Shown here: positions 1 through 64,000 of the stretch, piece by piece | Layout of the letters: each line of letters opens with the position of its first letter | Numbering within the stretch: the first letter of the stretch is position 1 | From: Marispirochaeta aestuarii | GTDB lineage: Bacteria > Spirochaetota > Spirochaetia > JC444 > Marispirochaetaceae | Assembly (NCBI RefSeq): GCF_002087085.1 | Contig: NZ_MWQY01000013.1 | Span: 62,001-126,000, forward strand | DNA: 64,000 nt | Direction: 5' to 3' | The notes under the pieces: model-generated | Told to the model about the DNA's origin: nothing | The model's database searches: none | Seen by the model: only the letters and a program-made list of their open reading frames with translations | Translations under genes and position numbers: made by a program

Positions 1-582
1 CTGTACCGGAATCCGGTACGGGATCTTCTCAAGATTACCGATATCGAGGTGATCCATACCTACGAAGGTCTGAGAAACGACCTGGAACGCAGCTACGCCG
101 CAGCTCTACTGGCGGAACTCGTCGCAGCCAGCTACGGAGGCGGAGGTCCGGATTACCGCTACCCCTTCGGTCTGCTGCGCCGCTGTCTGATGGTTCTGGA
201 GACCGGGGACGCCAGGGCGGGCCGCCGGACGGTGTTCCAGTTTCTGCTTCGCTTTCTGCTGCACGCCGGCTTTCTGGGATCCCCCGGGGAGTGCGGTCGC
301 TGCGGAGTCGATTTTTCCCCCTCACAGGAGGTTTTCTTCTACAGCCGGGACGGAGAACTCATGTGCGGATCCTGCGCTGTGGAAGGGTCCCTCCCGGTCT
401 CTCCGGGGGTACGGCGTCATATGGAAGGGGCTTCAAAGTTCCCCCTGTCCAGGGCCCTGGAGATCGGGACAGACACATCTCTGGAGCAGGGGCTGGTCCG
501 CCTGCTGCGGGATCTTCTTCAGATTACCCTGAATCTGCAGTTGAAGTCCTTTGAGATCTATTTCGGGTTACCCGTCGTATGA
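1..582 (+). CDS. recO: DNA repair protein RecO, C-terminal part (5' end outside window)
   Basis: The frame is open from the first base of the window and ends at a TGA at 580-582, so this is the 3' part of a gene that begins upstream; the internal GTG at 49 is not the start. RecO binds single-stranded DNA and works with RecR to load RecA in recombinational repair. The visible part has the all-helical C-terminal region (motif EGLRNDLERSYAAALLAEL) and a four-cysteine zinc site, with CGRC followed about 20 residues later by CGSC, both typical of RecO. The stop overlaps the start of thpR (ATGA), and recJ follows, which fits a repair and nucleic-acid operon. The assignment rests on these motifs and on context. 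Confidence 0.85.
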   Translation: MYRNPVRDLLKITDIEVIHTYEGLRNDLERSYAAALLAELVAASYGGGGPDYRYPFGLLRRCLMVLETGDARAGRRTVFQFLLRFLLHAGFLGSPGECGRCGVDFSPSQEVFFYSRDGELMCGSCAVEGSLPVSPGVRRHMEGASKFPLSRALEIGTDTSLEQGLVRLLRDLLQITLNLQLKSFEIYFGLPVV

Positions 583-1169
583 TAAAACTGAGGCTGTTTA
601 CCGCCCTGGTGCCGGAATCGGAGCTGATTAAGGGTATCATTGCCCTTCAGAAGACCTGCCGGCGAAGCGGCATGGAGAATCTGCGGTATATAGAGACAGA
701 AAACCTGCATGTAACGGTGAATTTCCTGGGGGATACCAGTCCACAGGATCTCAGTGTTCTGCATGAAATCCTGACGGGGGGAGTTTCCGTGCTGAAATCC
801 CCGGCGTTCCGGCCCCATACCCTGGGACTTTTTCCTTCCCCCCGGCGGGCGAGGAGTATCAACCTGCTGCTGGAAGACCCTGAGGGCAGCATGGATGCCA
901 TGTTCCGGCATCTCGACGGGACCTTAAGAGGCGCAGGTTTTCCGGGGGAGAGGCGGAGCTTCCGTCCTCACATCAGTTTCGGCCGTTTCCGGAGCCGCCG
1001 GGGTGAGCTGATGGAGGAGGATTCGCTGCCCTCTTTGACCGCGGGTATCAGGAGAATTTTCCGGTGCAGTGAGCTTGTTCTGTTCCGTTCGGAACTGGGA
1101 CCGGGCGGGGCGCGCTACTATCCCGAAGGACGGTACCGCTTCGGGAACCAGACAAATTTGGGAGATTGA
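579..1169 (+). CDS. thpR: RNA 2',3'-cyclic phosphodiesterase (2H phosphoesterase)
   Basis: This 196-residue protein has the two HxTx/HxSx motifs that define the 2H phosphoesterase family: HVTV near residue 44 and HISF near residue 131. These histidines form the active site that opens 2',3'-cyclic phosphates on RNA ends. Length and the spacing of the two motifs match ThpR (formerly called 2'-5' RNA ligase). The cellular substrate in bacteria is uncertain. The ATG overlaps the recO stop by four bases, and recJ follows after six bases, so the gene is probably translationally coupled in the same transcript. Confidence 0.88.
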   Translation: MIKLRLFTALVPESELIKGIIALQKTCRRSGMENLRYIETENLHVTVNFLGDTSPQDLSVLHEILTGGVSVLKSPAFRPHTLGLFPSPRRARSINLLLEDPEGSMDAMFRHLDGTLRGAGFPGERRSFRPHISFGRFRSRRGELMEEDSLPSLTAGIRRIFRCSELVLFRSELGPGGARYYPEGRYRFGNQTNLGD

Positions 1170-1175
1170 TAAGGC

Positions 1176-3332
1176 ATGGTTTGGCAGAAATATCCTATAG
1201 AGAGCGATACGGTCAGGAAGATTTCCGAGGAGTTCGGAATCGATCTTCTTCTGGCATCCATTCTGGTACGGCGGAACCTGCATCGCAGGGAGGATATAAA
1301 GTTTATCCTCGAGGACGACCTCCTCTTTACCCATAACGCCTTTCTTTTTGTCGAAATGGAGGACGCGGTGGACCGGATCCACCAGGCTCTGGAGGAAGGG
1401 GAGAAGATCCTTATCTTCGGAGACCGCGACGTGGACGGAATCACCTCCACAGTTCTTCTTACCCAGACAATCCGGGATCTCGGAGGAGATGTGCGCTGGC
1501 AGGTTCCCATGGGAGACGATCCCTACGGTCTCAACATGGAGTCGGTGGAAAGGTTCGCCGCCGATGACGGCAGCCTGATCATTACGGTGGACTGCGGCAT
1601 CTCCAACAAGCAGGAGATAGAGCGTGCCCTGGAACTTGGAATCGAGACCCTGGTGGTCGATCATCACAATCCTCCCGAGGAACTCCCCCCGGCGGTTGCC
1701 ATTATCAATCCCAAGGTGGAGGACTGCGGTTATCCCTTCCGTGACCTGGCCGGCTGCGGAGTCGCATCCAAGCTGGTCTGGGCACTTCTTTTTTCCCGCT
1801 CCCCTTTTTACAACCAGAGTGTCTGTCTTCTGAACGTAAGGCCCGGAAACGACAGCTACTTTATCGAGGCGGTCAAGCTGGTCAACCTGGTGGAGACGGA
1901 CCGGGTTGTCGAGACCCTGAATCCGGGGATGGTGGGCCTCGCGGATACCCGGCTCTACCGTTTTCTCGAGGGCGAGGAGATCCTGGTTTACGATGCTGGC
2001 CCCCAGGAGAAGATGCTCCGGAAGATCTTCGGTCCTGATACGCTCATAGCCCTGATCGATCTTAAGCCGGAGATCGAACAGGTCTTTCCCGCCCTGCGGG
2101 GCAGGGGATCGAGTCTGCTGGCCCTGCGGGAGAAAAGCCGGATCGGCAAATACGAGAATTCCCGGCTGGAAGAGATCGACGTTCTCGCGAATCTTTTCCG
2201 CAGTTTTGTTCACCGGAAGGTACCCGCCCTGAACGAGGATTTTCCCCGCTGCCTGGACCTTGTGGCCCTGGGGACACTGGCGGATCTTATGCCCCTGGTG
2301 GACGAAAACCGCATCCTGGTGCGCCAGGGGCTCAAGGTCCTGAATTCCACGGGCAGAAAAGGCCTGCGGGAACTCCTCTTCCAGAAAAACCTGCTGGGAA
2401 AACGGATCGGGACCACCGACATCGCCTGGCAGCTGAGTCCCTCGATTAACGCAACCGGGCGTCTGGGCAGGCCGGATACGGCGGTGAATCTGCTTCTGAG
2501 TGACGACGATGCGCAGCTCAAGGAGCTTGCCGAAGAGGTGGACGCCCTGAACCGGGAACGGAAGAAGCTGGGAGAAACGGTATGGTCCAGGATTCTGCCG
2601 AAGACCAGAAAGAACCTGGACGAGATGAGCGGCAATATGGTGTTTATCTCCGATTCATCCATCCACCGCGGTATTACCGGAATCATCGCCTCCCGGTTGT
2701 CCAACACCATGAAGGTCCCGGCGGTTGTTGTGGCCCACTTTGACGGCAAAGCCGTGGGATCGGTACGTTGCGACCCTCCCTTTAATGTGCGCAGCTTTCT
2801 CTCCAACTTTGAAGACCTCTTCTTTGATTACGGCGGGCACGACTGCGCCGGAGGCTTTTCCATGCCGGAGGAGCATTTTGAGAACTTTACCCACCGGGTA
2901 CGCACCTTTGCCAAGGGAATCGAACCGGTGGAGACCGTGGAAGAGCGCCTTTCCATCGATGCGGAGCTGCCGCCGGCTTATATGAAGCCGGAACTCATCA
3001 CAGTCCAGGAGAGCTTCGAACCCTACGGCGAGGCAAACCCTCCCCTGGTCTTTCTCGCCCGGGGCATGAAGATTCTGCAGGCCGACCTGATGGGGAAAAA
3101 AGAGGTGGTTCACCTGAAACTTCTTCTGGAAGGGGGTGTCCACAAGTGGCCGGCGGTCTACTGGAACGCCGCACCCCGTCTGGGCCGGGATTTTCAGATC
3201 GGGGATACCGTGGATGTGGCCTTCCGGCTGGGGAGGAACTATTTCAACAACACCGAGACCCTGCAGCTGACGGTTCTGGATCTTCACAGGCCGGAGGATG
3301 TACACCTCGTGGAAGAGAGACCTGCTGAATGA
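1176..3332 (+). CDS. recJ: single-stranded-DNA-specific exonuclease RecJ
   Basis: RecJ degrades single-stranded DNA 5'-3' in RecF-pathway recombination and mismatch repair. The DHH-family motifs are present: GDRDVDG at residues 82-88 (the usual form is GDYDxDG), VDHH at 161-164, LDLVALGTLADLMPL near 360, and the DHHA1 motif GGHDCAGG near 553. The protein has 718 residues, against about 560-580 for typical RecJ. The extra length lies mainly between LAGCGVASKL (about residue 200) and LDLVALG (about 360), where most RecJ proteins have only a short linker. The gene sits between thpR and an M23 peptidase, overlapping the latter by four bases. The assignment is firm; the insert is discussed separately. 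Confidence 0.93.
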   Translation: MVWQKYPIESDTVRKISEEFGIDLLLASILVRRNLHRREDIKFILEDDLLFTHNAFLFVEMEDAVDRIHQALEEGEKILIFGDRDVDGITSTVLLTQTIRDLGGDVRWQVPMGDDPYGLNMESVERFAADDGSLIITVDCGISNKQEIERALELGIETLVVDHHNPPEELPPAVAIINPKVEDCGYPFRDLAGCGVASKLVWALLFSRSPFYNQSVCLLNVRPGNDSYFIEAVKLVNLVETDRVVETLNPGMVGLADTRLYRFLEGEEILVYDAGPQEKMLRKIFGPDTLIALIDLKPEIEQVFPALRGRGSSLLALREKSRIGKYENSRLEEIDVLANLFRSFVHRKVPALNEDFPRCLDLVALGTLADLMPLVDENRILVRQGLKVLNSTGRKGLRELLFQKNLLGKRIGTTDIAWQLSPSINATGRLGRPDTAVNLLLSDDDAQLKELAEEVDALNRERKKLGETVWSRILPKTRKNLDEMSGNMVFISDSSIHRGITGIIASRLSNTMKVPAVVVAHFDGKAVGSVRCDPPFNVRSFLSNFEDLFFDYGGHDCAGGFSMPEEHFENFTHRVRTFAKGIEPVETVEERLSIDAELPPAYMKPELITVQESFEPYGEANPPLVFLARGMKILQADLMGKKEVVHLKLLLEGGVHKWPAVYWNAAPRLGRDFQIGDTVDVAFRLGRNYFNNTETLQLTVLDLHRPEDVHLVEERPAE

Positions 3333-4234
3333 AGCGTCTCCCCGTGTCCGTTGCGCTGCTGCTGGTTCCGCTTCTTCTGCTCTCCGCCTGGGATGTGGAT
3401 CTCTCCCTGGCGGCCCCCGGAGGGATTGTCAGCGTCGTCTCCCATGAGGGGGATGAGCTTGCCGGAGGAGCTGAACTCCGATACCAGGGACGGACTCTGA
3501 GTGCTTCGGAAGCCATAAGCACGGAGGAAAGTTACATCATCCTGCTTCCCATTCCCTGCGATCTTTCGGGATCCCTGATCGAGCTGTATGTAAGGGATGC
3601 CGGAGATGCTCTGACGAGTCTGGAGATTCCGATAGCGGTCAGGGAGTTTATCCATGAGGAGATTCCCCTGAGTATCGCCATGTCAGAGCTGCGGCAGAGT
3701 GATGATCCCAGAAAAATCGAGGAGTCCCGCCGGATGTGGGAGCTCCTCGGCCGTTTTGATCCGGCAGCTTCTCTTGCAGAGGAGGTACTCATCCTTCCCG
3801 TGGGGGAGGCCAGGAAGAGCAGCAGCTACGGTGACCGGAGACTTTTTATCTATACCGACGGAGAAAAAAGCAGGTCCCTGCATTACGGTATCGATTACGC
3901 TGTTCCGGTGGGTACCAGCGTTGCAGCAGCGGCGGGGGGGAGGGTTGTACTGGCTGCGGAGCGGATGCTCACCGGATTCTCCATCGTCCTGGAACACGGA
4001 CCGGGAATCTTCTCAATTTATTATCATCTCGATGCGCTTGCTGTTGAGGAGGGTGAGTTTGTGGAACAGGGGGATATCCTGGGTACCAGCGGTATGACGG
4101 GGCTTGCTACGGGCCCGCATCTGCACTGGGAACTGAGAATAAACCGGATCCCCGTGGATCCTCTGCTCTTTACCGCCCGCCCCTTTGTTTCCTCCGGGAC
4201 GGCATCATCCCTGAACGTGGATACTGATCCGTGA
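3329..4234 (+). CDS. exported M23-family peptidase (LysM-less murein hydrolase type)
   Basis: The protein has 301 residues and an N-terminal signal peptide (MKRLPVSVALLLVPLLLLSA). The C-terminal half is a lysostaphin-like M23 domain with the zinc ligands HxxxD (HYGID, from residue 185) and HLH (264-266), and the usual GTSGMTGLATGPHLHWE and VDPL signatures. M23 enzymes cut peptide cross-links in peptidoglycan or act as inactive adaptors. Here all metal ligands are visible, so activity is likely. The N-terminal 150 residues are not recognised and may be a beta-rich targeting domain. The start overlaps the recJ stop (ATGA). The gene probably acts in the periplasm and is the last one before the rpsU promoter. 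Confidence 0.88.
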   Translation: MKRLPVSVALLLVPLLLLSAWDVDLSLAAPGGIVSVVSHEGDELAGGAELRYQGRTLSASEAISTEESYIILLPIPCDLSGSLIELYVRDAGDALTSLEIPIAVREFIHEEIPLSIAMSELRQSDDPRKIEESRRMWELLGRFDPAASLAEEVLILPVGEARKSSSYGDRRLFIYTDGEKSRSLHYGIDYAVPVGTSVAAAAGGRVVLAAERMLTGFSIVLEHGPGIFSIYYHLDALAVEEGEFVEQGDILGTSGMTGLATGPHLHWELRINRIPVDPLLFTARPFVSSGTASSLNVDTDP

Positions 4235-4236
4235 GC

Positions 4237-4265
4237 TTGACACTCCAAAGCTAATACTATTTAAT
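4237..4265 (+). promoter_or_regulatory. sigma-70-type promoter for rpsU
   Basis: A perfect -35 TTGACA (4237-4242) is followed after 17 bases by TTTAAT (4260-4265), one mismatch from TATAAT. It lies in the 75-base gap between the M23 gene and rpsU, about 45 bases before the proposed start codon. Confidence 0.55.
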
Positions 4266-4309
4266 AAAACGGACGTATGTATTCTTACTGCGAAAGGGGG
4301 TGATTTTCT

Positions 4310-4519
4310 ATCGCTAACATTCGAATAGACGAAGGCGAACCCTTGGAAAAGGCAATCAAACGTTTCAAGCGGATGGTTGAAAAAGAGGGCATTATCCGGG
4401 AATGGAAGAAACGGGAATATTATGAAAAGCCTTCCACCATTAAAAACCGCAAGAAAAAGGCCATGGAGCGCAAACAGATGAAGAAGCTCCGCAAGATTCA
4501 GGCCTCAAAGAACTACTAA
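4310..4519 (+). CDS. rpsU: 30S ribosomal protein S21 with apparent ATC start codon
   Basis: Reading from 4310 gives 69 residues: (M)[18 protein letters not shown], then a basic region rich in RKKK and ending KNY. This is the characteristic S21 pattern of short beta start, ALRRFKR-like helix and basic tail. S21 binds the 30S platform near the anti-Shine-Dalgarno sequence. There is no ATG, GTG or TTG at the expected position: a TGA at 4301-4303 stops the frame, and the only codon that fits S21 homology is ATC at 4310. A purine-rich AAGGGGG (4294-4300) sits nine bases upstream. The first canonical option is TTG at 4343, which would remove the conserved first 11 residues. A promoter precedes and a terminator follows, so the gene is monocistronic. 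Confidence 0.85.
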
Positions 4520-4550
4520 ACCTAAAGAAAACGCGTAACAGCGTTAACAG

Positions 4551-4581
4551 GAGGCCTCCCTTTGTGGGGCCTCTTTCTTTT
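4551..4581 (+). terminator. rho-independent terminator after rpsU
   Basis: The arms GAGGCC (4551-4556) and GGCCTC (4568-4573) form a perfect six-pair stem that can extend inward by CCC/GGG, and TTTCTTTT follows at once. It lies 31 bases after the rpsU stop. Confidence 0.8.
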
Positions 4582-4658
4582 CCCGCCGGGAGTTCCGCTG
4601 CAGTTTCGATTGTTTGCGGGATACCTGAAGGCGATTTTCTTGACTCGGGAGGAATTAG

Positions 4659-5642
4659 ATGATAGATCTGTCGACAAACTACTTGGGTATTAATCTGCGA
4701 AATCCGATCATCGTTGCGAGTTCAGGTATGACCTCCTCGGCGGAGAAAATCGCCGAATGCGAGAAGGCCGGTGCCGGTGCGGTGGTTATCAAGAGCCTTT
4801 TTGAGGAACAGATTAACCTGGAAACCGCTGAAATGATGAAGAGTATGGACTATACGGCCCATACCGATGCCTTTGATTATTTTACCGGCACAAGTAAACA
4901 CCAGCATATAGACGAATACGTCGAACTCATTGAATCTGCAAAGTCACGGGTTTCCATTCCTGTAATCGGGAGCGTAAACTGTGTCAGCCCGGGAAGCTGG
5001 ATTGAGTACGCCGGACGCCTCGAGAAGGCGGGAATTGACGCCCTGGAGGTCAACGTCTTTATCATGCCCGCCGACGCGGAACAGGACAGCAGCAGCATTG
5101 AAGACCGCTACATAGCCATCCTCCGGGAGATCAAGCGGCATGTCTCTGTCCCTGTGTCCCTCAAGATCGGTCCCCATTTTTCCGGCCTGGCCAATGTAAT
5201 CAAGCGGTTTGAAAACAACGGTGCCAACGGGGTGGTCCTCTTTAACCGCTTCTACCGTCCCGATGTCGACATAGAGAACATGAAGATCATTCCCGCCAAG
5301 GTATACAGCGTCCAGCAGGAGATCTCCCTCTCTCTGCAGTGGATCGCCCTTCTTTCCGGGGAACTCGACATACACTTCGCCGCCGCAACGGGAATCCATG
5401 ACGGAAAAGGGGTTATCAAACAGCTCCTGGCGGGTGCCCGGGCTACCCAGCTCTGTTCCACCCTGTACCGGAACGGCATAAGCCACATTCAGCGAATCCT
5501 CGTGGAGGTCGAAGAGTGGATGAACCGTCACAATTTCAGGACGATTGACGAGTTCCGGGGAAAACTGAGCCGTGAAAACGTCAGGAATCCGGAAATATTC
5601 GAACGATCCCAGTACATCAAGGCCCTTGTAGGTATCAGCTGA
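4659..5642 (+). CDS. dihydroorotate dehydrogenase-like FMN oxidoreductase
   Basis: The protein has 327 residues with the TIM-barrel pattern of the dihydroorotate dehydrogenase family: LGINLRNPIIVASSGMT at the start, IPVIGSVNCVSPGSW near residue 100, PVSLKIGP near 165, and the FMN-phosphate region FAAATGIHDGKGVIKQLLAGA near 245-265. True PyrD enzymes carry an N-x-S/C-PN loop with the catalytic Cys or Ser; here the equivalent stretch reads ALEVNVFIMPAD. It may therefore be a paralogue with another substrate. The start has a strong ribosome site (GGGAGG, six to seven bases away). No pyrimidine genes are nearby. The NUDIX gene follows after 10 bases. Confidence 0.8.
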   Translation: MIDLSTNYLGINLRNPIIVASSGMTSSAEKIAECEKAGAGAVVIKSLFEEQINLETAEMMKSMDYTAHTDAFDYFTGTSKHQHIDEYVELIESAKSRVSIPVIGSVNCVSPGSWIEYAGRLEKAGIDALEVNVFIMPADAEQDSSSIEDRYIAILREIKRHVSVPVSLKIGPHFSGLANVIKRFENNGANGVVLFNRFYRPDVDIENMKIIPAKVYSVQQEISLSLQWIALLSGELDIHFAAATGIHDGKGVIKQLLAGARATQLCSTLYRNGISHIQRILVEVEEWMNRHNFRTIDEFRGKLSRENVRNPEIFERSQYIKALVGIS

Positions 5643-5652
5643 GGGGAAGGGT

Positions 5653-6219
5653 ATGGAAGAGGAGGAAATCCTCGATCTCGTGGACGAAAATGACCGGGTA
5701 ATAGGCCAGGCCCGGCGCAGTCTTTGTCACGGGAACCCGGACTATCTGCATCGGGCGGTCCATCTGATTGTCATGAACCCGGAAAGGGAAATCTATCTCC
5801 AGCGCAGGAATCCGGATAAACAGGTCCAGCCGGATAAATGGGATACCTCCGTCGGCGGACACATTCCTTCCGGAGAAGATTATGTGGATGCCGTGTTCCG
5901 TGAAGCCGACGAGGAGCTCGGTTTACGGGATTTTGTTCCCTGTTTTATGTATCGCTACATAATGCATAATGATTTTGAGTCGGAATACGTGGGGACCTTC
6001 GTATGTGTATGCGACAGTGCATTGCGGCCCAATCCCGACGAAATTTGTGACGGACGGTTCTGGAAGGAGTCTGAGATCAGGAAATCTCTGGGCACCAGGC
6101 TATTCACTCCCAACTTTGAAGATGAATATCACCGTTTTATTCTGTGGCGCCGGAATAATCCCCGGCGTTACCGGGCCCTTTTTTCCCCGGACAGGACACA
6201 CTGCAAGGAGATAGTGTAA
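5653..6219 (+). CDS. NUDIX hydrolase (isopentenyl-diphosphate isomerase-like subgroup)
   Basis: The 188-residue protein has a complete NUDIX box: G-HIPSG-E, seven residues, then READEELGL (about residues 75-97), which binds the metal and hydrolyses nucleoside-diphosphate-linked substrates. The N-terminal pattern EEILDLVDENDRVIG and the downstream HRAVHLIVMN resemble the YfcD/isopentenyl-diphosphate isomerase branch, but the substrate cannot be told from the sequence. GGGGAAGGG lies just ahead of the ATG. It is co-directional with the DHOD-like gene and abuts the acyltransferase, so it is likely part of one operon. Confidence 0.85.
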   Translation: MEEEEILDLVDENDRVIGQARRSLCHGNPDYLHRAVHLIVMNPEREIYLQRRNPDKQVQPDKWDTSVGGHIPSGEDYVDAVFREADEELGLRDFVPCFMYRYIMHNDFESEYVGTFVCVCDSALRPNPDEICDGRFWKESEIRKSLGTRLFTPNFEDEYHRFILWRRNNPRRYRALFSPDRTHCKEIV

Positions 6220-7352
6220 TGGAGCAGGCAGATGAGTTTAAGGATATCAGGCCCTATCGGGACGACGAAATAAGGGAGGTCCTGTTACGAATAGCCAGGC
6301 ACCCCTGGATTGCCGAACTGGTACGGCGCTACCGCTTTCCCTATATCAGTAAAAGGGTGTTTCCCCTTGTCCGTCCGCTGGTCAGCTGGGGGCTCTCTTC
6401 AAAGGTGAAGCAGGTCAGATCTGTGGACCAGTTCCAGCGTGAGTTTATCGTCAAGCTGGTTCTGGACACTATCCGCAGAAAATCCACCGACGGCATCAGT
6501 GCTGACGGTCTCGATGCTCTCAACCGGGACACCTCCTATCTGTTTATCAGCAACCACCGGGACATAACCCTTGATCCCGCCTATATAAACTACTTCCTGG
6601 CCCTCCATGATCTGAATATAACCGAGATAGCTTTCGGTGATAATCTGATGATTAACGATCTGGTAGCGGACCTGATCCGAGTCAACCGATCCTTTATCGT
6701 ACACCGCGGATTGTCTCCCCGGGAGCAGCTGGCTTCATCCATCAGGCTTTCCCGCTATATCGACTCCCGTATACAGGAGGGGCAGTCAATCTGGATAGCC
6801 CAGCGGGAGGGCAGGGCCAAAGACGGGGATGACCGTACGAATCCGGCGGTCATCAAGATGCTCTACCTGGCTCACCGGAAGAGTGATGTTGACTATACGG
6901 AAATGGTCCGGCGTTATTGCATAGTACCGGTGGCGGTCTCCTACGAATTCGATCCCTGCGACCGGATGAAAGCCTGGGAGATCTACCGCAAGGAGAACAA
7001 AGGCACCCACTCCAAGGGAAAATTTGAAGACCTGGCCAGCATGTACGCCGGAATACAGGGCTACAAGGGGCGTATCCATTATCAGTACTGCGAACCTCTG
7101 ACCGGTGAGTATTCTTCGGAAAAAGAGGTGGCCGAAGCCATCGACAGGGCAATACACAGAGGCTACCGGCTCTGGCCGAATAATTATATCGGGTATGACC
7201 TTCTCCACGGCGGATCAAAGTATCTGGACAGGTACAGCCAGGAGGAGCTCGAAACCTTTAATGCCCGTTTCCGGCGCCTTCCCCCCCAGGTGCGGACAAA
7301 GGCCTGGGCCGCCTACGCAAAACCGGTTGAAAACCGGGAGGCTCTTGATTAA
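6219..7352 (+). CDS. PlsC/PlsB-type acyltransferase
   Basis: The 377-residue protein has a glycerolipid acyltransferase core. The catalytic motif reads ISNHRDITLD (about residue 110) and the substrate-binding motif REGRAKDGDDRT (about 196). The variant NHRDI-LD in place of plain NHxxxxD belongs to a bacterial subgroup of 1-acyl-glycerol-3-phosphate acyltransferase-like proteins. It probably transfers an acyl chain to a glycerophosphate acceptor at the inner leaflet of the cytoplasmic membrane. No clear membrane helix is visible, so attachment may be peripheral. It starts at the end of the NUDIX gene and is followed after two bases by the SelB-like gene. Confidence 0.82.
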   Translation: MEQADEFKDIRPYRDDEIREVLLRIARHPWIAELVRRYRFPYISKRVFPLVRPLVSWGLSSKVKQVRSVDQFQREFIVKLVLDTIRRKSTDGISADGLDALNRDTSYLFISNHRDITLDPAYINYFLALHDLNITEIAFGDNLMINDLVADLIRVNRSFIVHRGLSPREQLASSIRLSRYIDSRIQEGQSIWIAQREGRAKDGDDRTNPAVIKMLYLAHRKSDVDYTEMVRRYCIVPVAVSYEFDPCDRMKAWEIYRKENKGTHSKGKFEDLASMYAGIQGYKGRIHYQYCEPLTGEYSSEKEVAEAIDRAIHRGYRLWPNNYIGYDLLHGGSKYLDRYSQEELETFNARFRRLPPQVRTKAWAAYAKPVENREALD

Positions 7353-7354
7353 GA

Positions 7355-8452
7355 ATGATGAGAGACTCTCTTGTTCTCAAATCCCTGGAGCGTACGGGGT
7401 CCCGGCACGGCCGGGAGATAGTATTAAGCTTCACTGCTTCGATTCCCGGAGAGATGCCCGGAGAATGGATCCATCTGCCTTCGCTGAACCGGGTACGTCT
7501 GAAACCCGTAAAGGGCAGGGATGCCGACGCATCGACGGCCCGGATCAAAGGCCTGGGCAGGGACGCACTGCAGAGGGGAGATCGTTTTATCCCTCTGAAT
7601 TCCCCCGGGGTCTCTTCTAAGCGATTCTTCGGGTATCTTGACTTCCGGCCCCGTCTGCCCCTATCCGGAGAGTTTGAACGGCAGCGCGAAAAGGTCCGGT
7701 TTCGAGTCAGTGCCGCCCCGGAAAAGGGAGCGGGGATTGTCCTCCTTGAGTTTCTGCGTCCCCTGGACCTTGTGGCGGGGGAGTCTGTCAATCTCGGAGA
7801 GGGGAGATTTACCCCCCTGACTGTGCACTGTTACCGGAAAATCAGCCGGGATACCATACCCTTCAAGGCTCAGGGCTGGATGCCGAAGAGCGGAGCAGAA
7901 GTCCCCGAAGGAACCCTGAAGAGCGCCGAAACCTTTGGGGACTTTCTCTTTTTTTCTCCCTGGCTGGAATGGGTTCGGGGTGAATTGCAGGCAGAGTCCC
8001 GAAAGGAGGGGGGACTCGAAACCGGCAGAATCAGTTCTCTCCTGGGCCTTCCCCCTTACATGATTCCCGACTTATTGTCCCTCCTTGCCCGGAAGAACTG
8101 GTTTTATCCCCGGAAGGGTATTCTGCTCGATGCAGGATGGGACTATTCATCCTCACTCTCGCCCATGTCCCGGGGGATTCTGGGGCAGCTGAGGAGCGAG
8201 GGATTTTTAATGGAAAAGATCGCCGGATCTCCCCGTCACCAGGCACTGCAACTGCTGGTAAGGACCGGTCTTGCGGTGGAAATAGAAGCAGGGCTCTTTA
8301 TGGAGTCGAAGTATCAGACCGAGGTGTATCAGAAGGTTGCGGAAATCAGGTCACAGGATCCGGATACAGGTCTGTCTGAAATCGCCCGACGCACGGGACT
8401 GAAAAAACGTCTGCTTATTTCCCTGTTACAGTACGGAGATGAAAAGGAGTGA
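7355..8452 (+). CDS. SelB-like protein lacking the GTPase domain
   Basis: The 365-residue protein has no GTP-binding motif, yet it follows the order of the later parts of the selenocysteine elongation factor SelB. Residues 15-75 look like the first beta-barrel (WIHLPSLNRVRLKPV, then ARIKGLGRDALQRGDRF). Residues 85-170 look like the second barrel. Residues 195-365 look like the winged-helix array. The end, SEIARRTGLKKRLLISLLQYGDEKE, mirrors the SelB motif F+xxxGxSRKYxxxLLEYxD. The invariant RKY is changed and the chain stops at that point. The assignment is by pattern only. It could be a paralogue with another RNA-binding role. It lies two bases after the acyltransferase and overlaps the next lipoprotein gene (GTGA). 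Confidence 0.55.
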   Translation: MMRDSLVLKSLERTGSRHGREIVLSFTASIPGEMPGEWIHLPSLNRVRLKPVKGRDADASTARIKGLGRDALQRGDRFIPLNSPGVSSKRFFGYLDFRPRLPLSGEFERQREKVRFRVSAAPEKGAGIVLLEFLRPLDLVAGESVNLGEGRFTPLTVHCYRKISRDTIPFKAQGWMPKSGAEVPEGTLKSAETFGDFLFFSPWLEWVRGELQAESRKEGGLETGRISSLLGLPPYMIPDLLSLLARKNWFYPRKGILLDAGWDYSSSLSPMSRGILGQLRSEGFLMEKIAGSPRHQALQLLVRTGLAVEIEAGLFMESKYQTEVYQKVAEIRSQDPDTGLSEIARRTGLKKRLLISLLQYGDEKE

Positions 8453-9114
8453 AACAACGGCAGCTGTCTGGTCTTGTTGTGTCGGGGCTGCTTGCCCTGA
8501 TCCTGGGGGCCTGTACTGCCGCCCCGCCGCGTATAGAAGGGGTATCCTGGGAGGTCTTTCGCATCCTTTCCCCCGATTCCGGATCGGTGCGTGAAGAGCT
8601 TTCCCTGTTTATCCGGGCGGAGGATGACGACGGAAGGGCGGATCTGGAAGAGCTCTACCTGCTTCATCCGGAGAGCCGCCTCTATTGGCGCCTTTTTCCT
8701 GAAACATGGGAGGAACGTACCCGGGGAAACACAACCTGGACAGGTTCATCAGGTTTTTCGGGAGTCGAAGGGGTTCCCCGGGGGGAATATCTGCTTGTCC
8801 TTCTTGACCGTGCAGGGGAACGCACAGAGGAGAGGATATTCATCGACCTGCCGCCTTTCAGCGCTTCCGCCGCTGATGAGGAGTATCCGCGACTGGTCCG
8901 GCAGGGACCGGTCTTTCTGATTGATTCATCCGAATCCGAACCCTGTTATATTCTCGGTCAGGATACCGAAGGCAGGGTGCTGGTCTCCGCAGAAACAGTG
9001 CAGGGAAGCTTCGATCCCCGGGAATACACGCAGAACGAGGCGGGAACCAATCTTGAGTGGTATGTTTTTGTCTCCGATTCCCGCGGCTGGTATAGGGGCA
9101 GCGGTCCTTACTGA
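8449..9114 (+). CDS. putative lipoprotein of unknown function
   Basis: This 221-residue protein starts at a GTG that overlaps the previous stop. The N-terminus is a lipoprotein signal: charged start, hydrophobic run, and lipobox LGAC with the cysteine near residue 22. The mature part is acidic and beta-rich, and no family is recognised. The segment from residue 35 to 125 (VREELSLFIRAEDDDGRADLEELYLLHPES) is reminiscent of an Ig-like surface domain. It is probably anchored in the inner or outer membrane on the periplasmic side. Its end overlaps the convergent ParB-fold gene by seven bases. Confidence 0.75.
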   Translation: MKQRQLSGLVVSGLLALILGACTAAPPRIEGVSWEVFRILSPDSGSVREELSLFIRAEDDDGRADLEELYLLHPESRLYWRLFPETWEERTRGNTTWTGSSGFSGVEGVPRGEYLLVLLDRAGERTEERIFIDLPPFSASAADEEYPRLVRQGPVFLIDSSESEPCYILGQDTEGRVLVSAETVQGSFDPREYTQNEAGTNLEWYVFVSDSRGWYRGSGPY

Positions 9115-10013
9115 TTTCTCTTCCGGAGCAGGAGGTTCATGATCTTGTTGCTCCAGGAGGTACCGAAGGTTTCGGCATAGTTCCTGGCAGCCTCCTCCAT
9201 GGAGAAATCCTCACCGTACTTTTCCTTCAACTCATGCCAGTGCTTGATAATCCACATATACAGGTCCGAGGGGGTTCGTCCCGGAAAGCGCTTGTGAAGT
9301 TTGTCTCTTTTAATTACCTGAATGATAGGCCTGTAGAGGTTCCGGTACCAGGACCGGCCTGCTTCCACGAAGGGTATCTCTTCTTTCTTGTCAAGATTCA
9401 TAAAATACTTATGCCCTTGAATGTGGCGAAGCAGTTCGTAAATCCGCCCGGTCTCGGTAAAGGAGAGTTCGTGGGGACTTATTATTCTCCCCAGTTCACT
9501 TTTTGAGAAGACGTCCTGCTTTTCATAATCGATAATCGCTTTTTTGAGGTCCTGGATAGTCATCTTCGGATTGAGGCTTATCTCCGTAGTCAGACTGGTA
9601 ACCTCGGCATCGATGGCATAGACTCCCTGATGCCGGGCAACCGAAACCCGGTGATTGCCGTCTCTGACAAAATAGACTCCTCCTATCTCGTAGAGCTTGA
9701 TGGGGGGGAGGATTATATCGCTTATGTGGGCCCGGTCAATGCTCTGCCAGCGGTTTCTGACATGTTCATGCCGGGGCAGAAAGGCTTTATTGAAATCCTT
9801 GTAGCGCCCTTCGCTCCCTATTATTCTGTCCAGGGGGACCGTTTTCATTCCCTGGTAGGACTCTCCCTTGGGGTGCAGCAGGTCGCGTACGTCCTGCAGC
9901 GAGAGCAGTTCCTGTCGCTCCGGGCTAAGATAGTTGAGAATCATACCCAGGGTTGCCTTTCCCCGGGCCTTGTTGAAATCTTCCTCTGCTTTTTGGGCTA
10001 TATAGTGCTTCAC
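9108..10013 (-). CDS. ParB/sulfiredoxin-fold domain protein
   Basis: In this 301-residue protein the segment PPIKLYEIGGVYFVRDGNHRVSVARHQG (about residues 102-131) matches the ParB-N/sulfiredoxin fold, whose hallmark is the D-G-N/x-H-R nucleotide-binding turn. No helix-turn-helix is obvious, and no parA is nearby, so a role in chromosome partition is unlikely. The rest is helical and highly charged, with no recognised domain. ParB-fold proteins can bind CTP or ATP, or act as phosphotransferases or nucleases; the function here is unknown. The ATG overlaps the stop of the metallophosphoesterase gene, so the two are probably translationally coupled. Confidence 0.65.
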   Translation of the reverse strand: MKHYIAQKAEEDFNKARGKATLGMILNYLSPERQELLSLQDVRDLLHPKGESYQGMKTVPLDRIIGSEGRYKDFNKAFLPRHEHVRNRWQSIDRAHISDIILPPIKLYEIGGVYFVRDGNHRVSVARHQGVYAIDAEVTSLTTEISLNPKMTIQDLKKAIIDYEKQDVFSKSELGRIISPHELSFTETGRIYELLRHIQGHKYFMNLDKKEEIPFVEAGRSWYRNLYRPIIQVIKRDKLHKRFPGRTPSDLYMWIIKHWHELKEKYGEDFSMEEAARNYAETFGTSWSNKIMNLLLRKRNQ

Positions 10014-10681
10014 TCCAGTTCCTCGATATCCAGCAGCACGTGGTCATAGGCGTTGATCACGCGGGTTCGCTTATACATGGTCTCCCGTTGGGCATTGAGA
10101 TCGTAAAGATGAACATGCCCGTGGATAAGAAACCTGGGTTTAAATATATCCATAAAGAGCCGAAAAAACTGGAAACCCCGGTGGCAGGGATCCTCCTTGT
10201 CGTGAATATTTCTGGGAGGCGCATGGGTCAGCAGAATATCCAGGAACCTTCCGTAGCGCAGACGGTTCCAGAGAAGTCTTGGCAAAAGGCGGAGAGCGTA
10301 CAGGAACATGCCGATTTCGGTAAACTGGTTGTCCCCCCGGTTATACCGCATACTCCCCCCCAGTCCGGCGATCAGAATCCCCTTTATCTTTACCATTTTC
10401 CCTCCCACGTAGGTGGCCCCGTAGGAATGATAGTGATGAAAAGCCTCGGGATTCAGGCTGTAGACGTTGCGGAATTCGCTGCGATAGTCCTTTATTCTTT
10501 CCAGATTATGGTTTCCAAAGACAAAGCAGAGGGGAACATTCAGAGAAGAGACGATAAACCCATAGTATTCAAGATGGAGATCCCCCGCTGCCAGGACCAG
10601 GTGAACATCCGAGAAACGATCCTTGATGCTGTTTGAATAGACCAGGGGATCCACATGGTCTGCAACGCAGAGGACCTTCAT
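10010..10681 (-). CDS. calcineurin-like metallophosphoesterase
   Basis: The motifs of the superfamily are visible in order: MKVLCVADHVD at the start, AAGDLHLEYY, VFGNHN, LTHAPP and HGHVH. They supply the Asp, Asn and His ligands of a two-metal site. The usual D-x-H of motif I reads ADHVD, so that part is variant. The ATG at 10681 is chosen because it begins directly at motif I; the longer frame from 10711 would overlap the upstream gene. The substrate cannot be told (phosphodiester, nucleotide or protein). It lies ten bases after the TPR/Mrr-like gene and overlaps the ParB-fold gene. Confidence 0.82.
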   Translation of the reverse strand: MKVLCVADHVDPLVYSNSIKDRFSDVHLVLAAGDLHLEYYGFIVSSLNVPLCFVFGNHNLERIKDYRSEFRNVYSLNPEAFHHYHSYGATYVGGKMVKIKGILIAGLGGSMRYNRGDNQFTEIGMFLYALRLLPRLLWNRLRYGRFLDILLTHAPPRNIHDKEDPCHRGFQFFRLFMDIFKPRFLIHGHVHLYDLNAQRETMYKRTRVINAYDHVLLDIEELE

Positions 10682-10691
10682 ACAGGGGGCC

Positions 10692-12071
10692 TCAGCGTTT
10701 GACCGCGGCACCGGGCATCTCTATACCCTTGAGGAGCTCCTGAAGCTTGTCCTTGTCCACGAGGTCGATGGGCCGGGACTCAACAAAATCCATTGCGACC
10801 CGGGAAAAGTTGGAGCTGGATACCAGTATGCCCCGCTGTACGGAATACTTTTTCATTAATTCATGAAAATTCCTGACCGTGGATTCGGGAATCATTTCCG
10901 GAATCCGCAGAAAATGGAGCAGTCGGGGAAGTTTTCTGGTATTTCTCCAGCGGGTATCGTCATCCACGGCGATAATCTGGCAACCGTTGGGGATATCCGA
11001 AAGGTCCCGGACACGGAGTCCAAGCTGCCCGCAGGTGGCCTTGCACATCTCCTGGAACTCCTGGGATCCCGCTGTCAGGTAATCCTTGAGCCTGTCATCG
11101 GTCCGCAGGTCCTGATACTGGCTCAGTTTTTCAGCGACATCCCGGAACTGGGGTTTTTTCGAGTAGATCTTTTCCCACTGTTCCACGGCCATGTCGATTT
11201 CTCTCATCTTCTCGTAACAGAGAGCCAGAAAGTAGCGGCCGTAGATAGTCTCCATGGCCGATTCATCCCTGGACAGCTTTATCCCCCGCTCCAGTTCGGT
11301 AACCGCTTTTTCAAAGTTGTTCATGCTCATGTAGCAGCCGCCCCGTTCGATGAGGGCTTTGACCTTCATATCCGGGTCGCGCTGTGCCCTCTCAAAGGCG
11401 TGAAGGGCGGAGACATAGTCGTGATTGTCCTTCAGAAGGCGTCCGAGATAAAAATAGGCGGTATAGTTTTCGGGTTTGAATTTGATTGCAGTTTCAAGCT
11501 CGACCTTCGCTTCAACGGGCTTTTTGTTGCGATAGAGCAGATAGCCCAGCCGGTAATGGGCATTGGAGTGCCTGGGCGCGACCTCTATGGTTTTTCGGTA
11601 GAATCCGATGGCCTTATCGGACTTGTTCCGTTCCTCAAAGAGCAGGGCGGACTGGTAGTAGTAATCGGCCTCCATCGGTTCAAGGCGCATCAGGAGCAGA
11701 TACTCCTTCAAGGCCTCCTCGATCTGGCCGTAACGGGCGTAGAGCCTGGCAATACTGTTGCGAAAGTCAACCTCCGGACAGGCCCCCCCGAACTTGCCTA
11801 TCTGGTTGACGGTCTTCAGCTCCATCAGCGCCAGCTCAGGCTTGTTGTCTCCCAGATAACTCAGCCCCAGAAGGTAGTGGGCTTCACTATTTCGGGGCTC
11901 TTTTGCTATAATTTGACGCGCCATGCGTATTGCGGCTGCATACTTACCCTGCCGGTGGTATTCCACCAGAGTGGCAACCCGTTTAGGGGCGATGACGGTT
12001 TTTATGAGAAAAAAGGTAATAACCCCTATAGCTGTTCCGAAAATGATGATAAGTGCGATTATTGCCGGCAT
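10692..12071 (-). CDS. membrane-anchored TPR protein with C-terminal Mrr-like (degenerate nuclease) domain
   Basis: This 459-residue protein has one N-terminal membrane helix (residues 3-25) and then about eight TPR units to residue 315 (for example EAHYLLGLSYLGDNKPELAL, NAHYRLGYLLYRNKKPVEAK). The last 120 residues resemble the Mrr restriction-endonuclease fold. GILVSSSNFSRVAMDFVESRPIDLVDKDKLQELL matches the conserved end of Mrr domains, and FQEMCKATCGQLGLRV matches its first helix. The catalytic D...ExK/QxK residues are not evident in the intervening IIAVDDDTRWRNTRK stretch, so it is probably inactive as a nuclease. GGAG lies nine bases before the ATG. It heads the three-gene minus-strand operon with the metallophosphoesterase and ParB-fold genes. 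Confidence 0.72.
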   Translation of the reverse strand: MPAIIALIIIFGTAIGVITFFLIKTVIAPKRVATLVEYHRQGKYAAAIRMARQIIAKEPRNSEAHYLLGLSYLGDNKPELALMELKTVNQIGKFGGACPEVDFRNSIARLYARYGQIEEALKEYLLLMRLEPMEADYYYQSALLFEERNKSDKAIGFYRKTIEVAPRHSNAHYRLGYLLYRNKKPVEAKVELETAIKFKPENYTAYFYLGRLLKDNHDYVSALHAFERAQRDPDMKVKALIERGGCYMSMNNFEKAVTELERGIKLSRDESAMETIYGRYFLALCYEKMREIDMAVEQWEKIYSKKPQFRDVAEKLSQYQDLRTDDRLKDYLTAGSQEFQEMCKATCGQLGLRVRDLSDIPNGCQIIAVDDDTRWRNTRKLPRLLHFLRIPEMIPESTVRNFHELMKKYSVQRGILVSSSNFSRVAMDFVESRPIDLVDKDKLQELLKGIEMPGAAVKR

Positions 12072-12090
12072 GTAAGGTTACTCCAATAAG

Positions 12091-12858
12091 GTGAAGAGTA
12101 ATCGGTTTTTGCCTGCATGTCAAATCGAAGGAGGTGCTGTTATTACCCTTCAAAAGTGGAAAACAGTAATGCTTCTGTTTTTTCTGCTCACCGCGGGTCT
12201 CCCCGGGCAGGAGAACAAGGGCCTGCGCACCCGTGCCGATGAGCTTCTACGGGAAAACAGACCGGCGGAGGCCCTGCCTCTCTACATTTCCGCCAAAGAG
12301 CAGAATCCCAGGGATCCTGATATATACCGAAACCTGGGCTATGTTTATGAGCTGCTGGGGGATTATGAGAATGCGGTAAAAACCTACCAGCAGGGATCAA
12401 CGGTGGCAACCCTGGACAAGGACATTTTCTACAATGCCATGGGACGCTGCCTGTTCAGGCTGGAACGCTTTGGTGAGGCGGAGGCCCAGTACGACAAGGC
12501 CCTGGATTATAACCCCTCCAATTATGCCGTTTATGTCAACCGGGCCAATGTCAGGGTTGAATTACGGGAGTATCAGAAAGCGATAAACGACTATTCCAGT
12601 TATCTCTCTCTTGAGAGAAGCCCGCAGCAGGAGACGGAAATCCGCAGGATGCTGGGGCTGCTGCAGGAGATCCTGGAAGAGGAGAAGGCCCGAATCGCCG
12701 CGGAAGATGCGAAGCGCAGGGAAGAGGAAGCCCGGCAGAAGGCACTCCTCGATTCGGTACTGAGCTCCCTGGACGATGTAGGTGAGGAGACCCAGTCCCT
12801 GAGCGCCGGTACCGAGGGCATTGAGGAACCGGATGTTATTATCGAACTTGTTGAGTGA
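12091..12858 (+). CDS. exported TPR protein (start uncertain; ATT at 12142 fits best)
   Basis: The coordinates use the longest canonical start, a GTG at 12091. The region before residue 18 does not look like a signal peptide and contains the sequence AAGGAGG (12128-12134). Seven bases after it is an ATT codon at 12142. Starting there gives (M)TLQKWKTVMLLFFLLTAGLPGQ, a textbook signal peptide with correctly placed lysines. The mature protein has about three TPR units (residues 45-165, including NLGYVYELLGDYENAV and YVNRANVRVELREYQKAI), then an alanine- and glutamate-rich coiled coil (190-225) and an acidic tail. It probably acts as a periplasmic scaffold. The next TPR gene follows at 12876, so the two are likely co-transcribed. 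Confidence 0.75.
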   Translation: MKSNRFLPACQIEGGAVITLQKWKTVMLLFFLLTAGLPGQENKGLRTRADELLRENRPAEALPLYISAKEQNPRDPDIYRNLGYVYELLGDYENAVKTYQQGSTVATLDKDIFYNAMGRCLFRLERFGEAEAQYDKALDYNPSNYAVYVNRANVRVELREYQKAINDYSSYLSLERSPQQETEIRRMLGLLQEILEEEKARIAAEDAKRREEEARQKALLDSVLSSLDDVGEETQSLSAGTEGIEEPDVIIELVE

Positions 12859-12875
12859 TCAGGTGTGAGGATTGC

Positions 12876-14735
12876 ATGAACAGAAAGATTCTTGCCGCCG
12901 GCGGCGCGGTTGTTTTGTTGTTATTACTGCTGGGAGGACTCTTTGTGTGGGCTCCCTGGAAAGGTTCAGAGGGGAAAGGCGAGGGGACTGCCGTATCCTC
13001 CCGGGAGAGCGATATACGCGCCAACACCCTGCGTCTCGCATCCGAATATTTTGAGCAGGGAGAGTACCAGCGGGCCCTGGACCTGGTGGATCAGCTCCTG
13101 CTGCAGAACCCTGACGACGATGAAGCCCGGGCCCTGAGGGATTCAGTCCTGAAAGCCCGTCGGGATGCCGAGGAACGCAAAAAAGAGGAGGATCTGGCCT
13201 CCCAGCAGGATCTTTCCGAATCCCTTTCCGACCTTTCCGCGTCTCTGCGGGAGGATAAGCTGCGTCCCACGGCCCAGCCCGTACCGCAGATGCAGCCCCG
13301 GGACGATGAAGCGGAGCGGGCGGCAGCCAGGAGTGAAGCTGAACGCAAAAAACGTGAAGAGCTTAACCGTCTTATTCAGGAGGGAGTCGCCGCCATGGAA
13401 CGTTCCTCCTACGGTGAAGCCAGAGACAAGTTCGATCAGGCCCTGGGGATCGATCCTGATGTAGCCTACGCCTATGCCATGAAGGGGGAGTCTTTCTTCC
13501 GGGAGGACTCCGAAAGCCAGAGTTCACTGAACCAGGCGGTTGCCAATGCCAACAGGGCCATTCAGAAGGATTCAAGCCTCTGGATTCCCCACAATACCCT
13601 GGGGAATATCTATGTAAAAACCCGTCGCTGGGACGACGCGATCCGCCACTTTCAGGAGGCCGCCAGGCTGAATCCCGAGAATGCGGACATACTGTTTGAA
13701 CTGGGGAAGGTCCAGTACCGGACGGGACGCTTCAGGGATGCCAAACAGTCCTTTGAAGGTGCGATTCACCTGGTTCCGGATTTCGACCGCGCCTACTTCA
13801 ATCTCGGTCTTACGGAAACCCAGCTTGGAAACACGGACAGGGCTGTTTCCGCTTTTTCCAATACGATTCATTATGATCCTGAACTGACTCCTGCCTATTT
13901 TGCCCTGGCCAATGCCTACCGCAGCAGGGGAGATCTTGTAAAGGCCGCCGAGAATTACAAGACCGCCGTCACCCGGGATCCGGAGAATGTGAATTACAAC
14001 CTCTATTACGGGATCAATCTCTTTGATCAGGAAAAGTACGAGCAGGCGGAGGCGTATTTCAGGAATGCCGCCGAACTGGACGATTCCCGGGCGGATGTCC
14101 ATTACAACCTGGCCCAGGCGTGCATAAAGCTGAACAGGGGCGGTGCCGCTCTGGAAGCTGCGGCCCAGGCGGTAAAACTGAAAGGAGATTCGCCCCTCTA
14201 CGTCTATACCCTGGGACAGGCGGCGGAACTGACGGGAAATACCGATTATGCCGTACAGGCTTACGAGAAGGCCATAGCCCTGGATCCGTCCTATATTAAG
14301 CCCCGGATCAACCTGGGCATCCTCTACGATAAACGGGGGGAGTACGACCGGGCATTGAACCATCTCCTTGCGGCCTACAAGGTGGATCCCGCATCCATCG
14401 AAGTGAACAACAACCTGGGGAATGTATATCTGCATGCGGAACTCTACAGGGACGCCATAAACCATTATAAAAAGGCCGTCGCTGCCCAGCCGAATGCCAC
14501 CCTGATGCGCTACAACCTGGCTATCGCCTATATCGAAACGGATCAGACAGCCCTGGCAAAGGAGTCCCTTTCAGAGCTGATCAAGATCGATCCCGCCTAC
14601 TGGGACGCCTACTACCGCCTCGGTATGCTGCTCTACTCCGAAGGGGAGACCGAAGGGGCCCGGGCGATCTTCAAACGGCTCCTGGAGCGTCAGCCCGCTT
14701 ATCCCCGCAGGGCGGAAATCGAGGAGCTGCTCTAA
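12876..14735 (+). CDS. membrane-anchored TPR protein
   Basis: The ATG at 12876 is preferred over the upstream GTG at 12855 because GAGG lies six bases before it and the protein then begins with a proper membrane anchor (NRKILAAGGAVVLLLLLLGG). After a charged coiled coil (residues 85-165), about thirteen TPR units run to the end, e.g. WIPHNTLGNIYVKTRRWDDAI and RINLGILYDKRGEYDRAL. Such arrays are protein-interaction scaffolds, here facing the periplasm if the anchor is N-in. The gene starts 17 bases after the other TPR gene. It ends 13 bases from the convergent mutL. No partner can be named from the sequence. Confidence 0.8.
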   Translation: MNRKILAAGGAVVLLLLLLGGLFVWAPWKGSEGKGEGTAVSSRESDIRANTLRLASEYFEQGEYQRALDLVDQLLLQNPDDDEARALRDSVLKARRDAEERKKEEDLASQQDLSESLSDLSASLREDKLRPTAQPVPQMQPRDDEAERAAARSEAERKKREELNRLIQEGVAAMERSSYGEARDKFDQALGIDPDVAYAYAMKGESFFREDSESQSSLNQAVANANRAIQKDSSLWIPHNTLGNIYVKTRRWDDAIRHFQEAARLNPENADILFELGKVQYRTGRFRDAKQSFEGAIHLVPDFDRAYFNLGLTETQLGNTDRAVSAFSNTIHYDPELTPAYFALANAYRSRGDLVKAAENYKTAVTRDPENVNYNLYYGINLFDQEKYEQAEAYFRNAAELDDSRADVHYNLAQACIKLNRGGAALEAAAQAVKLKGDSPLYVYTLGQAAELTGNTDYAVQAYEKAIALDPSYIKPRINLGILYDKRGEYDRALNHLLAAYKVDPASIEVNNNLGNVYLHAELYRDAINHYKKAVAAQPNATLMRYNLAIAYIETDQTALAKESLSELIKIDPAYWDAYYRLGMLLYSEGETEGARAIFKRLLERQPAYPRRAEIEELL

Positions 14736-14748
14736 ACGTTCCTGCCGG

Positions 14749-16566
14749 TCAGGTTCGCCCCACAAGGGCGAAGAGTTCCTGTCTGCTCAGTCTGAACCAG
14801 ACGGGTCGTCCGTGGGGGCAGCGGGGATCCGGCAGTGAAAGGGCTTCCCTGGCGAGTTCCCGGGCGGATACCTCATCCAGGGATTCACCGTCCTTGATCG
14901 CCGCTTTGCAGGCCATGTCGGCATAGAGGGCGGTGAGCAGGTTCCTGATCGAGCCTCCGGCGTCGCTGAGAAAGGCTTCCAGCTCCTTTTCTACCCCCCG
15001 GTACGAAGCCGGGATGGCGGTAATGGTCAACTGCTTTTCCTCCAGTGCTCCCCGGAAACCCAGATCCGCCAGTTCGGAAAGGAGTTCGCCGTAGAACTCC
15101 CTGGGTTCCTGGTCATCTATTTCGATTTCCAGCGGCACAATAAGTCCCTGGGACTCCTGACCGGGGGCGGAAAAGCGGTTATACAGAATCCTTTCGTGGG
15201 CGGCGTGCTGATCGATCAGGTAGAGATCCTCTCCCGCCTGGCAGAGCAGAAACAGGTCAAAGGCCTGGCCCAGATAGCGGAGCTCGGCTTTCTCCCTGCC
15301 TGAGCCGGTATCATCCTGTGTATTTGGAGAAAGCCGCGGCGACGGGGATATCCCCTTCCAGGAATCGATGTTGCTCACCCGGGACAGCGGCCCACCGTCC
15401 CTCGGGGATGGAATGCTCCGGGGGGATGTCTCCGGGGAAGGGGTAAAACCGCCGGTCCCGGACCTTTCGGCTGCCGAATCCTGAAAATTCCGGGCGTCGA
15501 AACCGGAAAGATCCTGATGGCCGCTTTTCAGCGGAGAAGGACCGCCGGGAAAGGGCTCCCTTCGCGTGTATGTCTCAAGGGCCTCCTGGATGCCGCTGCT
15601 CACGGCGTGGTGCACCTCCCGTATGTTCCGTATGCGGGCCTCCCTTTTTGCGGGATGAATGTTGAAGTCAACGAGTTCAGGGTCGATCTCCAGAAAAAGC
15701 AGGGCCACCGGAAAACTCCCCCCGGGCAGCACGGAGGAGAAACCGTACTCCACCGCCTGCACCAGGGAATACTCCTGAATGCGTCGTTTATTTACATAAA
15801 CGTGAATATAACGCCGGTCCCTGCGGTAGACCGCCGGGGAGGCGTGAACGAGAGTGAAGGAGAAGCCCTGTTGGCCTGCACCGAAGGATTCCGTGAGCCT
15901 GGGAGTAAAAACCGAAGAGTAGGCCGTGGAGACCCTCTCGGTAATACCTGATGCAGGAAGGGTGAGCCTGACCTCCCCGTCATTCAGAAGCTGAAAGGTG
16001 ATCTCCGGAAAAGCCGCCGCTTTCTCGAGAAACACGGCCCTGCAGAGTCCCCCCTCCGCTTTGGCGCTTTTGAGAAAACGGCGTCTGCCGGGAAGATTAT
16101 AAAAGATGTCCGCCGCCTCCACGGTGGTCCCCCGGGGACTCCTGTGGGGTTCCAGGGAGAGCATTTCTCCGTTTTCCACCAGCAGGCGGTGCCCCTCTTC
16201 ACCGGTACTGCTGTTTATGGAGAGCTTTGCACAGGCCCCGATACTCCCCAGGGCTTCGCCCCGGAAACCGAGACTCTTCGTGTGATAGAGGTCATCTACG
16301 CTTTCGATCTTGCTTGTCGCGTGGGCATGATAGCAGAGGGCAAGGTCCTCCGCGCTCATACCGCTTCCGTTATCGCTTACCCGGATCGATCCGATTCCGC
16401 CGTTTTTGAGATCAACCTTTATGGTGTCCGCTCCGGCATCGACGGCATTATCGATAAGCTCCCGTACAATGGAAAACGGCCGGTCGATTACCTCGCCGGC
16501 CGCGATTTTTCTGGCCACATCGTCCCGCAGAAGTCTGATTCTGCGGGGCGAATCCCTGTCACTCAT
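14749..16566 (-). CDS. mutL: DNA mismatch repair protein MutL
   Basis: The 605-residue protein has the GHKL ATPase N-terminus with IAAGEVIDRPFSIVRELIDNAVDAGA, VSDNGSGM, HATSKI, GFRGEALGSI and GTTVEAADIFYNLPGRRRFL. A proline- and serine-rich linker spans about residues 340-420. The C-terminal dimerisation domain contains DQHAAHE (from residue 452), ACKAAIKDGESL and CPHGRP, which mark the endonuclease-type MutL found in bacteria without MutH. The metal motif DQHA(x)2E(x)4E lacks its last Glu (Asn here). MutL couples mismatch recognition by MutS to strand removal. mutS is not in the window. mutL lies 15 bases after the FecR-barrel gene, so it may be the last gene of that transcript. Confidence 0.95.
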   Translation of the reverse strand: MSDRDSPRRIRLLRDDVARKIAAGEVIDRPFSIVRELIDNAVDAGADTIKVDLKNGGIGSIRVSDNGSGMSAEDLALCYHAHATSKIESVDDLYHTKSLGFRGEALGSIGACAKLSINSSTGEEGHRLLVENGEMLSLEPHRSPRGTTVEAADIFYNLPGRRRFLKSAKAEGGLCRAVFLEKAAAFPEITFQLLNDGEVRLTLPASGITERVSTAYSSVFTPRLTESFGAGQQGFSFTLVHASPAVYRRDRRYIHVYVNKRRIQEYSLVQAVEYGFSSVLPGGSFPVALLFLEIDPELVDFNIHPAKREARIRNIREVHHAVSSGIQEALETYTRREPFPGGPSPLKSGHQDLSGFDARNFQDSAAERSGTGGFTPSPETSPRSIPSPRDGGPLSRVSNIDSWKGISPSPRLSPNTQDDTGSGREKAELRYLGQAFDLFLLCQAGEDLYLIDQHAAHERILYNRFSAPGQESQGLIVPLEIEIDDQEPREFYGELLSELADLGFRGALEEKQLTITAIPASYRGVEKELEAFLSDAGGSIRNLLTALYADMACKAAIKDGESLDEVSARELAREALSLPDPRCPHGRPVWFRLSRQELFALVGRT

Positions 16567-16581
16567 ATGCTCGTCCTGTTA

Positions 16582-18681
16582 TCAGAAGCTGACCCTCGTT
16601 TCGATTGAAACTGCAAAGTCCGCCTCCTTGTTTCCAGCCTCATCCTCGCTCACGAAGTTGGTCACCACTGCGGCGATCTGCAGGTTCGGGGCGAAGGAGT
16701 AGACCAATTCTCCGAAAAGGGCGGTCCGCTCGTCAAAAAGGCTGTTGCTTTCGATTCCGTCCACAAAACCGACGGTGTCCATTCCCAGGGAAGCGCTTAC
16801 CGGGATAAAGGGTATCCGGGGAACCGTCGCCATAAGGTGGAACAGGTCCGCCGTATCGTCGAATCCCTCATCGTCCCAGGCCCAGCGGTAGCCGGCTTCA
16901 AGCATCAGCAGGTTTTCAAGCTCGAATCCCGCCTGGCCATAGATCCCCCGGGTAACCTCCTGCAGTGAGGAGGAGAGGGGTATAAGCTCACCAAGGTCCC
17001 GGGCATACTGTTCCCGCTGTCTCTCGTAGGTGGGACCGTAGAAACCATGGGCAAAAAGTCCCTTGTTGTACTGGTACTCCAGGCGGTAGTTCAGTATGGA
17101 CAGATTACCGAAGATGCCGGAAGCCCAGCCGTAGTTCTGCAGCCGCTCAAGAAGATTGTCCTCGGAATCGTCATAGATAAAATCGGACTGCCATCCCGCG
17201 GAAACTGTTCCAAAGCTTCCCGTGTAATCCTCCCGGTAGTAGGGAAGCATGGTGCCGATGTCGGCAAAACCGACCAGGGAGAAGTTGTCCCGTTCCATAA
17301 GGGGGAACTCCGTATCCAGGGCGGTATGCAGAAAGAGGGGATCCCCCGCCTTGTCGTCCAGATCAGCTGCCGGGGCGATATCTGTCACCGAGGAGATGCC
17401 GAAACCCAGGGGAAGAGTCCGTCCCAGAGGGCGATAGCCGATGCGGCCTCCCATGATCTCCGGTTCTGCCAGATCGTTGAAGACCGATTCGATGGTCCAT
17501 TTATCGGCGTTGAATCCGGTGTTCAGACCAACCCTGCGAATGGCGGGAAAGTCGGTGTCATTGGCAAAACGGTTTATGATGATGCCGTGGCCGAGGGTCA
17601 CATTGTTGACGTTTCCGGCCTTCAGGAAGAAGGGGTCCCGGTTGTCGCCGTATTCAATGTAACGGATTTTCAGTACCAGGTCCTTCAGGGCGTCCCGGGC
17701 GGCATCGGCACTGTTGTCCTGGTCCGTACCGAAGGACCATTCGTAGTTGTCGTCCGGTTTGTACCAGTCTTCGGGATCGAAAAGGTCGGTATTGTAAATG
17801 ATAGGCAGGTACAGACCAAGTTTGAAATCCCCGATGTTGAATGCGGGCTGCAGAATGAATTTCGAGAAGGTGAGCCCGTCGATGGTGACCGTACCGATCT
17901 CCATTCCGAGATGCTCCGAAAGGTAGCGCATGAAGGCGCTCTCTTCGGCGGGTTCACTGATCTCCGGTTCGGGTTCGGGCTCTGCAGCAGGTTCTGAATC
18001 GCTGCCGGTCTCGACGGCGGGGGGCTGATACCCCGGTACTTCCGCCGGCACAAGGGCTTCAAACTGCAGGTCCCGGTAGAGGGCCGCGAAGTTCTCGGTG
18101 CTCAAGGCAAGGGCCTCAAAGGAAGGTGCCAGGGCGTCGGCAAACTGCCCGGCTCCCAGTCTGAGGGATTCTCCGCTTGTGAGGCTGGTATAGTCAATCT
18201 CTCCTTCAAAGACAAAGGCGCTGTCAGAGGCGGAAGGTATAACCTCGAGGCCGAAGTCGGTACCCCGGATACCCGCGACTGCCGAGGGAGTCTGGATGGA
18301 GTAGTTGTTGCGCTTGAAAAGGCCGAATTTCGCAGCGATGGCCCGCAGTTTGCCGCCGAAAAGGGTAAACTCGTTGGCGGACTGTTCATCCTTCTGCAGA
18401 CTCTCTATTACAAACTCGGTATTGCTTGAGAGGCGAATGATGGAACCATTGGGATCAAGACGGATCTCTGCGGCGGTCCGGCCGGTCTTTATCCGGTCAC
18501 CGGGCATAAGATCCATGCCGTAGAAGATTTCCTCTATGCGGTTGCCGTCTATGTCAAAGACCTGGATCTCGTACTCATCTCCGAAATATTCCAGTACCGC
18601 TGTCGGTTCCTCCGTTTCCTGGGGAAACATGACAAGAGGCAAGAGGAGCATTATTGATGCAGCAAGCAGCAGATTCTTCAT
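16582..18681 (-). CDS. FecR-domain protein fused to an outer-membrane beta-barrel
   Basis: This 699-residue protein has a signal peptide (residues 1-20). Residues 40-160 form a FecR-type domain: GDRIKTGRTAAEIRLDPNGSIIRL, NEFTLFGGKLRA, SIQTPSAVAGIRGTDF. A Pro/Glu-rich linker spans about 220-250. The remaining 440 residues are amphipathic strands with many Gly and aromatic residues, ending RVSF with a terminal Phe, as expected of an outer-membrane barrel. The barrel is clearly related to its upstream neighbour: both contain RY-G, LG-GIIINRFAN / LGNGFIMGGYAN and RPL-GT-LPL. GGAGG precedes the ATG. The function is unknown. FecR domains usually sense or bind periplasmic ligands. Confidence 0.8.
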   Translation of the reverse strand: MKNLLLAASIMLLLPLVMFPQETEEPTAVLEYFGDEYEIQVFDIDGNRIEEIFYGMDLMPGDRIKTGRTAAEIRLDPNGSIIRLSSNTEFVIESLQKDEQSANEFTLFGGKLRAIAAKFGLFKRNNYSIQTPSAVAGIRGTDFGLEVIPSASDSAFVFEGEIDYTSLTSGESLRLGAGQFADALAPSFEALALSTENFAALYRDLQFEALVPAEVPGYQPPAVETGSDSEPAAEPEPEPEISEPAEESAFMRYLSEHLGMEIGTVTIDGLTFSKFILQPAFNIGDFKLGLYLPIIYNTDLFDPEDWYKPDDNYEWSFGTDQDNSADAARDALKDLVLKIRYIEYGDNRDPFFLKAGNVNNVTLGHGIIINRFANDTDFPAIRRVGLNTGFNADKWTIESVFNDLAEPEIMGGRIGYRPLGRTLPLGFGISSVTDIAPAADLDDKAGDPLFLHTALDTEFPLMERDNFSLVGFADIGTMLPYYREDYTGSFGTVSAGWQSDFIYDDSEDNLLERLQNYGWASGIFGNLSILNYRLEYQYNKGLFAHGFYGPTYERQREQYARDLGELIPLSSSLQEVTRGIYGQAGFELENLLMLEAGYRWAWDDEGFDDTADLFHLMATVPRIPFIPVSASLGMDTVGFVDGIESNSLFDERTALFGELVYSFAPNLQIAAVVTNFVSEDEAGNKEADFAVSIETRVSF

Positions 18682-18691
18682 ACCGTCCTCC

Positions 18692-20035
18692 TTAGAACGA
18701 AAAGTCCACCGAGGTGGTCAGGGTCGCGGTGGTAATCCAGGGATCCTCTCCGGCTGCAGCCGAAAGCGGGTTGTGACGCAGGGTATATCCCAGGGTTATC
18801 AGGGCATTTCCCGTCTTGTAGTTCAGGTCCGCTCCAAGCACGGTGTTTTCCGGCCTGGAGAAGTCGTCCAGCCCCTTGATGTAACGTTTATTGTAGCTCA
18901 GGTCAAAGTAGATCCCCGGCAGAAGGCCCTCGCCGATGGAGAGGCTGGCATTGACCTGGGGGTACTCGATATCCTGGTCGGGTTCGCCGAAGCCGCCCTC
19001 CACACTGGTGAGAAAAACCACTGTATCCTGCAGGAAGGAAAAACCGAGGCTTCCGTACCATCCGGCGTAGGCTGGAATATCGATATCGCCGTTGTACACT
19101 GCGTATTTCTCTTCCCGGTAAAGATCGTACTGCCCGTCAAAGTAGACGGGAACAAAGTTCTCTCCCAGAAAACGGAGCTGGGCACCGTACAGGATGTACC
19201 GAATGAGCCGGCCGCCGGCCCCGACCATACCCCCGTAGGCCTCGTCCTGGAAAACCAGGTCCCCGAAGGCCGCGAGACTTACTGTCGGTTTGTCCAGGAT
19301 AGGCTGTCGCAGGTCCACCCCGAACATCTGTACCATGTCCGGCTCTCCGGAGATAAAATCGTATTGGGCATCGGGAATCCTGTCTGCTGCAAAGGTTGTC
19401 CCCAGCTGAAGCTCGGGAAGCAGGGGCAGGGAGGTCCCGGCCAGGGGGCGGGCGTAAATCCGGGCGCCGATTACATCCGCCAGGGCAAGGTTCCCGACGA
19501 AGGTTTCAAGCCCCACATAGGGAAAACCGAACAGCCCCCCGTCCACATCCAGGCTCAGCCCTATAATCCTGGTGTCGGGCAGAAACTGGGTATTCGCATA
19601 TCCCCCCATGATAAAGCCGTTCCCCAGAGTCCCGTCCTCGATGGAACCCAGTTTGGCGTAAAAATCGTCCCCCTTCTGTCCGTAGCGGACATAACTGAAT
19701 ATGGGCAGATATTTTTCGAGAACATTTTCATCGTCATCCAGGACCCAGTCTTCCTCCCGGATTTCGCCGCCGCTGTCGGTAAAGCGGAAATGGAGGGGAA
19801 TCCAGAGCCCAAGGCCCAGCTTGCCGTAGGAGAAATCGGGTTTCAGCACCAGACGCTGATAGGCCACAGACTCGCCGTCTTCCTGAAAACTGACCGCTCC
19901 CAGGTCGATCCCGAGGCCGAAATCAAAGGAGGGCTCCGAATCAGGAGATTCCGTTTCCTGGGCTGTCAGGAAAGTAGCGGCTCCAAAAAGTGTTATGATG
20001 GCAATTATACGTTTCAGTCTGCTGGAAATTATCAT
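18692..20035 (-). CDS. outer-membrane beta-barrel protein, paralogue of the FecR-barrel
   Basis: The 447-residue protein has a signal peptide ending near TAQETE and then a strand-rich chain ending DFSF with terminal Phe, typical of a spirochaete outer-membrane barrel. It aligns with the barrel half of the next gene through the stretch FSYVRYGQKGDDFYAKLGS, GNGFIMGGYAN, IGARIYARPLAGTSLPLLPELQLG. AAAGGAGG stands six bases before the ATG, and a good promoter lies 50 bases upstream. It is followed after ten bases by the FecR-barrel gene. It may be a porin or a structural partner; nothing in it shows substrate specificity. Confidence 0.78.
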   Translation of the reverse strand: MIISSRLKRIIAIITLFGAATFLTAQETESPDSEPSFDFGLGIDLGAVSFQEDGESVAYQRLVLKPDFSYGKLGLGLWIPLHFRFTDSGGEIREEDWVLDDDENVLEKYLPIFSYVRYGQKGDDFYAKLGSIEDGTLGNGFIMGGYANTQFLPDTRIIGLSLDVDGGLFGFPYVGLETFVGNLALADVIGARIYARPLAGTSLPLLPELQLGTTFAADRIPDAQYDFISGEPDMVQMFGVDLRQPILDKPTVSLAAFGDLVFQDEAYGGMVGAGGRLIRYILYGAQLRFLGENFVPVYFDGQYDLYREEKYAVYNGDIDIPAYAGWYGSLGFSFLQDTVVFLTSVEGGFGEPDQDIEYPQVNASLSIGEGLLPGIYFDLSYNKRYIKGLDDFSRPENTVLGADLNYKTGNALITLGYTLRHNPLSAAAGEDPWITTATLTTSVDFSF

Positions 20036-20084
20036 TCATGCCCTCCTTTAATCCGACTATCTTTGTCCGAATACTCCATTGTCT

Positions 20085-20112
20085 ATTATACTTCACTTTT
20101 GTAAAAGTACAA
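20085..20112 (-). promoter_or_regulatory. sigma-70-type promoter for the barrel operon
   Basis: On the minus strand TTGTAC (20112-20107) and a perfect TATAAT (20090-20085) are 16 bases apart. They lie in the gap between the SprA-like gene and the barrel gene and would drive 20035 to 16582, and perhaps mutL. Confidence 0.55.
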
Positions 20113-20161
20113 TTACTCCCGGAACATTCCCGGCCCCACGCAGGGCTCCTGAATCCGGAAA

Positions 20162-23100
20162 TCAGAAGCTGAATTCTCCCACAACACCCGTCTCCAGGGC
20201 ATAATAGGTCAGGTTGTCGCTGTTGCTTCCGCTGATTGGGGTATGCCTGAACCCGAAGGCCAGGTAGACCTCGATGCTGCCCTGTCCTCCGAAGGTAATG
20301 CCCGTGGCGTGTTTGATGCTCATGGTCCTTGACCAGGTTTCCCCTTCCACGGGGCTGAGTTCCCAGTCCAGCGTTTCCCGATGCCGCAGGTGTTTGTCCG
20401 CCGGGGGCATGTTGAGGCCTCCCAGGGGAAGGGAAAAATTGAAAGCCATAGCCTGAAACCAGGTTGCCTTGAGGCTTCCGCTCCAGGCCGGGCGATCATC
20501 CTCATTGGAAAAACTGAGATTATTGCTGAGGGCATACTCGGTCAGCCCCGGCCCGAAGAGCATTATCTCGTTCCGGTAGCGCCATGAAAAGTCAAGGTCG
20601 TCGTCATAGTGGGTGGAAAGCTGGAAGCTGCTGGAAAACTGGTCCGATTCGTACCAGCGGAAAAAAGGGTAGGCCCCGAGGCTGCCGAAAAGATTGATAG
20701 CCGTCATGCGGGCTGTAGTATCCGTCCCAAGAGAGCTTGTCACCGAATCATAACTGCGCTCATAGCTGCGGCTGACCTCGAAAGCCAGATAGGAGGGGAC
20801 CAGCAGATCGATGAGGCGGGAAGAAAACCGCCGTTCCAGGGATATCCCCGTTACGGGTGAGTAGTCGGCGGCATCAAAGCCTGCGGTACCGTCCCGGAAG
20901 GCTCCGAGGGCGGAATCCCGGGTGATCTCGACTACCGGAGGAGCGGAGAAAAAATAGTCCTGGTCTCCCGCCGTATCTGCCCATGACGAAGCATCTGTGG
21001 AAAACCCCTTCTCTTTTTGGGTATCTCCGGGACTGAATTCACCGCTGAAATCCCGGCGGTAATACAGGGAATAATCGAGGCTGTTGAAATTCTCGGGGAA
21101 TAGGGCTCCGCTGAAATTCAGTTCCAGCCCCATGCTGTCCAGCTCCTTGCGGGGATCTGTTCCATAACGCGAGTTCTCTGCTGAAGGAAGAATTCTTACC
21201 GAATAGTCGTCTCCCCATCGGGTTTCCATGGGAAGAAAAAGGCCGGAGGAGCGGTCCGTGGGCAAAAGCTCTTCCTGGTAGATCAGCAGCCTGGTCCCCT
21301 GGATCCATCCGTCGCCGTAGAAGGAGTGGAAATCCACCCCCGGGTCGCCAAGGGTGTTGGTAAGGTTCAGGAGGGGGCTGAAGGAAAAACCTTCGAAGGG
21401 GTTGATCTCCGCCTCTGTTTTCCATGTCTGGCTGAGGGTATCGTCATTGTAGGCGGCCCGGGAAGTAAACCCGGCGCTTGCCCCGGTAAGGTTCAGCTTC
21501 AGGCTGTTCTGTTTGGTAAAACTGAAGTCCTCCTGTACCGGATCATGGGTGTAGCTGTCTTCCATCTGAAGGGGACCGTCTTCCGGAATGGTGATGGTAT
21601 GACTTCCTGAGACCTGGGGTCCGGAGTCATCCTCCCTGATGTTGAGACTGAGGCGGGCCCGGGAATAGAGGCTGGAGAAAGCGGCCTCGTTATAGACCCG
21701 GTAGACCCGGCCGTCGGCGGGGGTAAATCCGGAAGCGAAGCCCGAAGAGGCAACCCGGGAGTTTCCGGACCAGCTGAAATTACCAAAAAGGGGAAATCCC
21801 TTTACCCTCAGAATATCTCCATCCTTTGAATAGCGGGCGGAGCTCAGGACGCCGAGATCACTGGATAGGACGGGATCGCTTATATGGAGCTCGTCGAGGA
21901 AAACAACACCGCCGCCAGCGTTCGCGATACTGAAGGTCGCCTGTCTGGCGATGATGTTTGTACTGCCCGAGACAACAGCCGAGGAGATGCTTCCTCCCTC
22001 GACGGAGACTTTGCCGCTTTTCATGTTGACACTGACTTCGCTCCAGGAAGAGGACTGTTCAATATCCGCCAGTTCCACCCGGTACTCTCCCTCATCCCCC
22101 TTCAGGGTGAGGCTCAGATCGGCTGAAATCGGGCTGTGAAGACGGTAGTAAAAGCGCAGGGTTTCGTAGGAGTCCAGGGGGACCTCCGGGACCGGGCCGA
22201 CGGCAGCTCCGTCCGTTCCAGTCCATTCCAGGCGCAGTACCTTCTGGTCCTCGTCGCCGTCATTGAAACGGTCTTCCACCAGGTCGTAGGCGGCGTACAG
22301 GGGGACAGCGGGAGCCTCAGCGGGGTCGAGGTCGTATTCCGAAACCTCCCCGGTTTCGGATGCTGAGTTGCCTGGGACAAAGGAACTTCCGTGGAAGCGA
22401 AGCTCCCCGACAAGCAGTCTGCCGCTGGTAACGGCGACTGCATCAAGAAGAATCTGTACGGCCCGGGTTGCAGCCAGCTGTGCCCGGTCGGTCCCGGAGA
22501 GGGGTATGTAGACCTCCCGCCAGGGCCCGGCCGGCAGGAGACTGACGGAGTGTTCGAGAACCTGGGTATCCGTCTCCCGGTTGAGAAGTCCGTTACCGTC
22601 GGCGTCCTCGCTCTCCTCCGTCCCGTTGCCGAACTCCCCCCGAGGACCTGCGCCTCCACCGCCAACCGAGAGGGTGTAACCCGTGGGAGCATGGGTGTAG
22701 GCAAAGCCGGAATCATAGGGACCGTTCTCTTCATCCAGGTTCCTGTCGCCGTCAAGGTCCTCCGAGACCGATCCGGCCCGGAGAGTCATGTTGACAGCGG
22801 TCTCATCTCCGATGAGCCTGTACTTGAAGGAGATGCCCGCCGCCCCCGAAAGATCCAGACTGCCCCCGGGGGCGCTTATCTGGGCTCCCACCCATTCGGT
22901 GTTGTCCAGATCGTAATCAATTACGGCGACGATGCCTTCGATGTCGTCGTCTTCCGCCTTGGCAACGGAAGGACCGATGGGATTCCCGTCGGCAAAGGCA
23001 TAGACCTGTTCTCCCGGGGGAGACCAGTCGTACTCCCGTAAAGTGCTGCCGCCGGTGGAGAGGTACTGGTAGTAGTCGGTATAGGGCATCTCTCCCAGGT

Positions 23101-24769
23101 CGGCCCGGTCGAAGGCTGTACTCGGTGCCGCGGGAAAGAGGGTGTGGCCGCTGATACCGAAATCCACGGTTCCCCGGTTCATGCCTCCCAGGCGCAGGTA
23201 GCCCCGGGTGTCGTGGGTCCCCACGGAAAGGCCGCCGTTTACGCTGATACCCCAGTCCTCTGCCTGGTAGTCCGCCCCTGCGGCAGCAAGGATGCTGCCC
23301 GGGGCCTCGGCATACTCTTCACTGTAACCCTGGGAGTCCATGTTCCAGCGGACACCGATGTCTCCCCGGAGGCTCAGCTCGGGAATGTTCTTCCAGGGCT
23401 GAAATGTATTGGTGGAGACGAAAAGCAGGTCAGCTCCGGAAGCCCCGTCGTCTGGAAGTTCATAGCTGACCTCCACGGTATCGCTTTCGAACACGGGAAA
23501 GGGAAAGTCAAGAGTGCCGTCATCCAGGCGGGTAAAACGAGTCTCGTTTCGCCCGTTGATGGTGACGCGCACCGATCCCTGTATCGCATTCCTGGGAACA
23601 CTGATGGAGGCGGTACCGATAACCCGTTCGTAGAGCAGTATGTAGGGCACCAGGGGATCGTAGCCGGCGGCTCCCGGGTAAATTTGAGGCAGCAGGCCTT
23701 CCAGAGGTTTTTTTTCGCTTGCTCCCTGCCGGAGGGTGATGATACCGGCCCCGTACTCCCCGGTAAAGACCGCCACAGCCTCGAGCTCCCCGGAGGGGCG
23801 CAGTTCCACCTTCACAGTTTTACCGGGACGCGCATTGGGGGCGGGGTAGACCGCAAGGAACTCCAGATCCGAGGGGCTTCCGTCCTCGTAGAGGAGCAGG
23901 AAGGGAATCCCCCCGACAGTCAGATCTGCAGTATAGGGTGCGGATCCTCCCTGTTCGTAGTATATCAGAACCCGCCCTGCCGGGGCCTCAGAGAGGCTCA
24001 CGAAGCCCTGCTCCGCAGAGACCGCCGCCTCAAAGTCGGAGGCCCGCGTGTAGCGTCTTCCGTCACCGTCCACGAGCTCACCGTTCCTGTCTTCCAGATA
24101 GACAGCGGCGTTTTCAATGTCCTCGTGGTTCAGCAGAAAGTAGCGGCCCCGGATAAAATCCGCCGGATTCAGATACACCTCTTCTGTCTCCGAGGTCCCT
24201 GCGTAGGTCCTGGTTACCCTGGAGGTCCGCTGGTAGCGAAGGAGGAGTTCGTGGCGGCTGCGTTCGGTCTCCAGGGTGGCAGAGGCCCCCAGGGCGCCTT
24301 CGGGGTGTTCACCCGGATCGATAAGAGGCGTCGAATCGATGGCGGTACCGGTATTTCCCAGGCGGACCCGCCGGACAAGCTCTCCCTCCCGTCCTTCGTA
24401 GCCCAGCAGGTAGGTGTTGAAGGAGGAGTCTCCGGTTATGGTGCTTTCAAAGAAATAACGCTCCATGAGCCAGAGGGAGAGGGTCAGGTCCGGCAGCTGG
24501 TTGAACATGAAGCCGGAACTGAAGCCCGGTACGGAGGGGGTCTCGGGAGATGGAGTTCCCCAGATGCCTCCGAGGCTGGTGGAGATGTTCCAGCTTCCCG
24601 CCAGAAAAAGATCGACGTCGGCATCTCCCAGACTGGTGGAAAAGAGCGCCTCCGGGGCTTCATCCTCCGGCAGCGGGACGGAGTCTTCGCCGACGGCAAC
24701 CCGGGCGGCGGCAAAGGTGAGGAGAAGTACCAGCATCAGTGTCGTCTTGCTAAGATCTATTCCCTGCAT
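20162..24769 (-). CDS. giant SprA-like outer-membrane protein
   Basis: This is a protein of about 1535 residues. The ATG at 24769 gives MQGIDLSKTTLMLVLLLTFAAA, a good signal peptide; a longer frame from a GTG at 24799 is possible. The whole chain is beta-rich and ends EFSF with C-terminal Phe. Several stretches follow the pattern of SprA, the type IX secretion translocon of Bacteroidota: the YEGREGELVRRVRLGNTG region (about 120-140), YFLLNHEDIENAAVYL (about 215), IDYDLDNTEWVGAQIS (about 615) and RAGSVSEDLDGDRN (about 665). SprA itself is about 2400 residues, so this is a shorter form. I infer a very large outer-membrane barrel with a possible translocation role. Two further barrel genes follow on the same strand. 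Confidence 0.6.
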   Translation of the reverse strand: MQGIDLSKTTLMLVLLLTFAAARVAVGEDSVPLPEDEAPEALFSTSLGDADVDLFLAGSWNISTSLGGIWGTPSPETPSVPGFSSGFMFNQLPDLTLSLWLMERYFFESTITGDSSFNTYLLGYEGREGELVRRVRLGNTGTAIDSTPLIDPGEHPEGALGASATLETERSRHELLLRYQRTSRVTRTYAGTSETEEVYLNPADFIRGRYFLLNHEDIENAAVYLEDRNGELVDGDGRRYTRASDFEAAVSAEQGFVSLSEAPAGRVLIYYEQGGSAPYTADLTVGGIPFLLLYEDGSPSDLEFLAVYPAPNARPGKTVKVELRPSGELEAVAVFTGEYGAGIITLRQGASEKKPLEGLLPQIYPGAAGYDPLVPYILLYERVIGTASISVPRNAIQGSVRVTINGRNETRFTRLDDGTLDFPFPVFESDTVEVSYELPDDGASGADLLFVSTNTFQPWKNIPELSLRGDIGVRWNMDSQGYSEEYAEAPGSILAAAGADYQAEDWGISVNGGLSVGTHDTRGYLRLGGMNRGTVDFGISGHTLFPAAPSTAFDRADLGEMPYTDYYQYLSTGGSTLREYDWSPPGEQVYAFADGNPIGPSVAKAEDDDIEGIVAVIDYDLDNTEWVGAQISAPGGSLDLSGAAGISFKYRLIGDETAVNMTLRAGSVSEDLDGDRNLDEENGPYDSGFAYTHAPTGYTLSVGGGGAGPRGEFGNGTEESEDADGNGLLNRETDTQVLEHSVSLLPAGPWREVYIPLSGTDRAQLAATRAVQILLDAVAVTSGRLLVGELRFHGSSFVPGNSASETGEVSEYDLDPAEAPAVPLYAAYDLVEDRFNDGDEDQKVLRLEWTGTDGAAVGPVPEVPLDSYETLRFYYRLHSPISADLSLTLKGDEGEYRVELADIEQSSSWSEVSVNMKSGKVSVEGGSISSAVVSGSTNIIARQATFSIANAGGGVVFLDELHISDPVLSSDLGVLSSARYSKDGDILRVKGFPLFGNFSWSGNSRVASSGFASGFTPADGRVYRVYNEAAFSSLYSRARLSLNIREDDSGPQVSGSHTITIPEDGPLQMEDSYTHDPVQEDFSFTKQNSLKLNLTGASAGFTSRAAYNDDTLSQTWKTEAEINPFEGFSFSPLLNLTNTLGDPGVDFHSFYGDGWIQGTRLLIYQEELLPTDRSSGLFLPMETRWGDDYSVRILPSAENSRYGTDPRKELDSMGLELNFSGALFPENFNSLDYSLYYRRDFSGEFSPGDTQKEKGFSTDASSWADTAGDQDYFFSAPPVVEITRDSALGAFRDGTAGFDAADYSPVTGISLERRFSSRLIDLLVPSYLAFEVSRSYERSYDSVTSSLGTDTTARMTAINLFGSLGAYPFFRWYESDQFSSSFQLSTHYDDDLDFSWRYRNEIMLFGPGLTEYALSNNLSFSNEDDRPAWSGSLKATWFQAMAFNFSLPLGGLNMPPADKHLRHRETLDWELSPVEGETWSRTMSIKHATGITFGGQGSIEVYLAFGFRHTPISGSNSDNLTYYALETGVVGEFSF

Positions 24770-24829
24770 TACTCTATAGATGCAAACAATACCACACACC
24801 GACCGTTTTGTAGAGGATTTACGAATAGA

Positions 24830-25117
24830 ATGGTAGTTTCCATGATTCAGGTGGTCTTTGAACTGCCCGAGGCGACGTCTCTGAAGGAGAAACGCCAGAC
24901 CCTGCGGTCCCTGAAGGACCGCTTAATCAGGAAGTACAAGGTTTCGGTGGCGGAGATCGATCTGCAGGATTCCCTCTCCTTCTGTCATATCGGCGCGGCC
25001 TATGTCACCAATTCCCGGGAGATCGGAGAGCGGGTGATGCAGCGGGTCGCCGATTTTGTGGAAGACACCATACCCGGGCGGGTCCATAACATCGCCGTTC
25101 ACAGCGAACGTTTTTAA
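24830..25117 (+). CDS. DUF503 (YlxP-like) family protein
   Basis: The 95-residue protein reads FELPEATSLKEKRQTLRSLKDRLIRKYKVSVAEIDLQDS, then IGAAYVTNSREIGERVMQRVADFVE, which is the DUF503 pattern (LPxxxSLKEKR, NVSVAEvd). The ATG at 24830 gives the family's usual eleven residues before LP. Many bacteria carry this gene near rbfA and infB (ylxP), but not here. It may have a role in ribosome or RNA metabolism; the function is unproven. A much longer same-frame reading begins at 23144, but that is antisense to the SprA-like gene. The end overlaps the convergent hypothetical gene by four bases. Confidence 0.82.
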   Translation: MVVSMIQVVFELPEATSLKEKRQTLRSLKDRLIRKYKVSVAEIDLQDSLSFCHIGAAYVTNSREIGERVMQRVADFVEDTIPGRVHNIAVHSERF

Positions 25118-25557
25118 ATTTCCTGGTCCTCGTTTTCGTTGTGGATGTCCACCGCCTCCTTGACCGCGCCGATGCAGAGGTTGAAGTCCTTCAGGGTCTC
25201 CTTGAGGGAGTAGAAATTGAGTCCCGCAAAGTAGATTTTCGAGAAGACTGAAAAGGAGATCTCCTCTTCCTTGCTGATATTGATATAGCATCCGAATTCG
25301 TAGCAGATTTTCAGCATCTCCACCAGGCGGCGCTGAAGGAATTCCGAGGTTTCCGGAGGAAAAGCGAAGGTGTAGGCTATCTCGAGGAACTTGTTGTCCA
25401 TGTCGATGTAGAACTCTCCGGCGGCTCCGTCACCTCCCTCGAATCCGGCGATGTAGGAGGCCTCGTCCCCGGAGTTATCGAAGACTTCGTAGCCCAGTTC
25501 CTTGAATAGTACGTTTACCCGTTGAATCCGTTCGCGCATAAGTTTAGAGTATTTCAT
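25114..25557 (-). CDS. conserved hypothetical protein, possibly YbjN-like
   Basis: This 147-residue acidic, soluble protein has no signal or membrane segment. It starts MKYSKLMRERIQRVNVLFKELGYEVFDN and has an alternating strand and helix pattern (GEFYIDMDNKFLEIAYTFAFPPETSEFLQRRLVEMLKICYEFGCYINIS). The order resembles the YbjN/type III chaperone-like fold, but I do not recognise a specific signature. The gene lies between a DUF503 gene (convergent, overlapping by four bases) and an HD phosphohydrolase gene upstream on the same strand, 69 bases away. Confidence 0.55.
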   Translation of the reverse strand: MKYSKLMRERIQRVNVLFKELGYEVFDNSGDEASYIAGFEGGDGAAGEFYIDMDNKFLEIAYTFAFPPETSEFLQRRLVEMLKICYEFGCYINISKEEEISFSVFSKIYFAGLNFYSLKETLKDFNLCIGAVKEAVDIHNENEDQEI

Positions 25558-25626
25558 GGCTGTCTCTCATTGGGGCTACTGTAGTATCTTTTGGTCCCTT
25601 CTTCAAGGCGAGTCCCTGATCGCTTG

Positions 25627-26916
25627 TCATTCTCCGAAGAGGCCGGTCATTATTTTCGGTATATACGGGGCTGCAGTGCGGGCGATGCCGGGGGGCAGAA
25701 AGAGCCGGACCTTGCGCAGAGACCTGGTGAATCCTTCAACCACGGAGGTTGAAAAAACCGATCCGCTGGAAGCGAAGGGCAGGAAGCTGTCGTTCCGGTA
25801 GATTAACAGATCCACCTCAAAGGATATGGGCTCAGGGATATCGAGAATCACCTCCCAGGCTTCAATCCCCGTATCGTATTCTTCCCGCAGAATCGAAGCT
25901 ATGCGGTTTTCCAGGTCCATCCGGGCATTCAGGTCCGTAGCCTGTTTGTGCAGCCGGGGATCGAAGGGGCATTCGAAGGCGGTTTTCAGGAGCCGGCGTT
26001 CAAAGACCATTCTGGCCAGCTGGTAGTAGCTTCTCTCCCGTATGGCCAGGGTCCGATAGAAACCTGCGTCGTCCAGGCCGTAGAGCGCCTCCTGGTCGAG
26101 GTCGTTCTCCGTCAGTCCCAGAAGCACCGCTTTCTTTATCATCGCCGTGGCAATGCGTACGGTGCGGTGCCAGTAGACGCTGCGGTACATCTGATACTTG
26201 GCAAAGAGCAGGCTCTCCACGGAACCGAGTCCCCGTTCATCCAGGGCCAGGGCGGAGGCTGTCGGAATGATCTTGTCGATAAAGAAGTCCGTGTCCTGTA
26301 TGCCGTAGGGAACACCGCAGAAGAAGGCGTCCCGGTTCAGGTAATCCAGCTTGTCCGGGTCCAGCACTCCGGAGAGAATCCTGCGGAAAAAGAGGATCTC
26401 TCCGTTGTTGTGATGATCCATCCCCTCATCCACAATGGCGGCTACCACATAGGGTTCCACCCCCACATCCTCCCGCAGCACCCGCTGGAAGGGGGGAGTC
26501 ATGACCAGCCGTCCGGTGAGGACTTCATGATCCAGCAGGGGAAGGTCCTTGAAGGAATGGGTATAGGGAAAGTGTCCCAGATCGTGGAGCAGGGAGGCGC
26601 ATAAAAATGCCTTGACCCCTTCGAGACTGACAGGAGGGCTTCGCCGGTCGACGCTGATGTGACGGATTATCCGCTTGGCAAGGTGAAAAACCCCGAGGCT
26701 GTGGTTCAGACGGGTATGGGTGGCCCCTGGATACACCAGGTAGGCCGGGCCCAGCTGACGGATGCCCGCCAGTTTCTGGAACTCCCCCAGGGAGATCAGT
26801 TTTTTCAGTGCCGGGGTCAGATAGATGTTCTGCCACAGGGGATCCCGGATGGCCTCGGTGTAATCGCTGCTCAGATGTTCAAGGATTTTTTGACGAGTCT
26901 GCTGTTCTATTCCCAC
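25627..26916 (-). CDS. HD-domain phosphohydrolase, dNTPase/SAMHD1-like
   Basis: Typical HD metal-binding residues are visible: H in THTRLNHSLGV (about residue 68), HD in SLLHDLGHFPYTHSF (about 108), and D in DPDKLDYLNRDAFFCGVPYG (about 185). The pattern, with DYLxRDxxxxGV, is that of dNTP triphosphohydrolase-like proteins (SAMHD1 and YwfO relatives), which cut triphosphate from dNTPs or similar nucleotides. The start is taken at GTG 26916 because AAAGGA lies seven bases ahead; an upstream TTG at 26949 would add eleven lysine-rich residues. Length is 429 residues. The exact substrate is unproven. Confidence 0.82.
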   Translation of the reverse strand: MGIEQQTRQKILEHLSSDYTEAIRDPLWQNIYLTPALKKLISLGEFQKLAGIRQLGPAYLVYPGATHTRLNHSLGVFHLAKRIIRHISVDRRSPPVSLEGVKAFLCASLLHDLGHFPYTHSFKDLPLLDHEVLTGRLVMTPPFQRVLREDVGVEPYVVAAIVDEGMDHHNNGEILFFRRILSGVLDPDKLDYLNRDAFFCGVPYGIQDTDFFIDKIIPTASALALDERGLGSVESLLFAKYQMYRSVYWHRTVRIATAMIKKAVLLGLTENDLDQEALYGLDDAGFYRTLAIRERSYYQLARMVFERRLLKTAFECPFDPRLHKQATDLNARMDLENRIASILREEYDTGIEAWEVILDIPEPISFEVDLLIYRNDSFLPFASSGSVFSTSVVEGFTRSLRKVRLFLPPGIARTAAPYIPKIMTGLFGE

Positions 26917-26988
26917 GTTTATTCCTTTAGAGCTGCCCTTTTTTCTCAAAACAGTCTACTCCGGGGTTTTTCCTTCTGTCCAGTGTGT

Positions 26989-27016
26989 TTGACAGAACCG
27001 GGGCTATGGGGATACC
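26989..27016 (+). promoter_or_regulatory. candidate promoter immediately upstream of the lipoprotein at 27026
   Basis: A perfect TTGACA (26989-26994) is followed after 16 bases by GATACC (27011-27016), a weak -10. The predicted transcription start falls within a few bases of the ATG at 27026. Confidence 0.35.
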
Positions 27017-27025
27017 ATTTTGAGG

Positions 27026-27676
27026 ATGGACAGACTGTATGGCATGTTCCTTATCGTGATTCTTGCAGGCCTTCTTGGTTCGGGATGCAGCCGCAACCGG
27101 AGTGCCGACGAAGGACGGCCCGACACCGCGTCGGTTTCCGCGGCGGAACGGGCTGAGATCGCTGAACTTCAGTCAGAAACGACGCCTCCTCCGCCACCGC
27201 AGGAGCCGCGCAGGAGTTCGTCCTCCGAAGAACGAAGCCGGGCAAGGACGGTTTCAGCTGCTTTTTTTGCTGTTGATGATACGGGATTTTCCCTCAGGAG
27301 TCCTGAGGTTTTCGACTACGAGATCGGACGCCTTGAGCGACGGATACCTGAAGGTCTTGCTTCCTGCCTTGTACTGCTTGGAAGCGACCTGCCTGGGGAG
27401 TACCTGGCTCCGGAATGGCGCGCACATCTGAACCGTCAGTCCGAACAGTTTGAACGGCAGCCTGTAGGCTTTCGCGTCTCTGCGGACGACGGGGAGGGGG
27501 CCCTGAATACCCGTTTCAAGGCTCTCTGGAACGACAGCATGGTAATCGGGTTTGTGAGGGCCCGGAACGGGGAGGATGGCAGGTATCTGCTTGAGGATCT
27601 CGGGATAGAGAAAAGACTGGAAAAGCCGTACCCGAACATGGAGATTCCGCCTCCCCTGGCGGATACTGTATACTGA
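27026..27676 (+). CDS. putative lipoprotein of unknown function
   Basis: The protein has 216 residues. The start at ATG 27026 is preferred to the TTG at 27020. The N-terminus has a lipoprotein signal with lipobox LLGSGC (cysteine about residue 21). A disordered Ser/Arg/Pro-rich linker reaches about residue 80, and then comes a folded domain of about 135 residues (FSLRSPEVFDYEIGRLERRIPEGLASCLVLL ... ALWNDSMVIGFVRARNG). No family is recognised. The PilZ-like gene follows after 29 bases with a strong AGGAG, so the two may be expressed together. Confidence 0.72.
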   Translation: MDRLYGMFLIVILAGLLGSGCSRNRSADEGRPDTASVSAAERAEIAELQSETTPPPPPQEPRRSSSSEERSRARTVSAAFFAVDDTGFSLRSPEVFDYEIGRLERRIPEGLASCLVLLGSDLPGEYLAPEWRAHLNRQSEQFERQPVGFRVSADDGEGALNTRFKALWNDSMVIGFVRARNGEDGRYLLEDLGIEKRLEKPYPNMEIPPPLADTVY

Positions 27677-27705
27677 TACCGGATAAACGAAGTGACAGGA
27701 GAAAA

Positions 27706-28959
27706 ATGATGGGAACCCCCGTAGGCCGTGTGGAGCGAGAGTTTGTACTGAATAATGTGGCGGAAAAGAAGATATCCCTCAGGGTTCACGGATACAAGAA
27801 AACCCGCCAGGCCATTGTGCTCAGAATCGAAGAGGATGTACTGGTTCTGTACAATGATACGGAGGGATGGAGTGATTTCTCCGCCAAAGAGGAGATCCGC
27901 GTATTTTTTTCCTACTTCGGACACGTAATGACTTTTCCCAGCCGCGTAAAGAGTGCCGACGACTATCTGAGTATAGAAATCCCCGGAGAAATGATAAAGA
28001 ACCTGCAGCGAAAATACGAGCGCATTGCCCTGCCGCCGGGAACAATGGTCAGCTTTGCGGTGGAGAATATCACCTACGAACTTACCTTTCCCAAGACGGA
28101 AGAGTACAACCCGGCGGAACAGCCCGCTTACGGGGATGCTTTTCCCCAGGAATCACTGGATAAACTGATGGCGGGGGCTGCTAAAAAGATCAGCGAGTTC
28201 AAGGCGAATTACCGGATTCAGATGTTCCGGGACCGGGGGCCGAAGGGCTGGGAAGAGGAGATAATTACCCGCACCGGAAAGTCGCTGTTTGTCTCCCCCA
28301 TCAAGGCGGGGGTACCGAAAACAGATCCCGATATGTCCGGGAGGATCCTCACCAAGGCCCAGGCTCTGGCTCCGGAATACAATATCAATCTCTCGGAGCT
28401 CCTGGGCAGCGAAGCCGAACTGGATGAAAGGTTTTCCCAGCTGTCGGATAAGGACATCGTTGCAGTAATCTACTGCCCCCTGATCTATCACGATTATGTG
28501 ATCGGCTATATTCATGTCTGGTCGGAGCATGTCACCCTGGGAATAGAGGTTTTTGAATATCTCTACCAGTTTTCAAAGGTGCTCGTATATGCCCTGAAAA
28601 ATCACGCCTACTTCGATAATATTGAAAGGCAGAAAGGGGAGTATGCAGCCGAGATCCTCGATATCTCCGCCTCTGGACTCCTGTTTACTCATACGTCCCG
28701 GGAGCTTCATGAACGGCTTGTCCTCTATACCGACCTTGATCTGTTTTTACGTATGGGACCGAGGAAGATGGTTATCGGTTCCCGCATTATGAGAAAATAT
28801 CAGGATAACAAGCAGACTTATTACGGATGTCAGTTTCTGGACCTGAAGCCGGAGGATTTTCGCTTTCTTTTTGATTCAATTTACGGGCGGGAGCTGACCC
28901 CGGAAGACGAGGAGCTGTGGGAAGGCGGCGCAGAACCGCCGAAACTTACCTTCACCTAG
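27706..28959 (+). CDS. PilZ-like protein with GAF-like insert (spirochaete DUF1577-type)
   Basis: The protein has 417 residues and no signal peptide. Residues 1-100 resemble the YcgR-N barrel that precedes PilZ domains. Then comes RKYER (about residue 102), which fits the PilZ RxxxR c-di-GMP motif. The second PilZ motif, D-x-S-x-x-G, is present as DISASG but only near residue 318. Between them lies about 200 residues with a GAF-like pattern (VAVIYCPLIYHDYVIGYIHVWSE). The C-terminal part, including YYGCQFLDLKPEDFRFLFDSIYGR, closes like a PilZ domain. I infer a c-di-GMP-related regulator, though binding is uncertain with the motifs so far apart. AGGAG stands four bases before the ATG. Confidence 0.65.
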   Translation: MMGTPVGRVEREFVLNNVAEKKISLRVHGYKKTRQAIVLRIEEDVLVLYNDTEGWSDFSAKEEIRVFFSYFGHVMTFPSRVKSADDYLSIEIPGEMIKNLQRKYERIALPPGTMVSFAVENITYELTFPKTEEYNPAEQPAYGDAFPQESLDKLMAGAAKKISEFKANYRIQMFRDRGPKGWEEEIITRTGKSLFVSPIKAGVPKTDPDMSGRILTKAQALAPEYNINLSELLGSEAELDERFSQLSDKDIVAVIYCPLIYHDYVIGYIHVWSEHVTLGIEVFEYLYQFSKVLVYALKNHAYFDNIERQKGEYAAEILDISASGLLFTHTSRELHERLVLYTDLDLFLRMGPRKMVIGSRIMRKYQDNKQTYYGCQFLDLKPEDFRFLFDSIYGRELTPEDEELWEGGAEPPKLTFT

Positions 28960-29008
28960 CAGGGACGTATCAAGGACTCGCTGTATTGATCCGAAAATGT
29001 AGTTGAAA

Positions 29009-31708
29009 ATGTTTCGCATTATTCTGGAGCTGAATGATTTTTATCTTCTCAGAAAAATGAAGGCCCGTCTGATGGGAGAGGTCTCCGAGGGCTTTTCTTC
29101 CCTCTATCCCGGGTTGTCCGCATTCCGTGTCGAGGGGGCGGCCCTGGTCCTGGAGGCCGGGGATATCGCGGCGGATTATCTGGTGGAAGGTCTTTATCGT
29201 TTTTACCAGGAGCTTCTGAAAAAGCGTCTGCTTTTGCACGGATTCTTCATCGGGGTTGATTATTCTCCTTCGAAGGAATTCAGCATACATCCCGATGGAA
29301 AGTGGAGTGTTCTCTCCCCCGGGCTTGATTCCCTTTCCCTGACGGAAAGCGCCAACGAGGTGCTTATGCCGTTTGTCTGCACCGAGGGCAGCGGACCGCT
29401 GCTGAGGGTAACCGGAATCAGCGATGCTTCCGCCGAAAAGGCGCAGCCTTTTCATGGTTTTGCAGAAGGTGAAAACCTCGCTCTGATACATGAGATCTTT
29501 CAGTCCTGGAAGGACTCCCGCCGGAAAGGACGGCCCTTTTTTATACATTCCCTCAACCCCGCCGAGCAGTATCGTCTGGCAGTCTCCGTGGCTGATGAGG
29601 CGGGAGAGGCGGAGAACCTGCCTCTCATAGATCTGAACTATCCCTGGCGTTCACCCTGCGGGGCCTTTCTAGGGGCCTTCGGCCCTGGTCAGGATCTCTC
29701 GCTTGCCTCTGAGGTACCGGAAGAATCACGGGAAGAGTGGAGGGAGCTGGGAGAAGGATTATTCCGGGGAGAGGATCTCTTCTGCGAGCAGGATGCCCTC
29801 TCCTGGTTGAGCAGGACTTTTCCCGCCTACGCCGGGGGAGCGAGGAAGCGGGGTGTTGTTCCCGTTGTCCTGCTGACCGGTGCGGAGAGAATGAACCGTG
29901 TCGCCCGGCGTATAGTGGAAGGTATTCTGGCCCCTCTGCATGAGCGGGGCATTCTGTTCTGTCTGCTTCTGGGAGCCCGTCCGCCCCGTTATAAGCGATC
30001 ATCCTGCAATTTTACAGAGTTCCGACGGGCTCCGCACAAGGGAAGGCAGACGGATTTGTATCGGCTCTACTCGGGACTAAAGGATGACGAGAAGAAAAGC
30101 ATCTCTGCTGCAGCACTTTTTGCCCCTTTTCTGCCGGCTGCCGATCTTCTGAGCTGTCTGTACAGGACCGGTTCCCCCAGGCAGAAGATCGATACACTTT
30201 TCGCGAAACTTGTCGCCTCCGGCGGAGCGTTCAGAACGTGGAGGTATTTCTTTCCCCTTCTGAAGCTGCCGTACCGCTTGTCCCGTGAAGATTTTCAGCG
30301 GAGGGGAATAAACGAACTTCTCTCGTTTTCCGGTGGAATGAATCCGGCTCCCTTCGGACTCGAATACGCCGCCATTGCGGCCATGCTCTCTCCGGATCAC
30401 GCCGTTTCCCTGTTCGTTCCTCTTCTGCGGGTGGTTTACGGATTTGGGGGCGATAAGTCGCTTCCGGTACTGTTCAGCGTTTTTGGCCTGCTGAAAGGGC
30501 GGCACAGGCGTCTTTTCCGTATCGCCGGGTTCCTTATGGGACGGGAAACTGCGTACGCCGAACCTGAGGATACCGCAGGGGCGGAAGACGAATATGAGAG
30601 TGAGATCGACTCCCTGGTGGATATTGTTTCGGTGGGAAATATGCTTTTCCGCGGGGACCACAGTTCCGCCCTGAGTCGGGCCAAGAATGTGCTTTTCCGT
30701 GTACAGGAGAAACAGAGTCCCTGCCATGTTGCCCGTGCCCAGCTCTCCGTTGGATCTTCCATGCTCTGCATGGGAAGAGTGGAAGAGGCAAACGACTACT
30801 TTTCTCTGGCCTACGAAACCAGCAAATCCTGCTCCAATACGACTGACAGGATGGAATCGTGTATACGACGGGGTATATCCCTCTTTTTGTTCGGAAATTA
30901 TTCCCGGGCCGATCGGCAGCTGTCCGACGGTATTCGTATCGCAGGGGGATACTGTCGCGGGGATTCCCTGCTGTTCGCCCACTTTCTCAAGGGCCGCATT
31001 GCCTTTACCCTTGGACGTTATGCCGCTGCGGAGGAGCTGTTCTGGAAATGCCTCTCCATTGCAACGGTACTTGGAGAACCCCATCAGTTGTTTTATGCCT
31101 GGCTGGGGCGTTCCATGATTTACAGCGGCCGCCTGCGGGAGGGGACCGGGATTCTGGCACAGCTTCCTCGAACCGCGGAGGTTCTGTATTACACAGCGGA
31201 GGGAAAGCTCTTCGAGGGAGATATCCCCTGTGCCCTGGATCTGGCCCGACGCAGCGAAAGGACTATCCGCATCGAAACCCCGCCGGTCGGCTGTTTCGGC
31301 AGATACACCTGGCAGAACGGTTACAGCAACGTCGAGGACTGCGCCTTTCACGGACCCGACGGAAGACGGGTGCTTTTCAACTGTGTAAGCGCTTTTCGCT
31401 GGTACCTGGAGAGCCTCGGCGGAAACCCTCAGGCCGGTCGTATGGTACTTGAGCAGATCACCAGGGAAGAAAAACTGGGCGAGCTCGATCCCTATTATCA
31501 TTTCTATTACCTGGTTCATGCCCTTCTTATTCCCGAGGATACCCACAATGAATCCCTGGAACGGATAACCTATGTAAGCAAGGGCTTGAAGTACCTGCAG
31601 CGGATCGGGTCGGTCATCGATGATGTATCTTCCAGGCTGGATTTCATTAATAAAAGTCACTGGAACAGGATGCTGATGGATATAGCAAGGAATGAGAAAC
31701 TGGCGTGA
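29009..31708 (+). CDS. large TPR protein with degraded STAND/AAA-like N-terminal half
   Basis: The protein has about 899 residues; a TTG at 29003 is an alternative start. No signal or membrane segment is visible. Residues 1-150 have no recognised family. Residues 165-420 have the rhythm of a STAND/AAA ATPase (FFIHSLNPAEQYRLAVSVADEAG, LPLIDLNYPW, VVPVVLLTGAERMN, LLLGARPPRY), but there is no Walker A GxxxxGK. Residues 545-800 contain TPR-like units (ARAQLSVGSSMLCMGRVEEANDYF, HFLKGRIAFTLGRYAAAEELF). It may be a MalT-like regulator that has lost nucleotide binding. No DNA-binding domain is visible. The tRNA gene follows. Confidence 0.55.
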   Translation: MFRIILELNDFYLLRKMKARLMGEVSEGFSSLYPGLSAFRVEGAALVLEAGDIAADYLVEGLYRFYQELLKKRLLLHGFFIGVDYSPSKEFSIHPDGKWSVLSPGLDSLSLTESANEVLMPFVCTEGSGPLLRVTGISDASAEKAQPFHGFAEGENLALIHEIFQSWKDSRRKGRPFFIHSLNPAEQYRLAVSVADEAGEAENLPLIDLNYPWRSPCGAFLGAFGPGQDLSLASEVPEESREEWRELGEGLFRGEDLFCEQDALSWLSRTFPAYAGGARKRGVVPVVLLTGAERMNRVARRIVEGILAPLHERGILFCLLLGARPPRYKRSSCNFTEFRRAPHKGRQTDLYRLYSGLKDDEKKSISAAALFAPFLPAADLLSCLYRTGSPRQKIDTLFAKLVASGGAFRTWRYFFPLLKLPYRLSREDFQRRGINELLSFSGGMNPAPFGLEYAAIAAMLSPDHAVSLFVPLLRVVYGFGGDKSLPVLFSVFGLLKGRHRRLFRIAGFLMGRETAYAEPEDTAGAEDEYESEIDSLVDIVSVGNMLFRGDHSSALSRAKNVLFRVQEKQSPCHVARAQLSVGSSMLCMGRVEEANDYFSLAYETSKSCSNTTDRMESCIRRGISLFLFGNYSRADRQLSDGIRIAGGYCRGDSLLFAHFLKGRIAFTLGRYAAAEELFWKCLSIATVLGEPHQLFYAWLGRSMIYSGRLREGTGILAQLPRTAEVLYYTAEGKLFEGDIPCALDLARRSERTIRIETPPVGCFGRYTWQNGYSNVEDCAFHGPDGRRVLFNCVSAFRWYLESLGGNPQAGRMVLEQITREEKLGELDPYYHFYYLVHALLIPEDTHNESLERITYVSKGLKYLQRIGSVIDDVSSRLDFINKSHWNRMLMDIARNEKLA

Positions 31709-31735
31709 AACCGGGAAAAACTCTCGGGAGGATGC

Positions 31736-31764
31736 TTGACACATGCCCTTTGCATTGCTATAGT
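31736..31764 (+). promoter_or_regulatory. sigma-70-type promoter for tRNA-Met
   Basis: TTGACA (31736-31741) and TATAGT (31759-31764) are exactly 17 bases apart and end 17 bases before the tRNA. This is the strongest promoter in the window. Confidence 0.85.
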
Positions 31765-31781
31765 ACCGCTACATTTTTAGA

Positions 31782-31854
31782 GGTGGCGTAGCTCAGTCGG
31801 TAGAGCAAACGGCTCATATCCGTTCGGTCAGGGGTTCAAGTCCCTTCGCCACTA
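31782..31854 (+). tRNA. tRNA-Met (anticodon CAT)
   Basis: This 73-base gene has a clear cloverleaf. The acceptor arms are GGTGGCG / CGCCACT with a G-U first pair. The D-arm is AGCTCAGTCGGTAGAGC, the anticodon stem AACGG/CCGTT, the loop CTCATAT (anticodon CAT), and the T-arm contains GGTTCAAGTCC. The anticodon stem lacks the three G-C pairs of initiator tRNA, so this is elongator Met. A tRNA-Ile2 whose C34 is modified to lysidine cannot be fully excluded, but the acceptor and D-arm look like Met. CCA is not encoded. It has its own promoter and terminator. Confidence 0.93.
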
Positions 31855-31858
31855 ACGG

Positions 31859-31894
31859 CCGGTAATTCCTTTTTGGACTTGCCGGTTTTTTTTT
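31859..31894 (+). terminator. rho-independent terminator after tRNA-Met
   Basis: The arms CCGGTAA (31859-31865) and TTGCCGG (31879-31885) form seven pairs including one G-U, followed by nine T residues (31886-31894). Confidence 0.85.
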
Positions 31895-31935
31895 ATCCGT
31901 ATACCATGGACCCAGTCTGTTTTGAGGAGTCTCCC

Positions 31936-32709
31936 ATGCTCGGGTTCTGCATTAAAAAAACCTTTTTTGATATCTGGGATAATCTTTTTCTACTGCTGTT
32001 GATTAACATCGGCTTCATTCTGATGCTGGGCGTCGTCATTTATCTGCCGTCTCTGCTGAGCTTTTCTCCCTTTCTGTCGATTTTCGGCCTTTCCCTGGGA
32101 ATCCTGCTTTTTTCAGTCTATCTCGGCGGGGCGGTTAAAATGACAAAGGAGATGTCGGATTTTCGTTCCGTATCCATAAGCTCCCTTCCCCGATACATAA
32201 GGGATAATCTGATACCCTCACTGGCGATCGGCGGCATCGCTATCCTTCAGGTCGTTCTTTTTTCCGTGATTTTTCCCTTTTACATGAATATCGGAGGAAT
32301 TATCGGCCTGGGAGTGGCTTCCCTTCTTTTCTGGACAAGTTTTATCTGGTGGCTTGCAAGCCAATATTACTGGCCCCTTTACTGTCGTCTGGAGAGAAAT
32401 ATCGGGAAATCCCTGAAAAAGTCGGTCCTGCTCTTTTTCGACAATACGGGATTTACCCTGTTCCTGGGGCTGGGCAGTCTTTTCCTGCTGGTGATTTCGG
32501 GCTTTACCGCCTTTCTGGTTCCCGGTTTTGCCGCGATTCTCCTCTGGCATCAGGTCGCGTTCAAGCTGCGCCTCTACAAGTACGATTATCTTGAAGAGAA
32601 TCCGGGGGCTGATCGGAAGCGTATCCCCTGGGCCGTACTTGTCCAGGAGGATCGGGAAAAGCTGGGTCCCCGCAGCCTTAAGGGCATGATCTTTCCCTGG
32701 AAGGAATAA
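31936..32709 (+). CDS. multi-pass membrane protein, YesL/DUF624-like
   Basis: The protein has 257 residues from the ATG at 31936, chosen because GGAG lies eight bases ahead and because longer frames would overlap the tRNA terminator. It has about six membrane helices: LFLLLLINIGFILMLGVVIYL, LSIFGLSLGILLFSVYL, LAIGGIAILQVVLFSVIF, IIGLGVASLLFWTSFIWWL, FTLFLGLGSLFLLVISGF and AAILLWHQVAFKL. The opening (KKTFFDIWDNLFLLLLIN) and general layout recall the YesL/DUF624 family, but the match is from memory only. It has a basic cytoplasmic tail. No promoter was seen between the terminator and this gene. Confidence 0.68.
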   Translation: MLGFCIKKTFFDIWDNLFLLLLINIGFILMLGVVIYLPSLLSFSPFLSIFGLSLGILLFSVYLGGAVKMTKEMSDFRSVSISSLPRYIRDNLIPSLAIGGIAILQVVLFSVIFPFYMNIGGIIGLGVASLLFWTSFIWWLASQYYWPLYCRLERNIGKSLKKSVLLFFDNTGFTLFLGLGSLFLLVISGFTAFLVPGFAAILLWHQVAFKLRLYKYDYLEENPGADRKRIPWAVLVQEDREKLGPRSLKGMIFPWKE

Positions 32710-32718
32710 GCTGCGCGC

Positions 32719-34221
32719 CTAGTCCGGCCCCGGGGAAATAAGGGCTTCCTCGATCTCAGGAGCTCTGTCCAGCTGGTTCGACTCCCATAGGTACAACACA
32801 AGCCGTGCCGCCCGGTGGTATATGGCGGTACGTATGCTTGTCTCGATATGGGCCAGGGCAAAGGGGCTGACAAAGCTGAAGGCCAGAGCCGCAGGATGGT
32901 AGCGCGCCTTCAGGGTTTTCTGCAGACGGCGGATCCTGCCGGCAATACCGGCAACCCGTAAGCCGCGGCGGGCGCCGGTAAAGATTCCCCTGATAAGTTC
33001 ATCCTCCGTCAGTTCGTTGATCCGTACCGCAAATTCCAAGGATATTCGTCCAAGGGTGCTTCTGATACCCGGGGCGGAATAGAGCCGGGACAGCAGCAGG
33101 ACCGAGCTGAAGTAGCCGCCGGCAATTATCTCCCTGAGTCGCAGCTCTTCAAAGGACGGGACTTTTTGCGGCGCATAGTGTTCTGCCGCGGATTGCCAGA
33201 GGGCCTTGATCCCCTCGATGAAACCCGGAGAGCTCCCCGGGGAACTCAGAACCTGCCGCCGGGCCGCCAGAACCGCGGCATTCTTCAGTCTTCTGAGTAT
33301 GCGTCCCGTTCTGGCGCCCGGTCTGCTCCGGGTTTCCCCGCTTTTAAGGGCATCCTCGATATGGTGGTCCGTCTCGATCCCAAGATCCCGGAGCACCGCA
33401 TTGACCCGCTGGGCGCCTTCTTCAAAAAGTATGGACTGCTCATCCCAGTTCTCCGGATTAAGGATCTCCTCCAGCCTGCGTCCTGCGTTGATTATCTCCT
33501 TTTTTTTCAGGGATTGTATGCGACCGGCGATGAGCGGATTTTCTCCTCCGTAGAGGTAAATGCCGTAATAGCTTATCCGTAAAAGCACAAGGGCATAGAG
33601 ATAGCGAAAGCTTCCGTCAAAAAGAATGCCCGTTATCATGGAGCGGACGAGATACAGAATCAGCATGGGAAGCCCGACAAGGGGGATCAGGGCGATCCGC
33701 AGTAATGGAAAAAGCAGCCGGACTCTTGAAAGCTGACGGATAAGCGGCAGACCCATGATACGGGAATAGGCCCGGCTGATGTTCCCCGCCCGGAGGAGCC
33801 ATTTCAGGCGGGTTCCGTAGAGTTTTCTCAGGAGGGGTCTGCGATGTATGTCGGCGTAGATATCGGAAAAGGCCAGCATGGCCACCTCCGCAGCATTCCG
33901 GACACTGAAGGAAAAGCGCAGCTGGTCACGGGCTTCCCCATCCGGGCCGGTGCGGATCTCCTGCAGGGAGAGGAGTATCTCCCGGATGTCCCGGGCAATC
34001 TCGTATTTCGGAGTAAAAAGCGTCGTCAGGCGGGCCCGGACGGTCTTTTCGGCTGCGCTGAAGCTGGCGAGCTCCGCCTCTTTCCATCCTGCTTCCATTT
34101 CCCTGAGCCGCCGGGGAAGCAGGTGCCGCCGGGCCAGCAGAAGAACAATCTGCACCACGGCGAAACGCATGCAGAGGGGAACAAGAAGCAGGGGAAGCAG
34201 CATCCACAAGTACTCCGGCAT
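32719..34221 (-). CDS. hypothetical membrane protein
   Basis: The protein has about 500 residues. The ATG at 34221 gives MPEYLWMLLPLLLVPLCMRFAVVQIVLLLARR, an N-terminal anchor; a GTG at 34269 would add 16 residues. A second hydrophobic region lies near residues 170-225 (LLFPLLRIALIPLVGLPMLILYLVRSM, then ALVLLRISYYGIYLY). The rest is helical and Arg-rich, possibly cytoplasmic. No family is recognised. It ends nine bases from the convergent YesL-like gene and diverges from the polymerase gene, sharing an 80-base intergenic region with it. Confidence 0.62.
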   Translation of the reverse strand: MPEYLWMLLPLLLVPLCMRFAVVQIVLLLARRHLLPRRLREMEAGWKEAELASFSAAEKTVRARLTTLFTPKYEIARDIREILLSLQEIRTGPDGEARDQLRFSFSVRNAAEVAMLAFSDIYADIHRRPLLRKLYGTRLKWLLRAGNISRAYSRIMGLPLIRQLSRVRLLFPLLRIALIPLVGLPMLILYLVRSMITGILFDGSFRYLYALVLLRISYYGIYLYGGENPLIAGRIQSLKKKEIINAGRRLEEILNPENWDEQSILFEEGAQRVNAVLRDLGIETDHHIEDALKSGETRSRPGARTGRILRRLKNAAVLAARRQVLSSPGSSPGFIEGIKALWQSAAEHYAPQKVPSFEELRLREIIAGGYFSSVLLLSRLYSAPGIRSTLGRISLEFAVRINELTEDELIRGIFTGARRGLRVAGIAGRIRRLQKTLKARYHPAALAFSFVSPFALAHIETSIRTAIYHRAARLVLYLWESNQLDRAPEIEEALISPGPD

Positions 34222-34278
34222 GAACCCATTGTATCCGCTGAAAAAGAGGGTAGCAACAGCTTGATTCACGCATCGATG

Positions 34279-34302
34279 TATACTAAACTAATGTTAAGTA
34301 TA
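34279..34302. promoter_or_regulatory. near-perfect palindrome overlapping the dnaE2 start (candidate SOS-type operator)
   Basis: TATACTAAAC (34279-34288) and GTTAAGTATA (34293-34302) are inverted repeats with nine of ten matches around the spacer TAAT. The core AAC-N4-GTT resembles the Gram-positive LexA box (GAAC-N4-GTTC). The final A is the first base of the dnaE2 ATG. No LexA site is known to me for this organism. Confidence 0.45.
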
Positions 34303-37300
34303 TGAAGCGGGAAACTCCTCTGCCATCACTCCATTGCCGTTCCCATTACAGCCTGCTGGCGGGACCTCTGTCGCCGGAGGATATCTGCCGCAGGGCCGCG
34401 GAGGAGGGTGCGGAGAGCGTCGGCATGGTGGACAGGGCAAACCTGTACGGGCTTCCCGCCTTGTATCGGGCCGCCGGGCGCTACAATCTCAAGGCTGTGG
34501 CGGGGGTGGAATTCGCCTCTCCCGGTTCATCCCGGGACTCTCTCCCTCTCTTTACCTTTTATCCCCTGAACCGGGAAGGTTTTGCCCGCCTCAACCGCCT
34601 GATAAGCCGGTTTGCCGACTCTTCTTCAGACCCCGTGGAGCTCCTTTTGAAGGAGGGCTGGGAGGGAGGCAGGGTGGCGGTATTCCGGCCGGAACTTTTT
34701 CCACGGCTGCTGGAAAGGAGCCGTCGCGGTCTTGTCGCTGCCCTGGTCTGGGGCCTGCCCTTCCGCGCGATGCTGACAGAGGCCCGGAGACTGCGTATTC
34801 CTCCCCTGGCGCTGAACGCGGCGCTCTACGCAACGGAGGAAGAACGGCGGCTCTACCGTATTCTTCGGGCCATCGACGAGAACCGCAGCATTCAGAGAAA
34901 CCGGGGAGCAGAACAGGAGGGGCTTCCCCCCGCATGGCGCCGGCGCTGTTCCCCCGCACAGATGGCGGCCTTTTTTTCCTCCCTGCCGGATGCCCTGTAT
35001 CAGGCCCGTCTGCTGGCCGGGGACGCCGCATCGTCCCTCTTTCCGGACAGCTACGTCTTTCCCTCCTTTCAGGGCATGCGGCCCGAGGAGGAGTATCAGC
35101 GCCTCCGGGGCCTGTGCATGCGGGGTGTCCGCCGACGCTACGGATCTCTGACCCCTGCCGTCCGCCGACGCCTGGACTACGAACTGGATATCATCAGGCG
35201 CAAGGGCTTTGCCGGATACTTCCTGGTGGTGCAGGACATCGTCGCCCGTTGTCCCCGGACCTGCGGACGGGGAAGTTCCGCCGCCAGCATTGTTTCGTAC
35301 CTTCTTGAGATAACCCATGTTGACCCTCTGGCCTGTGACCTCTTTTTCGAACGCTTTCTGAATATGGGACGCATGGATCCTCCGGACATAGATGTGGATT
35401 TTCCCTGGGACGAAAGGGAAAAGACCCTGGACTACGTCTTCGCTGCGTATGCCGGGCAGGCGGGAATGGTGGCGGACCATGTTACCTTCGGGTCCCGGTC
35501 GGCGCTGCGGGAGTCCGCCAGGGCCTTCGGATTGCCTGAACCGGATATAGGGCCCCTCGCCGAAGCTTTCCGCATGGGGGAATCCGGACTGCCTCCCTAC
35601 CTCGAGGCGACCGCCAAAGGGCTTCTCGGTATCCCCCGGCATCTTGGAACCCACCCCGGGGGGGTGGTAATCAGTCCCGGACCCATAACCGATTATACCC
35701 ATGTCGGGACTTCTCCCCTGGGCCGGCCGTTGATCGCCTGGGAAAAGGAGGGAACCGAGGATGCGGGGCTGGTCAAGATCGATCTTTTGGGAAACAGGTC
35801 CCTGGGGGTGCTCCGGGATGTACTGACCCTGACCGCTCCCCTGCGGGCCGGGGCCGGGGAGCCTCCCCTGGAGTGGAGCAGCTTCAATCCTCTGGAGGAT
35901 ACCCGTACCAGGGAGATGATCGAAGCGGGGGATACCCTGGGGGTCTTCTACGTGGAGTCCCCAGCCACGCGGCAGCTTCTGAAAAAGATGCGGTGCGGCG
36001 ATTATCCCCATCTCGTTATCGCCAGTTCCATTATCCGCCCCGCCGCCAACCGCTACATCAATGCTTTTCTCCGGCGACTGCGGGGAGCGGTTCATGATTC
36101 CCTGCATCCGGCGGTGGATGAGGTTCTGGCGGAGACCCGGGGCATCATGGTTTACCAGGAGGACGTTGCCCGGGTGGCCATTGCGGTCTGCGGTTACAGC
36201 CCTGCTGAGGCGGACAGCCTGCGCAAGGTACTGTCAAAGAAGGACCGCTCCCTTCGGCTGCCGGCCTTTCGCGAGGAGTTTATCCGCCGGGGCCGCAGCC
36301 GGGGGGTCGCCCCGAAGGTGCTGGAGGAACTCTGGGAAGGGATCCTCTCCTTCGAAGGATATTCCTTCTGCAAAGCCCACAGCGCTTCCTACGCCCTGGT
36401 CTCCTACCGCCTGGCCTGGCTCAAGGCGCGGTATCCCCTGGAGTTCTTCTGCGCCGTCATCAACAACGGCGGGGGGTTCTATTCCCGGCAGGTCTATCTC
36501 AACGCCCTCTCCAGGGCGGGTTTTCCCCTCCTTCCGCCGGATGTGAACCGGAGCGCAGGGCCCTATACGGTAGAGCGCCGGGAGTACCCGGGGGGTGCTC
36601 TGAGAACCGGACTTCTTCAGCTCAAGGGGGTGGAGGATTCCTTTATCAGGAAACTTCTGGATGAACGCCACCGCCGGGGACCCTTTGCCGATTTTCAGGA
36701 TTTTCTTATGCGCCTCAATCCTCCGCTGCCGGATATCCGCGGACTGATCCGTTCCGGTTCCCTGGACGGAATCGCTGCCGGAGTACACCGGCCGGGACTT
36801 TTCTGGTACTATTTTCACGTATCAAAGCATCCCGAGCTCTTTATTGCACCTGCAGCCCCGGCATCCCTGGGGGATTACCCCGGAGAGGTAAAACTGCAGG
36901 ATGAGCTGGAGACCCTGGGACTGCTGGTAAGCCGGCATCCGGCGGAACTTCTTCGGATTCCGGAGGGGATGTACGATTGTGATGTTATTCTGACGGGTTC
37001 GGGCAGCATTCCGGAGTTCCCGGGAAAACGGATCGCCATACCTTCGGTTCTCGTTACCGGCAAGGAGGTGCGGACCAGGACAAAAAAAGAGATGTGTTTC
37101 CTGAGTTTCGAGGACCTGGAGGGAATTTATGAGACCGTGCTTTTTCCCGAGGTCTACCGGCGTCTGTATCCCCGTATCTGCAGATTCTGCGCCTTTCTGG
37201 TTACCGGTACGGTGGAACAGGAGTTCGGGGTTTTTCAGCTCAGGGTGGAAGAGCTGGAGCCTCTGGACGCTGCTCCCCTTGATTCACCGAAACAGGTGTG

Positions 37301-37403
37301 TCAATATTGGCCCAGGAGCAGCCTGGAACATGAAAGTTGGAATAATCTGCGTAGCCTCGACGGAAACGGAGGGAGCGACTTTTCTGGAGCTCTTGTCCGA
37401 TAA
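34302..37403 (+). CDS. dnaE2: DnaE2/ImuC-type DNA polymerase III alpha subunit
   Basis: The protein has 1033 residues. It opens with a PHP domain (SLHCRSHYSLLAGPLSPEDICRRAAEEGAESVGMVDRANLYGL) and continues with the C-family polymerase palm. CGRGSSAAS and PDIDVDF (about residues 361-367) carry the catalytic aspartates. HLGTHPGGVVIS fits the DnaE2 signature HLGQHSGGFVI. Length is close to DnaE2/ImuC (about 1030-1080) and shorter than replicative DnaE (about 1160). DnaE2 enzymes make error-prone repair synthesis, usually with ImuA and ImuB, which are not nearby. It could instead be a second DnaE1-like enzyme. There is no good ribosome site, because a palindrome touches the start codon. The last 74 bases overlap the ankyrin gene. 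Confidence 0.82.
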   Translation: MKRETPLPSLHCRSHYSLLAGPLSPEDICRRAAEEGAESVGMVDRANLYGLPALYRAAGRYNLKAVAGVEFASPGSSRDSLPLFTFYPLNREGFARLNRLISRFADSSSDPVELLLKEGWEGGRVAVFRPELFPRLLERSRRGLVAALVWGLPFRAMLTEARRLRIPPLALNAALYATEEERRLYRILRAIDENRSIQRNRGAEQEGLPPAWRRRCSPAQMAAFFSSLPDALYQARLLAGDAASSLFPDSYVFPSFQGMRPEEEYQRLRGLCMRGVRRRYGSLTPAVRRRLDYELDIIRRKGFAGYFLVVQDIVARCPRTCGRGSSAASIVSYLLEITHVDPLACDLFFERFLNMGRMDPPDIDVDFPWDEREKTLDYVFAAYAGQAGMVADHVTFGSRSALRESARAFGLPEPDIGPLAEAFRMGESGLPPYLEATAKGLLGIPRHLGTHPGGVVISPGPITDYTHVGTSPLGRPLIAWEKEGTEDAGLVKIDLLGNRSLGVLRDVLTLTAPLRAGAGEPPLEWSSFNPLEDTRTREMIEAGDTLGVFYVESPATRQLLKKMRCGDYPHLVIASSIIRPAANRYINAFLRRLRGAVHDSLHPAVDEVLAETRGIMVYQEDVARVAIAVCGYSPAEADSLRKVLSKKDRSLRLPAFREEFIRRGRSRGVAPKVLEELWEGILSFEGYSFCKAHSASYALVSYRLAWLKARYPLEFFCAVINNGGGFYSRQVYLNALSRAGFPLLPPDVNRSAGPYTVERREYPGGALRTGLLQLKGVEDSFIRKLLDERHRRGPFADFQDFLMRLNPPLPDIRGLIRSGSLDGIAAGVHRPGLFWYYFHVSKHPELFIAPAAPASLGDYPGEVKLQDELETLGLLVSRHPAELLRIPEGMYDCDVILTGSGSIPEFPGKRIAIPSVLVTGKEVRTRTKKEMCFLSFEDLEGIYETVLFPEVYRRLYPRICRFCAFLVTGTVEQEFGVFQLRVEELEPLDAAPLDSPKQVCQYWPRSSLEHESWNNLRSLDGNGGSDFSGALVR

Positions 37404-38229
37404 GGGAGTCTCTGCGGAACTGCTGCATGTTTACAGCGGCTGGGAAAAGCGGGTCGGCATCTGGATCGATTCCTGCACCCACTTCATGGTCCTGCCGGAG
37501 AACCCCGATTTCTCCGCACCCTGGTTCAACTATCTGGCAGGATTCTGCAGCGGCTCCAGCCGCGGTCTGCTGATATTCAGTATGGCCGGTCTTCCTCCCC
37601 ATTTTTCCGACTTCCCTGCGGTCTCCGATGCCGAGGCCATGATACGTCACTGGTTGCAGGAAAAGCAGTCCTGGGAGAAGTCTGAGGATATCCGCATGGC
37701 AAAGGAGGCCCTGGCAGCGGCGGGTCTTTTTTATCATCCCGAAGATCTCGCCCGGATGGCGGCTGCGGGCGAACAGGAGACTGTGGAACTCTTTATGCGC
37801 TCCGGAATGTCCGCGGATACCCGAAACCGCCGGGGGGTACCCCTGCTTTCCCTCGCAGTCCGGGGGGGACACCGGCATCTTGTGGAATACCTGCTGTCCC
37901 GGGGCTGCGATATAGATGCCGAAAGCGGAGACCGGGGCAATACAGCTTTAATGGATGCCGCTGCTGAGGGAGAACTGGAAATCGCCGAGATCCTGATTCG
38001 TACCGGCGCCGGTCTGGATGTTACGAGCCGTAACGGGCAGACAGCCTTGATTCTTGCCGTGGGGCAGGGGAATCTGAAAATCGCCGCGCTGTTGATAAAG
38101 GCAGGTTCCGCCCTTGATATCCGTGATTCCCTTGGTATGTCGGCCTACGATTATGCGAAGCTCTTCCGGCACGGGGAACTCCTCAGCCTGATGGATTCCC
38201 GCAGCACCCGGGAATCAACGGAACACTGA
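37330..38229 (+). CDS. ankyrin-repeat protein with TIR-like N-terminal domain
   Basis: The protein has 299 residues from the ATG at 37330. It overlaps the end of dnaE2 in another frame; AGGAG lies eleven bases before. Residues 1-95 (MKVGIICVASTETEGATFLELLSDKG ... DSCTHFMVLPENPDFSAPWFNYLAGFCSGSSRGLLIF) follow the TIR-like pattern of a small alpha/beta sensor with an S-x-W-E-like centre. From residue 150 there are about four ankyrin repeats (GVPLLSLAVRGGHRHLVEYLLSRG, NTALMDAAAEGELEIAEILIRTG, QTALILAVGQGNLKIAALLIKAG). TIR domains bind or cleave NAD+; whether this one can is not visible. The TIR call is inferred, the ankyrin call is firm. Confidence 0.72.
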   Translation: MKVGIICVASTETEGATFLELLSDKGVSAELLHVYSGWEKRVGIWIDSCTHFMVLPENPDFSAPWFNYLAGFCSGSSRGLLIFSMAGLPPHFSDFPAVSDAEAMIRHWLQEKQSWEKSEDIRMAKEALAAAGLFYHPEDLARMAAAGEQETVELFMRSGMSADTRNRRGVPLLSLAVRGGHRHLVEYLLSRGCDIDAESGDRGNTALMDAAAEGELEIAEILIRTGAGLDVTSRNGQTALILAVGQGNLKIAALLIKAGSALDIRDSLGMSAYDYAKLFRHGELLSLMDSRSTRESTEH

Positions 38230-38261
38230 CATGACGAAGGTCCGGGACACGACTGTGAATC

Positions 38262-38290
38262 TTGACAAGCGGCTGTGCCGGAAGTAACTT
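38262..38290 (+). promoter_or_regulatory. candidate promoter just upstream of the membrane protein at 38299
   Basis: TTGACA (38262-38267) and TAACTT (38285-38290) are 17 bases apart. The expected transcription start lies within a few bases of the ATG at 38299. Confidence 0.45.
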
Positions 38291-38298
38291 GAAGACGT

Positions 38299-39084
38299 AT
38301 GGAGAAGCAGAGGCGGGCCTATCTGTTCCATTTTTCACGAAAGGACGGCAGGTCCTTCTTTCTGGATCCTTTTCAGGACCCCAACGAGGTTATGCCTGTT
38401 CTTGAAAGCTGCGAGCTTATCGGTCTGTATGGTAACGAACCGAAGGTCGAAGCTGTTACCTGGTTTCGCAACGAGCTCTATCGCAAGGTGGAGTCTGCCG
38501 TTAAGGTATGGGTGGCCGAACGGCGTTTTATTCCCCGTTTTCTGGTCAGTTCCGCCCTTTTCCTTCTGGTATACCTGTTCCTGAGTCTTGTTATCCGTGA
38601 TCCCCTGCCGATGGTGGATGAGCTCCTGGTAGCCCTGGGAGTATCCGCTGCACTCTATGTATTTCTTTCCCGCCGTGATTTGAGCTCCGCCTGGTCGTCA
38701 AAAAAGCGGGCGGAACTCCGGGGCAAGGTGGATTCCATCTATTTTGAGGAAGACCAGTTTGTCAGGGAAGTCGAAAAAAACCTCCATCGCCTCGAAACGG
38801 GGAGCCCGCAGCAGGTTCTGGAATCAATAATCCTATCCACCGACAGCTTCTATGCCCATCTGAATGCAGAAGCAGCTTCGCAGCTCGCCCGCTATATTGA
38901 ACAGAAGCTGGGGAGCAGGGAGCTTAAGCGGCAGGAGAAGAAGATCCGCGCCCTCCTCAGGGCCAAACGGGGCAACGATAAGCGGGAGATAGAATCGTTG
39001 AGCAGACAGTTTTCTGCAAAGAAGATCGATCTGTCCCTCTTTGCCGTGTATCACGGGATTAAAAGTTCCTCGAACAAAGGCTGA
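38299..39084 (+). CDS. hypothetical membrane protein
   Basis: The protein has 261 residues and begins with a cytoplasmic domain (residues 1-75). Two membrane helices follow (about 76-96, RFLVSSALFLLVYLFLSLV, and 104-123, LLVALGVSAALYVFL). A long charged helical tail has many Lys, Arg and Glu residues. No family is recognised. A close promoter suggests it is transcribed separately from the ankyrin gene. It ends one base before the convergent UPF0164-like gene. Confidence 0.65.
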   Translation: MEKQRRAYLFHFSRKDGRSFFLDPFQDPNEVMPVLESCELIGLYGNEPKVEAVTWFRNELYRKVESAVKVWVAERRFIPRFLVSSALFLLVYLFLSLVIRDPLPMVDELLVALGVSAALYVFLSRRDLSSAWSSKKRAELRGKVDSIYFEEDQFVREVEKNLHRLETGSPQQVLESIILSTDSFYAHLNAEAASQLARYIEQKLGSRELKRQEKKIRALLRAKRGNDKREIESLSRQFSAKKIDLSLFAVYHGIKSSSNKG

Positions 39085-40335
39085 TCAGCTGTTCTCGTCG
39101 TCCAGCAGGGTATTGATACCCGTGAGTTCTTCCTGGAGTCGAAGGCTGGTAAGGACGGTATCAAGGTTCTCCGACGCCGGGGTAAAATCCGGATCAAGTT
39201 CCAGAACAGCCTGCCAGTGGCGGACCGCAAGCCGAAGGTCGCCCCGGGCATAGGCTTCAAGCCCGGCTATGTACTGCTCTTCCACCATCTGCTGACGGGC
39301 ATACCGTCCCCGGTCGCCCAGATCCATGGACGCTACCACACTAATCCGGTCCAGGGGAGCGGACACCTGGGTATCGAGACCCAGGGTATAGTTGATATTG
39401 AAGGCCATATCGCTGGTCAGAAGTTCAGTTCCCAGGGAGAACCTCGGGTTGCCTCCGCGATAATGAAATCCGCTCTGCAGGGAGAAGAAATTGGTTACCG
39501 CCAGGTCCATGCCCGTGGCAATGTACCAGTTTTCCGCAGGAACATCAGGCTGCAGACTGAAGGGGTAATTGAAATCCGTCGTCAGAGTCAGGGGTCTGAA
39601 GGGTGAATAGGCTATACCCAGGGACGCTTCTGTGGGAAGCGCTTCTCCGTCCGTACTGATTCCCAGATTACGTGCCACAAGACCGACTGCAAAGTTACTC
39701 TCCCGGGCAACATAGGGTTTCATAAAATTAAAGCGGGTCAGAAGTCCGATATCGGCCAGTAATCCGAAGGCTGACTGGCCCGGTTCAATTACCTCAGGGA
39801 TATGACGATAGGCTGTTTTTAAATTTGCCCCCAGGGCGAGACCTTCATAATCGTAGCTGGAAAAGAAGTTATAGGAGATATTCGCCGTAGCCAGGGTCTC
39901 GGAGTAGTAGATGCTGGCCTGGGTGTCTCCCCAGTCATTGTATTCGGTAAAGGGTACGTACAGGAACTTTCCACCGAAACCGTAGCCCAGATTCTCGTTG
40001 CGCATGGTAAAGACGGCGCTGTCGATGGATGTATCGGCGATCCACGCATTATGGGCCAGGGCTATCTGGGTTCTGTCCAGCAGAGCACTGGCCGCCGGAT
40101 TGGCTTCGAGGTAGGAAAAATCATTTGCCAGTGCGGTAAAGGCAGTTCCCATGGCTTCGTAGCGTCCGCCTATGGGAATCTGGAGGATGGGAAAGACCGT
40201 CAGGCCGGTGTTGGGGTCTGCAAAGGATTCGGAAAAGTCAAAATAACTGTCGAAAAAACCTTCTCCCGAAGCGGAAAAAGGTACAGTCAGAAGGAGGAGA
40301 AATATTGTAGCCCTCAGCATGATTGTTCTCTGCAT
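39085..40335 (-). CDS. UPF0164/PorV-like outer-membrane protein with TPR-like tail
   Basis: The protein has 416 residues from the ATG at 40335, chosen because it begins at a signal peptide (MQRTIMLRATIFLLLLTVPFSASG) and AAAGG stands nine bases ahead. Residues 40-80 (TGLTVFPILQIPIGGRYEAMGTAFTALANDFSYLEANPAAS) match the N-terminal motif shared by UPF0164 proteins of Treponema and PorV of Bacteroidota. The chain continues as a FadL-like barrel. The last 60 residues are a helical repeat resembling a TPR (YIAGLEAYARGDLRLAVRHWQAVLELDP). It is probably an outer-membrane barrel with a periplasmic tail. PorV binds SprA in type IX secretion. Treponemal members have been proposed to import fatty acids. 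Confidence 0.78.
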   Translation of the reverse strand: MQRTIMLRATIFLLLLTVPFSASGEGFFDSYFDFSESFADPNTGLTVFPILQIPIGGRYEAMGTAFTALANDFSYLEANPAASALLDRTQIALAHNAWIADTSIDSAVFTMRNENLGYGFGGKFLYVPFTEYNDWGDTQASIYYSETLATANISYNFFSSYDYEGLALGANLKTAYRHIPEVIEPGQSAFGLLADIGLLTRFNFMKPYVARESNFAVGLVARNLGISTDGEALPTEASLGIAYSPFRPLTLTTDFNYPFSLQPDVPAENWYIATGMDLAVTNFFSLQSGFHYRGGNPRFSLGTELLTSDMAFNINYTLGLDTQVSAPLDRISVVASMDLGDRGRYARQQMVEEQYIAGLEAYARGDLRLAVRHWQAVLELDPDFTPASENLDTVLTSLRLQEELTGINTLLDDENS

Positions 40336-40511
40336 AGCAGCTGCCTTTTGCGAATATACCACCAATTCCGGGAGAATACTATATTTTCGGCACTTTGCAG
40401 TCCCGGGTCAAGTCAATCTCCCCTCAAGAACCCAATCGGCCTTCATATTGGGAATCTGGGTATACTGCCCCTCCAAATATGCCGATAATGTGGTACATTC
40501 AGTACGAAGAA

Positions 40512-43500
40512 ATGGTTATCGGATCGAGACTTAGACGCGGCCTACTGCATATTCTCCTCGTGGTACTTCTCCTAATGGGCGCGGGACCCCTCCATGCCGC
40601 CGGAAAACCGGAACAGGATCCTCTGCTGGAGGCACGGGAAGCCTACGAGGCCCGGGATTACAACCGTGCAATTCTGCTTACTGCAGAGGTAATGAAGGAG
40701 TATCCTGACTATTTTGATGAGGCTCAGTCCCTGATCCGGGCCATTCGCGGTGCCAAGATCAGGTACAACAATACCTTTGCCGACCTCATTGATCTGTATC
40801 AGGATGCCCTCCGGAACAGGGACGACGCCGGGCTTTCCGAGTCCTATACCATAATCAAGGATCTTGAAGAACTCGATCCCTATCCCAACGAGGAGACTGC
40901 GGAGGGACTGGTCCGGGCCCGGGAGGCCACCGGAAACGTGTACAACAGAATCCGGTATACGAACATAATGGATCAGGCTCTGGAACAGATCAGGAGCGGA
41001 GAATTCTTTCAGGCCGTTACAACCTATATGGGGGGCTTCAATCTGGCCCTGGACATCTTCCGGGACAAGAACTACGGCGAAGAGCCTGAAGCCGAAGCTG
41101 ACCGTTTAAGAACCCAGGCTGCTGTTCTTGGAGAAGAGTTCACAACGTATCAGGACGCCCTGGCCGCCGCCGGCAGTTTTATCGACCAGCTGAGTCCGGA
41201 TAGTACTCTTGATCAGCTTCGGGTCTGGGCGGAGGATTTTTCAGCCGAGTATGAGAACCTTTCTGACCTTCGCTGGCGTATTCAGGGAGTTATGCGGGGT
41301 CTTGAAGTTCTCAGGCTCCTTATCCTGAACGAATACGCAGAGGACACCGAAGACGAGATTTACCACCTTGCCTATCTTATCCTTCTGCACCGTGGAAGAA
41401 GCGCCGTTGAGGAGGAACTGGGAGTAAACGAAGGTATCCTCGGCGCCGTGGATGGCCGCTGGGACAAGGGCCTTGAGTCTGCATCGGCGGCCTTCCGTGA
41501 GATACTGTCTCTCCTCAACGAACAGGCCCATACTTTGTATACACAGCAGCGCTTCAGCGAATCCCTCGGGGTTTTTCAGCGCCTGGCCTCCGTGGCAGGG
41601 ATTGTAGAAGAGCTTGCACAGCTGTGGCGGGCTCAGATTGCCCCTGCTCCGGAACCGGGAACTCCGGAACCCGATTACCGGCGGCTCCTGGAATCCGGTG
41701 AGGCCCCGGACTATTTAAAATACTATTACGATCTGGAAACCTATGCCCGTATTCTCGGGGAGAACGCCGTCGATTCCGTGGAGCTCGCCGGCCTTGGAGC
41801 CGTGTTCCGGGAGCAGGCGGAGATCCTGAGTGGAACCGCAGATGTCGATCTGGATACCGTCGCCGAATCCCGGGATTTCTTTGACCAGCGCGCCGGTATC
41901 CTTGGCCCCCTGGCTGTGTCGCTGCAGGAGAGAAAGAGCATTCCCCTTCTGGAAGATGAATACCGGGAATTAAACGTGCGGCGGCTCGGGGAACATGAAG
42001 AGCGTATAGCGATGTTGGATACTCTTTACCGGAACAGCAGCGAAGAGTTCATGCTGATCTATACCGAGAGGCGGGAAAGGGAGCTGGAAGCACGACTCGC
42101 GTCTCTGCGGGAACTCGAAACCGCCGGGGACAGTTCCCTTGCGGGGGAAGAGATTCTCTTCCAGGGAGATTCCTTCCTTGCCCGTTACCCGGACCGGGCC
42201 CTGGAGAACTACTCGCTCCTGAATGAAGGGGCGGAAAATCTGCTGGAGGATAATCAGGGTTTTCTGGCTGAGCTGAGGGAGCTTCCCCAGTGGCTTCAGA
42301 ACCGGGAGAGCATCGCCGCGAGTATTGCCGGTGTCTCGGATCGCGAGGAGACTGTCTCCGGGCTCCTTCTCCGGTCGGAACAAAAATCGGAAGAGGCGGT
42401 GGAGCTGATTCGGATTGCCCGGCAGAGCCGCCTGGATGGTGAACGGCGCTATGCCGAAGCCCAGGCCAGGGTCCGCAGCCGTCAGTTCAACGTCAACAAT
42501 CCCAATGCTGTCGAAAACGCCATCAGTGATTCCCGGGACTTTTTTCTTGCATCCCTGCAGCAGCAGTACGATCAGCTTCTTGATCACCGTACCGATGCGA
42601 TTCCCGGGAACAGTGATAATTATGATATTCAGAGTCTCCTTTCCGAACTGGCCCAGGCCAAGCGGGATTACTTTTTACCCCAGCGGGATGCGGCCCTTGC
42701 GGAAGCACGACAGCTTATCCGGCAGCAGGATTTCGAACAGGCGAGCATCGTGCTGAACCGGGCGGAAGACTACCATCGCCAGCTCGATTCCGAGGATTAT
42801 CCGGAAATTGTCCGTCTGCAGGAGTTTGTTGACCGGGCCATCAATACCTCCAGTGCCTGGTACATCAGCAAGACCGATCCTCTCTATGCCGAGATGAGCC
42901 AGCTGCTGAACCTGGCCCGCCGGGATTATCTGACCGCCCTGGAGCGGGTACGAGGGGGGCAGCGTTCCGGCGTCGAGACGCTCCTTGCGAGTGCGGAGGA
43001 AAAGCTCGCGGCGGTGCAGAATACCTTCCCGCAGAATCTGGAGGTCGGTATTCTGCAGCTGCAGATTCAGCTTCTCCGCAGCGGGGACCCGGCGGAACAG
43101 AACAGGATCATAGCAGAAAAGTTTGACCAGGCCCGTTCCGCCTTCAATGCCGGGGATTACCAGAGATCCCTGGCCCTGGCCAAGGCTCTTCAGGCCATCC
43201 GTCCCGGGTATCCCGGACTGGAATCCCTGATCGTGGAGGGGGAGATCGCCACGGGACAGAGGGTACGGGAGCCCGATCCGGCGGATGTCCGGGCCGCCGA
43301 AGCTCTTTACACGGAAGCGAACAGCATCTGGCAGAATCGTATCCAGGACCAGTATCCCGCTGCTCTGGAATCGATACAGGAGGCCATCGCCCGCTATACC
43401 CCCTTCAATCCTCCGAACCGGTATCTCGATCTGAAACAGCAGCTTGAAATTCGGGTAGACACGAGTACTGCAGCCATCCTCTCAGCTGCGGACCAGCTCC

Positions 43501-43643
43501 AGTACCAGTCTGCTCTGAAGGCCTATCAGCAGGGCAATTTTGTCCAGGCGAAACTTATTGTTGACCAGCTTATCCAAAAAGGCCAGAATGCCCGTAATCC
43601 CAGGCTGCTGGATCTGAGGAGAAGGATTGAATCGCGCTTGTGA
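40512..43643 (+). CDS. large exported TPR/helical repeat protein
   Basis: The protein has about 1043 residues from the ATG at 40512 (GAAGAA just upstream). The signal peptide is LRRGLLHILLVVLLLMGAGPLHA. The mature part is almost wholly helical. It starts with TPR-like EAREAYEARDYNRAILLTAEVMKEYPDY, which returns near the C-terminus as ARSAFNAGDYQRSLALAKALQAIRPGYPGLESLI and QYQSALKAYQQGNFVQAKLIVDQLIQKG, with long coiled-coil-like stretches in between. It lies three bases ahead of the SpoIIE receptor, its stop overlapping that start (TGATGA). I infer a periplasmic scaffold or sensor partner of the receptor. Confidence 0.72.
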   Translation: MVIGSRLRRGLLHILLVVLLLMGAGPLHAAGKPEQDPLLEAREAYEARDYNRAILLTAEVMKEYPDYFDEAQSLIRAIRGAKIRYNNTFADLIDLYQDALRNRDDAGLSESYTIIKDLEELDPYPNEETAEGLVRAREATGNVYNRIRYTNIMDQALEQIRSGEFFQAVTTYMGGFNLALDIFRDKNYGEEPEAEADRLRTQAAVLGEEFTTYQDALAAAGSFIDQLSPDSTLDQLRVWAEDFSAEYENLSDLRWRIQGVMRGLEVLRLLILNEYAEDTEDEIYHLAYLILLHRGRSAVEEELGVNEGILGAVDGRWDKGLESASAAFREILSLLNEQAHTLYTQQRFSESLGVFQRLASVAGIVEELAQLWRAQIAPAPEPGTPEPDYRRLLESGEAPDYLKYYYDLETYARILGENAVDSVELAGLGAVFREQAEILSGTADVDLDTVAESRDFFDQRAGILGPLAVSLQERKSIPLLEDEYRELNVRRLGEHEERIAMLDTLYRNSSEEFMLIYTERRERELEARLASLRELETAGDSSLAGEEILFQGDSFLARYPDRALENYSLLNEGAENLLEDNQGFLAELRELPQWLQNRESIAASIAGVSDREETVSGLLLRSEQKSEEAVELIRIARQSRLDGERRYAEAQARVRSRQFNVNNPNAVENAISDSRDFFLASLQQQYDQLLDHRTDAIPGNSDNYDIQSLLSELAQAKRDYFLPQRDAALAEARQLIRQQDFEQASIVLNRAEDYHRQLDSEDYPEIVRLQEFVDRAINTSSAWYISKTDPLYAEMSQLLNLARRDYLTALERVRGGQRSGVETLLASAEEKLAAVQNTFPQNLEVGILQLQIQLLRSGDPAEQNRIIAEKFDQARSAFNAGDYQRSLALAKALQAIRPGYPGLESLIVEGEIATGQRVREPDPADVRAAEALYTEANSIWQNRIQDQYPAALESIQEAIARYTPFNPPNRYLDLKQQLEIRVDTSTAAILSAADQLQYQSALKAYQQGNFVQAKLIVDQLIQKGQNARNPRLLDLRRRIESRL

Positions 43644-46600
43644 TGAATAGAAGATTTCCGTCCATACCTGCAACGATAATCCTCGCTGCTCTCGTACTCC
43701 TTCTGCCCCAGGTACAGCTTCTTGCCCAGGAACGGATCTACTGGGATGACTCCCGCGTCCTGGGACTTGAGAGTCCTCGTTTTCCCCAGGCAGGTTCCTC
43801 GTATCAGGGCATTGTGGTTATGGCCCACGAGTACGAGTACAGCGGACAGGACCAGGGTAGGGCCTACATCTCCACGGCGTACAGCAGCGACAGTCTCCAG
43901 TGGGAGACCCACTCCAGGGTACTGGGACCTTTTTCCTTCAGCGGCGATGAGTCTCCCATAGCCTCCCTTGCGGTCACTGCCGGAGGCGAGGTCTACCTGG
44001 CTGTGGCGGAAGATGAATCGACCATCGGAATCTACCAGTCCCGGAATCAGGGCGGAAGTTTTTCGAGAATAAGCAGCATTACCGCACCGGTTTCCGCGAT
44101 TGTGGCCCCCCGACTCTTTCTCAATTCCCGGGGCGAGTTTGTCCTTTTTGTTTCCCGGGACGTCGGGACCGGTGCAGGCCTGGGCAGCTACCTGGGAATC
44201 TTCTATACCAGCTCCGAAAACGGCTCACAATGGGAAGCCTTTCGCCCCCTGACCACGGGAAATACCCTCCGGGAGACCTATCTGCCTTTTCTTGCCGGAT
44301 ACGGAGGGCGGGATTATGTCGTTTTTCAGGCCTTCAAGACCGGCGGTCCCGGGGGAAATCCCCCGTCGAGTTATCAGCTCTATATGGCAAGCAGTTTCGA
44401 CGGAGGCAGGAGCTGGGGCCAACCTGAACTGATTACCGATTTCCCTGAACCGGAAAACCTGGGAGAGGAAGCGGGGTGGGAATATTATGATAACCAGAGG
44501 CCCGCTATCCTTGTCGACGGCGAAAGGACCTTTGTGTCCTGGGAACGCCGTTACGCCCGTTCCCGGACACGAAATATCTACCTCGCCGAGCTGAACGGTT
44601 CGGGGAATACTGAAAACGTGGTGAGGATACGAAGCGACCGGGACAGCATATCTCCCAGGATGGTAAAGGCCGGAGACCGCTATTTTGTCAGCTGGTATGA
44701 GGGGAGTGAACAGGATATGACCCTGCGCCTGGCGGAGGGGCGCAAGATTCCCAACGTGGGAATTGACTGGTACTATCAGGAAGGGGCGGGAACGGAGTAT
44801 CTCTTTGCAGATGACCGGCCGGACAGTTCCACCTTCGCGGTTCCCCTGGTTTTCCGCCAGCGTCTGCACCTTGTATGGGAGAACGATACCTATCGGGGAA
44901 CGGAACTTGCGGATTCCCGTCTGATCTATCGGGGACCGGATATCTACACCGCGTCGCCCAGTGTCCGGGGGGTGAACTTTATCGGCGGCGAGCCTGTTTC
45001 CAGAGACAACTTTACCATCGCCTGGAGTGAGCCCCGGGATTCCTCCGGAATTGCAGGATATAACTATATCTTCAGCCGGTCGGAAACAGAACGTCCCGGG
45101 CGTCGGCTGTCTCACTTCCGGGATGAAAATCTATCGACTACCCGGTCCCTGGAGGAAGACGGCCGCTGGTATTTTCATATTATCGCCCAGGATTATGCGG
45201 GCAACTGGTCGGAACCGTCATCACTGCTGATACAGCGGGATACGACAGCTCCTGATACACCTGTGTTTCTTCCTCCGGAAACCGACAGTTCCGGTTTTCT
45301 TCTGTCCAATACCCGGACCATTGAATGGCGTGCTTCTCCCCAGGAGGACACTGCCGGCTACACCTACACATATACCCTGCTCGACCCGGCAGGACGTGCA
45401 GTGGATCCGGAGCAGGTGCGCCCGGCGCTGCCGCCGCGACGCATTGTTACCACTTCTCCGGAGGCCTCCTTTTTTAACCGCGACAACGGTACCTGGATGC
45501 TTTCCGTTGCGGCGGTGGATCGAGTCGGCAATATCAGCGAGCCCGCGGCTCTTGTATTCCGTCTGAACAAGTACATCCCCATAACCCTTATTAATGAGAT
45601 TGAAGCTGAGCGGGACGAGGTGGGACGCTCCATCCTGACCATACGAGGCCGGGGTTTTACCGCGGACGGACAGATCGAACGGATCATCCTGGACCGGGAC
45701 GCCAATCCTCCCTACGATTATATCTACACCCTGGAGGGCGGATCCTATAAGCTCAGCGGGAACCGTCTGATCGAGGATTTCGTCGTTGAGGACATTGATG
45801 AGGGGCTTTACGGTATAGGGCTTGATCACTCACGACGGGGTATAAAGTGGTCTGATCAATCCCTCTACTTTGAACCCACCGGGGTGGTCAAGTTCGGCGA
45901 TTTTACCTATACGCCGCCGTCGAGATTTACTCTGTTTGCCTGGGATTATTTCGGGATGTCCGTTAATGCCCTGGTCACTTTGCTCATTTTGACGGGGCTT
46001 GCCGTTGCGCTGGGGCTGACCATTTTCATGCTCCGGGGAGTCCTGGCGGAGAACGCGCGTATTCAGAGGGACATCGAGACAATTGTATCCGGCAGACTCC
46101 TGACCGGCCCCGAATACAGGAAGAGGATAGTAGAGATGAAGAGAAAGGGTCTTGGCCTGAGAATAAAATTTGTGCTGCTTATAACGGTACTCATTCTGAT
46201 CGTTGTGATGATGGTAGCCGTTTCTCTTGGCTATTACATGATAGAAAGCCGTCAGCGGACCCTGGCACAGGGGCTGGAGGAGAGGGCCTCGCTGCTTCTT
46301 GAGAGTCTTGCGGTGGGAGCCCGGGAACCGATTGACAGCAATGACCAGGAGAGCATGTTTTCCCTGGTCGGCCAGGTAGAAGCCATGGCCGATGCCACGG
46401 GAGTCATCATTACCGGCCGATCCGTCTCCGATCCCGCCGGTCAGATTCATGCTCTCTGGGCGGCGTCCCATCCCGAGGAACTCCTGGAATCCCTGAGCGG
46501 TCAGATTCGCATCGACTACCGGGAGAAGGATGCAGCCTCGGAGGCTCCCCGGACCTTTGCGCTCATCGATGCTGACGAGCTTGAATCCTACCGGGACCGT

Positions 46601-48532
46601 TACGATGTTCTTGTAACCCCTTTTTACGGGCGTTCCGTCTATACCGACAATCTCAGCTCCGAGGAGGAGCGAATCGCCGGGCAGGTGGACCGGGAACTCT
46701 CCTCGGAAATTCTGAGTATCGAGGAGGACATCCGGGCAATGCAGCAGGAGCAGCTGGTGCTTGAATCCCTGAACCGTGGTCTTTCCGTCAGTGCCGACCA
46801 GCGACGGTTTATTCAGGACCGCTTTCCCTCCTTTGAGGATCCCGAGGCGCGTAATCTGCGTCTTGCCCAGATAAATACCGATGTCGTTCAGTTTAACCGG
46901 GCCAGAACGGCGCTTATCCGGGAGACGGGCAATATTCTCAACAGTGTGCCCGCTTTTAATCCCGAAGAGTTCAACACCTCCACCGGAGAGTATACCTTCT
47001 ACCGGCCCATAGTCGGGCCCCGGCAGGTTCCGGACCAGGGCATAGGTGCAGAGCAGGACAGCGGTTACTTCTATCGCGGAATGGTCCGGCTGACTGTATC
47101 CACCGAGAATATTGTACGGCAGATAGTTGATTCCCAGAGCACCCTTATAACGATAACCGGCGTCGTCGCCCTGGTTTCTGCTTTGATCGGTGTTATAGGA
47201 GCTCTCATTCTGGCTACGATTATCATTACACCCATCAACCGTCTGGTTCAGGGGGTTGAGATTATACGGGATACTGTGGACAAGGAGCAGCTGGAGAATC
47301 ACGTGGTGGACACCAGAACTCGGGATGAACTGTCGGGGCTCGCCCAGACCATCAACGAGATGACCCGGGGACTCGTGGAAGCCGCGAAAGCGAACAAGGA
47401 ACTCACTCTGGGAAAGGAGATCCAGAAGATGTTTCTTCCCCTGGTTACCGATCAGAACGGTCGCAAATTGACCACCGCCTCCTTTGAAGATGATTTTATC
47501 CAGGTCTACGGATACTACGAGGGGGCTGACGCCCTTTCCGGTGACTATTTTGACCATATCGACCTGAAAAACGGGTATCACGCCTTCATAAAATGCGACG
47601 TCGCCGGTCACGGAGCCTCGGCATCGCTGATTATGGTCGAGGTGGCCACGATCTTTACCAGTTACTTCAAACGCTATGTGGGACAGAAACCGCAGCTTCA
47701 GATATCCGAACTGGTGAGCTCCATTAACGAACTGCTGGAGGAACGTCAGTTCCGGGGGAAATTTGCCGCCCTTATTGTGGGTCTCCTTGAAGCATCAAGC
47801 GGAAAAATCCATCTGTGTCACGCGGGAGACAACCTGGTACACATCTACGAAGAAAAGAAACACGGACTCTCTCTGCTCAAGCTGCCGGAAACCCCGGCGG
47901 CGGGGGTATTCGGCAGAGACCTTATAGATATGCGCGGGGGATACCCCAAGGTGGTTCATCAGCTCAACAAGGGTGATACGGTTCTCTTTTTTACTGACGG
48001 CATCGAAGAGAGTCATCACCGACTCCGCGGAGAGAACCTCGAGGTGAGGAGTTACCAGGATTTTCCAGAAAAGATGCGGGCGGAGGATGCACGGCTGGTG
48101 GATCAGGGCTTCAAGGAAATCAAACCGGAAGAGCCCTACGAGGAGTTTGATCTGAAACGCGTAAACATGGTAATAGAGGCGGCCATGAACCGGGAAAGCT
48201 TCGAACTGAAACGTCGCATGGATGCGGTGATCAAGGAGCCCCTCGTCTTCGATTTCTCCAGTCTGGAGGGGTCCACCGAAGAGATGGTAACCGCCCTGAT
48301 AGCGGTAGAGAAGGTCTATCGGCTGGTACCGGATCCGGCAGCCACTGAACGCGACCGGGTCCGGGTTGACCGGAAGATCGACACCTTTCTGCAAAAACAC
48401 TTTTCCGCCTACTATCGCTATTTTCGTAATCCCCTGGAGGATAGTTCCTTTCCGGAATATGTCTGGTTCTCTCACCTGAAGGAAGATGAGCAGGACGATG
48501 ACCTCACGATAATTGCGGTGAAGCGCAAGTGA
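43640..48532 (+). CDS. receptor with beta-propeller, HAMP and SpoIIE-type PP2C phosphatase domains
   Basis: The protein has 1630 residues. Domains in order: signal/anchor (10-30); a sialidase-like beta-propeller with WDDSRVLGLESPRFPQ-type repeats (30-430); Fn3/Ig-like domains near 440-640; membrane helix near 773-800; short cytoplasmic link; helix near 842-868; extracytoplasmic sensor (870-1165); helix near 1167-1196; HAMP; and a PP2C phosphatase with GADALSGDYFDH (about 1300), KCDVAGHGASASLIM and FTDGIEES. Such receptors dephosphorylate anti-sigma antagonists of the RsbV/SpoIIAA type and so control a sigma factor. No antagonist or anti-sigma gene is in the window. It is coupled to the TPR gene upstream and to a small unknown gene downstream. 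Confidence 0.85.
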   Translation: MMNRRFPSIPATIILAALVLLLPQVQLLAQERIYWDDSRVLGLESPRFPQAGSSYQGIVVMAHEYEYSGQDQGRAYISTAYSSDSLQWETHSRVLGPFSFSGDESPIASLAVTAGGEVYLAVAEDESTIGIYQSRNQGGSFSRISSITAPVSAIVAPRLFLNSRGEFVLFVSRDVGTGAGLGSYLGIFYTSSENGSQWEAFRPLTTGNTLRETYLPFLAGYGGRDYVVFQAFKTGGPGGNPPSSYQLYMASSFDGGRSWGQPELITDFPEPENLGEEAGWEYYDNQRPAILVDGERTFVSWERRYARSRTRNIYLAELNGSGNTENVVRIRSDRDSISPRMVKAGDRYFVSWYEGSEQDMTLRLAEGRKIPNVGIDWYYQEGAGTEYLFADDRPDSSTFAVPLVFRQRLHLVWENDTYRGTELADSRLIYRGPDIYTASPSVRGVNFIGGEPVSRDNFTIAWSEPRDSSGIAGYNYIFSRSETERPGRRLSHFRDENLSTTRSLEEDGRWYFHIIAQDYAGNWSEPSSLLIQRDTTAPDTPVFLPPETDSSGFLLSNTRTIEWRASPQEDTAGYTYTYTLLDPAGRAVDPEQVRPALPPRRIVTTSPEASFFNRDNGTWMLSVAAVDRVGNISEPAALVFRLNKYIPITLINEIEAERDEVGRSILTIRGRGFTADGQIERIILDRDANPPYDYIYTLEGGSYKLSGNRLIEDFVVEDIDEGLYGIGLDHSRRGIKWSDQSLYFEPTGVVKFGDFTYTPPSRFTLFAWDYFGMSVNALVTLLILTGLAVALGLTIFMLRGVLAENARIQRDIETIVSGRLLTGPEYRKRIVEMKRKGLGLRIKFVLLITVLILIVVMMVAVSLGYYMIESRQRTLAQGLEERASLLLESLAVGAREPIDSNDQESMFSLVGQVEAMADATGVIITGRSVSDPAGQIHALWAASHPEELLESLSGQIRIDYREKDAASEAPRTFALIDADELESYRDRYDVLVTPFYGRSVYTDNLSSEEERIAGQVDRELSSEILSIEEDIRAMQQEQLVLESLNRGLSVSADQRRFIQDRFPSFEDPEARNLRLAQINTDVVQFNRARTALIRETGNILNSVPAFNPEEFNTSTGEYTFYRPIVGPRQVPDQGIGAEQDSGYFYRGMVRLTVSTENIVRQIVDSQSTLITITGVVALVSALIGVIGALILATIIITPINRLVQGVEIIRDTVDKEQLENHVVDTRTRDELSGLAQTINEMTRGLVEAAKANKELTLGKEIQKMFLPLVTDQNGRKLTTASFEDDFIQVYGYYEGADALSGDYFDHIDLKNGYHAFIKCDVAGHGASASLIMVEVATIFTSYFKRYVGQKPQLQISELVSSINELLEERQFRGKFAALIVGLLEASSGKIHLCHAGDNLVHIYEEKKHGLSLLKLPETPAAGVFGRDLIDMRGGYPKVVHQLNKGDTVLFFTDGIEESHHRLRGENLEVRSYQDFPEKMRAEDARLVDQGFKEIKPEEPYEEFDLKRVNMVIEAAMNRESFELKRRMDAVIKEPLVFDFSSLEGSTEEMVTALIAVEKVYRLVPDPAATERDRVRVDRKIDTFLQKHFSAYYRYFRNPLEDSSFPEYVWFSHLKEDEQDDDLTIIAVKRK

Positions 48533-48539
48533 GGTGCAC

Positions 48540-49118
48540 GTGAAGAGCAGGGAGGAGCTGTTCGTCTCCCTCTGCCTCTCTCCCTGGTCTCTGGGTTTGA
48601 AACAGGCTCTTCGGGGAGAGGGGACCCTGGGCGGAATGCTGTCCCGGGCTGAGAGAACGATGGAGCTGTACCCTTTCCCTGCAGCCCCTGCCGAGCAGCT
48701 CCCTGCCTGGAGCTACTGGCTTCTTGACGGGTGCTGCGGATACGGCAGGGAGCCTGAAATCGGGAAAGATGCAAAAGCCCTTATCCTTGACTGCTCCCTG
48801 GCCCGGGTTCGTCTGTTTAAACCTTTCAGGAGTTCCGGTACCGGTTCCGATTCCGGGAATCAGACAGGGGCAGGGGAAGGGATTATCCGGGGTGACGGGG
48901 AGGAGCTTGTACGGCTGTTGGTTGCCCCCGGGTCTGACGGCAGCCTCGTAATCAGGCGGCGGGATGCGCATGTACCCTGGATCTTTCCCGAGGGGGACGG
49001 ACTCCATTATTACAACAGTAAAAATAAATCGGTGATCCTGCCGTCCGGCCTTATTGACGAAGCCTTGAATTTTGCCGATGCTGTTGTAAAAGTTAGCTTG
49101 GAGTATGGAATGCAATGA
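48540..49118 (+). CDS. hypothetical protein
   Basis: The protein has 192 residues. The GTG at 48540 is chosen because GAGG lies five bases ahead; a GTG at 48534 is an alternative. There is no signal or membrane helix. It is rich in Gly, Leu and Glu. The C-terminal half (FPEGDGLHYYNSKNKSVILPSGLIDEALNFADAVVKV) looks folded. No family is recognised. Its ATGA junction with the zinc-ribbon gene suggests coupled expression downstream of the receptor. Confidence 0.6.
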   Translation: MKSREELFVSLCLSPWSLGLKQALRGEGTLGGMLSRAERTMELYPFPAAPAEQLPAWSYWLLDGCCGYGREPEIGKDAKALILDCSLARVRLFKPFRSSGTGSDSGNQTGAGEGIIRGDGEELVRLLVAPGSDGSLVIRRRDAHVPWIFPEGDGLHYYNSKNKSVILPSGLIDEALNFADAVVKVSLEYGMQ

Positions 49119-49546
49119 AAACCGCCCGATTCTACTGTGAAAACTGCGGCCGGGCTGTTCCCTTTGATGCCCGAATGTGCCCCCACTGCGGTAAGAACTT
49201 CGATGCTGTCAAATGCCCGGTGTGTAACTACACTGGTATGCCCGGCGAGTTTCTGCAGGGCTGTCCGGAGTGCGGATATCTGACTCCGGAACAGAAGGAA
49301 GAGCGGGATGCGGCACTGTCTCGGGGCGGACGGATAAAAGGCGCTGCGGATCCAATCCCTGCCCGCCGGGACCGGGGCAGAAACAGGGAAATCGGGCTGA
49401 AGATGGAACGGAAAGAGAGGGATGAGGTTCTTTTTTCAGAAACAAAAGCGCCAAAGAAGCGGATTATCCATTCCCTGGTCTATTTTCTCATTCTTGTGCT
49501 GCTTTCCGGGACCCTCGTATCAATGCTCGTCGTTCTCTTTCTCTAA
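49115..49546 (+). CDS. zinc-ribbon protein with C-terminal membrane anchor
   Basis: The protein has 143 residues. Two double-cysteine zinc ribbons are visible in residues 8-65: CENCG/CPHCG and CPVCN/CPECG. A basic, disordered segment follows (about 70-115). One helix, HSLVYFLILVLLSGTLVSMLVVLFL, closes the chain, so the ribbons are probably cytoplasmic and tail-anchored. Double zinc ribbons of this type bind nucleic acid or proteins; no target is known. It overlaps the convergent SfsA-fusion gene by 27 bases. Confidence 0.7.
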   Translation: MKTARFYCENCGRAVPFDARMCPHCGKNFDAVKCPVCNYTGMPGEFLQGCPECGYLTPEQKEERDAALSRGGRIKGAADPIPARRDRGRNREIGLKMERKERDEVLFSETKAPKKRIIHSLVYFLILVLLSGTLVSMLVVLFL

Positions 49547-50668
49547 AGCCAGACTGTGTCGATAATGGAGCAGCAGGGGAAGAAGGCTCTTTTCTCCCTC
49601 TGCGTCGAGCCGGTACAGATGGCTCGGACATCGGCAGTCTGAGCATCCGAATCCCGTTATACTGCTCTCCGCAATCTGCGCTACATCCCGGGCAAGCCGG
49701 CATTCCAGGTCTGTCCTTGTGCTGCGCACCGGAAAAACCTCCAGATAATCTGCCTCTTTGACCAGATAATCTATATGCCAGTGAAGTCTTTTCCGGCGCC
49801 TCAGATGACGTGCCGTACGCTTTTCCAGGTTCTTTAAGGCGGAACCCGCATATACATAGGTGCCTTTCTCAAACTTCAGTTTTCCCAGCGCACCGATCTC
49901 CAGTGTGCGGGGGTAATCAAGTCTGAGGGATAGCAGATAAACCCCGGAGTCTTCCTTTGCGGCCGTGCATGGACCTGTGTCCACCGGAATCTCCGGCTTC
50001 GCCAGGACCGCCTCTCCCCGGACAGAACAGTCTATCGACGCTGCACGGAATTCGACAACTCCACGGGATTCGAGTACCGCAATGGAAAAAGCGGGATCGG
50101 TATGTATCCCCGGAACCAGCTTTCGGGCAGAGGGGTTTGCGATAACGAAGAGTACCAGTGCAGCATATGTTCCTGCCGCTGCAATAGAGGCGAGTTCCCG
50201 GACATGACGCGTCCCGCGGATTGTAGGGGCGTCGGGAAACATTGCAATTCCCTCCTCCACAAGACTGCAGGATTTGACCTCCACCAGGGTCTCGCATCCG
50301 GGAGATCTGATGAGAAAATCGAAACGGCTTTGTCCAAAGGTGAATTCAGGCCGTATCTCGTAAGCCTCTGGAAAGAGTCCCGGCATGATCAGTTCCCTGG
50401 CGATTCTGTTTGCACCGGCAGAAAAGAGGGGAACGATCGTACCGTTGTAGTTTACCGCTGCCAGGGAGTAGGCGGTTTTTCTGTTCTTTCCTGCATGATG
50501 TTCAAAAAAGCATTCCCGACCGGGTACCAGGAGTTCCCGCATCCTTCCCGGATTCGGACAGTGGGCGCGTATTTCGCCGCTTTCTGTTCGGGCAATGATG
50601 GTAAAGCGGTTGGGTCGGTGCAGGAACTCGCCCCTCAGGGAGGGGCGGAAGAGTTGTATTTTATTCAA
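49520..50668 (-). CDS. sfsA: SfsA nuclease fused to a GIY-YIG (DUF123) domain
   Basis: The protein has 382 residues. Residues 1-230 are SfsA: HRPNRFTIIARTESGEIRAHCPNPGRMRELLVPG, FDFLIRSPGCETLVEVKSCSLVEEGIAMFPDAPTIRGTRHVREL. These carry the PD-(D/E)xK-like motif (VEVKS) now linked to DNA/RNA nuclease activity. Residues 245-365 are a DUF123-type GIY-YIG domain: GVYLL, TYVYAGSALKNLEKRTARHLRRRKRLHWHIDYL, CSDCRCPSHLY. The two parts are normally separate genes; the usual SfsA is about 230 residues. It overlaps the acyl-CoA synthetase stop by eight bases and follows it on the same strand. Confidence 0.82.
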   Translation of the reverse strand: MNKIQLFRPSLRGEFLHRPNRFTIIARTESGEIRAHCPNPGRMRELLVPGRECFFEHHAGKNRKTAYSLAAVNYNGTIVPLFSAGANRIARELIMPGLFPEAYEIRPEFTFGQSRFDFLIRSPGCETLVEVKSCSLVEEGIAMFPDAPTIRGTRHVRELASIAAAGTYAALVLFVIANPSARKLVPGIHTDPAFSIAVLESRGVVEFRAASIDCSVRGEAVLAKPEIPVDTGPCTAAKEDSGVYLLSLRLDYPRTLEIGALGKLKFEKGTYVYAGSALKNLEKRTARHLRRRKRLHWHIDYLVKEADYLEVFPVRSTRTDLECRLARDVAQIAESSITGFGCSDCRCPSHLYRLDAEGEKSLLPLLLHYRHSLALEKENDEH

Positions 50669-52553
50669 ACAGTTCCTGGATTTCCCGGCGGTACAGATCG
50701 TCCACCACGTTTCTGCGGATCTTCATTGTCTGGGTCAGCTCCCGGCCGACTTCGAAGGGATGAGAAAGCAGCTTGAAACGGAAAATCCGCTCAAAGTGCT
50801 TGAATCCCTGATTACTGTTTACCAGGGACTGAATTTCGTCATGCATTATTTCGGAAATTTCCGGATCATCCAGAAGTTCGTCGGCATCGACATAGGCTAT
50901 GCCCCTTTTCCTGGCCTGCTGCTCCAGGGCTTCCCTGTTCGGGACAATAAGGGCACCCAGGAATTTCTGGTCCTGGCCGACAACCATGGCCTGATCAATC
51001 AGTTCCGAACGGGTCAGCTGGTCTTCGATGGGAACGGGTTCTATATTTTCTCCCCCCAGAAGGACGATGGTCTCCTTGGCCCGGCCGATAATCTTGAGCT
51101 CGTGTTTGTGGGTCATGACTGCGATATCACCGGTGTTGAGCCAGCCGTCCCTGAGTACCTCTGCGCTTGCCTCCGGGCGCTTGTAGTAGCCCTGCATTAT
51201 CTGCTCGCTTTTGACATAGAGCACGCCCTTTTTTCCAGGCTGGACCAGGGCCCCGTCGTTGTCGATGAGCCGGTATTCGATATCCGGCAGCAGCGGGCCG
51301 ATAGTTCCGGGAACCGGTTTCGAGAACATGCGAACCGACAGAACAGGTGCAGTCTCGGTGAGTCCGTAGCCTTCCAGGATCTTTATGCCCGCGGCCTGAA
51401 AAAACCGGTCCACGTGAGGAGGCAGGGCCCCGCCGCCGGATACCCCGGCCCGGAAGTTGCTTCCCAGTTTCTGCTTGATCTTTTTGAAAACCAGCAGGTC
51501 CCCCAGCAGTTTGACCGGGGTCAGAAGCAGGAAGGGCAGTATCGCCAGGGAAAAATCCACCCATCGGGATCTCTTTACAAACTGCGGTATCAATCCGCGA
51601 ACCATGGTCAGCAGGGTAAAGTGAGTCTGACCAACGGTCAGGAAAAAGTAGAAGAGACTCTTCTTGATATTGCTTCCCTTGTTGACATTGCGCAGGACCG
51701 CCGCCCGGATGGCTTCCCAGATTCTCGGAACCGATGTCATCCAGTGGGGGTTCGTTGCCGCCATGTCCGCAAGCATGATGGCTCCAACGGGTTTGGAATA
51801 GATGATCGAGCAGGCTCGGTTTATAACCATATATTCGATGGCCCGTTCGTAGGAGTGCCACGAGGGGAGAACACTGAAAAAGCGTTCCCCCGGACGCAGG
51901 GGAATGAATTCATAGATCCGGTCGAGCTGAAAAATGTAGGAGCGGTTGGTCAGGACCACGCCCTTTGGTTCTCCCGTGGTACCGGAGGTATAGATTATGG
52001 TGACGACATCATCGATTTCCCCTCTTTCCATGGAGGACTCGAACAGAGCGTCCCCATCCTCCCGCCGGGAACCCCTCTCCAGGATGTCCTGGAAGGAGTA
52101 TACCTGCACTCCCGGAATCGAGAGATCCTCCGGGGGGTCATAGCTGATCAGGATCTCCAGCTTGGGGAGCTTCTCTTTTTTTGAAGCAACCTTCTCTCCC
52201 TGGGCGGCATTCTCCACAAAGACTATGCGACAGTCGGCATGGGCCAGGATGTACGCGAACTCTTCGGCGGTGGAATCGGAGCCCCGGGGTACATCGATCG
52301 CCCCCAGAGTAATAATTGCAAGGTCGCTGATAAGCCATTCTTTGCGATTATCCGAGAGAATCCCGACGTGATCTCCCCGCCGGATACTGAGTTCTTCAAG
52401 CCCCGCCGTGAGGTCCCTGACCAGGTGGTAGAGCTGCTGATAGCTGATGGAAGAAAACTCGGTACCACCGTTTTTACTGAACAAGGCGGGGTTGTCTCCG
52501 TAACGGTCGACCACCGTCTTGAAGCGACGAATGAGGGTATCCTGATTGTCCAT
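50661..52553 (-). CDS. long-chain acyl-CoA synthetase (AMP-forming)
   Basis: The protein has 630 residues with the ANL-superfamily signatures: YTSGTTGEPKGVVLTN (phosphate loop, about residue 180), GYGLTETAPVLS (about 400), WLNTGDIA (about 470) and a K-containing C-terminal lid. Length and the motif SGGGALPPHVDRFFQAAGIKILEGYGLTET place it with the FadD/FAA1 long-chain acyl-CoA synthetases. It activates free fatty acids to acyl-CoA through an acyl-AMP. An N-terminal hydrophobic segment is not seen. GGAG lies six bases before the ATG, and a candidate promoter is just upstream. It is followed by the SfsA fusion gene. Confidence 0.9.
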   Translation of the reverse strand: MDNQDTLIRRFKTVVDRYGDNPALFSKNGGTEFSSISYQQLYHLVRDLTAGLEELSIRRGDHVGILSDNRKEWLISDLAIITLGAIDVPRGSDSTAEEFAYILAHADCRIVFVENAAQGEKVASKKEKLPKLEILISYDPPEDLSIPGVQVYSFQDILERGSRREDGDALFESSMERGEIDDVVTIIYTSGTTGEPKGVVLTNRSYIFQLDRIYEFIPLRPGERFFSVLPSWHSYERAIEYMVINRACSIIYSKPVGAIMLADMAATNPHWMTSVPRIWEAIRAAVLRNVNKGSNIKKSLFYFFLTVGQTHFTLLTMVRGLIPQFVKRSRWVDFSLAILPFLLLTPVKLLGDLLVFKKIKQKLGSNFRAGVSGGGALPPHVDRFFQAAGIKILEGYGLTETAPVLSVRMFSKPVPGTIGPLLPDIEYRLIDNDGALVQPGKKGVLYVKSEQIMQGYYKRPEASAEVLRDGWLNTGDIAVMTHKHELKIIGRAKETIVLLGGENIEPVPIEDQLTRSELIDQAMVVGQDQKFLGALIVPNREALEQQARKRGIAYVDADELLDDPEISEIMHDEIQSLVNSNQGFKHFERIFRFKLLSHPFEVGRELTQTMKIRRNVVDDLYRREIQELFE

Positions 52554-52576
52554 TCACACTCCTTCTGAAAGATTAA

Positions 52577-52605
52577 ACGGTATCATGCAGCACAGAGGGT
52601 GTCAA
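52577..52605 (-). promoter_or_regulatory. candidate promoter for the acyl-CoA synthetase gene
   Basis: On the minus strand TTGACA (52605-52600) is followed after 17 bases by TACCGT (52582-52577). The -35 is perfect and the -10 weak. It lies about 25-50 bases before the ATG. Confidence 0.5.
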
Positions 52606-52635
52606 CGAAATGCAATTTCAAAGCAGCCTGACCGC

Positions 52636-54342
52636 CTACCAGGCGAGGTAGTTTTTCAGGGTATTGATCATGATGGCGGGAGTCAGAATCTCCGGCAACA
52701 GTACCGGTTCTTCCCGTCCGGGCGGATAGAGGGCGTAGACCGGTACCCCGGCTTTATTGAAATCTTTAATCCATTTATCAATCTCTTCATTCCTGTTGGT
52801 GTAATCGCCGTAGAAACGGACAACCCCGAGTTCTTCGAAGCTGGCGTTTACATCATCCCGGGAAAAAACCGTCAATTGATTCGTCTTGCAGGTCAGGCAC
52901 CAGTCCGCGGTAAACTGGATGAATACCGGCTTGCCTTCCGCCCGGGCAGTCCCCACAGCCTCGGAGGAGAAGCTGTTCCATCCTTCGGGTACATCCGCGG
53001 CAGTTACGGCAGGATTCTCTCCGGTGGTGCCGGATACCGGCAGTACGGCCAGACTTGCCGCTATCCCGGCAGCCAGGGCAAGGCTCGTTAGGGTCCGAAA
53101 CCAGGAGCGCCTGGAGGGACGACCGAAACGACCCCACAGCCAGACAAGGCTGGTAATTCCCAGCAGCAGGAAGAGCAGCAGGCTCGTATGCTCGCTGCCG
53201 AGCTGCTTTACGAGAATTCCGAAGAGCCACGCGGCGGTTGCAAGGAGGAGAAGCCCCATGGCCTCCTTGAAACCGTTCATCCAGGGACCCGGTTTGGGCA
53301 GGCGGCGGATAAGGGAAGGGAAGAACCCGATCAGAGTGAAGGGGAGGGCAAGACCCGCGCCCACGGCGGCGAAAATGAGCAGGATGACCGGTCCGCTCTG
53401 GGAGAAAGCGAAGCCCAGGGCTGTTCCCAGAAAGGGGGCCGTACAGGGAGTCGCCAGAAGTACCGTAAAGACGCCCCCTGCAAAGGAGCCCGGATATCCC
53501 CCCCCGCCGGCGGTCTTCGTCATGCCGGGACCCGCGGTAAAGGTGAGAATCCAGACATCAAAAAGAGAGAGGGCAAAAACGACCAGTACGATAATCAGGG
53601 TAAAAATATAGTAGGGGTTCTGGAACTGGAAACCCCAGCCCACGGCTTCGCCGGCGCTTTTCAAGAGGACCACCAGTATCCCCATTACAAGGAGACTCAG
53701 GACCACGCCGGCTCCGAAGCTGAGGGCATGATTGCGGATCTTCCGACGGTTTTCATCGCTTTGACGGAGAAGACCCAGGGCCTTGATGGAGAGTACCGGC
53801 AGAACGCAGGGCATTACATTGAGAAGAAGTCCTCCGATGAAGGCGAGGAGCAGGTAAAAAAGGATGCCTCCGAAAGCTCCTGCTTCGCCTGTCGTTTTCT
53901 CCGGGATTCTTTCACCCGAGGCCTCCGCATTCAGAGTGAACACCTCTTCCTCCGGAAAGAGGCACAGCCCGTCGTCCTGACAGAGCTGGTAGAAGACCCT
54001 GAGCTCCTCCGGGGCAGCCCCGCCTTCATCTCCATATAAGGGTGCCGAAAGGCTTACCGTACCCCGGTATTTTACCTCAGCCGTTTCCGGATCCGACTCA
54101 GTGGAAGATGCGGAATAGCTTATCTCACCAAGGCGGTATGCGCTATTTTCCGAGAGGCTCATGCCGAAGAATTCGGGATCCCCGCTCTGGTAGTGTCCGT
54201 CGGGGATCCTCAGCTGAACCTCCACATGGCCGATTTCTCCCTGATCCGGGGCTTTATAGCCGGTGAGTTCGGCGATTTCGGCCGTCAAGCCCTGGCTGAA
54301 GAGTAGTAAAAGTATGAGTACAAAAAGCCGCTGGCGAAGCAT
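52636..54342 (-). CDS. dsbD: thiol:disulfide interchange protein DsbD
   Basis: The protein has 568 residues. After a signal peptide comes the periplasmic alpha domain with its cysteine pair (CQDDGLC, about residues 121-127). The membrane domain follows, with eight helices carrying the redox cysteines in NVMPCVLPVL (about 178) and LLATPCTAPFLG (about 295). The C-terminal thioredoxin-like gamma domain has WCLTCK (about 495). DsbD passes electrons from cytoplasmic thioredoxin across the membrane to periplasmic thiol proteins. It starts 13 bases after the TlpA-like gene, which is the probable partner. Confidence 0.93.
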   Translation of the reverse strand: MLRQRLFVLILLLLFSQGLTAEIAELTGYKAPDQGEIGHVEVQLRIPDGHYQSGDPEFFGMSLSENSAYRLGEISYSASSTESDPETAEVKYRGTVSLSAPLYGDEGGAAPEELRVFYQLCQDDGLCLFPEEEVFTLNAEASGERIPEKTTGEAGAFGGILFYLLLAFIGGLLLNVMPCVLPVLSIKALGLLRQSDENRRKIRNHALSFGAGVVLSLLVMGILVVLLKSAGEAVGWGFQFQNPYYIFTLIIVLVVFALSLFDVWILTFTAGPGMTKTAGGGGYPGSFAGGVFTVLLATPCTAPFLGTALGFAFSQSGPVILLIFAAVGAGLALPFTLIGFFPSLIRRLPKPGPWMNGFKEAMGLLLLATAAWLFGILVKQLGSEHTSLLLFLLLGITSLVWLWGRFGRPSRRSWFRTLTSLALAAGIAASLAVLPVSGTTGENPAVTAADVPEGWNSFSSEAVGTARAEGKPVFIQFTADWCLTCKTNQLTVFSRDDVNASFEELGVVRFYGDYTNRNEEIDKWIKDFNKAGVPVYALYPPGREEPVLLPEILTPAIMINTLKNYLAW

Positions 54343-54355
54343 TGCGTATGTCTCT

Positions 54356-54925
54356 CTATTCCGAGCTCAGGTCCCGCAGAAGGGCCGTTATGTCACTGCC
54401 GTTCCATTCATATGCACCGACCAGCCGGGCGATTACCTGGCCCTGCTTGTTAATTATGTAGCTGGTGGGGATGCTGCCGGTACGGTAGAAACCCGGAACC
54501 GCCGATGCTGTTTCGTCGAAGAAAACCGGAAAGGTATAGCCCTCCCGGGCGACGTATTCGTCCACCTTCTCCTTTGTTTCCCTCGTGTCCCTGGCTGAAA
54601 CCGCGAGTATGGTAAACCCATCATCCTTGAGCTCCTGGTAGAGCTCTTCCATGGCGGGCATCTCCGCGCGACAGGGGGGGCACCAGGTGGCCCAGAAATT
54701 CAGAAGCACCACTTGTCCACGGAAAGACGAAAGGGATACCTCCTTACCTTCGAGGTCCGGAACTGTAAAGTCCGGCGCATCGATGGGCCGGGGCGGAACA
54801 CCAAAACCAAGGCGGTAAAACCGCTCGGTCATGGGGTCGAGATCGGGAGTGTTCTCCTGGGCGCTCAATCCTGCGAAGGATGTCAAAAGTAGAATGGCGA
54901 GCATTATACCTGTCGTTTGTCTCAT
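54356..54925 (-). CDS. TlpA/ResA-like periplasmic thioredoxin
   Basis: The protein has 189 residues and an N-terminal export signal (IMLAILLLTSFAGLSAQ). The fold matches TlpA/ResA: APDFTVPDLEGKEVSLSSFRGQVVLLNFWATWCPPCRAEMPAME, with the active site WCPPC. The cis-proline region is GSIPTSYII. It reduces or handles thiols in the periplasm, taking electrons from DsbD downstream. AAGGAG stands eight bases before the ATG, within a weak TATATA-AT hairpin (see findings). Function is well supported; the specific client is unknown. Confidence 0.9.
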   Translation of the reverse strand: MRQTTGIMLAILLLTSFAGLSAQENTPDLDPMTERFYRLGFGVPPRPIDAPDFTVPDLEGKEVSLSSFRGQVVLLNFWATWCPPCRAEMPAMEELYQELKDDGFTILAVSARDTRETKEKVDEYVAREGYTFPVFFDETASAVPGFYRTGSIPTSYIINKQGQVIARLVGAYEWNGSDITALLRDLSSE

Positions 54926-54945
54926 ATATAGAACTCCTTATATAG

Positions 54946-54975
54946 AATATAGACAGAAGAGGGCGGCAGGTTCAA
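54946..54975 (-). promoter_or_regulatory. candidate promoter for tlpA-dsbD
   Basis: On the minus strand TTGAAC (54975-54970) and TATATT (54951-54946) are 18 bases apart, upstream of the TlpA-like gene and just after the CPBP gene's end. Confidence 0.45.
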
Positions 54976-55703
54976 CCGAAATCTGACACAAGAGAAAGAA
55001 GAAGAACGGAAAAGTTATACAGGCCATGCCCCAGGGCAACGGTGTGCAGGCTGCGGCGGTACCTGAAAATAAACAGAAGCACCGCCCCTATCAGGGCAGT
55101 TCCCAGGGCCGGTATCGGTCCCTGATAGAGATGACCGGAAGCAAAGAGCACGATTCCGATAACAGCGGCCCAGGCCCGGGACAGACCGATCTTTCTGAGC
55201 TGTCCATCCAGGTAGGAGCGGAAGAAGAGCTCCTCCCAGTATCCTGTTGTCAGGGAGGTGATCAGGACAAGGGGAAGCATGGCGGCGTTATGCAGTTTCC
55301 AGTCAATTCCTACAGCGTCCTCGGCGGGCCCGGAAAGAAAGAGGCTTGAAATCAGCAGTAAGGGAAGCAGTGCGGCCCAGACGGCGATTCCCGATAGAAT
55401 ACCGAAGGGAATATCCTTCCAGTGGATAGAGGTCAGGCGGTAGGGAACCCACCAGTGATGTCCTTTACGGCAGAGCAGGAACAGAAGCAGGGCGATCATC
55501 GGGAGGGTCTGCAGGAGATACATGCCGTGAAAAGCGGCGGAATTGAAGATGAGGGGATCCACTTCCTGATTCTGAAAGATATAGCCGGGAAGAAAAAAAG
55601 CGGCAAAGAGAAGTATCAACTCCAGGATATCTGACTTCTTATACCTCAGCATGCATGAAATGTTTGGTAAAATCCGGGAAAATCCGTTATAATCCTTTGA
55701 CAT
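54972..55703 (-). CDS. CPBP-family intramembrane metalloprotease
   Basis: The protein has 243 residues and about seven membrane helices. The CPBP (Abi) motifs are present: EExxxR in WEELFFRSYLDGQLRK (about residue 160), a following H in FASGHLYQG, and HGLYN near the C-terminus. These residues bind the zinc of the glutamic-type intramembrane protease family that processes prenylated proteins or bacterial peptides. The ATG at 55703 has AGGA about nine bases ahead; an inner ATG at 55652 also fits. It is divergent from the PilZ gene. Confidence 0.82.
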   Translation of the reverse strand: MSKDYNGFSRILPNISCMLRYKKSDILELILLFAAFFLPGYIFQNQEVDPLIFNSAAFHGMYLLQTLPMIALLLFLLCRKGHHWWVPYRLTSIHWKDIPFGILSGIAVWAALLPLLLISSLFLSGPAEDAVGIDWKLHNAAMLPLVLITSLTTGYWEELFFRSYLDGQLRKIGLSRAWAAVIGIVLFASGHLYQGPIPALGTALIGAVLLFIFRYRRSLHTVALGHGLYNFSVLLLSLVSDFG

Positions 55704-55796
55704 AATATGAATCCTGAGGGCTTGATAACTGATTGCATAATATCAGGGTTTATACCATAGTATATAAGGAATATTATTGAAAGCGGAAAGTATGCA
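55704..55796. other. AT-rich divergent intergenic region
   Basis: This 93-base region separates the divergent CPBP and PilZ genes. It is much richer in A and T than its surroundings. ATAATAT (55738-55744) and ATATTAT (55770-55776) form inverted repeats. Several -10-like hexamers are present on both strands, but no convincing -35 partner was found. Confidence 0.4.
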
Positions 55797-56834
55797 ATGA
55801 TAGTGATGCTGGTGGTTTTTCTTGTCATCGTTCTTCTCTTTATTCTTTTCCTCAGACACGCGGGAGGGGGAAGTTTTCCCTGGATTCACTTTTATACCAA
55901 AGGCAAGGAATCGGGCTTCTCTTTCCGGGAGATTAATCTTCTGCGCAAGGTGGCGGTCCATAACCATCTGGATAACCCTATTTCCCTTTTCTGGTCGATT
56001 CGTCAGCTCGATCGTTCGATCAGGGGAGTCATGCTGCGTTTCAGAACGGAGGGACGGGAAAATGACGAAAGCAGCATCCTCTTCATAAACAAGCTCTTTG
56101 ATTTCCGTAAAAAGGTTGAACTCTCTCTGCCGAAGTATACCCTCGGTCTCAAGACAACCAGAAAACTGACGACTCACCAACGTTTAAAAATAACCCTTCC
56201 CGGGGTCGGAACCTACAACTCCTCGGTGGTGGAGAACCTGCGGCGCTACATGGCTATCTCCTATCCTGAAGGTCCGAAGCTTCCTCCCGGGGCAAGCTGG
56301 AGGGGACAGAAAATTAATGTCTATTTCTGGCGGGCAGAGGATGCCGGGTATGTTTTTGAAACAAAGGTGCTGGAAGACTTTATCGAACAGAAGTACCCGA
56401 TTCTCCATGTCGCCCACTCGGACAATCTGATCCGCAGTCAGAAGAGGCGCTCGGTGCGGGTGGAGGTCCGGAAACCGGCCTTTCTCTATCCCCTGTCGTC
56501 GATCTCCCAGGCCAACGAAAACGAAGAGCAGACCAGCGGTCTGCGCTGCCGGCTGATAGATGTTTCAGAAGACGGAGCCGCAGCCCTGGTCGGCGGACGC
56601 GCAAAGGTCGGACTTGCTGTGAAGCTGCAGTTCAAGCTGACCAGTACCACCATTGTCATGTGCGGCGTCGTAAAGGGTGTTACCTATAATCAGAAAAAAA
56701 ACCAGTCTGTGCTGCATATCCAGGCGGTACCCTTGAGTCTGCGTCAGCGGAACAGAATGCTCTCCTATGTCTATAACATCTTTCAGGAACGGGAGCCCAA
56801 GGCCCGGCCGAGAACGGTACCGGCGTATGGCTGA
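55797..56834 (+). CDS. membrane-anchored PilZ-domain protein
   Basis: The protein has 345 residues and one N-terminal membrane helix (IVMLVVFLVIVLLFILFL). A spirochaete-type N-terminal domain of about 170 residues follows. The C-terminal PilZ domain shows both c-di-GMP motifs at usual spacing: RRSVRVEVR (about residue 216) and DVSEDG (about 255). It is likely a c-di-GMP effector at the membrane. Treponema denticola TDE0214, a PilZ protein needed for motility and virulence, may be a relative. The HEAT-like gene follows after 14 bases. Confidence 0.82.
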   Translation: MIVMLVVFLVIVLLFILFLRHAGGGSFPWIHFYTKGKESGFSFREINLLRKVAVHNHLDNPISLFWSIRQLDRSIRGVMLRFRTEGRENDESSILFINKLFDFRKKVELSLPKYTLGLKTTRKLTTHQRLKITLPGVGTYNSSVVENLRRYMAISYPEGPKLPPGASWRGQKINVYFWRAEDAGYVFETKVLEDFIEQKYPILHVAHSDNLIRSQKRRSVRVEVRKPAFLYPLSSISQANENEEQTSGLRCRLIDVSEDGAAALVGGRAKVGLAVKLQFKLTSTTIVMCGVVKGVTYNQKKNQSVLHIQAVPLSLRQRNRMLSYVYNIFQEREPKARPRTVPAYG

Positions 56835-56848
56835 AAAGAGAGGAGCGG

Positions 56849-58057
56849 ATGAAGAATAAACTGTACCTGCGTCTTTTTTTCGCCCTTGGAATCCTGCTCT
56901 GGGCGGGGATGTTTCTGTGCGCCCAGGAAGCTGAAGAAGATCCTCTGGTGGGCGCATTCCGGGAGAATTTTTCCCGGGCCAATGATGAGACAAAACTGGA
57001 TATCCTGCGGGATTCCGTCAATTACGGCTCCGATCAGATGGGCCCGCTCTATCGCCAGGCCCTGGAATACGTGGTGAATAATTCTGACAATCTTGTCCAG
57101 AACGTCCGGCTGCAGCAACTGGCCCTGGTCTCCGCTCAGCTTGCCGGACTGTCCGGCTATAAGCCCGCCGCTGTGCCCCTGTGGGAACTCTTCGAGGTCT
57201 ACAGCGAAACCGGGGTTCGGATTGCGGTTCTCGACGCATTGAAAGCGCAGAAGCTCGGCAGTGAACAGATCTTCCTGTCCCTGAACCGCTGGATTGAACG
57301 GCAGATCTCGGTATTCCGCGCCGGCGGAGGAATCAATACCCAGGTTGTCTCGGAGGCTGTACTCACCCTTTCGGGATATAGAGATCCGCGAAGTTTTCCC
57401 CAGCTGCTCTCCTTGACGGTCCTTGGCCTCTCCCAGGAAATCAGCTCCCGTGCCCAGGCGGGACTTAATTCTCTGGAGGGAGATTACGCCCGGATGGCCC
57501 GGGAGGTCATTGAGGGCTATCCCCCGGAAGAAAAACTCGTGGCCCTCCGGACCGCTGTAAATCGGGATGATCTGACGGCGGAGCAGCGTGCATCGGTCTG
57601 TATGGCCGCCCTTGAAGTGGGCAATAATCTGGCCGTATCCGATCCAGCCAATGCCGGCACCATCAGGGAACTCAGGGGCCTCGCTGTCAGGGTATTACGG
57701 GAACTCCGCTGGGCAGAGGCCAGCGGCCTGATCATTCAGCATTTTGATCTCTGCATTCAGGAACTGGATCGCGGTATCGGATCAAAATCAGCACTTCTGG
57801 AAGCCATTGCCGCCCTGGGTGCCATGGGTACCCGTGAAGCAGCAGTGCGTCTCGCCTTGTATTTAGATGTTATAAACTCCTTCGTGGAAAACAATCAGGG
57901 ATACGACGAACAGATAACCCTGGCTGTGGTCCGCAATCTCGGGGAGTTGAAGTCAAAGGCGGGACTCAATGCACTGCTCTATCTGGGATACCTGGATTAC
58001 TCAAAAACAATTCGGGACGCGGGGGAAGAAGCCCGCCTCGCGATTCTCGGTCAGTAA
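56849..58057 (+). CDS. exported HEAT-like repeat protein
   Basis: The protein has 402 residues, with signal peptide ending near FLCAQE. The mature part is a superhelix of HEAT-like pairs (LVGAFRENFSRANDETKLDILRDSVNYGSDQMGPLYRQALEYVVNN, VSEAVLTLSGYRDPRSFPQLLSLTVLGL, LLEAIAALGAMGTREAAVRLALYLDVI). It is a paralogue of the protein at 61440-62615; both have an exported HEAT array with similar turns. It is probably a periplasmic scaffold. It follows the PilZ gene by 14 bases and overlaps the comEC start region. Confidence 0.75.
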   Translation: MKNKLYLRLFFALGILLWAGMFLCAQEAEEDPLVGAFRENFSRANDETKLDILRDSVNYGSDQMGPLYRQALEYVVNNSDNLVQNVRLQQLALVSAQLAGLSGYKPAAVPLWELFEVYSETGVRIAVLDALKAQKLGSEQIFLSLNRWIERQISVFRAGGGINTQVVSEAVLTLSGYRDPRSFPQLLSLTVLGLSQEISSRAQAGLNSLEGDYARMAREVIEGYPPEEKLVALRTAVNRDDLTAEQRASVCMAALEVGNNLAVSDPANAGTIRELRGLAVRVLRELRWAEASGLIIQHFDLCIQELDRGIGSKSALLEAIAALGAMGTREAAVRLALYLDVINSFVENNQGYDEQITLAVVRNLGELKSKAGLNALLYLGYLDYSKTIRDAGEEARLAILGQ

Positions 58058-59480
58058 TCGCCGCTGTACAGCAGATCTTTTCGCCCTCTTCTGGCTTCTG
58101 CTGGCAGCAACTTCAATCTGCACAATTCTTTCCGGTCCCCTCGCGGGGTTCTGGTCTGCCCTGTTTCTGGCCGCCCTGGGGGTCACACTCCGGAGCCGGA
58201 ATATGGTTTTTTATTCTTGTCTCATCCTGATTCTCTCGTTCTTTATCTCCTTTCAGGCAGAAAAGCGGCAGCTATGGATCGGACTTGAAGGTCCGGAGTT
58301 TCTGGAGGTCAGAAGCCTTCGAGATTCACGTCCCGCAGGAGAGGGGTCGCTCCACTTTTTCGAACTGATTCGTGTCTACGATCGCCGGGGAAACAGGGCC
58401 GAAGCCCGGGGGGAGTTTCTCGGATGGAGCCGTGACAGGCTGGATCTTCCCTGGGGGGCGGAACTCCTGGTACGCAGCTCCGGAATACCGGGCAGGGAGG
58501 CCTTCGGCGGACTTGTCACTGTTGAGCCGCAGGATACTGCCGCAGGGGTTTCGGAAGCTTTCAGACTGCGAAATTCCTGGAGGCAGGGACTGCTCTATCG
58601 CCTTGACAGACTTCCGCCTCAGGCCTCGGTATTGATGGAGGCCCTCCTGTTCGGTTCAAAACAGCGGCTTCTGTCTCCCCTGGAGGAGGGCTTTCGTGCC
58701 ATCGGCTGCAGTCATCTCCTGGCGCTCTCGGGGATGCACCTGGCCGTTATCATGGCAGTCGGGGCAGGACTGTTCGGCCTCATCCTGAGGAAACCGGTGG
58801 CCCGCTTTCTCGTTCTGCTAATTCTTCCCTGGTATCTCTTTCTGGTCGGTCCATCTCCGGCTCTTCTGAGGGCTGGGATAATGTTCAGCTGTACCGTTCT
58901 GATTCCCCGGTCCACCCGCAGAATCCGTACCCGGGAGCTGCTGCTGCAGAGCTTTGTGTTTCTTCTTCTTATAAAGCCGGATTATCTTTTTGACCGGGGT
59001 TTTCAGTACTCCTATGCAGCCCTTGCGGGTATGATAAGCCTTACGCCGCTGGTTCTGAAATTCGCCGCCCGCATTCTGCCCTATTCCATAGCTGCCGGTT
59101 TTTCCACCGGTGTATCTGCCTACCTGGGATCATTGCCGGTCTCGTTGCTGGCTTATGGTACAACAAACCCCGCTGGGATTATCGCAACCCTGATTCTTTC
59201 GCCCCTCATCTGGCTCTATCTTGCCGGAGGAATCCTCTTTTTTCTGCTTCCCGGTTCCGACATGGTATACCAGGGGGGGAGGTTATTTTTCTGGCTGCTC
59301 TACAGTGGGATACGGGGAATCGTTGAACTCTTCTCACGTGCTTCTCCCTTTACTCTGTTGCCGGTCCCGGCCGCTGTTCTGGCACTGGGAGCAGGACTTG
59401 TCATTACGGTGCAATTGATCTATTCCTGCCTCCGCTTTACAATGCCCGAACCTGACGGTCGGGAGGCATGGAGTGAGTGA
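57969..59480 (+). CDS. comEC: ComEC/Rec2-like DNA uptake channel, without metallo-beta-lactamase domain
   Basis: The protein has 503 residues. The core has the ComEC competence signature, CSHLLALSGMHLAVIMAVGAGLF (about residue 248), and about ten membrane helices. An N-terminal DUF4131-like segment (about residues 60-200) precedes it. ComEC transports single-stranded DNA through the inner membrane. The C-terminal metallo-beta-lactamase domain of many ComEC proteins is absent. The start at ATG 57969 overlaps the HEAT gene by 89 bases; no other ATG, GTG or TTG is available before the first helix. GGCGGG lies five bases upstream. The end overlaps rsmA by eight bases. Confidence 0.82.
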   Translation: MHCSIWDTWITQKQFGTRGKKPASRFSVSNRRCTADLFALFWLLLAATSICTILSGPLAGFWSALFLAALGVTLRSRNMVFYSCLILILSFFISFQAEKRQLWIGLEGPEFLEVRSLRDSRPAGEGSLHFFELIRVYDRRGNRAEARGEFLGWSRDRLDLPWGAELLVRSSGIPGREAFGGLVTVEPQDTAAGVSEAFRLRNSWRQGLLYRLDRLPPQASVLMEALLFGSKQRLLSPLEEGFRAIGCSHLLALSGMHLAVIMAVGAGLFGLILRKPVARFLVLLILPWYLFLVGPSPALLRAGIMFSCTVLIPRSTRRIRTRELLLQSFVFLLLIKPDYLFDRGFQYSYAALAGMISLTPLVLKFAARILPYSIAAGFSTGVSAYLGSLPVSLLAYGTTNPAGIIATLILSPLIWLYLAGGILFFLLPGSDMVYQGGRLFFWLLYSGIRGIVELFSRASPFTLLPVPAAVLALGAGLVITVQLIYSCLRFTMPEPDGREAWSE

Positions 59481-60345
59481 CCTGAATCTATGGGACTCGA
59501 AACAGAAGATCCGCGCCCTTTTGGAGGAGAAGGGGATACAACTGAAAAAACGGTTCGGACAGAATTTTCTTCTGGATCCCAATCATCGTCGACGGATACT
59601 CTCCGCTCTGGAGCTCCCGGCGGGAGCAAAGGTGTGGGAGATCGGACCCGGTATCGGTTCTCTGACCCACGGACTCCTCGAAATGACCGGAGATCTGACG
59701 GTTTTTGAGATCGACCACGGTCTGATCCGGATACTGAAGGATCTGTTCGGTTCTTCCATCAGCATTGTGGAAGGAGATTTCCTCAGGACCTTTCGGGATA
59801 CCGCCAGGAATTCTTCCCTTCCCCGGCGGATCATCGGTAATCTTCCCTATTCTTCCGGATCTGTAATGATAGGATCCCTGGTGGAAGAGGATCTTCTTCC
59901 GGATGTAGCGGTCTTTACCCTTCAGAAGGAGGTGGCCGACCGGATGCTTGCTCAGCCGGGAGGAAAGGACTACTCCGCATTCAGTCTTGTCTGTCAGCTC
60001 AGGAACAGAGTGGAAAAGATCTGTGATGTGGGAGGGGCTGCTTTTTTTCCTCCTCCCCAGGTCGTATCCAGTGTTGTACGTCTCCGGCGGCGTCCGGATG
60101 CACCTGAAGGACCCCAGCAGGATTATTTTACCGCCGTCCACGATCTGTTCCGTTCCCGCCGCAAGACTGCCGCCAATAATCTGAAAGGCGGAGGCCTCAA
60201 AAGCCGGTATTCCTGGGAAAGCATGAAAAATGCTGCAGAGCTGTCCGGGCTTGATCTGGGAAGACGGGGGGAGACCTTTTCCAGGGATGAAGTACTCAGC
60301 TTCACCAGGGCTCTTTCGGATTTCCAAAGCCCGGAGGCAAGCTGA
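59473..60345 (+). CDS. rsmA: 16S rRNA (adenine1518/1519-N6)-dimethyltransferase RsmA
   Basis: The protein has 290 residues. It carries the KsgA signatures: KKRFGQNFLLDPN, the SAM-binding EIGPGIGSLTHGLL, EIDHGLI, GNLPYSSGSVMI (catalytic motif) and FFPPPQVVSSVVRLRRR. RsmA dimethylates two adenines in helix 45 of 16S rRNA in late 30S assembly. The GTG at 59473 is preferred because GGGAGG lies six bases ahead. It overlaps the comEC end. Confidence 0.93.
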   Translation: MSDLNLWDSKQKIRALLEEKGIQLKKRFGQNFLLDPNHRRRILSALELPAGAKVWEIGPGIGSLTHGLLEMTGDLTVFEIDHGLIRILKDLFGSSISIVEGDFLRTFRDTARNSSLPRRIIGNLPYSSGSVMIGSLVEEDLLPDVAVFTLQKEVADRMLAQPGGKDYSAFSLVCQLRNRVEKICDVGGAAFFPPPQVVSSVVRLRRRPDAPEGPQQDYFTAVHDLFRSRRKTAANNLKGGGLKSRYSWESMKNAAELSGLDLGRRGETFSRDEVLSFTRALSDFQSPEAS

Positions 60346-60398
60346 GTCCCTCCGCTTTTCCATTAAAAGGGCGGCTCTGAAAATGTGCTTATTCCCAT

Positions 60399-60416
60399 AT
60401 CCTGCGCCGTCAGGAT
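60399..60416 (+). other. weak hairpin after rsmA
   Basis: ATCCTG (60399-60404) and CAGGAT (60411-60416) form a perfect six-pair stem with a six-base loop. There is no T-run after it, so it is a poor terminator. It lies 54 bases after the rsmA stop. Confidence 0.3.
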
Positions 60417-60465
60417 TTCCCGCGGTTCCTTGTACGGAAATACACTGTTTTATAAGGACCTTTCA

Positions 60466-60494
60466 TTGATTTTTCAGCCTTCCTCCTCTATACT
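60466..60494 (+). promoter_or_regulatory. sigma-70-type promoter for the lipoprotein at 60528
   Basis: TTGATT (60466-60471) and TATACT (60489-60494) are 17 bases apart. They lie 34 bases ahead of the ATG, with AGGAG between. Confidence 0.75.
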
Positions 60495-60527
60495 CGACCC
60501 AGCAAAAACAGAAAGCAGGAGAAGGGA

Positions 60528-61391
60528 ATGAAATCCAGGCTTCCTATCTATTTCTTATATTCCGTTATAATTGGTCTGATGCTCTTTGCTTGTGCCTCAA
60601 CCGAAAGTGTCACTGAAGAACCTGCCGCAGCGGAGCCCCTCGAGCGTGAAGAACCGAAGGTGGAGGTGGTTTCGATTCCGGTGCTGCAGAGTGAAATCGT
60701 CTATATGGGCGAAGATGTTCTGGAATCTGAAAAGTCCTACACCTACGAAGGGGAACGACTTGTGTCTGTACAGGTCATGAACTCCTTTGGTGAAAAGATC
60801 GAAGAGATCCGCTACGAGTACGCCGGCGGGGATCAACCTGAAAAACGTTTCGTATACGGTTCCGACGGGAAGCTTTCCTCCATGCGGATATATTCCTACG
60901 ACAGCCGGGGAAAGCTGGTTCGGGAAGAGTTGTATAATCGGAACGAACAGCTGCAGACTATCTCCGAGTACGAATACAACCAGGAAGGTGATCGCCTTCG
61001 CTGGAGCGTAAAGGATGGCGGAGGTTCTCTGATGGCGTATACCGAATACCGGTATGAGGCGGGCAACAATACCCGGATCGACACCTTCTCTGCGGACGGG
61101 GTCCTGCGGGACTATTTTGTACGCAGCTTTGAAGGGAACAAGTTGAAGCTGGAGGAGAAATTTGACGACAAGGGTGCCCCCGCCGGCAGGGTGGAGTATG
61201 ATTATTCCGCCGGACGTCTGGAAAGGAAGGATGTTTTTCGGCCCAACGGTTCTTTGGAACGGAGTGTGGAGTACGAGTATGACGACAAGGGAAGCGTAGT
61301 CAGGGAAACCTATCTCCGTGCCGATGACACGGTGGAACAGCTTATCGTCCGCAGTTTCAGCTATCGTGAAGAAGAACGCCCGATTGAATAG
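60528..61391 (+). CDS. lipoprotein with YD-like repeats
   Basis: The protein has 287 residues and a lipoprotein signal with lipobox LFAC (cysteine about residue 24). A short Glu/Pro-rich linker leads to about ten repeats of 20 residues with tyrosine- and acidic-rich strands (YVYGSDGKLSSMRIYSYDSRGK, YEYNQEGDRLRWSV, YDYSAGRLERKDVF, YEYDDKGSVVRETYL). These resemble YD/RHS-like or MORN-type repeats of spirochaete surface lipoproteins. A strong promoter and AGGAG precede it. The function is unknown. The HEAT gene downstream starts 48 bases later. Confidence 0.78.
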   Translation: MKSRLPIYFLYSVIIGLMLFACASTESVTEEPAAAEPLEREEPKVEVVSIPVLQSEIVYMGEDVLESEKSYTYEGERLVSVQVMNSFGEKIEEIRYEYAGGDQPEKRFVYGSDGKLSSMRIYSYDSRGKLVREELYNRNEQLQTISEYEYNQEGDRLRWSVKDGGGSLMAYTEYRYEAGNNTRIDTFSADGVLRDYFVRSFEGNKLKLEEKFDDKGAPAGRVEYDYSAGRLERKDVFRPNGSLERSVEYEYDDKGSVVRETYLRADDTVEQLIVRSFSYREEERPIE

Positions 61392-61439
61392 TATGCGTTA
61401 TAGAGTGTGTAGAAGAGATAGTCGAGGAGAAAGATTACA

Positions 61440-62615
61440 ATGTTGTTGGTAAGAAGAAACCTGCTCGTTTTAGCCCTTGTTCTGTTTTCCCCAATTCTGT
61501 TTGCCAATGAGGTTACCGCCGTCTGGACGCGCCTTTACGGTACCGCCGCGACTACTGAGCAGAAACTGGCTATCATGACAAATATAGTGGAACAGCACAG
61601 TCGCGAAATGATCCCCGTTCTTCAGGACGCCCTGGAACAGGAAGTGAACAACCTTGAGAATATCTCAGGTTCCACCCAGCGTGATCGGGTATACAGCCTC
61701 ATGCGTATGATCGTGGATGAACTTGGGGACCTGAAGGCCACAGCCTCAGCCGATGTCCTGTCCGCGGTTTCCGAGGAGGTTTCCGACCCCTTTCTTCAGG
61801 CCGCCGCCATCAGGGCCCTTGGAAAGATCGGCGCTACAGGGAACGCCCAGGAGATCGCGTTCCGGCTCCGTAATATAAATCTCGGAATAACGGAATTCAC
61901 CGCCAGGGAAGAGGTGGAAACCATTGTTTCCGCCTGCGTGGAAACAATGGAGCTTCTGCGCCGCCCCGTGGGCTTCAGTCCCGTCTTTTTCACCGCCATC
62001 GGCAGGTATAGCGCCCCGGTAATCCAGCGGGCTGAACGGGCCATGGTCAACATGATCGATGACCCCACGGACCTGCTGCTTGAGATTCTGACCTATGAGA
62101 GCGACTTTGCCATCAAGTACCAGGTGCTTCTTGTGGGCGACCGATCGAAAGCCCCGGAGGAACGCAAGGCTTTTCTGGCCAAGGAGGCCCTTGACCAGGG
62201 ACTCAAGTTCGAGACCTCCGATCGCCGGCAGCAGATTTCGTTAAGTAACCTGAGAACCAAGGCCGCCAACATGCTGAAACAGTATGCCGGTGCTGATGAT
62301 GAGGCCTTTATTCTTCTTGATCAGATGGTGAGGAAAAGCTTCTCCATGACCGAGTCTCTTACCGCTCTGGAAGCCCTCGGGGCCTCCGGGAGCGATGCCG
62401 CAGCGAGACTCCTGGCTGCCTATCTCGGCGAACTGAATTCACGGCGAAAAGAGGGATACACCTTCAGTAATGAAAATATTGTTCGTGCTACCATAAACGC
62501 CCTGGGCAATATCGGCAGCCCCATCGGGCGCCCAGCGCTTATCGAGGTGGAGTTTTCCAACTGGTCCGGTGATACCCGCCGGCTCGCCCGCAGTGCTCTG
62601 GATAAACTGAAATAG
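61440..62615 (+). CDS. exported HEAT-like repeat protein, paralogue of 56849-58057
   Basis: The protein has 391 residues and a signal peptide (LLVLALVLFSPILFANE). The mature chain is an alpha-helical solenoid: DPFLQAAAIRALGKIGATGNAQEIAFRLRNI, SMTESLTALEALGASGSDAAARLLAAYLGELNS, NIVRATINALGNIGSPIGRPALIEV are HEAT-type units. It shares layout and turn motifs with the protein at 56849. GAGGAG precedes the ATG by about ten bases. It ends just ahead of a bidirectional terminator. Confidence 0.75.
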   Translation: MLLVRRNLLVLALVLFSPILFANEVTAVWTRLYGTAATTEQKLAIMTNIVEQHSREMIPVLQDALEQEVNNLENISGSTQRDRVYSLMRMIVDELGDLKATASADVLSAVSEEVSDPFLQAAAIRALGKIGATGNAQEIAFRLRNINLGITEFTAREEVETIVSACVETMELLRRPVGFSPVFFTAIGRYSAPVIQRAERAMVNMIDDPTDLLLEILTYESDFAIKYQVLLVGDRSKAPEERKAFLAKEALDQGLKFETSDRRQQISLSNLRTKAANMLKQYAGADDEAFILLDQMVRKSFSMTESLTALEALGASGSDAAARLLAAYLGELNSRRKEGYTFSNENIVRATINALGNIGSPIGRPALIEVEFSNWSGDTRRLARSALDKLK

Positions 62616-62632
62616 AAAACCTTCAGAAAACG

Positions 62633-62673
62633 AAAAAGCGGAGTCTCCATGATCGGAGAACTCCGCTTTTTTT
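62633..62673. terminator. bidirectional rho-independent terminator
   Basis: GCGGAGT (62638-62644) and ACTCCGC (62660-62666) form a perfect seven-pair stem that extends inward through CTCC/GGAG, with A5 before and T7 after. It serves the plus-strand HEAT gene and the minus-strand dapA. Confidence 0.88.
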
Positions 62674-62690
62674 ATTCCACAGCAAATGGA

Positions 62691-63566
62691 CTATAATCCG
62701 AGCTTTTTCATTGCCTTTTCCACAACCTTCCTGCTTTCCGGTTTCAGCGGGACAAGGGGCAGACGGTAGGATTCCCGCATTTTTCCCTGAACTGCCAGGG
62801 CGTATTTAACCGGAACCGGGTTGGTTTCGACGAAGAGGGCTCCGAAGAAGTCCAGCAGAGCGTAATGCTCATTCCTGGCCTCGGCCATATCTCCGGCAAG
62901 CCCTTTGGCAATCATCCTGGAAAGCCTGTCGGGGATAACATTACTTGCGACAGAAACCACTCCCTGCCCTCCAAGAGCTACAAAGGGGAAGGCCCAGGCA
63001 TCATCTCCGGAAAGCACCGAGAAGTCCTCAGGGGATTCCGAGATAATCCTCATTATCTGAGCCAGGGAGCCGGAGGCTTCCTTGATGCCTGCAATGTTGG
63101 GATGTTTTGCAAGCCGCAGGATTGTCTCCGCCTCCACGTTCTGCGCACAGCGGCCGGGAATGTTGTAGAGGATGTGGGGAACCTCAACGGCATCGGCCAC
63201 TGCGGAAAAGTGGGCATAGAAGCCTTCCTGCCCCGGTTTGTTGTAGTAGGGGGCTACCTGCAGCGTGGCATCGGCCCCCAGCTCTACTGCCCGCCGGGAC
63301 ATGTCGATCGCTTCCTGGGTGGCGTTGGAACCTGTACCGGCGATTACCGGGACCCGCTTCTTTGCCTGGTCCACAACGACGCCGATGGCGTGAACGTGTT
63401 CCTCGTGGCTCAAGGTAGCGCTCTCCCCGGTTGTTCCCATGGGTACGAGTCCAGCTACACCTCCGGCGATCTGGGCTTCCACGTGGTCGCGCAGGGCAGC
63501 TTCGTCCAGGCTGCCGTCGCTGTTAAAAGGCGTCACGAGAGCCGTAAAGACTCCTTCAAATTTCAT
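62691..63566 (-). CDS. dapA: 4-hydroxy-tetrahydrodipicolinate synthase DapA
   Basis: The protein has 291 residues. DapA joins pyruvate and aspartate semialdehyde in the lysine/diaminopimelate pathway. All hallmarks are present: GTTGESATLSHEEH, VPVIAGTGSNATQEAI, the catalytic Tyr in ILYNIPGR, and the Schiff-base lysine in GIKEASG. GGGAGG stands six to seven bases before the ATG. It follows dapB by 12 bases, so the two form an operon. Confidence 0.95.
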   Translation of the reverse strand: MKFEGVFTALVTPFNSDGSLDEAALRDHVEAQIAGGVAGLVPMGTTGESATLSHEEHVHAIGVVVDQAKKRVPVIAGTGSNATQEAIDMSRRAVELGADATLQVAPYYNKPGQEGFYAHFSAVADAVEVPHILYNIPGRCAQNVEAETILRLAKHPNIAGIKEASGSLAQIMRIISESPEDFSVLSGDDAWAFPFVALGGQGVVSVASNVIPDRLSRMIAKGLAGDMAEARNEHYALLDFFGALFVETNPVPVKYALAVQGKMRESYRLPLVPLKPESRKVVEKAMKKLGL

Positions 63567-63578
63567 CTTGGTCCTCCC

Positions 63579-64000
63579 TTAGCTGGGTAAAATATCGCGG
63601 ATAAAATCATCCACCGAAAAGAAGCCGGTTTTCCCCGAGAGCCACTCGACTCCCCGGACGGCCCCCAGGGCAAAGCCCTTTCGGTTCCGCGCGGTATGGA
63701 TTATTTCTATACTGTCGGCCTCGGAATCCAGGGTAACCTGGTGTATCCCCGGAATGGCTCCTCCCCGTACCGAACCTACATGAAGCTCGTCATCCCGGAT
63801 TGCCCGGTTCAGGGTCTCTGTCTGGATGCTCTTTTTGCGGTCCAGGTTCTGCAGAATCTTTTCGGCAATCGTCAGAGCGGTCCCTGAAGGAGAGTCTTTT
63901 TTTCTTTTGTGGTGATACTCATTCACCATGATGTCGTACTCTTCGATACCGTTTATCAGGGCGGCGGCCCGGCTCACAAGGTCAAAAAAGAGGTTTGCCC
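63579..64000 (-). CDS. dapB: 4-hydroxy-tetrahydrodipicolinate reductase DapB, C-terminal part (5' end outside window)
   Basis: The frame is open to the end of the window, so the N-terminal NAD(P)-binding part lies beyond. DapB reduces hydroxy-tetrahydrodipicolinate in the same pathway as DapA. The visible part starts ANLFFDLVSRAAALI and has the active-site motif EYHHKRKKDSPSGTAL, then VGSVRGGAIPGIHQV and RNRKGFALGAV. The GTG at 63977 is an internal codon, not the start. Confidence 0.93.
   Translation of the reverse strand, partial: ANLFFDLVSRAAALINGIEEYDIMVNEYHHKRKKDSPSGTALTIAEKILQNLDRKKSIQTETLNRAIRDDELHVGSVRGGAIPGIHQVTLDSEADSIEIIHTARNRKGFALGAVRGVEWLSGKTGFFSVDDFIRDILPS

Follow-up and report, generated by a model that had tools for sequence, protein, structure and literature searches.

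A gene in the window, a 64,000-nucleotide stretch of the Marispirochaeta aestuarii genome (G000:C13:62001-126000, where G000 is the window's genome), almost certainly codes for a SelB homologue, which extends from inside domain II to the C terminus and lacks the GTPase (G) domain. We refer to the family of GTPase-less SelB-like proteins to which its product belongs as SBL. Its maintenance in spirochaetes is independent of selenocysteine (Sec). Most of the bacteria that keep SBL have stopped making Sec, so the family has probably acquired a second job, which may involve RNA binding.

The SBL frame of the window opens with an ATG and runs for 365 codons with no internal stop (Table 1), agreeing with the proposal, made earlier from the sequence alone, that the gene is intact and lies in an operon. 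The acyltransferase frame stops 2 bases 5′ of the SBL ATG, and the GTG start of the following gene, whose product we call a lipoprotein from its N terminus, shares bases with the SBL stop codon (GTGA at 8449). The protein is not quite of normal length as had been supposed: it has 365 residues against about 400 in its relatives. Its last winged helix ends after the recognition helix, and the wing is missing. A search of PHROGs with three proteins for a link to phages gave zero matches. When five proteins were searched with PADLOC for a link to defence, only the TPR/Mrr neighbour was matched, weakly, for TPR and nuclease.

Table 1 Features of the window at and around the SBL gene
Feature	Position	Strand	Basis
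GTPase-less SelB-like gene (SBL), 365 aa	7355..8452	+	ORF, SelB HMM, profile alignment, orthologs
Domain II part, aa 19-88, degenerate EF-Tu domain 2	7409..7618	+	profile alignment; predicted fold of ortholog L174
Domain III part, aa 89-156, degenerate	7619..7822	+	profile alignment; ortholog model; boundary approximate
Winged helices 1-2, aa 195-269	7937..8161	+	profile alignment, SelB HMM; boundary approximate
Winged helix 3, aa 270-322, LSP motif of family at its start	8162..8320	+	profile alignment, PDB SelB matches; boundary approximate
Winged helix 4, aa 323-365, recognition helix TGLKKRLLISLL, without wing	8321..8449	+	profile/PDB matches, joint alignment; boundary approximate
Lipoprotein gene, start codon overlapping SBL stop (GTGA)	8449..9114	+	ORF; no Pfam match
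Acyltransferase gene, intact, directly 5′ of SBL	6219..7352	+	ORF, domain search
DUF4032 gene, converging, conserved neighbour	9108..10013	-	ORF, domain search
Metallophosphoesterase gene, conserved neighbour	10010..10711	-	ORF, domain search
TPR and Mrr-like nuclease-domain gene, conserved neighbour	10692..12071	-	ORF, domain search

Searched as a single sequence, the window protein matches only HTH_IclR in Pfam (E = 0.26; 11.5 bits against a cut-off of 22), no family in NCBIfam, where it does not reach the TIGR00475 cut-off, and nothing useful in the PDB by phmmer, so such searches would miss the SelB homology. A contig scan with this lone query returned zero relatives. An HMM built from eight full-length spirochaete SelB proteins scores the window protein at 47.6 bits, in its winged-helix part, and six SBL relatives at 34 to 80 bits. 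Aligned with a SelB profile (13 spirochaete rows, 11 used after filtering), a profile of 31 SBLs (alignment A4) matches SelB columns 212-610 of 616 with a probability of 100% and an E value of 2.3e-43, and its top six matches among 177,635 PDB sequences are SelB chains (E = 4.8e-9, for 2ply, to 0.007). Individual SBLs match SelB-wing_3 (15 of 31, best 1.3e-11) and SelB-wing_2 (5 of 31) at E ≤ 1, and two of the 31 match TIGR00475 at E ≤ 0.1 (best E = 0.0058). The profile alignment, the PDB SelB matches and SelB-wing_3 all place the domain IV winged helices in SBLs. Named relatives of the gene come from a Spirochaetaceae MAG, a Spirochaeta sp. MAG and a Spirochaetales MAG.

The structural evidence is from an ortholog with 20% identity (L174, Spirochaetaceae bacterium 4572_59) and not from the window protein itself, for which AlphaFold on the lone sequence gave an unusable model (pLDDT 34.5). 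The AlphaFold model of the ortholog, made from a four-row alignment (pLDDT 74), predicts EF-Tu-like domains II and III, and its top two Foldseek matches are bacterial SelB (4zu9, E = 1.4e-13; 5lzb, E = 8e-12). In VIA-align, residues 1-162 of the model superpose on domains 2-3 of EF-Tu (best Z 10.8, with 152 residues aligned at rmsd 4.6) and residues 2-404 on residues 172-606 of SelB 5lzb (Z 10.2, rmsd 11.7, 292 aligned), where the high rmsd would fit a differing domain orientation. The profile alignment and the ortholog fold thus bear out the earlier assignment of a chain that runs from SelB domain II through domain III to the winged helices. When 31 SBLs are placed in a tree with 35 SelBs, one branch (support 99/98), recovered in 200 of 200 bootstrap trees, separates all the SBLs from the SelBs, and on present sequence evidence the family appears to have been derived from bacterial SelB once. 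The inner order of the SBL part is unsure because four of its rows are very long branches.

The alignment of the SBL and SelB profiles begins inside domain II, and the domain with motifs G1-G4 is absent. Ahead of the domain II boundary the joint alignment holds 12 residues in the window row and 2-32 across the SBL rows, with the rows of G162 and G130 entered without the N-terminal extensions of their frames. To measure conservation we used columns at least 90% identical in 35 SelBs, and counted as retained those whose residue is present in at least half of the 31 SBLs. Only two of the 57 such columns in the G domain are covered by at least 15 SBLs, and none is retained. No frameshifted G domain was found 5′ of the window SBL, and none has been lost there, because the acyltransferase gene that fills this space is intact. 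A search of the window's genome found no orphan SelB G domain; the genome encodes other translational GTPases and, away from this locus, a single full SelB (310 bits). The claim of the sequence-only reading that no GTPase domain occurs in or before the gene therefore stands, and neither a want of SelB similarity nor a frameshifted GTPase domain upstream came to light when looked for.

GTPase-less SelB-like genes are present in 35 of 198 Spirochaetia genomes. These holders are the 31 represented in alignment A4 and four others (G106, G137, G150 and G192) whose loci are cut or split at contig ends or were not fetched; the count leaves out the shorter or more divergent candidates of G023, G187 and G151. 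Further SBLs occur in a 394-genome sample of the class (for example in G429, G441, G449, G445, G437 and G464). In a phylum-wide draw of 296 genomes 83 matched, and among the matches listed from outside the class the frames are at least 480 residues long except in G356 (376) and G249 (244).

The Sec trait is distributed differently. A selA match at 1e-40 is found in 34 of the 198 genomes (32 over the cut-off), and a tRNA-Sec of at least 58 bits in 33, the next genome scoring 51.6 bits; the two sets are one genome apart (G175). The Rfam tRNA-Sec cut-off of 47 is passed by 58 genomes, of which 25 score below 52 bits and have no selA match. Because they lack selA, and because 5 of 14 control genomes also exceed the cut-off, we read these 25 matches as tRNA-Ser-like. 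By these measures 34 of the 35 SBL holders have neither selA nor a convincing tRNA-Sec, and the one that has both is the window's genome, which also encodes a full SelB. The tRNA is present in 1 of 35 holders versus 32 of 163 other genomes (Fisher p = 0.012, treating genomes as independent). Two genomes of the same genus, G001 and G002, keep SBL (43% and 67% identity, respectively) and have no SelB, no selA and no convincing tRNA-Sec.

This distribution leads us to reject a role for SBL as a working part of Sec insertion, such as the adaptor for a SECIS-like element suggested earlier. The homology to the SECIS-binding domain would favour such a role, as would the genome search that the sequence-only reading had proposed, which recovered selA, selB, tRNA-Sec and a selD-like gene in the window's genome; with the Sec machinery missing from all the other holders, the two same-genus genomes included, we consider it highly improbable.

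Purifying selection acts on SBL in the window's genus. Compared with its nearest relative, in G002, the window gene has a dN/dS of 0.16 (dS 1.51), and compared with G001 one of 0.28 at a dS of 2.12, which is near saturation. The lipoprotein gene gives 0.16 and 0.27 in the same comparisons. The other six neighbour genes give 0.02-0.10 where defined, so SBL is constrained but fast. If SBL were a SelB remnant decaying after Sec loss, one could account for the missing Sec genes of 34 of 35 holders, for SBL and the lipoprotein gene being the fastest-evolving genes of the neighbourhood, and for shortened members (271 residues in G003, about 140 in some genomes of family f41). Set against this are the low dN/dS at a dS of 1.5, the frames that stay open in relatives over large divergence and across many GTDB families, all on a single side of one branch, and the overlap of the SBL stop with the start of the next gene in all seven loci examined. 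We reject decay on these grounds as very unlikely, in agreement with the earlier argument from the maintained reading frame.

The lipoprotein gene lies directly 3′ of SBL in 30 of the 35 genomes (27 from the locus survey, and G137, G150 and G192 by coordinates); the holders without it next to SBL (G057, G071, G084, G095 and G106) all belong to family f12. The lipoprotein family, which has no Pfam model, occurs in 145 of the 198 class genomes, 111 of them outside the 35 holders, and we therefore reject a tie by necessity between the two genes. In 109 genomes with a lipoprotein locus, the gene 5′ of it is SBL in 29 cases, the acyltransferase in 30 and another gene in 46, with no room for one in 4, SBL being scored where it and the acyltransferase are both near. 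Across 24 genomes co-evolution between SBL and the lipoprotein does not exceed that with a control gene of the neighbourhood (partial r of -0.04, a value reached in 1158 of 2000 permutations), in a test whose distances are near saturation. Given this absence of signal and the occurrence of the lipoprotein in 111 other genomes, the two may be mere neighbours. The family of the window lipoprotein (8449-9114) stands beside the DUF4032, metallophosphoesterase and TPR-Mrr genes.

Other SBL neighbourhoods differ. In the genomes of families f12 and f18 SBL adjoins an MTS-type methyltransferase gene, and in those of f26 it is divergent from a peptidyl-tRNA hydrolase gene, a TaqI-like adenine methylase gene separating the two in some of them. 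The gene divergent from SBL in f26 (L031:11197-13095 and L032:10547-12454, also in L040 and L042) encodes helix-turn-helix, N6-methylase and TaqI specificity domains in L031 and looks alike by eye in the other three; peptidyl-tRNA hydrolase comes next after it in L031 and, by eye, in L032.

Some SBL lineages seem, from their sequences, to shed domains other than winged helices 3 and 4. The SBL of G003 has only 271 residues. Of the SBL-like frames in the six f41 genomes covered, four have 136-158 residues (L234, L236, L127 and L235) and match through winged helices 3-4 alone, the other domains being judged missing by six-frame HMM search alone; the remaining two have 294 and 302 residues. A lipoprotein gene lies 3′ of the frame in four of the six, and the ORF immediately 5′ of the frame in L236 looks, by eye, ribosomal-protein-S21-like. 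Winged-helix-only SelB relatives of 216 residues (G075:C110, L239:2633-3280) and 154 residues with an SRRY motif (G017:C3, L245:290-751) occur away from the SBL locus in two genomes that have no selA or tRNA-Sec, with no G domain found in the surrounding 6.0 and 4.5 kb, respectively. In G023 a 972-codon frame (L247:4494-7409) carries divergent SBL domains and, continuing in the same frame, a 307-residue tail rich in R, G, N and S, with a net charge of +21. Such a composition is common among RNA-binding proteins.

SelB near-invariant columns are retained unevenly along SBL. Domain II keeps 3 of its 15 and domain III none of its 6, against 1 of 2 in winged helices 1-2, 2 of 3 in winged helix 3 and 6 of 11 in winged helix 4, which in SelB reads the SECIS. 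The recognition-helix serine of winged helix 4 is kept in 22 of 31 SBLs, and the arginine of the SelB SRKY motif, which we take to be the RNA-contacting Arg606 of Moorella SelB (the 2ply position, under an assumed numbering offset), is conserved in 25 of the 31 and replaced by K in 4. Of two wing arginines that are invariant in 35 of 35 SelBs, one persists in 12 and the other in 9 of the 31, and the net charge of winged helices 3-4 is +0.1 in SBLs versus +5.7 in SelBs of the class and +4.6 outside it. In the window protein the SRKY-like segment reported earlier reads KKR where SelB has SRK (KK for SR).

In our reading SBL lost the entire G domain and kept the two β-barrels of domains II-III and the winged-helix domain IV. 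Such a protein could not deliver tRNA through a GTP cycle; its C-terminal winged helices would be the working part, binding an RNA element such as an mRNA or rRNA hairpin, and the barrels may have turned into a scaffold. The overlapping lipoprotein gene could be a target, or simply a neighbour. A Sec-independent, SelB-derived protein that acts as an RNA binder through its winged helices is our best explanation, to which we give about an even chance. The best-kept winged helix 4, the erosion of domains towards winged helices 3-4 and the G023 tail count for it. Counting against it are a leader with no hairpin conserved across five orthologs, a search that found no RNA target, the lack of co-evolution with the lipoprotein, and the wingless, KK-for-SR form of the window protein. 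RNA binding is not secure because SBLs have mostly lost the positive net charge and the SelB-invariant arginines of the wing; of the earlier proposal of an RNA-binding protein derived from SelB, the descent stands and the RNA binding may hold. We put forward more tentatively a wider reading, in which the SECIS-reading domain outlived Sec in spirochaetes as a GTPase-free, Sec-independent RNA-hairpin-binding regulator, in the one old SBL clade and again in the short G075 and G017 proteins.

The loss of charge from the RNA face and the persistence of winged-helix-only forms would also suit a DNA-binding transcription regulator, in which the SelB winged helices have turned to reading DNA in the manner of MarR, IclR or GntR, and SBLs do match MarR_2 (9 of 31), HTH_24 (8 of 31), IclR (7 of 31) and GntR (6 of 31) at E ≤ 1. 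All of these matches are weak, however (the best, to HTH_24, at 4.1e-5), and general to winged helices, the SelB model being the commonest and strongest, and most SBLs keep barrels that a transcription factor does not obviously need. We consider such a regulator unlikely, and action on RNA would be more likely than action on DNA. An inactive mimic of a translational GTPase, engaging the ribosome or an assembly intermediate through barrels and winged helices in the way that yeast Tsr1 engages pre-40S, seems to us similarly unlikely: the predicted retention of the EF-Tu domain 2-3 fold and the translation-linked neighbours (the f12/f18 methyltransferase, the f26 hydrolase and, by eye, the f41 S21-like ORF) speak for it, but domains II and III have lost most of their SelB near-invariant residues and several f41 members seemingly have no barrels.

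SBL shares with bacterial SelB (TIGR00475; 4zu9, 5lzb, 1lva, 2ply and 1wsu) domains II, III and the winged helices in the same order, with the recognition-helix Ser and Arg of winged helix 4 mostly kept. It differs in having no G domain, in having mostly lost the domain II-III signature residues and the wing Arg, and in occurring in genomes without selA and tRNA-Sec. Its nearest parallel is the archaeal aSelBL or EF-Pyl-like family, which is described as SelB-derived, more widespread than Sec, degraded in GTPase function and of unknown role, with a degenerate G domain kept and the C-terminal SECIS domain missing (PMC3037878). SBL is the bacterial mirror image, with the G domain absent and the C-terminal domain kept. 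SBL may also be likened to Tsr1, which acts in pre-40S maturation with a dead active site (PMC4895721), as an inactive relative of translational GTPases with another job; Tsr1 differs in being eukaryotic and in keeping a GTPase-like architecture. Literature searches, mostly outside subscription journals, turned up no GTPase-less SelB family in bacteria. A conserved SelB relative that has no motor and occurs mainly in Sec-less genomes shows that pieces of the Sec machinery can be put to use again when the trait is gone, as proposed for aSelBL, with the opposite half kept, and SBL offers a small, testable protein for what the RNA-reading domain of SelB does alone. SelB is taken as a genomic signature of Sec use (PMC1794560, PMC5029168), and SBL urges caution with SelB counts based on the C-terminal domain.

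The Sec genes of the window's genome form a cluster of peroxiredoxin, tRNA-Sec, selA, selB and selD-like genes (G000:C4:186000-205000, L027). A similar cluster with the same peroxiredoxin-selA-selB neighbours is present in a genome of another class (G266:C40:24000-33000, L246). The SelBs of the two clusters are 53% identical and sisters at 100/99, and both peroxiredoxin genes have an in-frame TGA (DFTFVUATEIS), as has the selD-like gene of L027. The cluster of the window's genome was probably gained horizontally. At G197:C1:1947726-1949485 a full-length selB is apparently split into two frames (541 and 66 residues) in a genome where selA and tRNA-Sec are present.

What the first reader, a model, noticed from the sequence alone, without database searches (positions are those of the whole stretch)
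20162..24769. A SprA-like giant outer-membrane protein in a spirochaete
Seen: a chain of about 1535 residues with a signal peptide, ending EFSF, mostly beta-strands. Four stretches follow SprA of Bacteroidota in order and content: LLGYEGREGELVRRVRLGN, YFLLNHEDIENAAVYL, IDYDLDNTEWVGAQIS and LRAGSVSEDLDGDRN. SprA is the translocon of the type IX secretion system, known mainly from the Bacteroidota lineage. I recall no spirochaete member being described, but cannot check. The protein is shorter than SprA, so some strands or plug regions may be missing. Two more barrel genes follow, which makes an outer-membrane cluster.
Basis: partly seen in the sequence, partly recalled or inferred. Interest (0 to 1): 0.82.

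Follow-up and report, generated by a model that had tools for sequence, protein, structure and literature searches.

The report
Spirochaete relative of SprA secretion channel
This gene encodes a very large outer-membrane protein, a true distant relative of the SprA channel that Bacteroidota use to push proteins onto their surface, and across its class of spirochaetes it occurs together with a PorV-like carrier protein and giant surface proteins bearing the matching export tag, although the motor of the known system was not found.

Summary
Window 20162-24769 (minus strand) encodes a 1535-residue outer-membrane protein. Direct sequence similarity to SprA is not significant, but the link is firm in two independent ways. 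(1) By profile: the gene's class-wide family matches longer (about 1900-2000 residue) homologues elsewhere in Spirochaetota (hhalign E=9e-87), and those match solved F. johnsoniae SprA (E=3e-23). (2) By structure: an AlphaFold model of residues 29-1200 has the four SprA structures as its top PDB hits (E=4e-36 to 9e-25; next hit 2e-6).

A PorV/PorQ-family barrel (UPF0164, window 39085-40365) occurs in 46 of 47 SprA-like-positive genomes of the class and 1 of 31 negative ones. Giant proteins ending in a type-9-like sorting domain occur in 31 of 47 positive and 0 of 31 negative genomes. No GldM motor or full-length PorU sortase was found.

Best reading: a reduced, apparently motor-less type-9-like translocon. 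It is not an SprA equivalog (9.6 bits against a cut-off of 200) and not a demonstrated T9SS. No function was tested. Recent papers call T9SS absent outside the FCB superphylum.

The parts
20162..24769 (-). SprA-like giant outer-membrane barrel protein, 1535 aa
24689..24769 (-). N-terminal signal peptide (about residues 1-27), read by eye
   Evidence: hydrophobic run LMLVLLLTFAAARVAVGE; no signal predictor was run
23090..24646 (-). Region homologous to the N-terminal half of SprA (about residues 42-560): GYEGREGELVRRVRLGN, FLLNHEDIENAAVYL, NG-repeat modules; predicted barrel strands
21740..22972 (-). Two jelly-roll (CBM-like) modules, about residues 600-1010, in the place of part of the SprA cap; deleted in a Treponema-like genus (f24, g25; 1139-aa orthologue). 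Boundaries approximate
   Evidence: CBM11 profile hit E=0.004; CBM structures; deletion
20165..21742 (-). C-terminal barrel region, about residues 1010-1535, ending EFSF; only partly covered by the model
   Evidence: residues to 1200
39085..40365 (-). PorV/PorQ-family barrel (UPF0164) with C-terminal TPR, 426 aa: proposed substrate carrier
   Evidence: NF033709 E=5e-22 (78.8 bits, cut-off 90); PF03687 E=3e-55; co-occurrence
18692..20035 (-). 447-aa outer-membrane barrel, syntenic downstream gene; role unknown
16582..18681 (-). FecR domain plus barrel, 699 aa, syntenic downstream gene; role unknown
   Evidence: PF04773 E=3e-10; synteny

Best explanation
The gene encodes a reduced SprA homologue that acts as an outer-membrane protein-conducting channel. 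By analogy with solved SprA, a secreted protein would enter from the periplasm; its C-terminal Ig-like sorting domain would bind the PorV-like UPF0164 barrel docked at the channel's side; and it would leave to the cell surface. In this class the substrate appears to be usually one giant, lysine-poor surface protein per genome. Shown here: homology to SprA, presence of the PorV-family protein, presence of the giant CTD proteins, and the co-occurrence of the three. Inferred: transport itself, the carrier-channel contact, and substrate identity. The energy source is unknown. Since no GldM motor was found and the long periplasmic N-terminus of SprA is mostly absent, export may be driven by folding of the giant cargo outside the cell.
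For: Homology: class family to phylum family hhalign E=9e-87 over 1478 columns; phylum family to SprA 6h3j E=2.9e-23, to TIGR04189 down to 1.8e-52; Foldseek top four hits all SprA, 4e-36 to 9e-25, next 1.6e-6. Carrier: window 39085-40365 is PorV/PorQ family E=5e-22, in 46/47 SprA-like+ and 1/31 SprA-like- genomes, Fisher p=2.7e-19, family level p=1e-7. Cargo: giant ORFs ending in a CTD, 31/47 against 0/31, p=3e-10; six of six tested CTDs, as isolated 100-aa ends, pass the curated TIGR04183 cut-off; the CTD is more conserved than the 200 residues before it (mean identity 0.56 against 0.32). Within family f11 all three are present in one genus and absent from another. Some spirochaetes of other classes combine a long SprA homologue with 18-51 CTD proteins and many PorV-family genes, some adjacent.
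Against: No experiment. The channel gene, carrier gene and cargo gene are not linked in the window's class. The CTD also matches FlgD Ig domains, as well as or better than TIGR04183 in most cases; in the context of the whole own cargo protein TIGR04183 falls below cut-off (17.7 bits). 16 SprA-like+ genomes show no strong CTD (all are multi-contig assemblies of about 90-690 contigs). Model TM-scores are low (about 0.3) since only 1172 residues could be modelled. Without a motor the known T9SS energy chain cannot apply. GldK, GldL, GldN, SprE and PorT were not searched.
Confidence: 0.72

Rival explanations
1. A full, ordinary T9SS whose motor genes have simply diverged beyond the profiles used.
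For: SprA-like, PorV-like and CTD all present.
Against: GldM has no hit over cut-off in 149 Spirochaetota genomes, best E=0.003; PorU gives almost only CTD-part hits, none over cut-off; the periplasmic N-terminus that ties SprA to SkpA/SprE (PMC10994853) is mostly missing here. But no Bacteroidota positive control was available, and GldL, GldK and GldN were not searched.
Confidence: 0.1
2. The SprA-like barrel has been repurposed for something other than CTD protein export, for example export of lipids, polysaccharide or other surface proteins together with the two adjacent barrels.
For: Conserved neighbours are two barrels, one with a FecR domain; the 447-aa barrel's best fold hit is the alginate exporter AlgE, at TM 0.4; the jelly-roll modules resemble carbohydrate-binding modules.
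Against: The adjacent barrels track the gene less well (37/47, 7/31) than PorV-like does (46/47, 1/31); CTD giants are absent from SprA-like- genomes. The AlgE match is generic (many porins match about as well).
Confidence: 0.13
3. Co-occurrence is only shared ancestry: three unrelated surface genes kept by free-living spirochaetes and lost in reduced genomes.
For: Many negatives are small genomes (1-2 Mb).
Against: Negatives also include 2.8-5.7 Mb genomes (G005, G006, G010, G011, G023, G032, G051); the pattern holds by family (p=1e-7 for UPF0164, 9e-5 for CTD) and within family f11. Family counts are still not fully independent events.
Confidence: 0.05

Closest known systems
SprA/Sov, T9SS outer-membrane translocon (F. 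johnsoniae 6h3i, 6h3j, 8gl6; TIGR04189)
   Same: Homologous by profile chain; same order of modules from the LxYxGxEDxxxQxVxxGN stretch to the GxxxED region; best structural match in the PDB
   Different: 1535 against 2403 residues; far below the equivalog cut-off (9.6 of 200 bits); most of the long periplasmic N-terminus missing; CBM-like jelly-roll modules, deleted in one Treponema-like genus
PorV/PorQ family carrier; UPF0164 (FadL orthologues of Treponema pallidum)
   Same: Window 39085-40365 matches PorV_fam E=5e-22, PorQ E=9e-13 and UPF0164 E=3e-55
   Different: Below the PorV_fam cut-off (78.8 of 90); carries a C-terminal TPR; a 1.1 Mb genome that looks like T. pallidum keeps five copies but has no SprA-like gene
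T9SS type A sorting domain (TIGR04183)
   Same: Terminal Ig-like domain; isolated ends score 24.0-29.8 bits, cut-off 23
   Different: Usually one giant carrier protein per genome rather than dozens; also matches FlgD Ig domains
Long SprA homologues (about 1900-2000 aa) in other Spirochaetota, Elusimicrobiota, Cloacimonadota and others
   Same: Same family, E down to 1e-102 with the class profile
   Different: Longer; most lack the two syntenic barrels; some genomes carry dozens of CTD and PorV-family proteins

Membership tests
SprA/Sov (TIGR04189 equivalog) | Score above the curated cut-off of 200 bits | tested here: not met
   9.6 bits; best class members E=3e-5; long homologues up to about E=1e-52, the one shown at 165.5 bits is also under the cut-off
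SprA/Sov superfamily (homology) | Significant similarity to SprA by profile or fold | tested here: met
SprA/Sov superfamily (homology) | Single very large (36-strand) barrel | tested here: inconclusive
Type IX secretion system | PorV/PorQ-type carrier | tested here: met
   Family homologue, below the curated cut-off
Type IX secretion system | Cargo with C-terminal sorting domain | tested here: met
   own genome G000:C6:208534-208740
Type IX secretion system | GldL/GldM (PorL/PorM) motor | tested here: not met
   GldM: nothing over cut-off in 149 genomes, no positive control; GldL not searched
Type IX secretion system | PorU sortase | tested here: not met
   No full-length hit in 149 genomes
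Type IX secretion system | PorK/PorN ring, SprE, PorT | not tested
Type IX secretion system | Demonstrated export of CTD proteins | not testable with these tools
   Needs a knockout

The most novel reading that the evidence does not exclude
Spirochaetia carry a minimal, motor-less type-9 pathway: SprA-like channel, PorV-like carrier and a single giant CTD cargo, with cargo folding outside the cell supplying the drive. T. pallidum's five UPF0164 (FadL-like) proteins would be leftovers of this carrier after loss of the channel.
Probability: 0.45. Interest if true: 0.9.

Novelty: new variant of a known kind. Interest (0 to 1): 0.8.

Why it matters
T9SS and SprA are described as exclusive to the Bacteroidetes-Chlorobi-Fibrobacteres group (PMC12421860) or absent outside FCB phyla (PMC11285876), and an earlier survey found T9SS only in Bacteroidetes (PMC4793230). 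Finding channel, carrier and sorting signal together in spirochaetes, without the GldM motor, would separate the translocon from its motor in evolution and give a small system in which to ask what the motor is for. It also suggests an evolutionary origin for the UPF0164 outer-membrane proteins, which include syphilis vaccine candidates (TP0858; PMC11668736).

Tried and rejected
Single-sequence search of the PDB, Pfam and NCBIfam: nothing significant. Profiles of the class family alone or mixed (A1, A5) against the PDB: only a CBM11 jelly-roll, no SprA. Class profile against a printed SprA fragment: no better than shuffles; homology needs the long spirochaete intermediates. First genome-contig scan with one protein found nothing; a 31-row alignment was too diverse. 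The idea that the adjacent 447-aa barrel is the PorV-like partner was rejected: fold hits are generic porins and AlgE and co-occurrence is looser. TIGR04183 hits in short 119-160 aa frames (for example in what look like Brachyspira genomes) were set aside as probable FlgD. No UPF0164 gene lies beside the giant cargo genes in the loci read. Papers on T9SS or SprA in spirochaetes: none found in the held open-access library; subscription papers and preprints are not held.

Full report
WHAT IS THERE. The gene lies on the minus strand, 20162-24769, 1535 residues, with an N-terminal signal sequence and the end EFSF. The gene is single-copy and conserved: 37 of 60 relatives by one-protein search and 118 of 198 genomes of the class by profile. 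Its neighbourhood is also conserved: HD-domain gene and DUF503 on one side (PF04456, E=1e-25), a 447-aa barrel, a FecR-plus-barrel protein and mutL on the other, in about 23 of 30 loci.

IS IT SprA-LIKE. Alone, the protein gives only a hint: TIGR04189 (SprA) is the best NCBIfam hit at E=0.11; Pfam and the PDB give nothing. Six of 28 class members hit TIGR04189, best E=3e-5. In other classes of Spirochaetota TIGR04189 rings in 58 of 149 genomes, with homologues of about 1900-2000 residues, E down to 2.5e-29 in the genome search and 1.8e-52 on whole proteins; no genome match exceeds the equivalog cut-off. A profile of these long proteins finds F. johnsoniae SprA 6h3j at E=2.9e-23 over chain residues 163-920, with two further weak stretches in order. 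The class profile finds every one of 20 long homologues, E 1e-21 to 1e-102, and profile-profile comparison is full length, probability 100, E=9e-87. An AlphaFold model of residues 29-1200 (pLDDT 79, pTM 0.59) has the four SprA structures as its top Foldseek hits at 4e-36 to 9e-25; the next, unrelated hit is 1.6e-6. TM-scores are low (about 0.3), which I attribute to modelling only part of the chain. A tree puts all Spirochaetia members in one clade (support 1.0) with a non-class spirochaete (L090) that also carries both syntenic barrels next to it; the tree is unrooted and was shown midpoint-rooted, and this placement is what descent within the phylum would give.

WHAT DIFFERS FROM SprA. It is 1535 residues against 2403. 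The class profile starts matching the long homologues at their residue 112 or so, so most of the periplasmic N-terminus is missing; in F. johnsoniae that extension binds SkpA and SprE, which belong to the powered extended translocon (PMC10994853). The middle carries two jelly-roll modules with CBM-like sequence and fold matches. One Treponema-like genus (f24, g25) lacks this middle and is 1139 residues long, so it is dispensable.

PARTNERS. I looked for T9SS parts. (a) PorV: window ORF 39085-40365 matches PorV/PorQ family at E=5e-22 (78.8 bits, cut-off 90) and UPF0164 at E=3e-55. In 78 genomes of the class UPF0164 is present in 46 of 47 with the SprA-like gene and 1 of 31 without (p=2.7e-19; by family 22/23 against 0/10, p=1e-7). 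The exception without the channel is G111, a 1.1 Mb genome with five UPF0164 genes; size, number and positions look like T. pallidum (identification inferred, not given by a tool). (b) Sorting domain: some other-class spirochaetes carry 18 to 51 proteins over or near the TIGR04183 threshold, plus many PorV-family genes, several side by side. A profile from eight of these CTDs, searched in the window's class, finds giant ORFs, mostly about 1400-6900 residues and usually one per genome, that end in the domain (E 1e-9 to 1e-14). Six of six tested ends pass the TIGR04183 cut-off when scored alone. The window's genome has one: G000:C6:208534-208740, in an ORF of about 2570 residues that reaches the contig end. 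Strong CTD proteins occur in 31 of 47 SprA-like+ and 0 of 31 SprA-like- genomes (p=3e-10); every single-contig genome in the sample agrees. The cargo proteins are mostly lysine- and cysteine-poor and about 57% G, N, S, T, D, V, as expected of large adhesins; their C-terminal 100 residues are 56% identical on average against 32% for the 200 before. (c) Motor and sortase: GldM gives no hit over cut-off in 149 genomes, best E=0.003; PorU gives almost only matches to its own CTD part. No control genome was a known T9SS bearer, so absence is likely but not proven; GldL, GldK, GldN, SprE and PorT were not searched. (d) The two adjacent barrels track the channel less tightly (447-aa barrel 37/47 against 7/31), and the fold of the 447-aa barrel matches porins and AlgE generically.

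HOW IT MOST LIKELY WORKS. In the solved T9SS, substrate CTDs bind PorV loops that reach into SprA through a side opening, and PorV carries the substrate out (PMC10994853). The same three parts co-occur here, so the same route is the best-supported model. What powers it is open: a GldM motor was not found, and folding of a giant surface protein outside the cell is my proposal, not a result. Adjacent barrels may be later additions.

CAUTIONS. SprA-like status of the 78 genomes comes and absence was re-checked for a subset. Genomes within a family are not independent; the family-level test is a partial answer only. The Ig-like CTD also matches FlgD domains, so the domain alone does not prove export; terminal position, conservation and co-occurrence are what argue for it. 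The 16 SprA-like+ genomes without a strong CTD hit are all multi-contig assemblies (about 90-690 contigs), where giant repetitive genes are often lost, but this was not tested.

NOVELTY. Reviews and structure papers state that T9SS is exclusive to Bacteroidetes-Chlorobi-Fibrobacteres (PMC12421860) or absent outside FCB phyla (PMC11285876); Abby 2016 found it only in Bacteroidetes (PMC4793230). Nothing on spirochaete SprA was found in the held library. Homologues also turned up in Elusimicrobia/Endomicrobia, Aerophobetes, Nitrospira-labelled, Eisenbacteria, Cloacimonadota and Krumholzibacteriia assemblies, so the family is broader than its literature.

Noticed in passing
window 39085-40365: UPF0164, a family that includes the five FadL-like outer-membrane proteins of T. 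pallidum, belongs by profile to the PorV/PorQ carrier family; a T. pallidum-like genome keeps five copies but no SprA-like gene.
   Followed up: partly
G000:C6:208534-208740 (L166:3532-11232): Giant protein (about 2570 aa up to the contig end, 0.6% lysine) with a terminal T9SS-like sorting domain; homologues of up to 6889 aa in other Spirochaetia.
   Followed up: yes
L147, L148, L154 (G082, G070): Spirochaetes of other classes with dozens of CTD proteins, several beside PorV-family genes: probable larger type-9-like secretomes.
   Followed up: partly
L128, L130, L135-L146: SprA-like proteins of about 900-2300 aa (some cut by contig ends) in assemblies labelled Aerophobetes, Endomicrobia/Elusimicrobia, Nitrospira, Eisenbacteria, Cloacimonadota, Krumholzibacteriia (assembly labels not checked).
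   Followed up: partly
window 16582-20035: Two syntenic barrel proteins, related to each other and weakly to Leptospira ImpL63 (NF047543); found next to the SprA-like gene also outside the class (L090, L125).
   Followed up: partly
window 43640-48532: 1630-aa protein with HAMP and SpoIIE phosphatase domains, preceded by a 1082-aa protein without any Pfam match, both next to the PorV-like gene and divergent from it.
   Followed up: no
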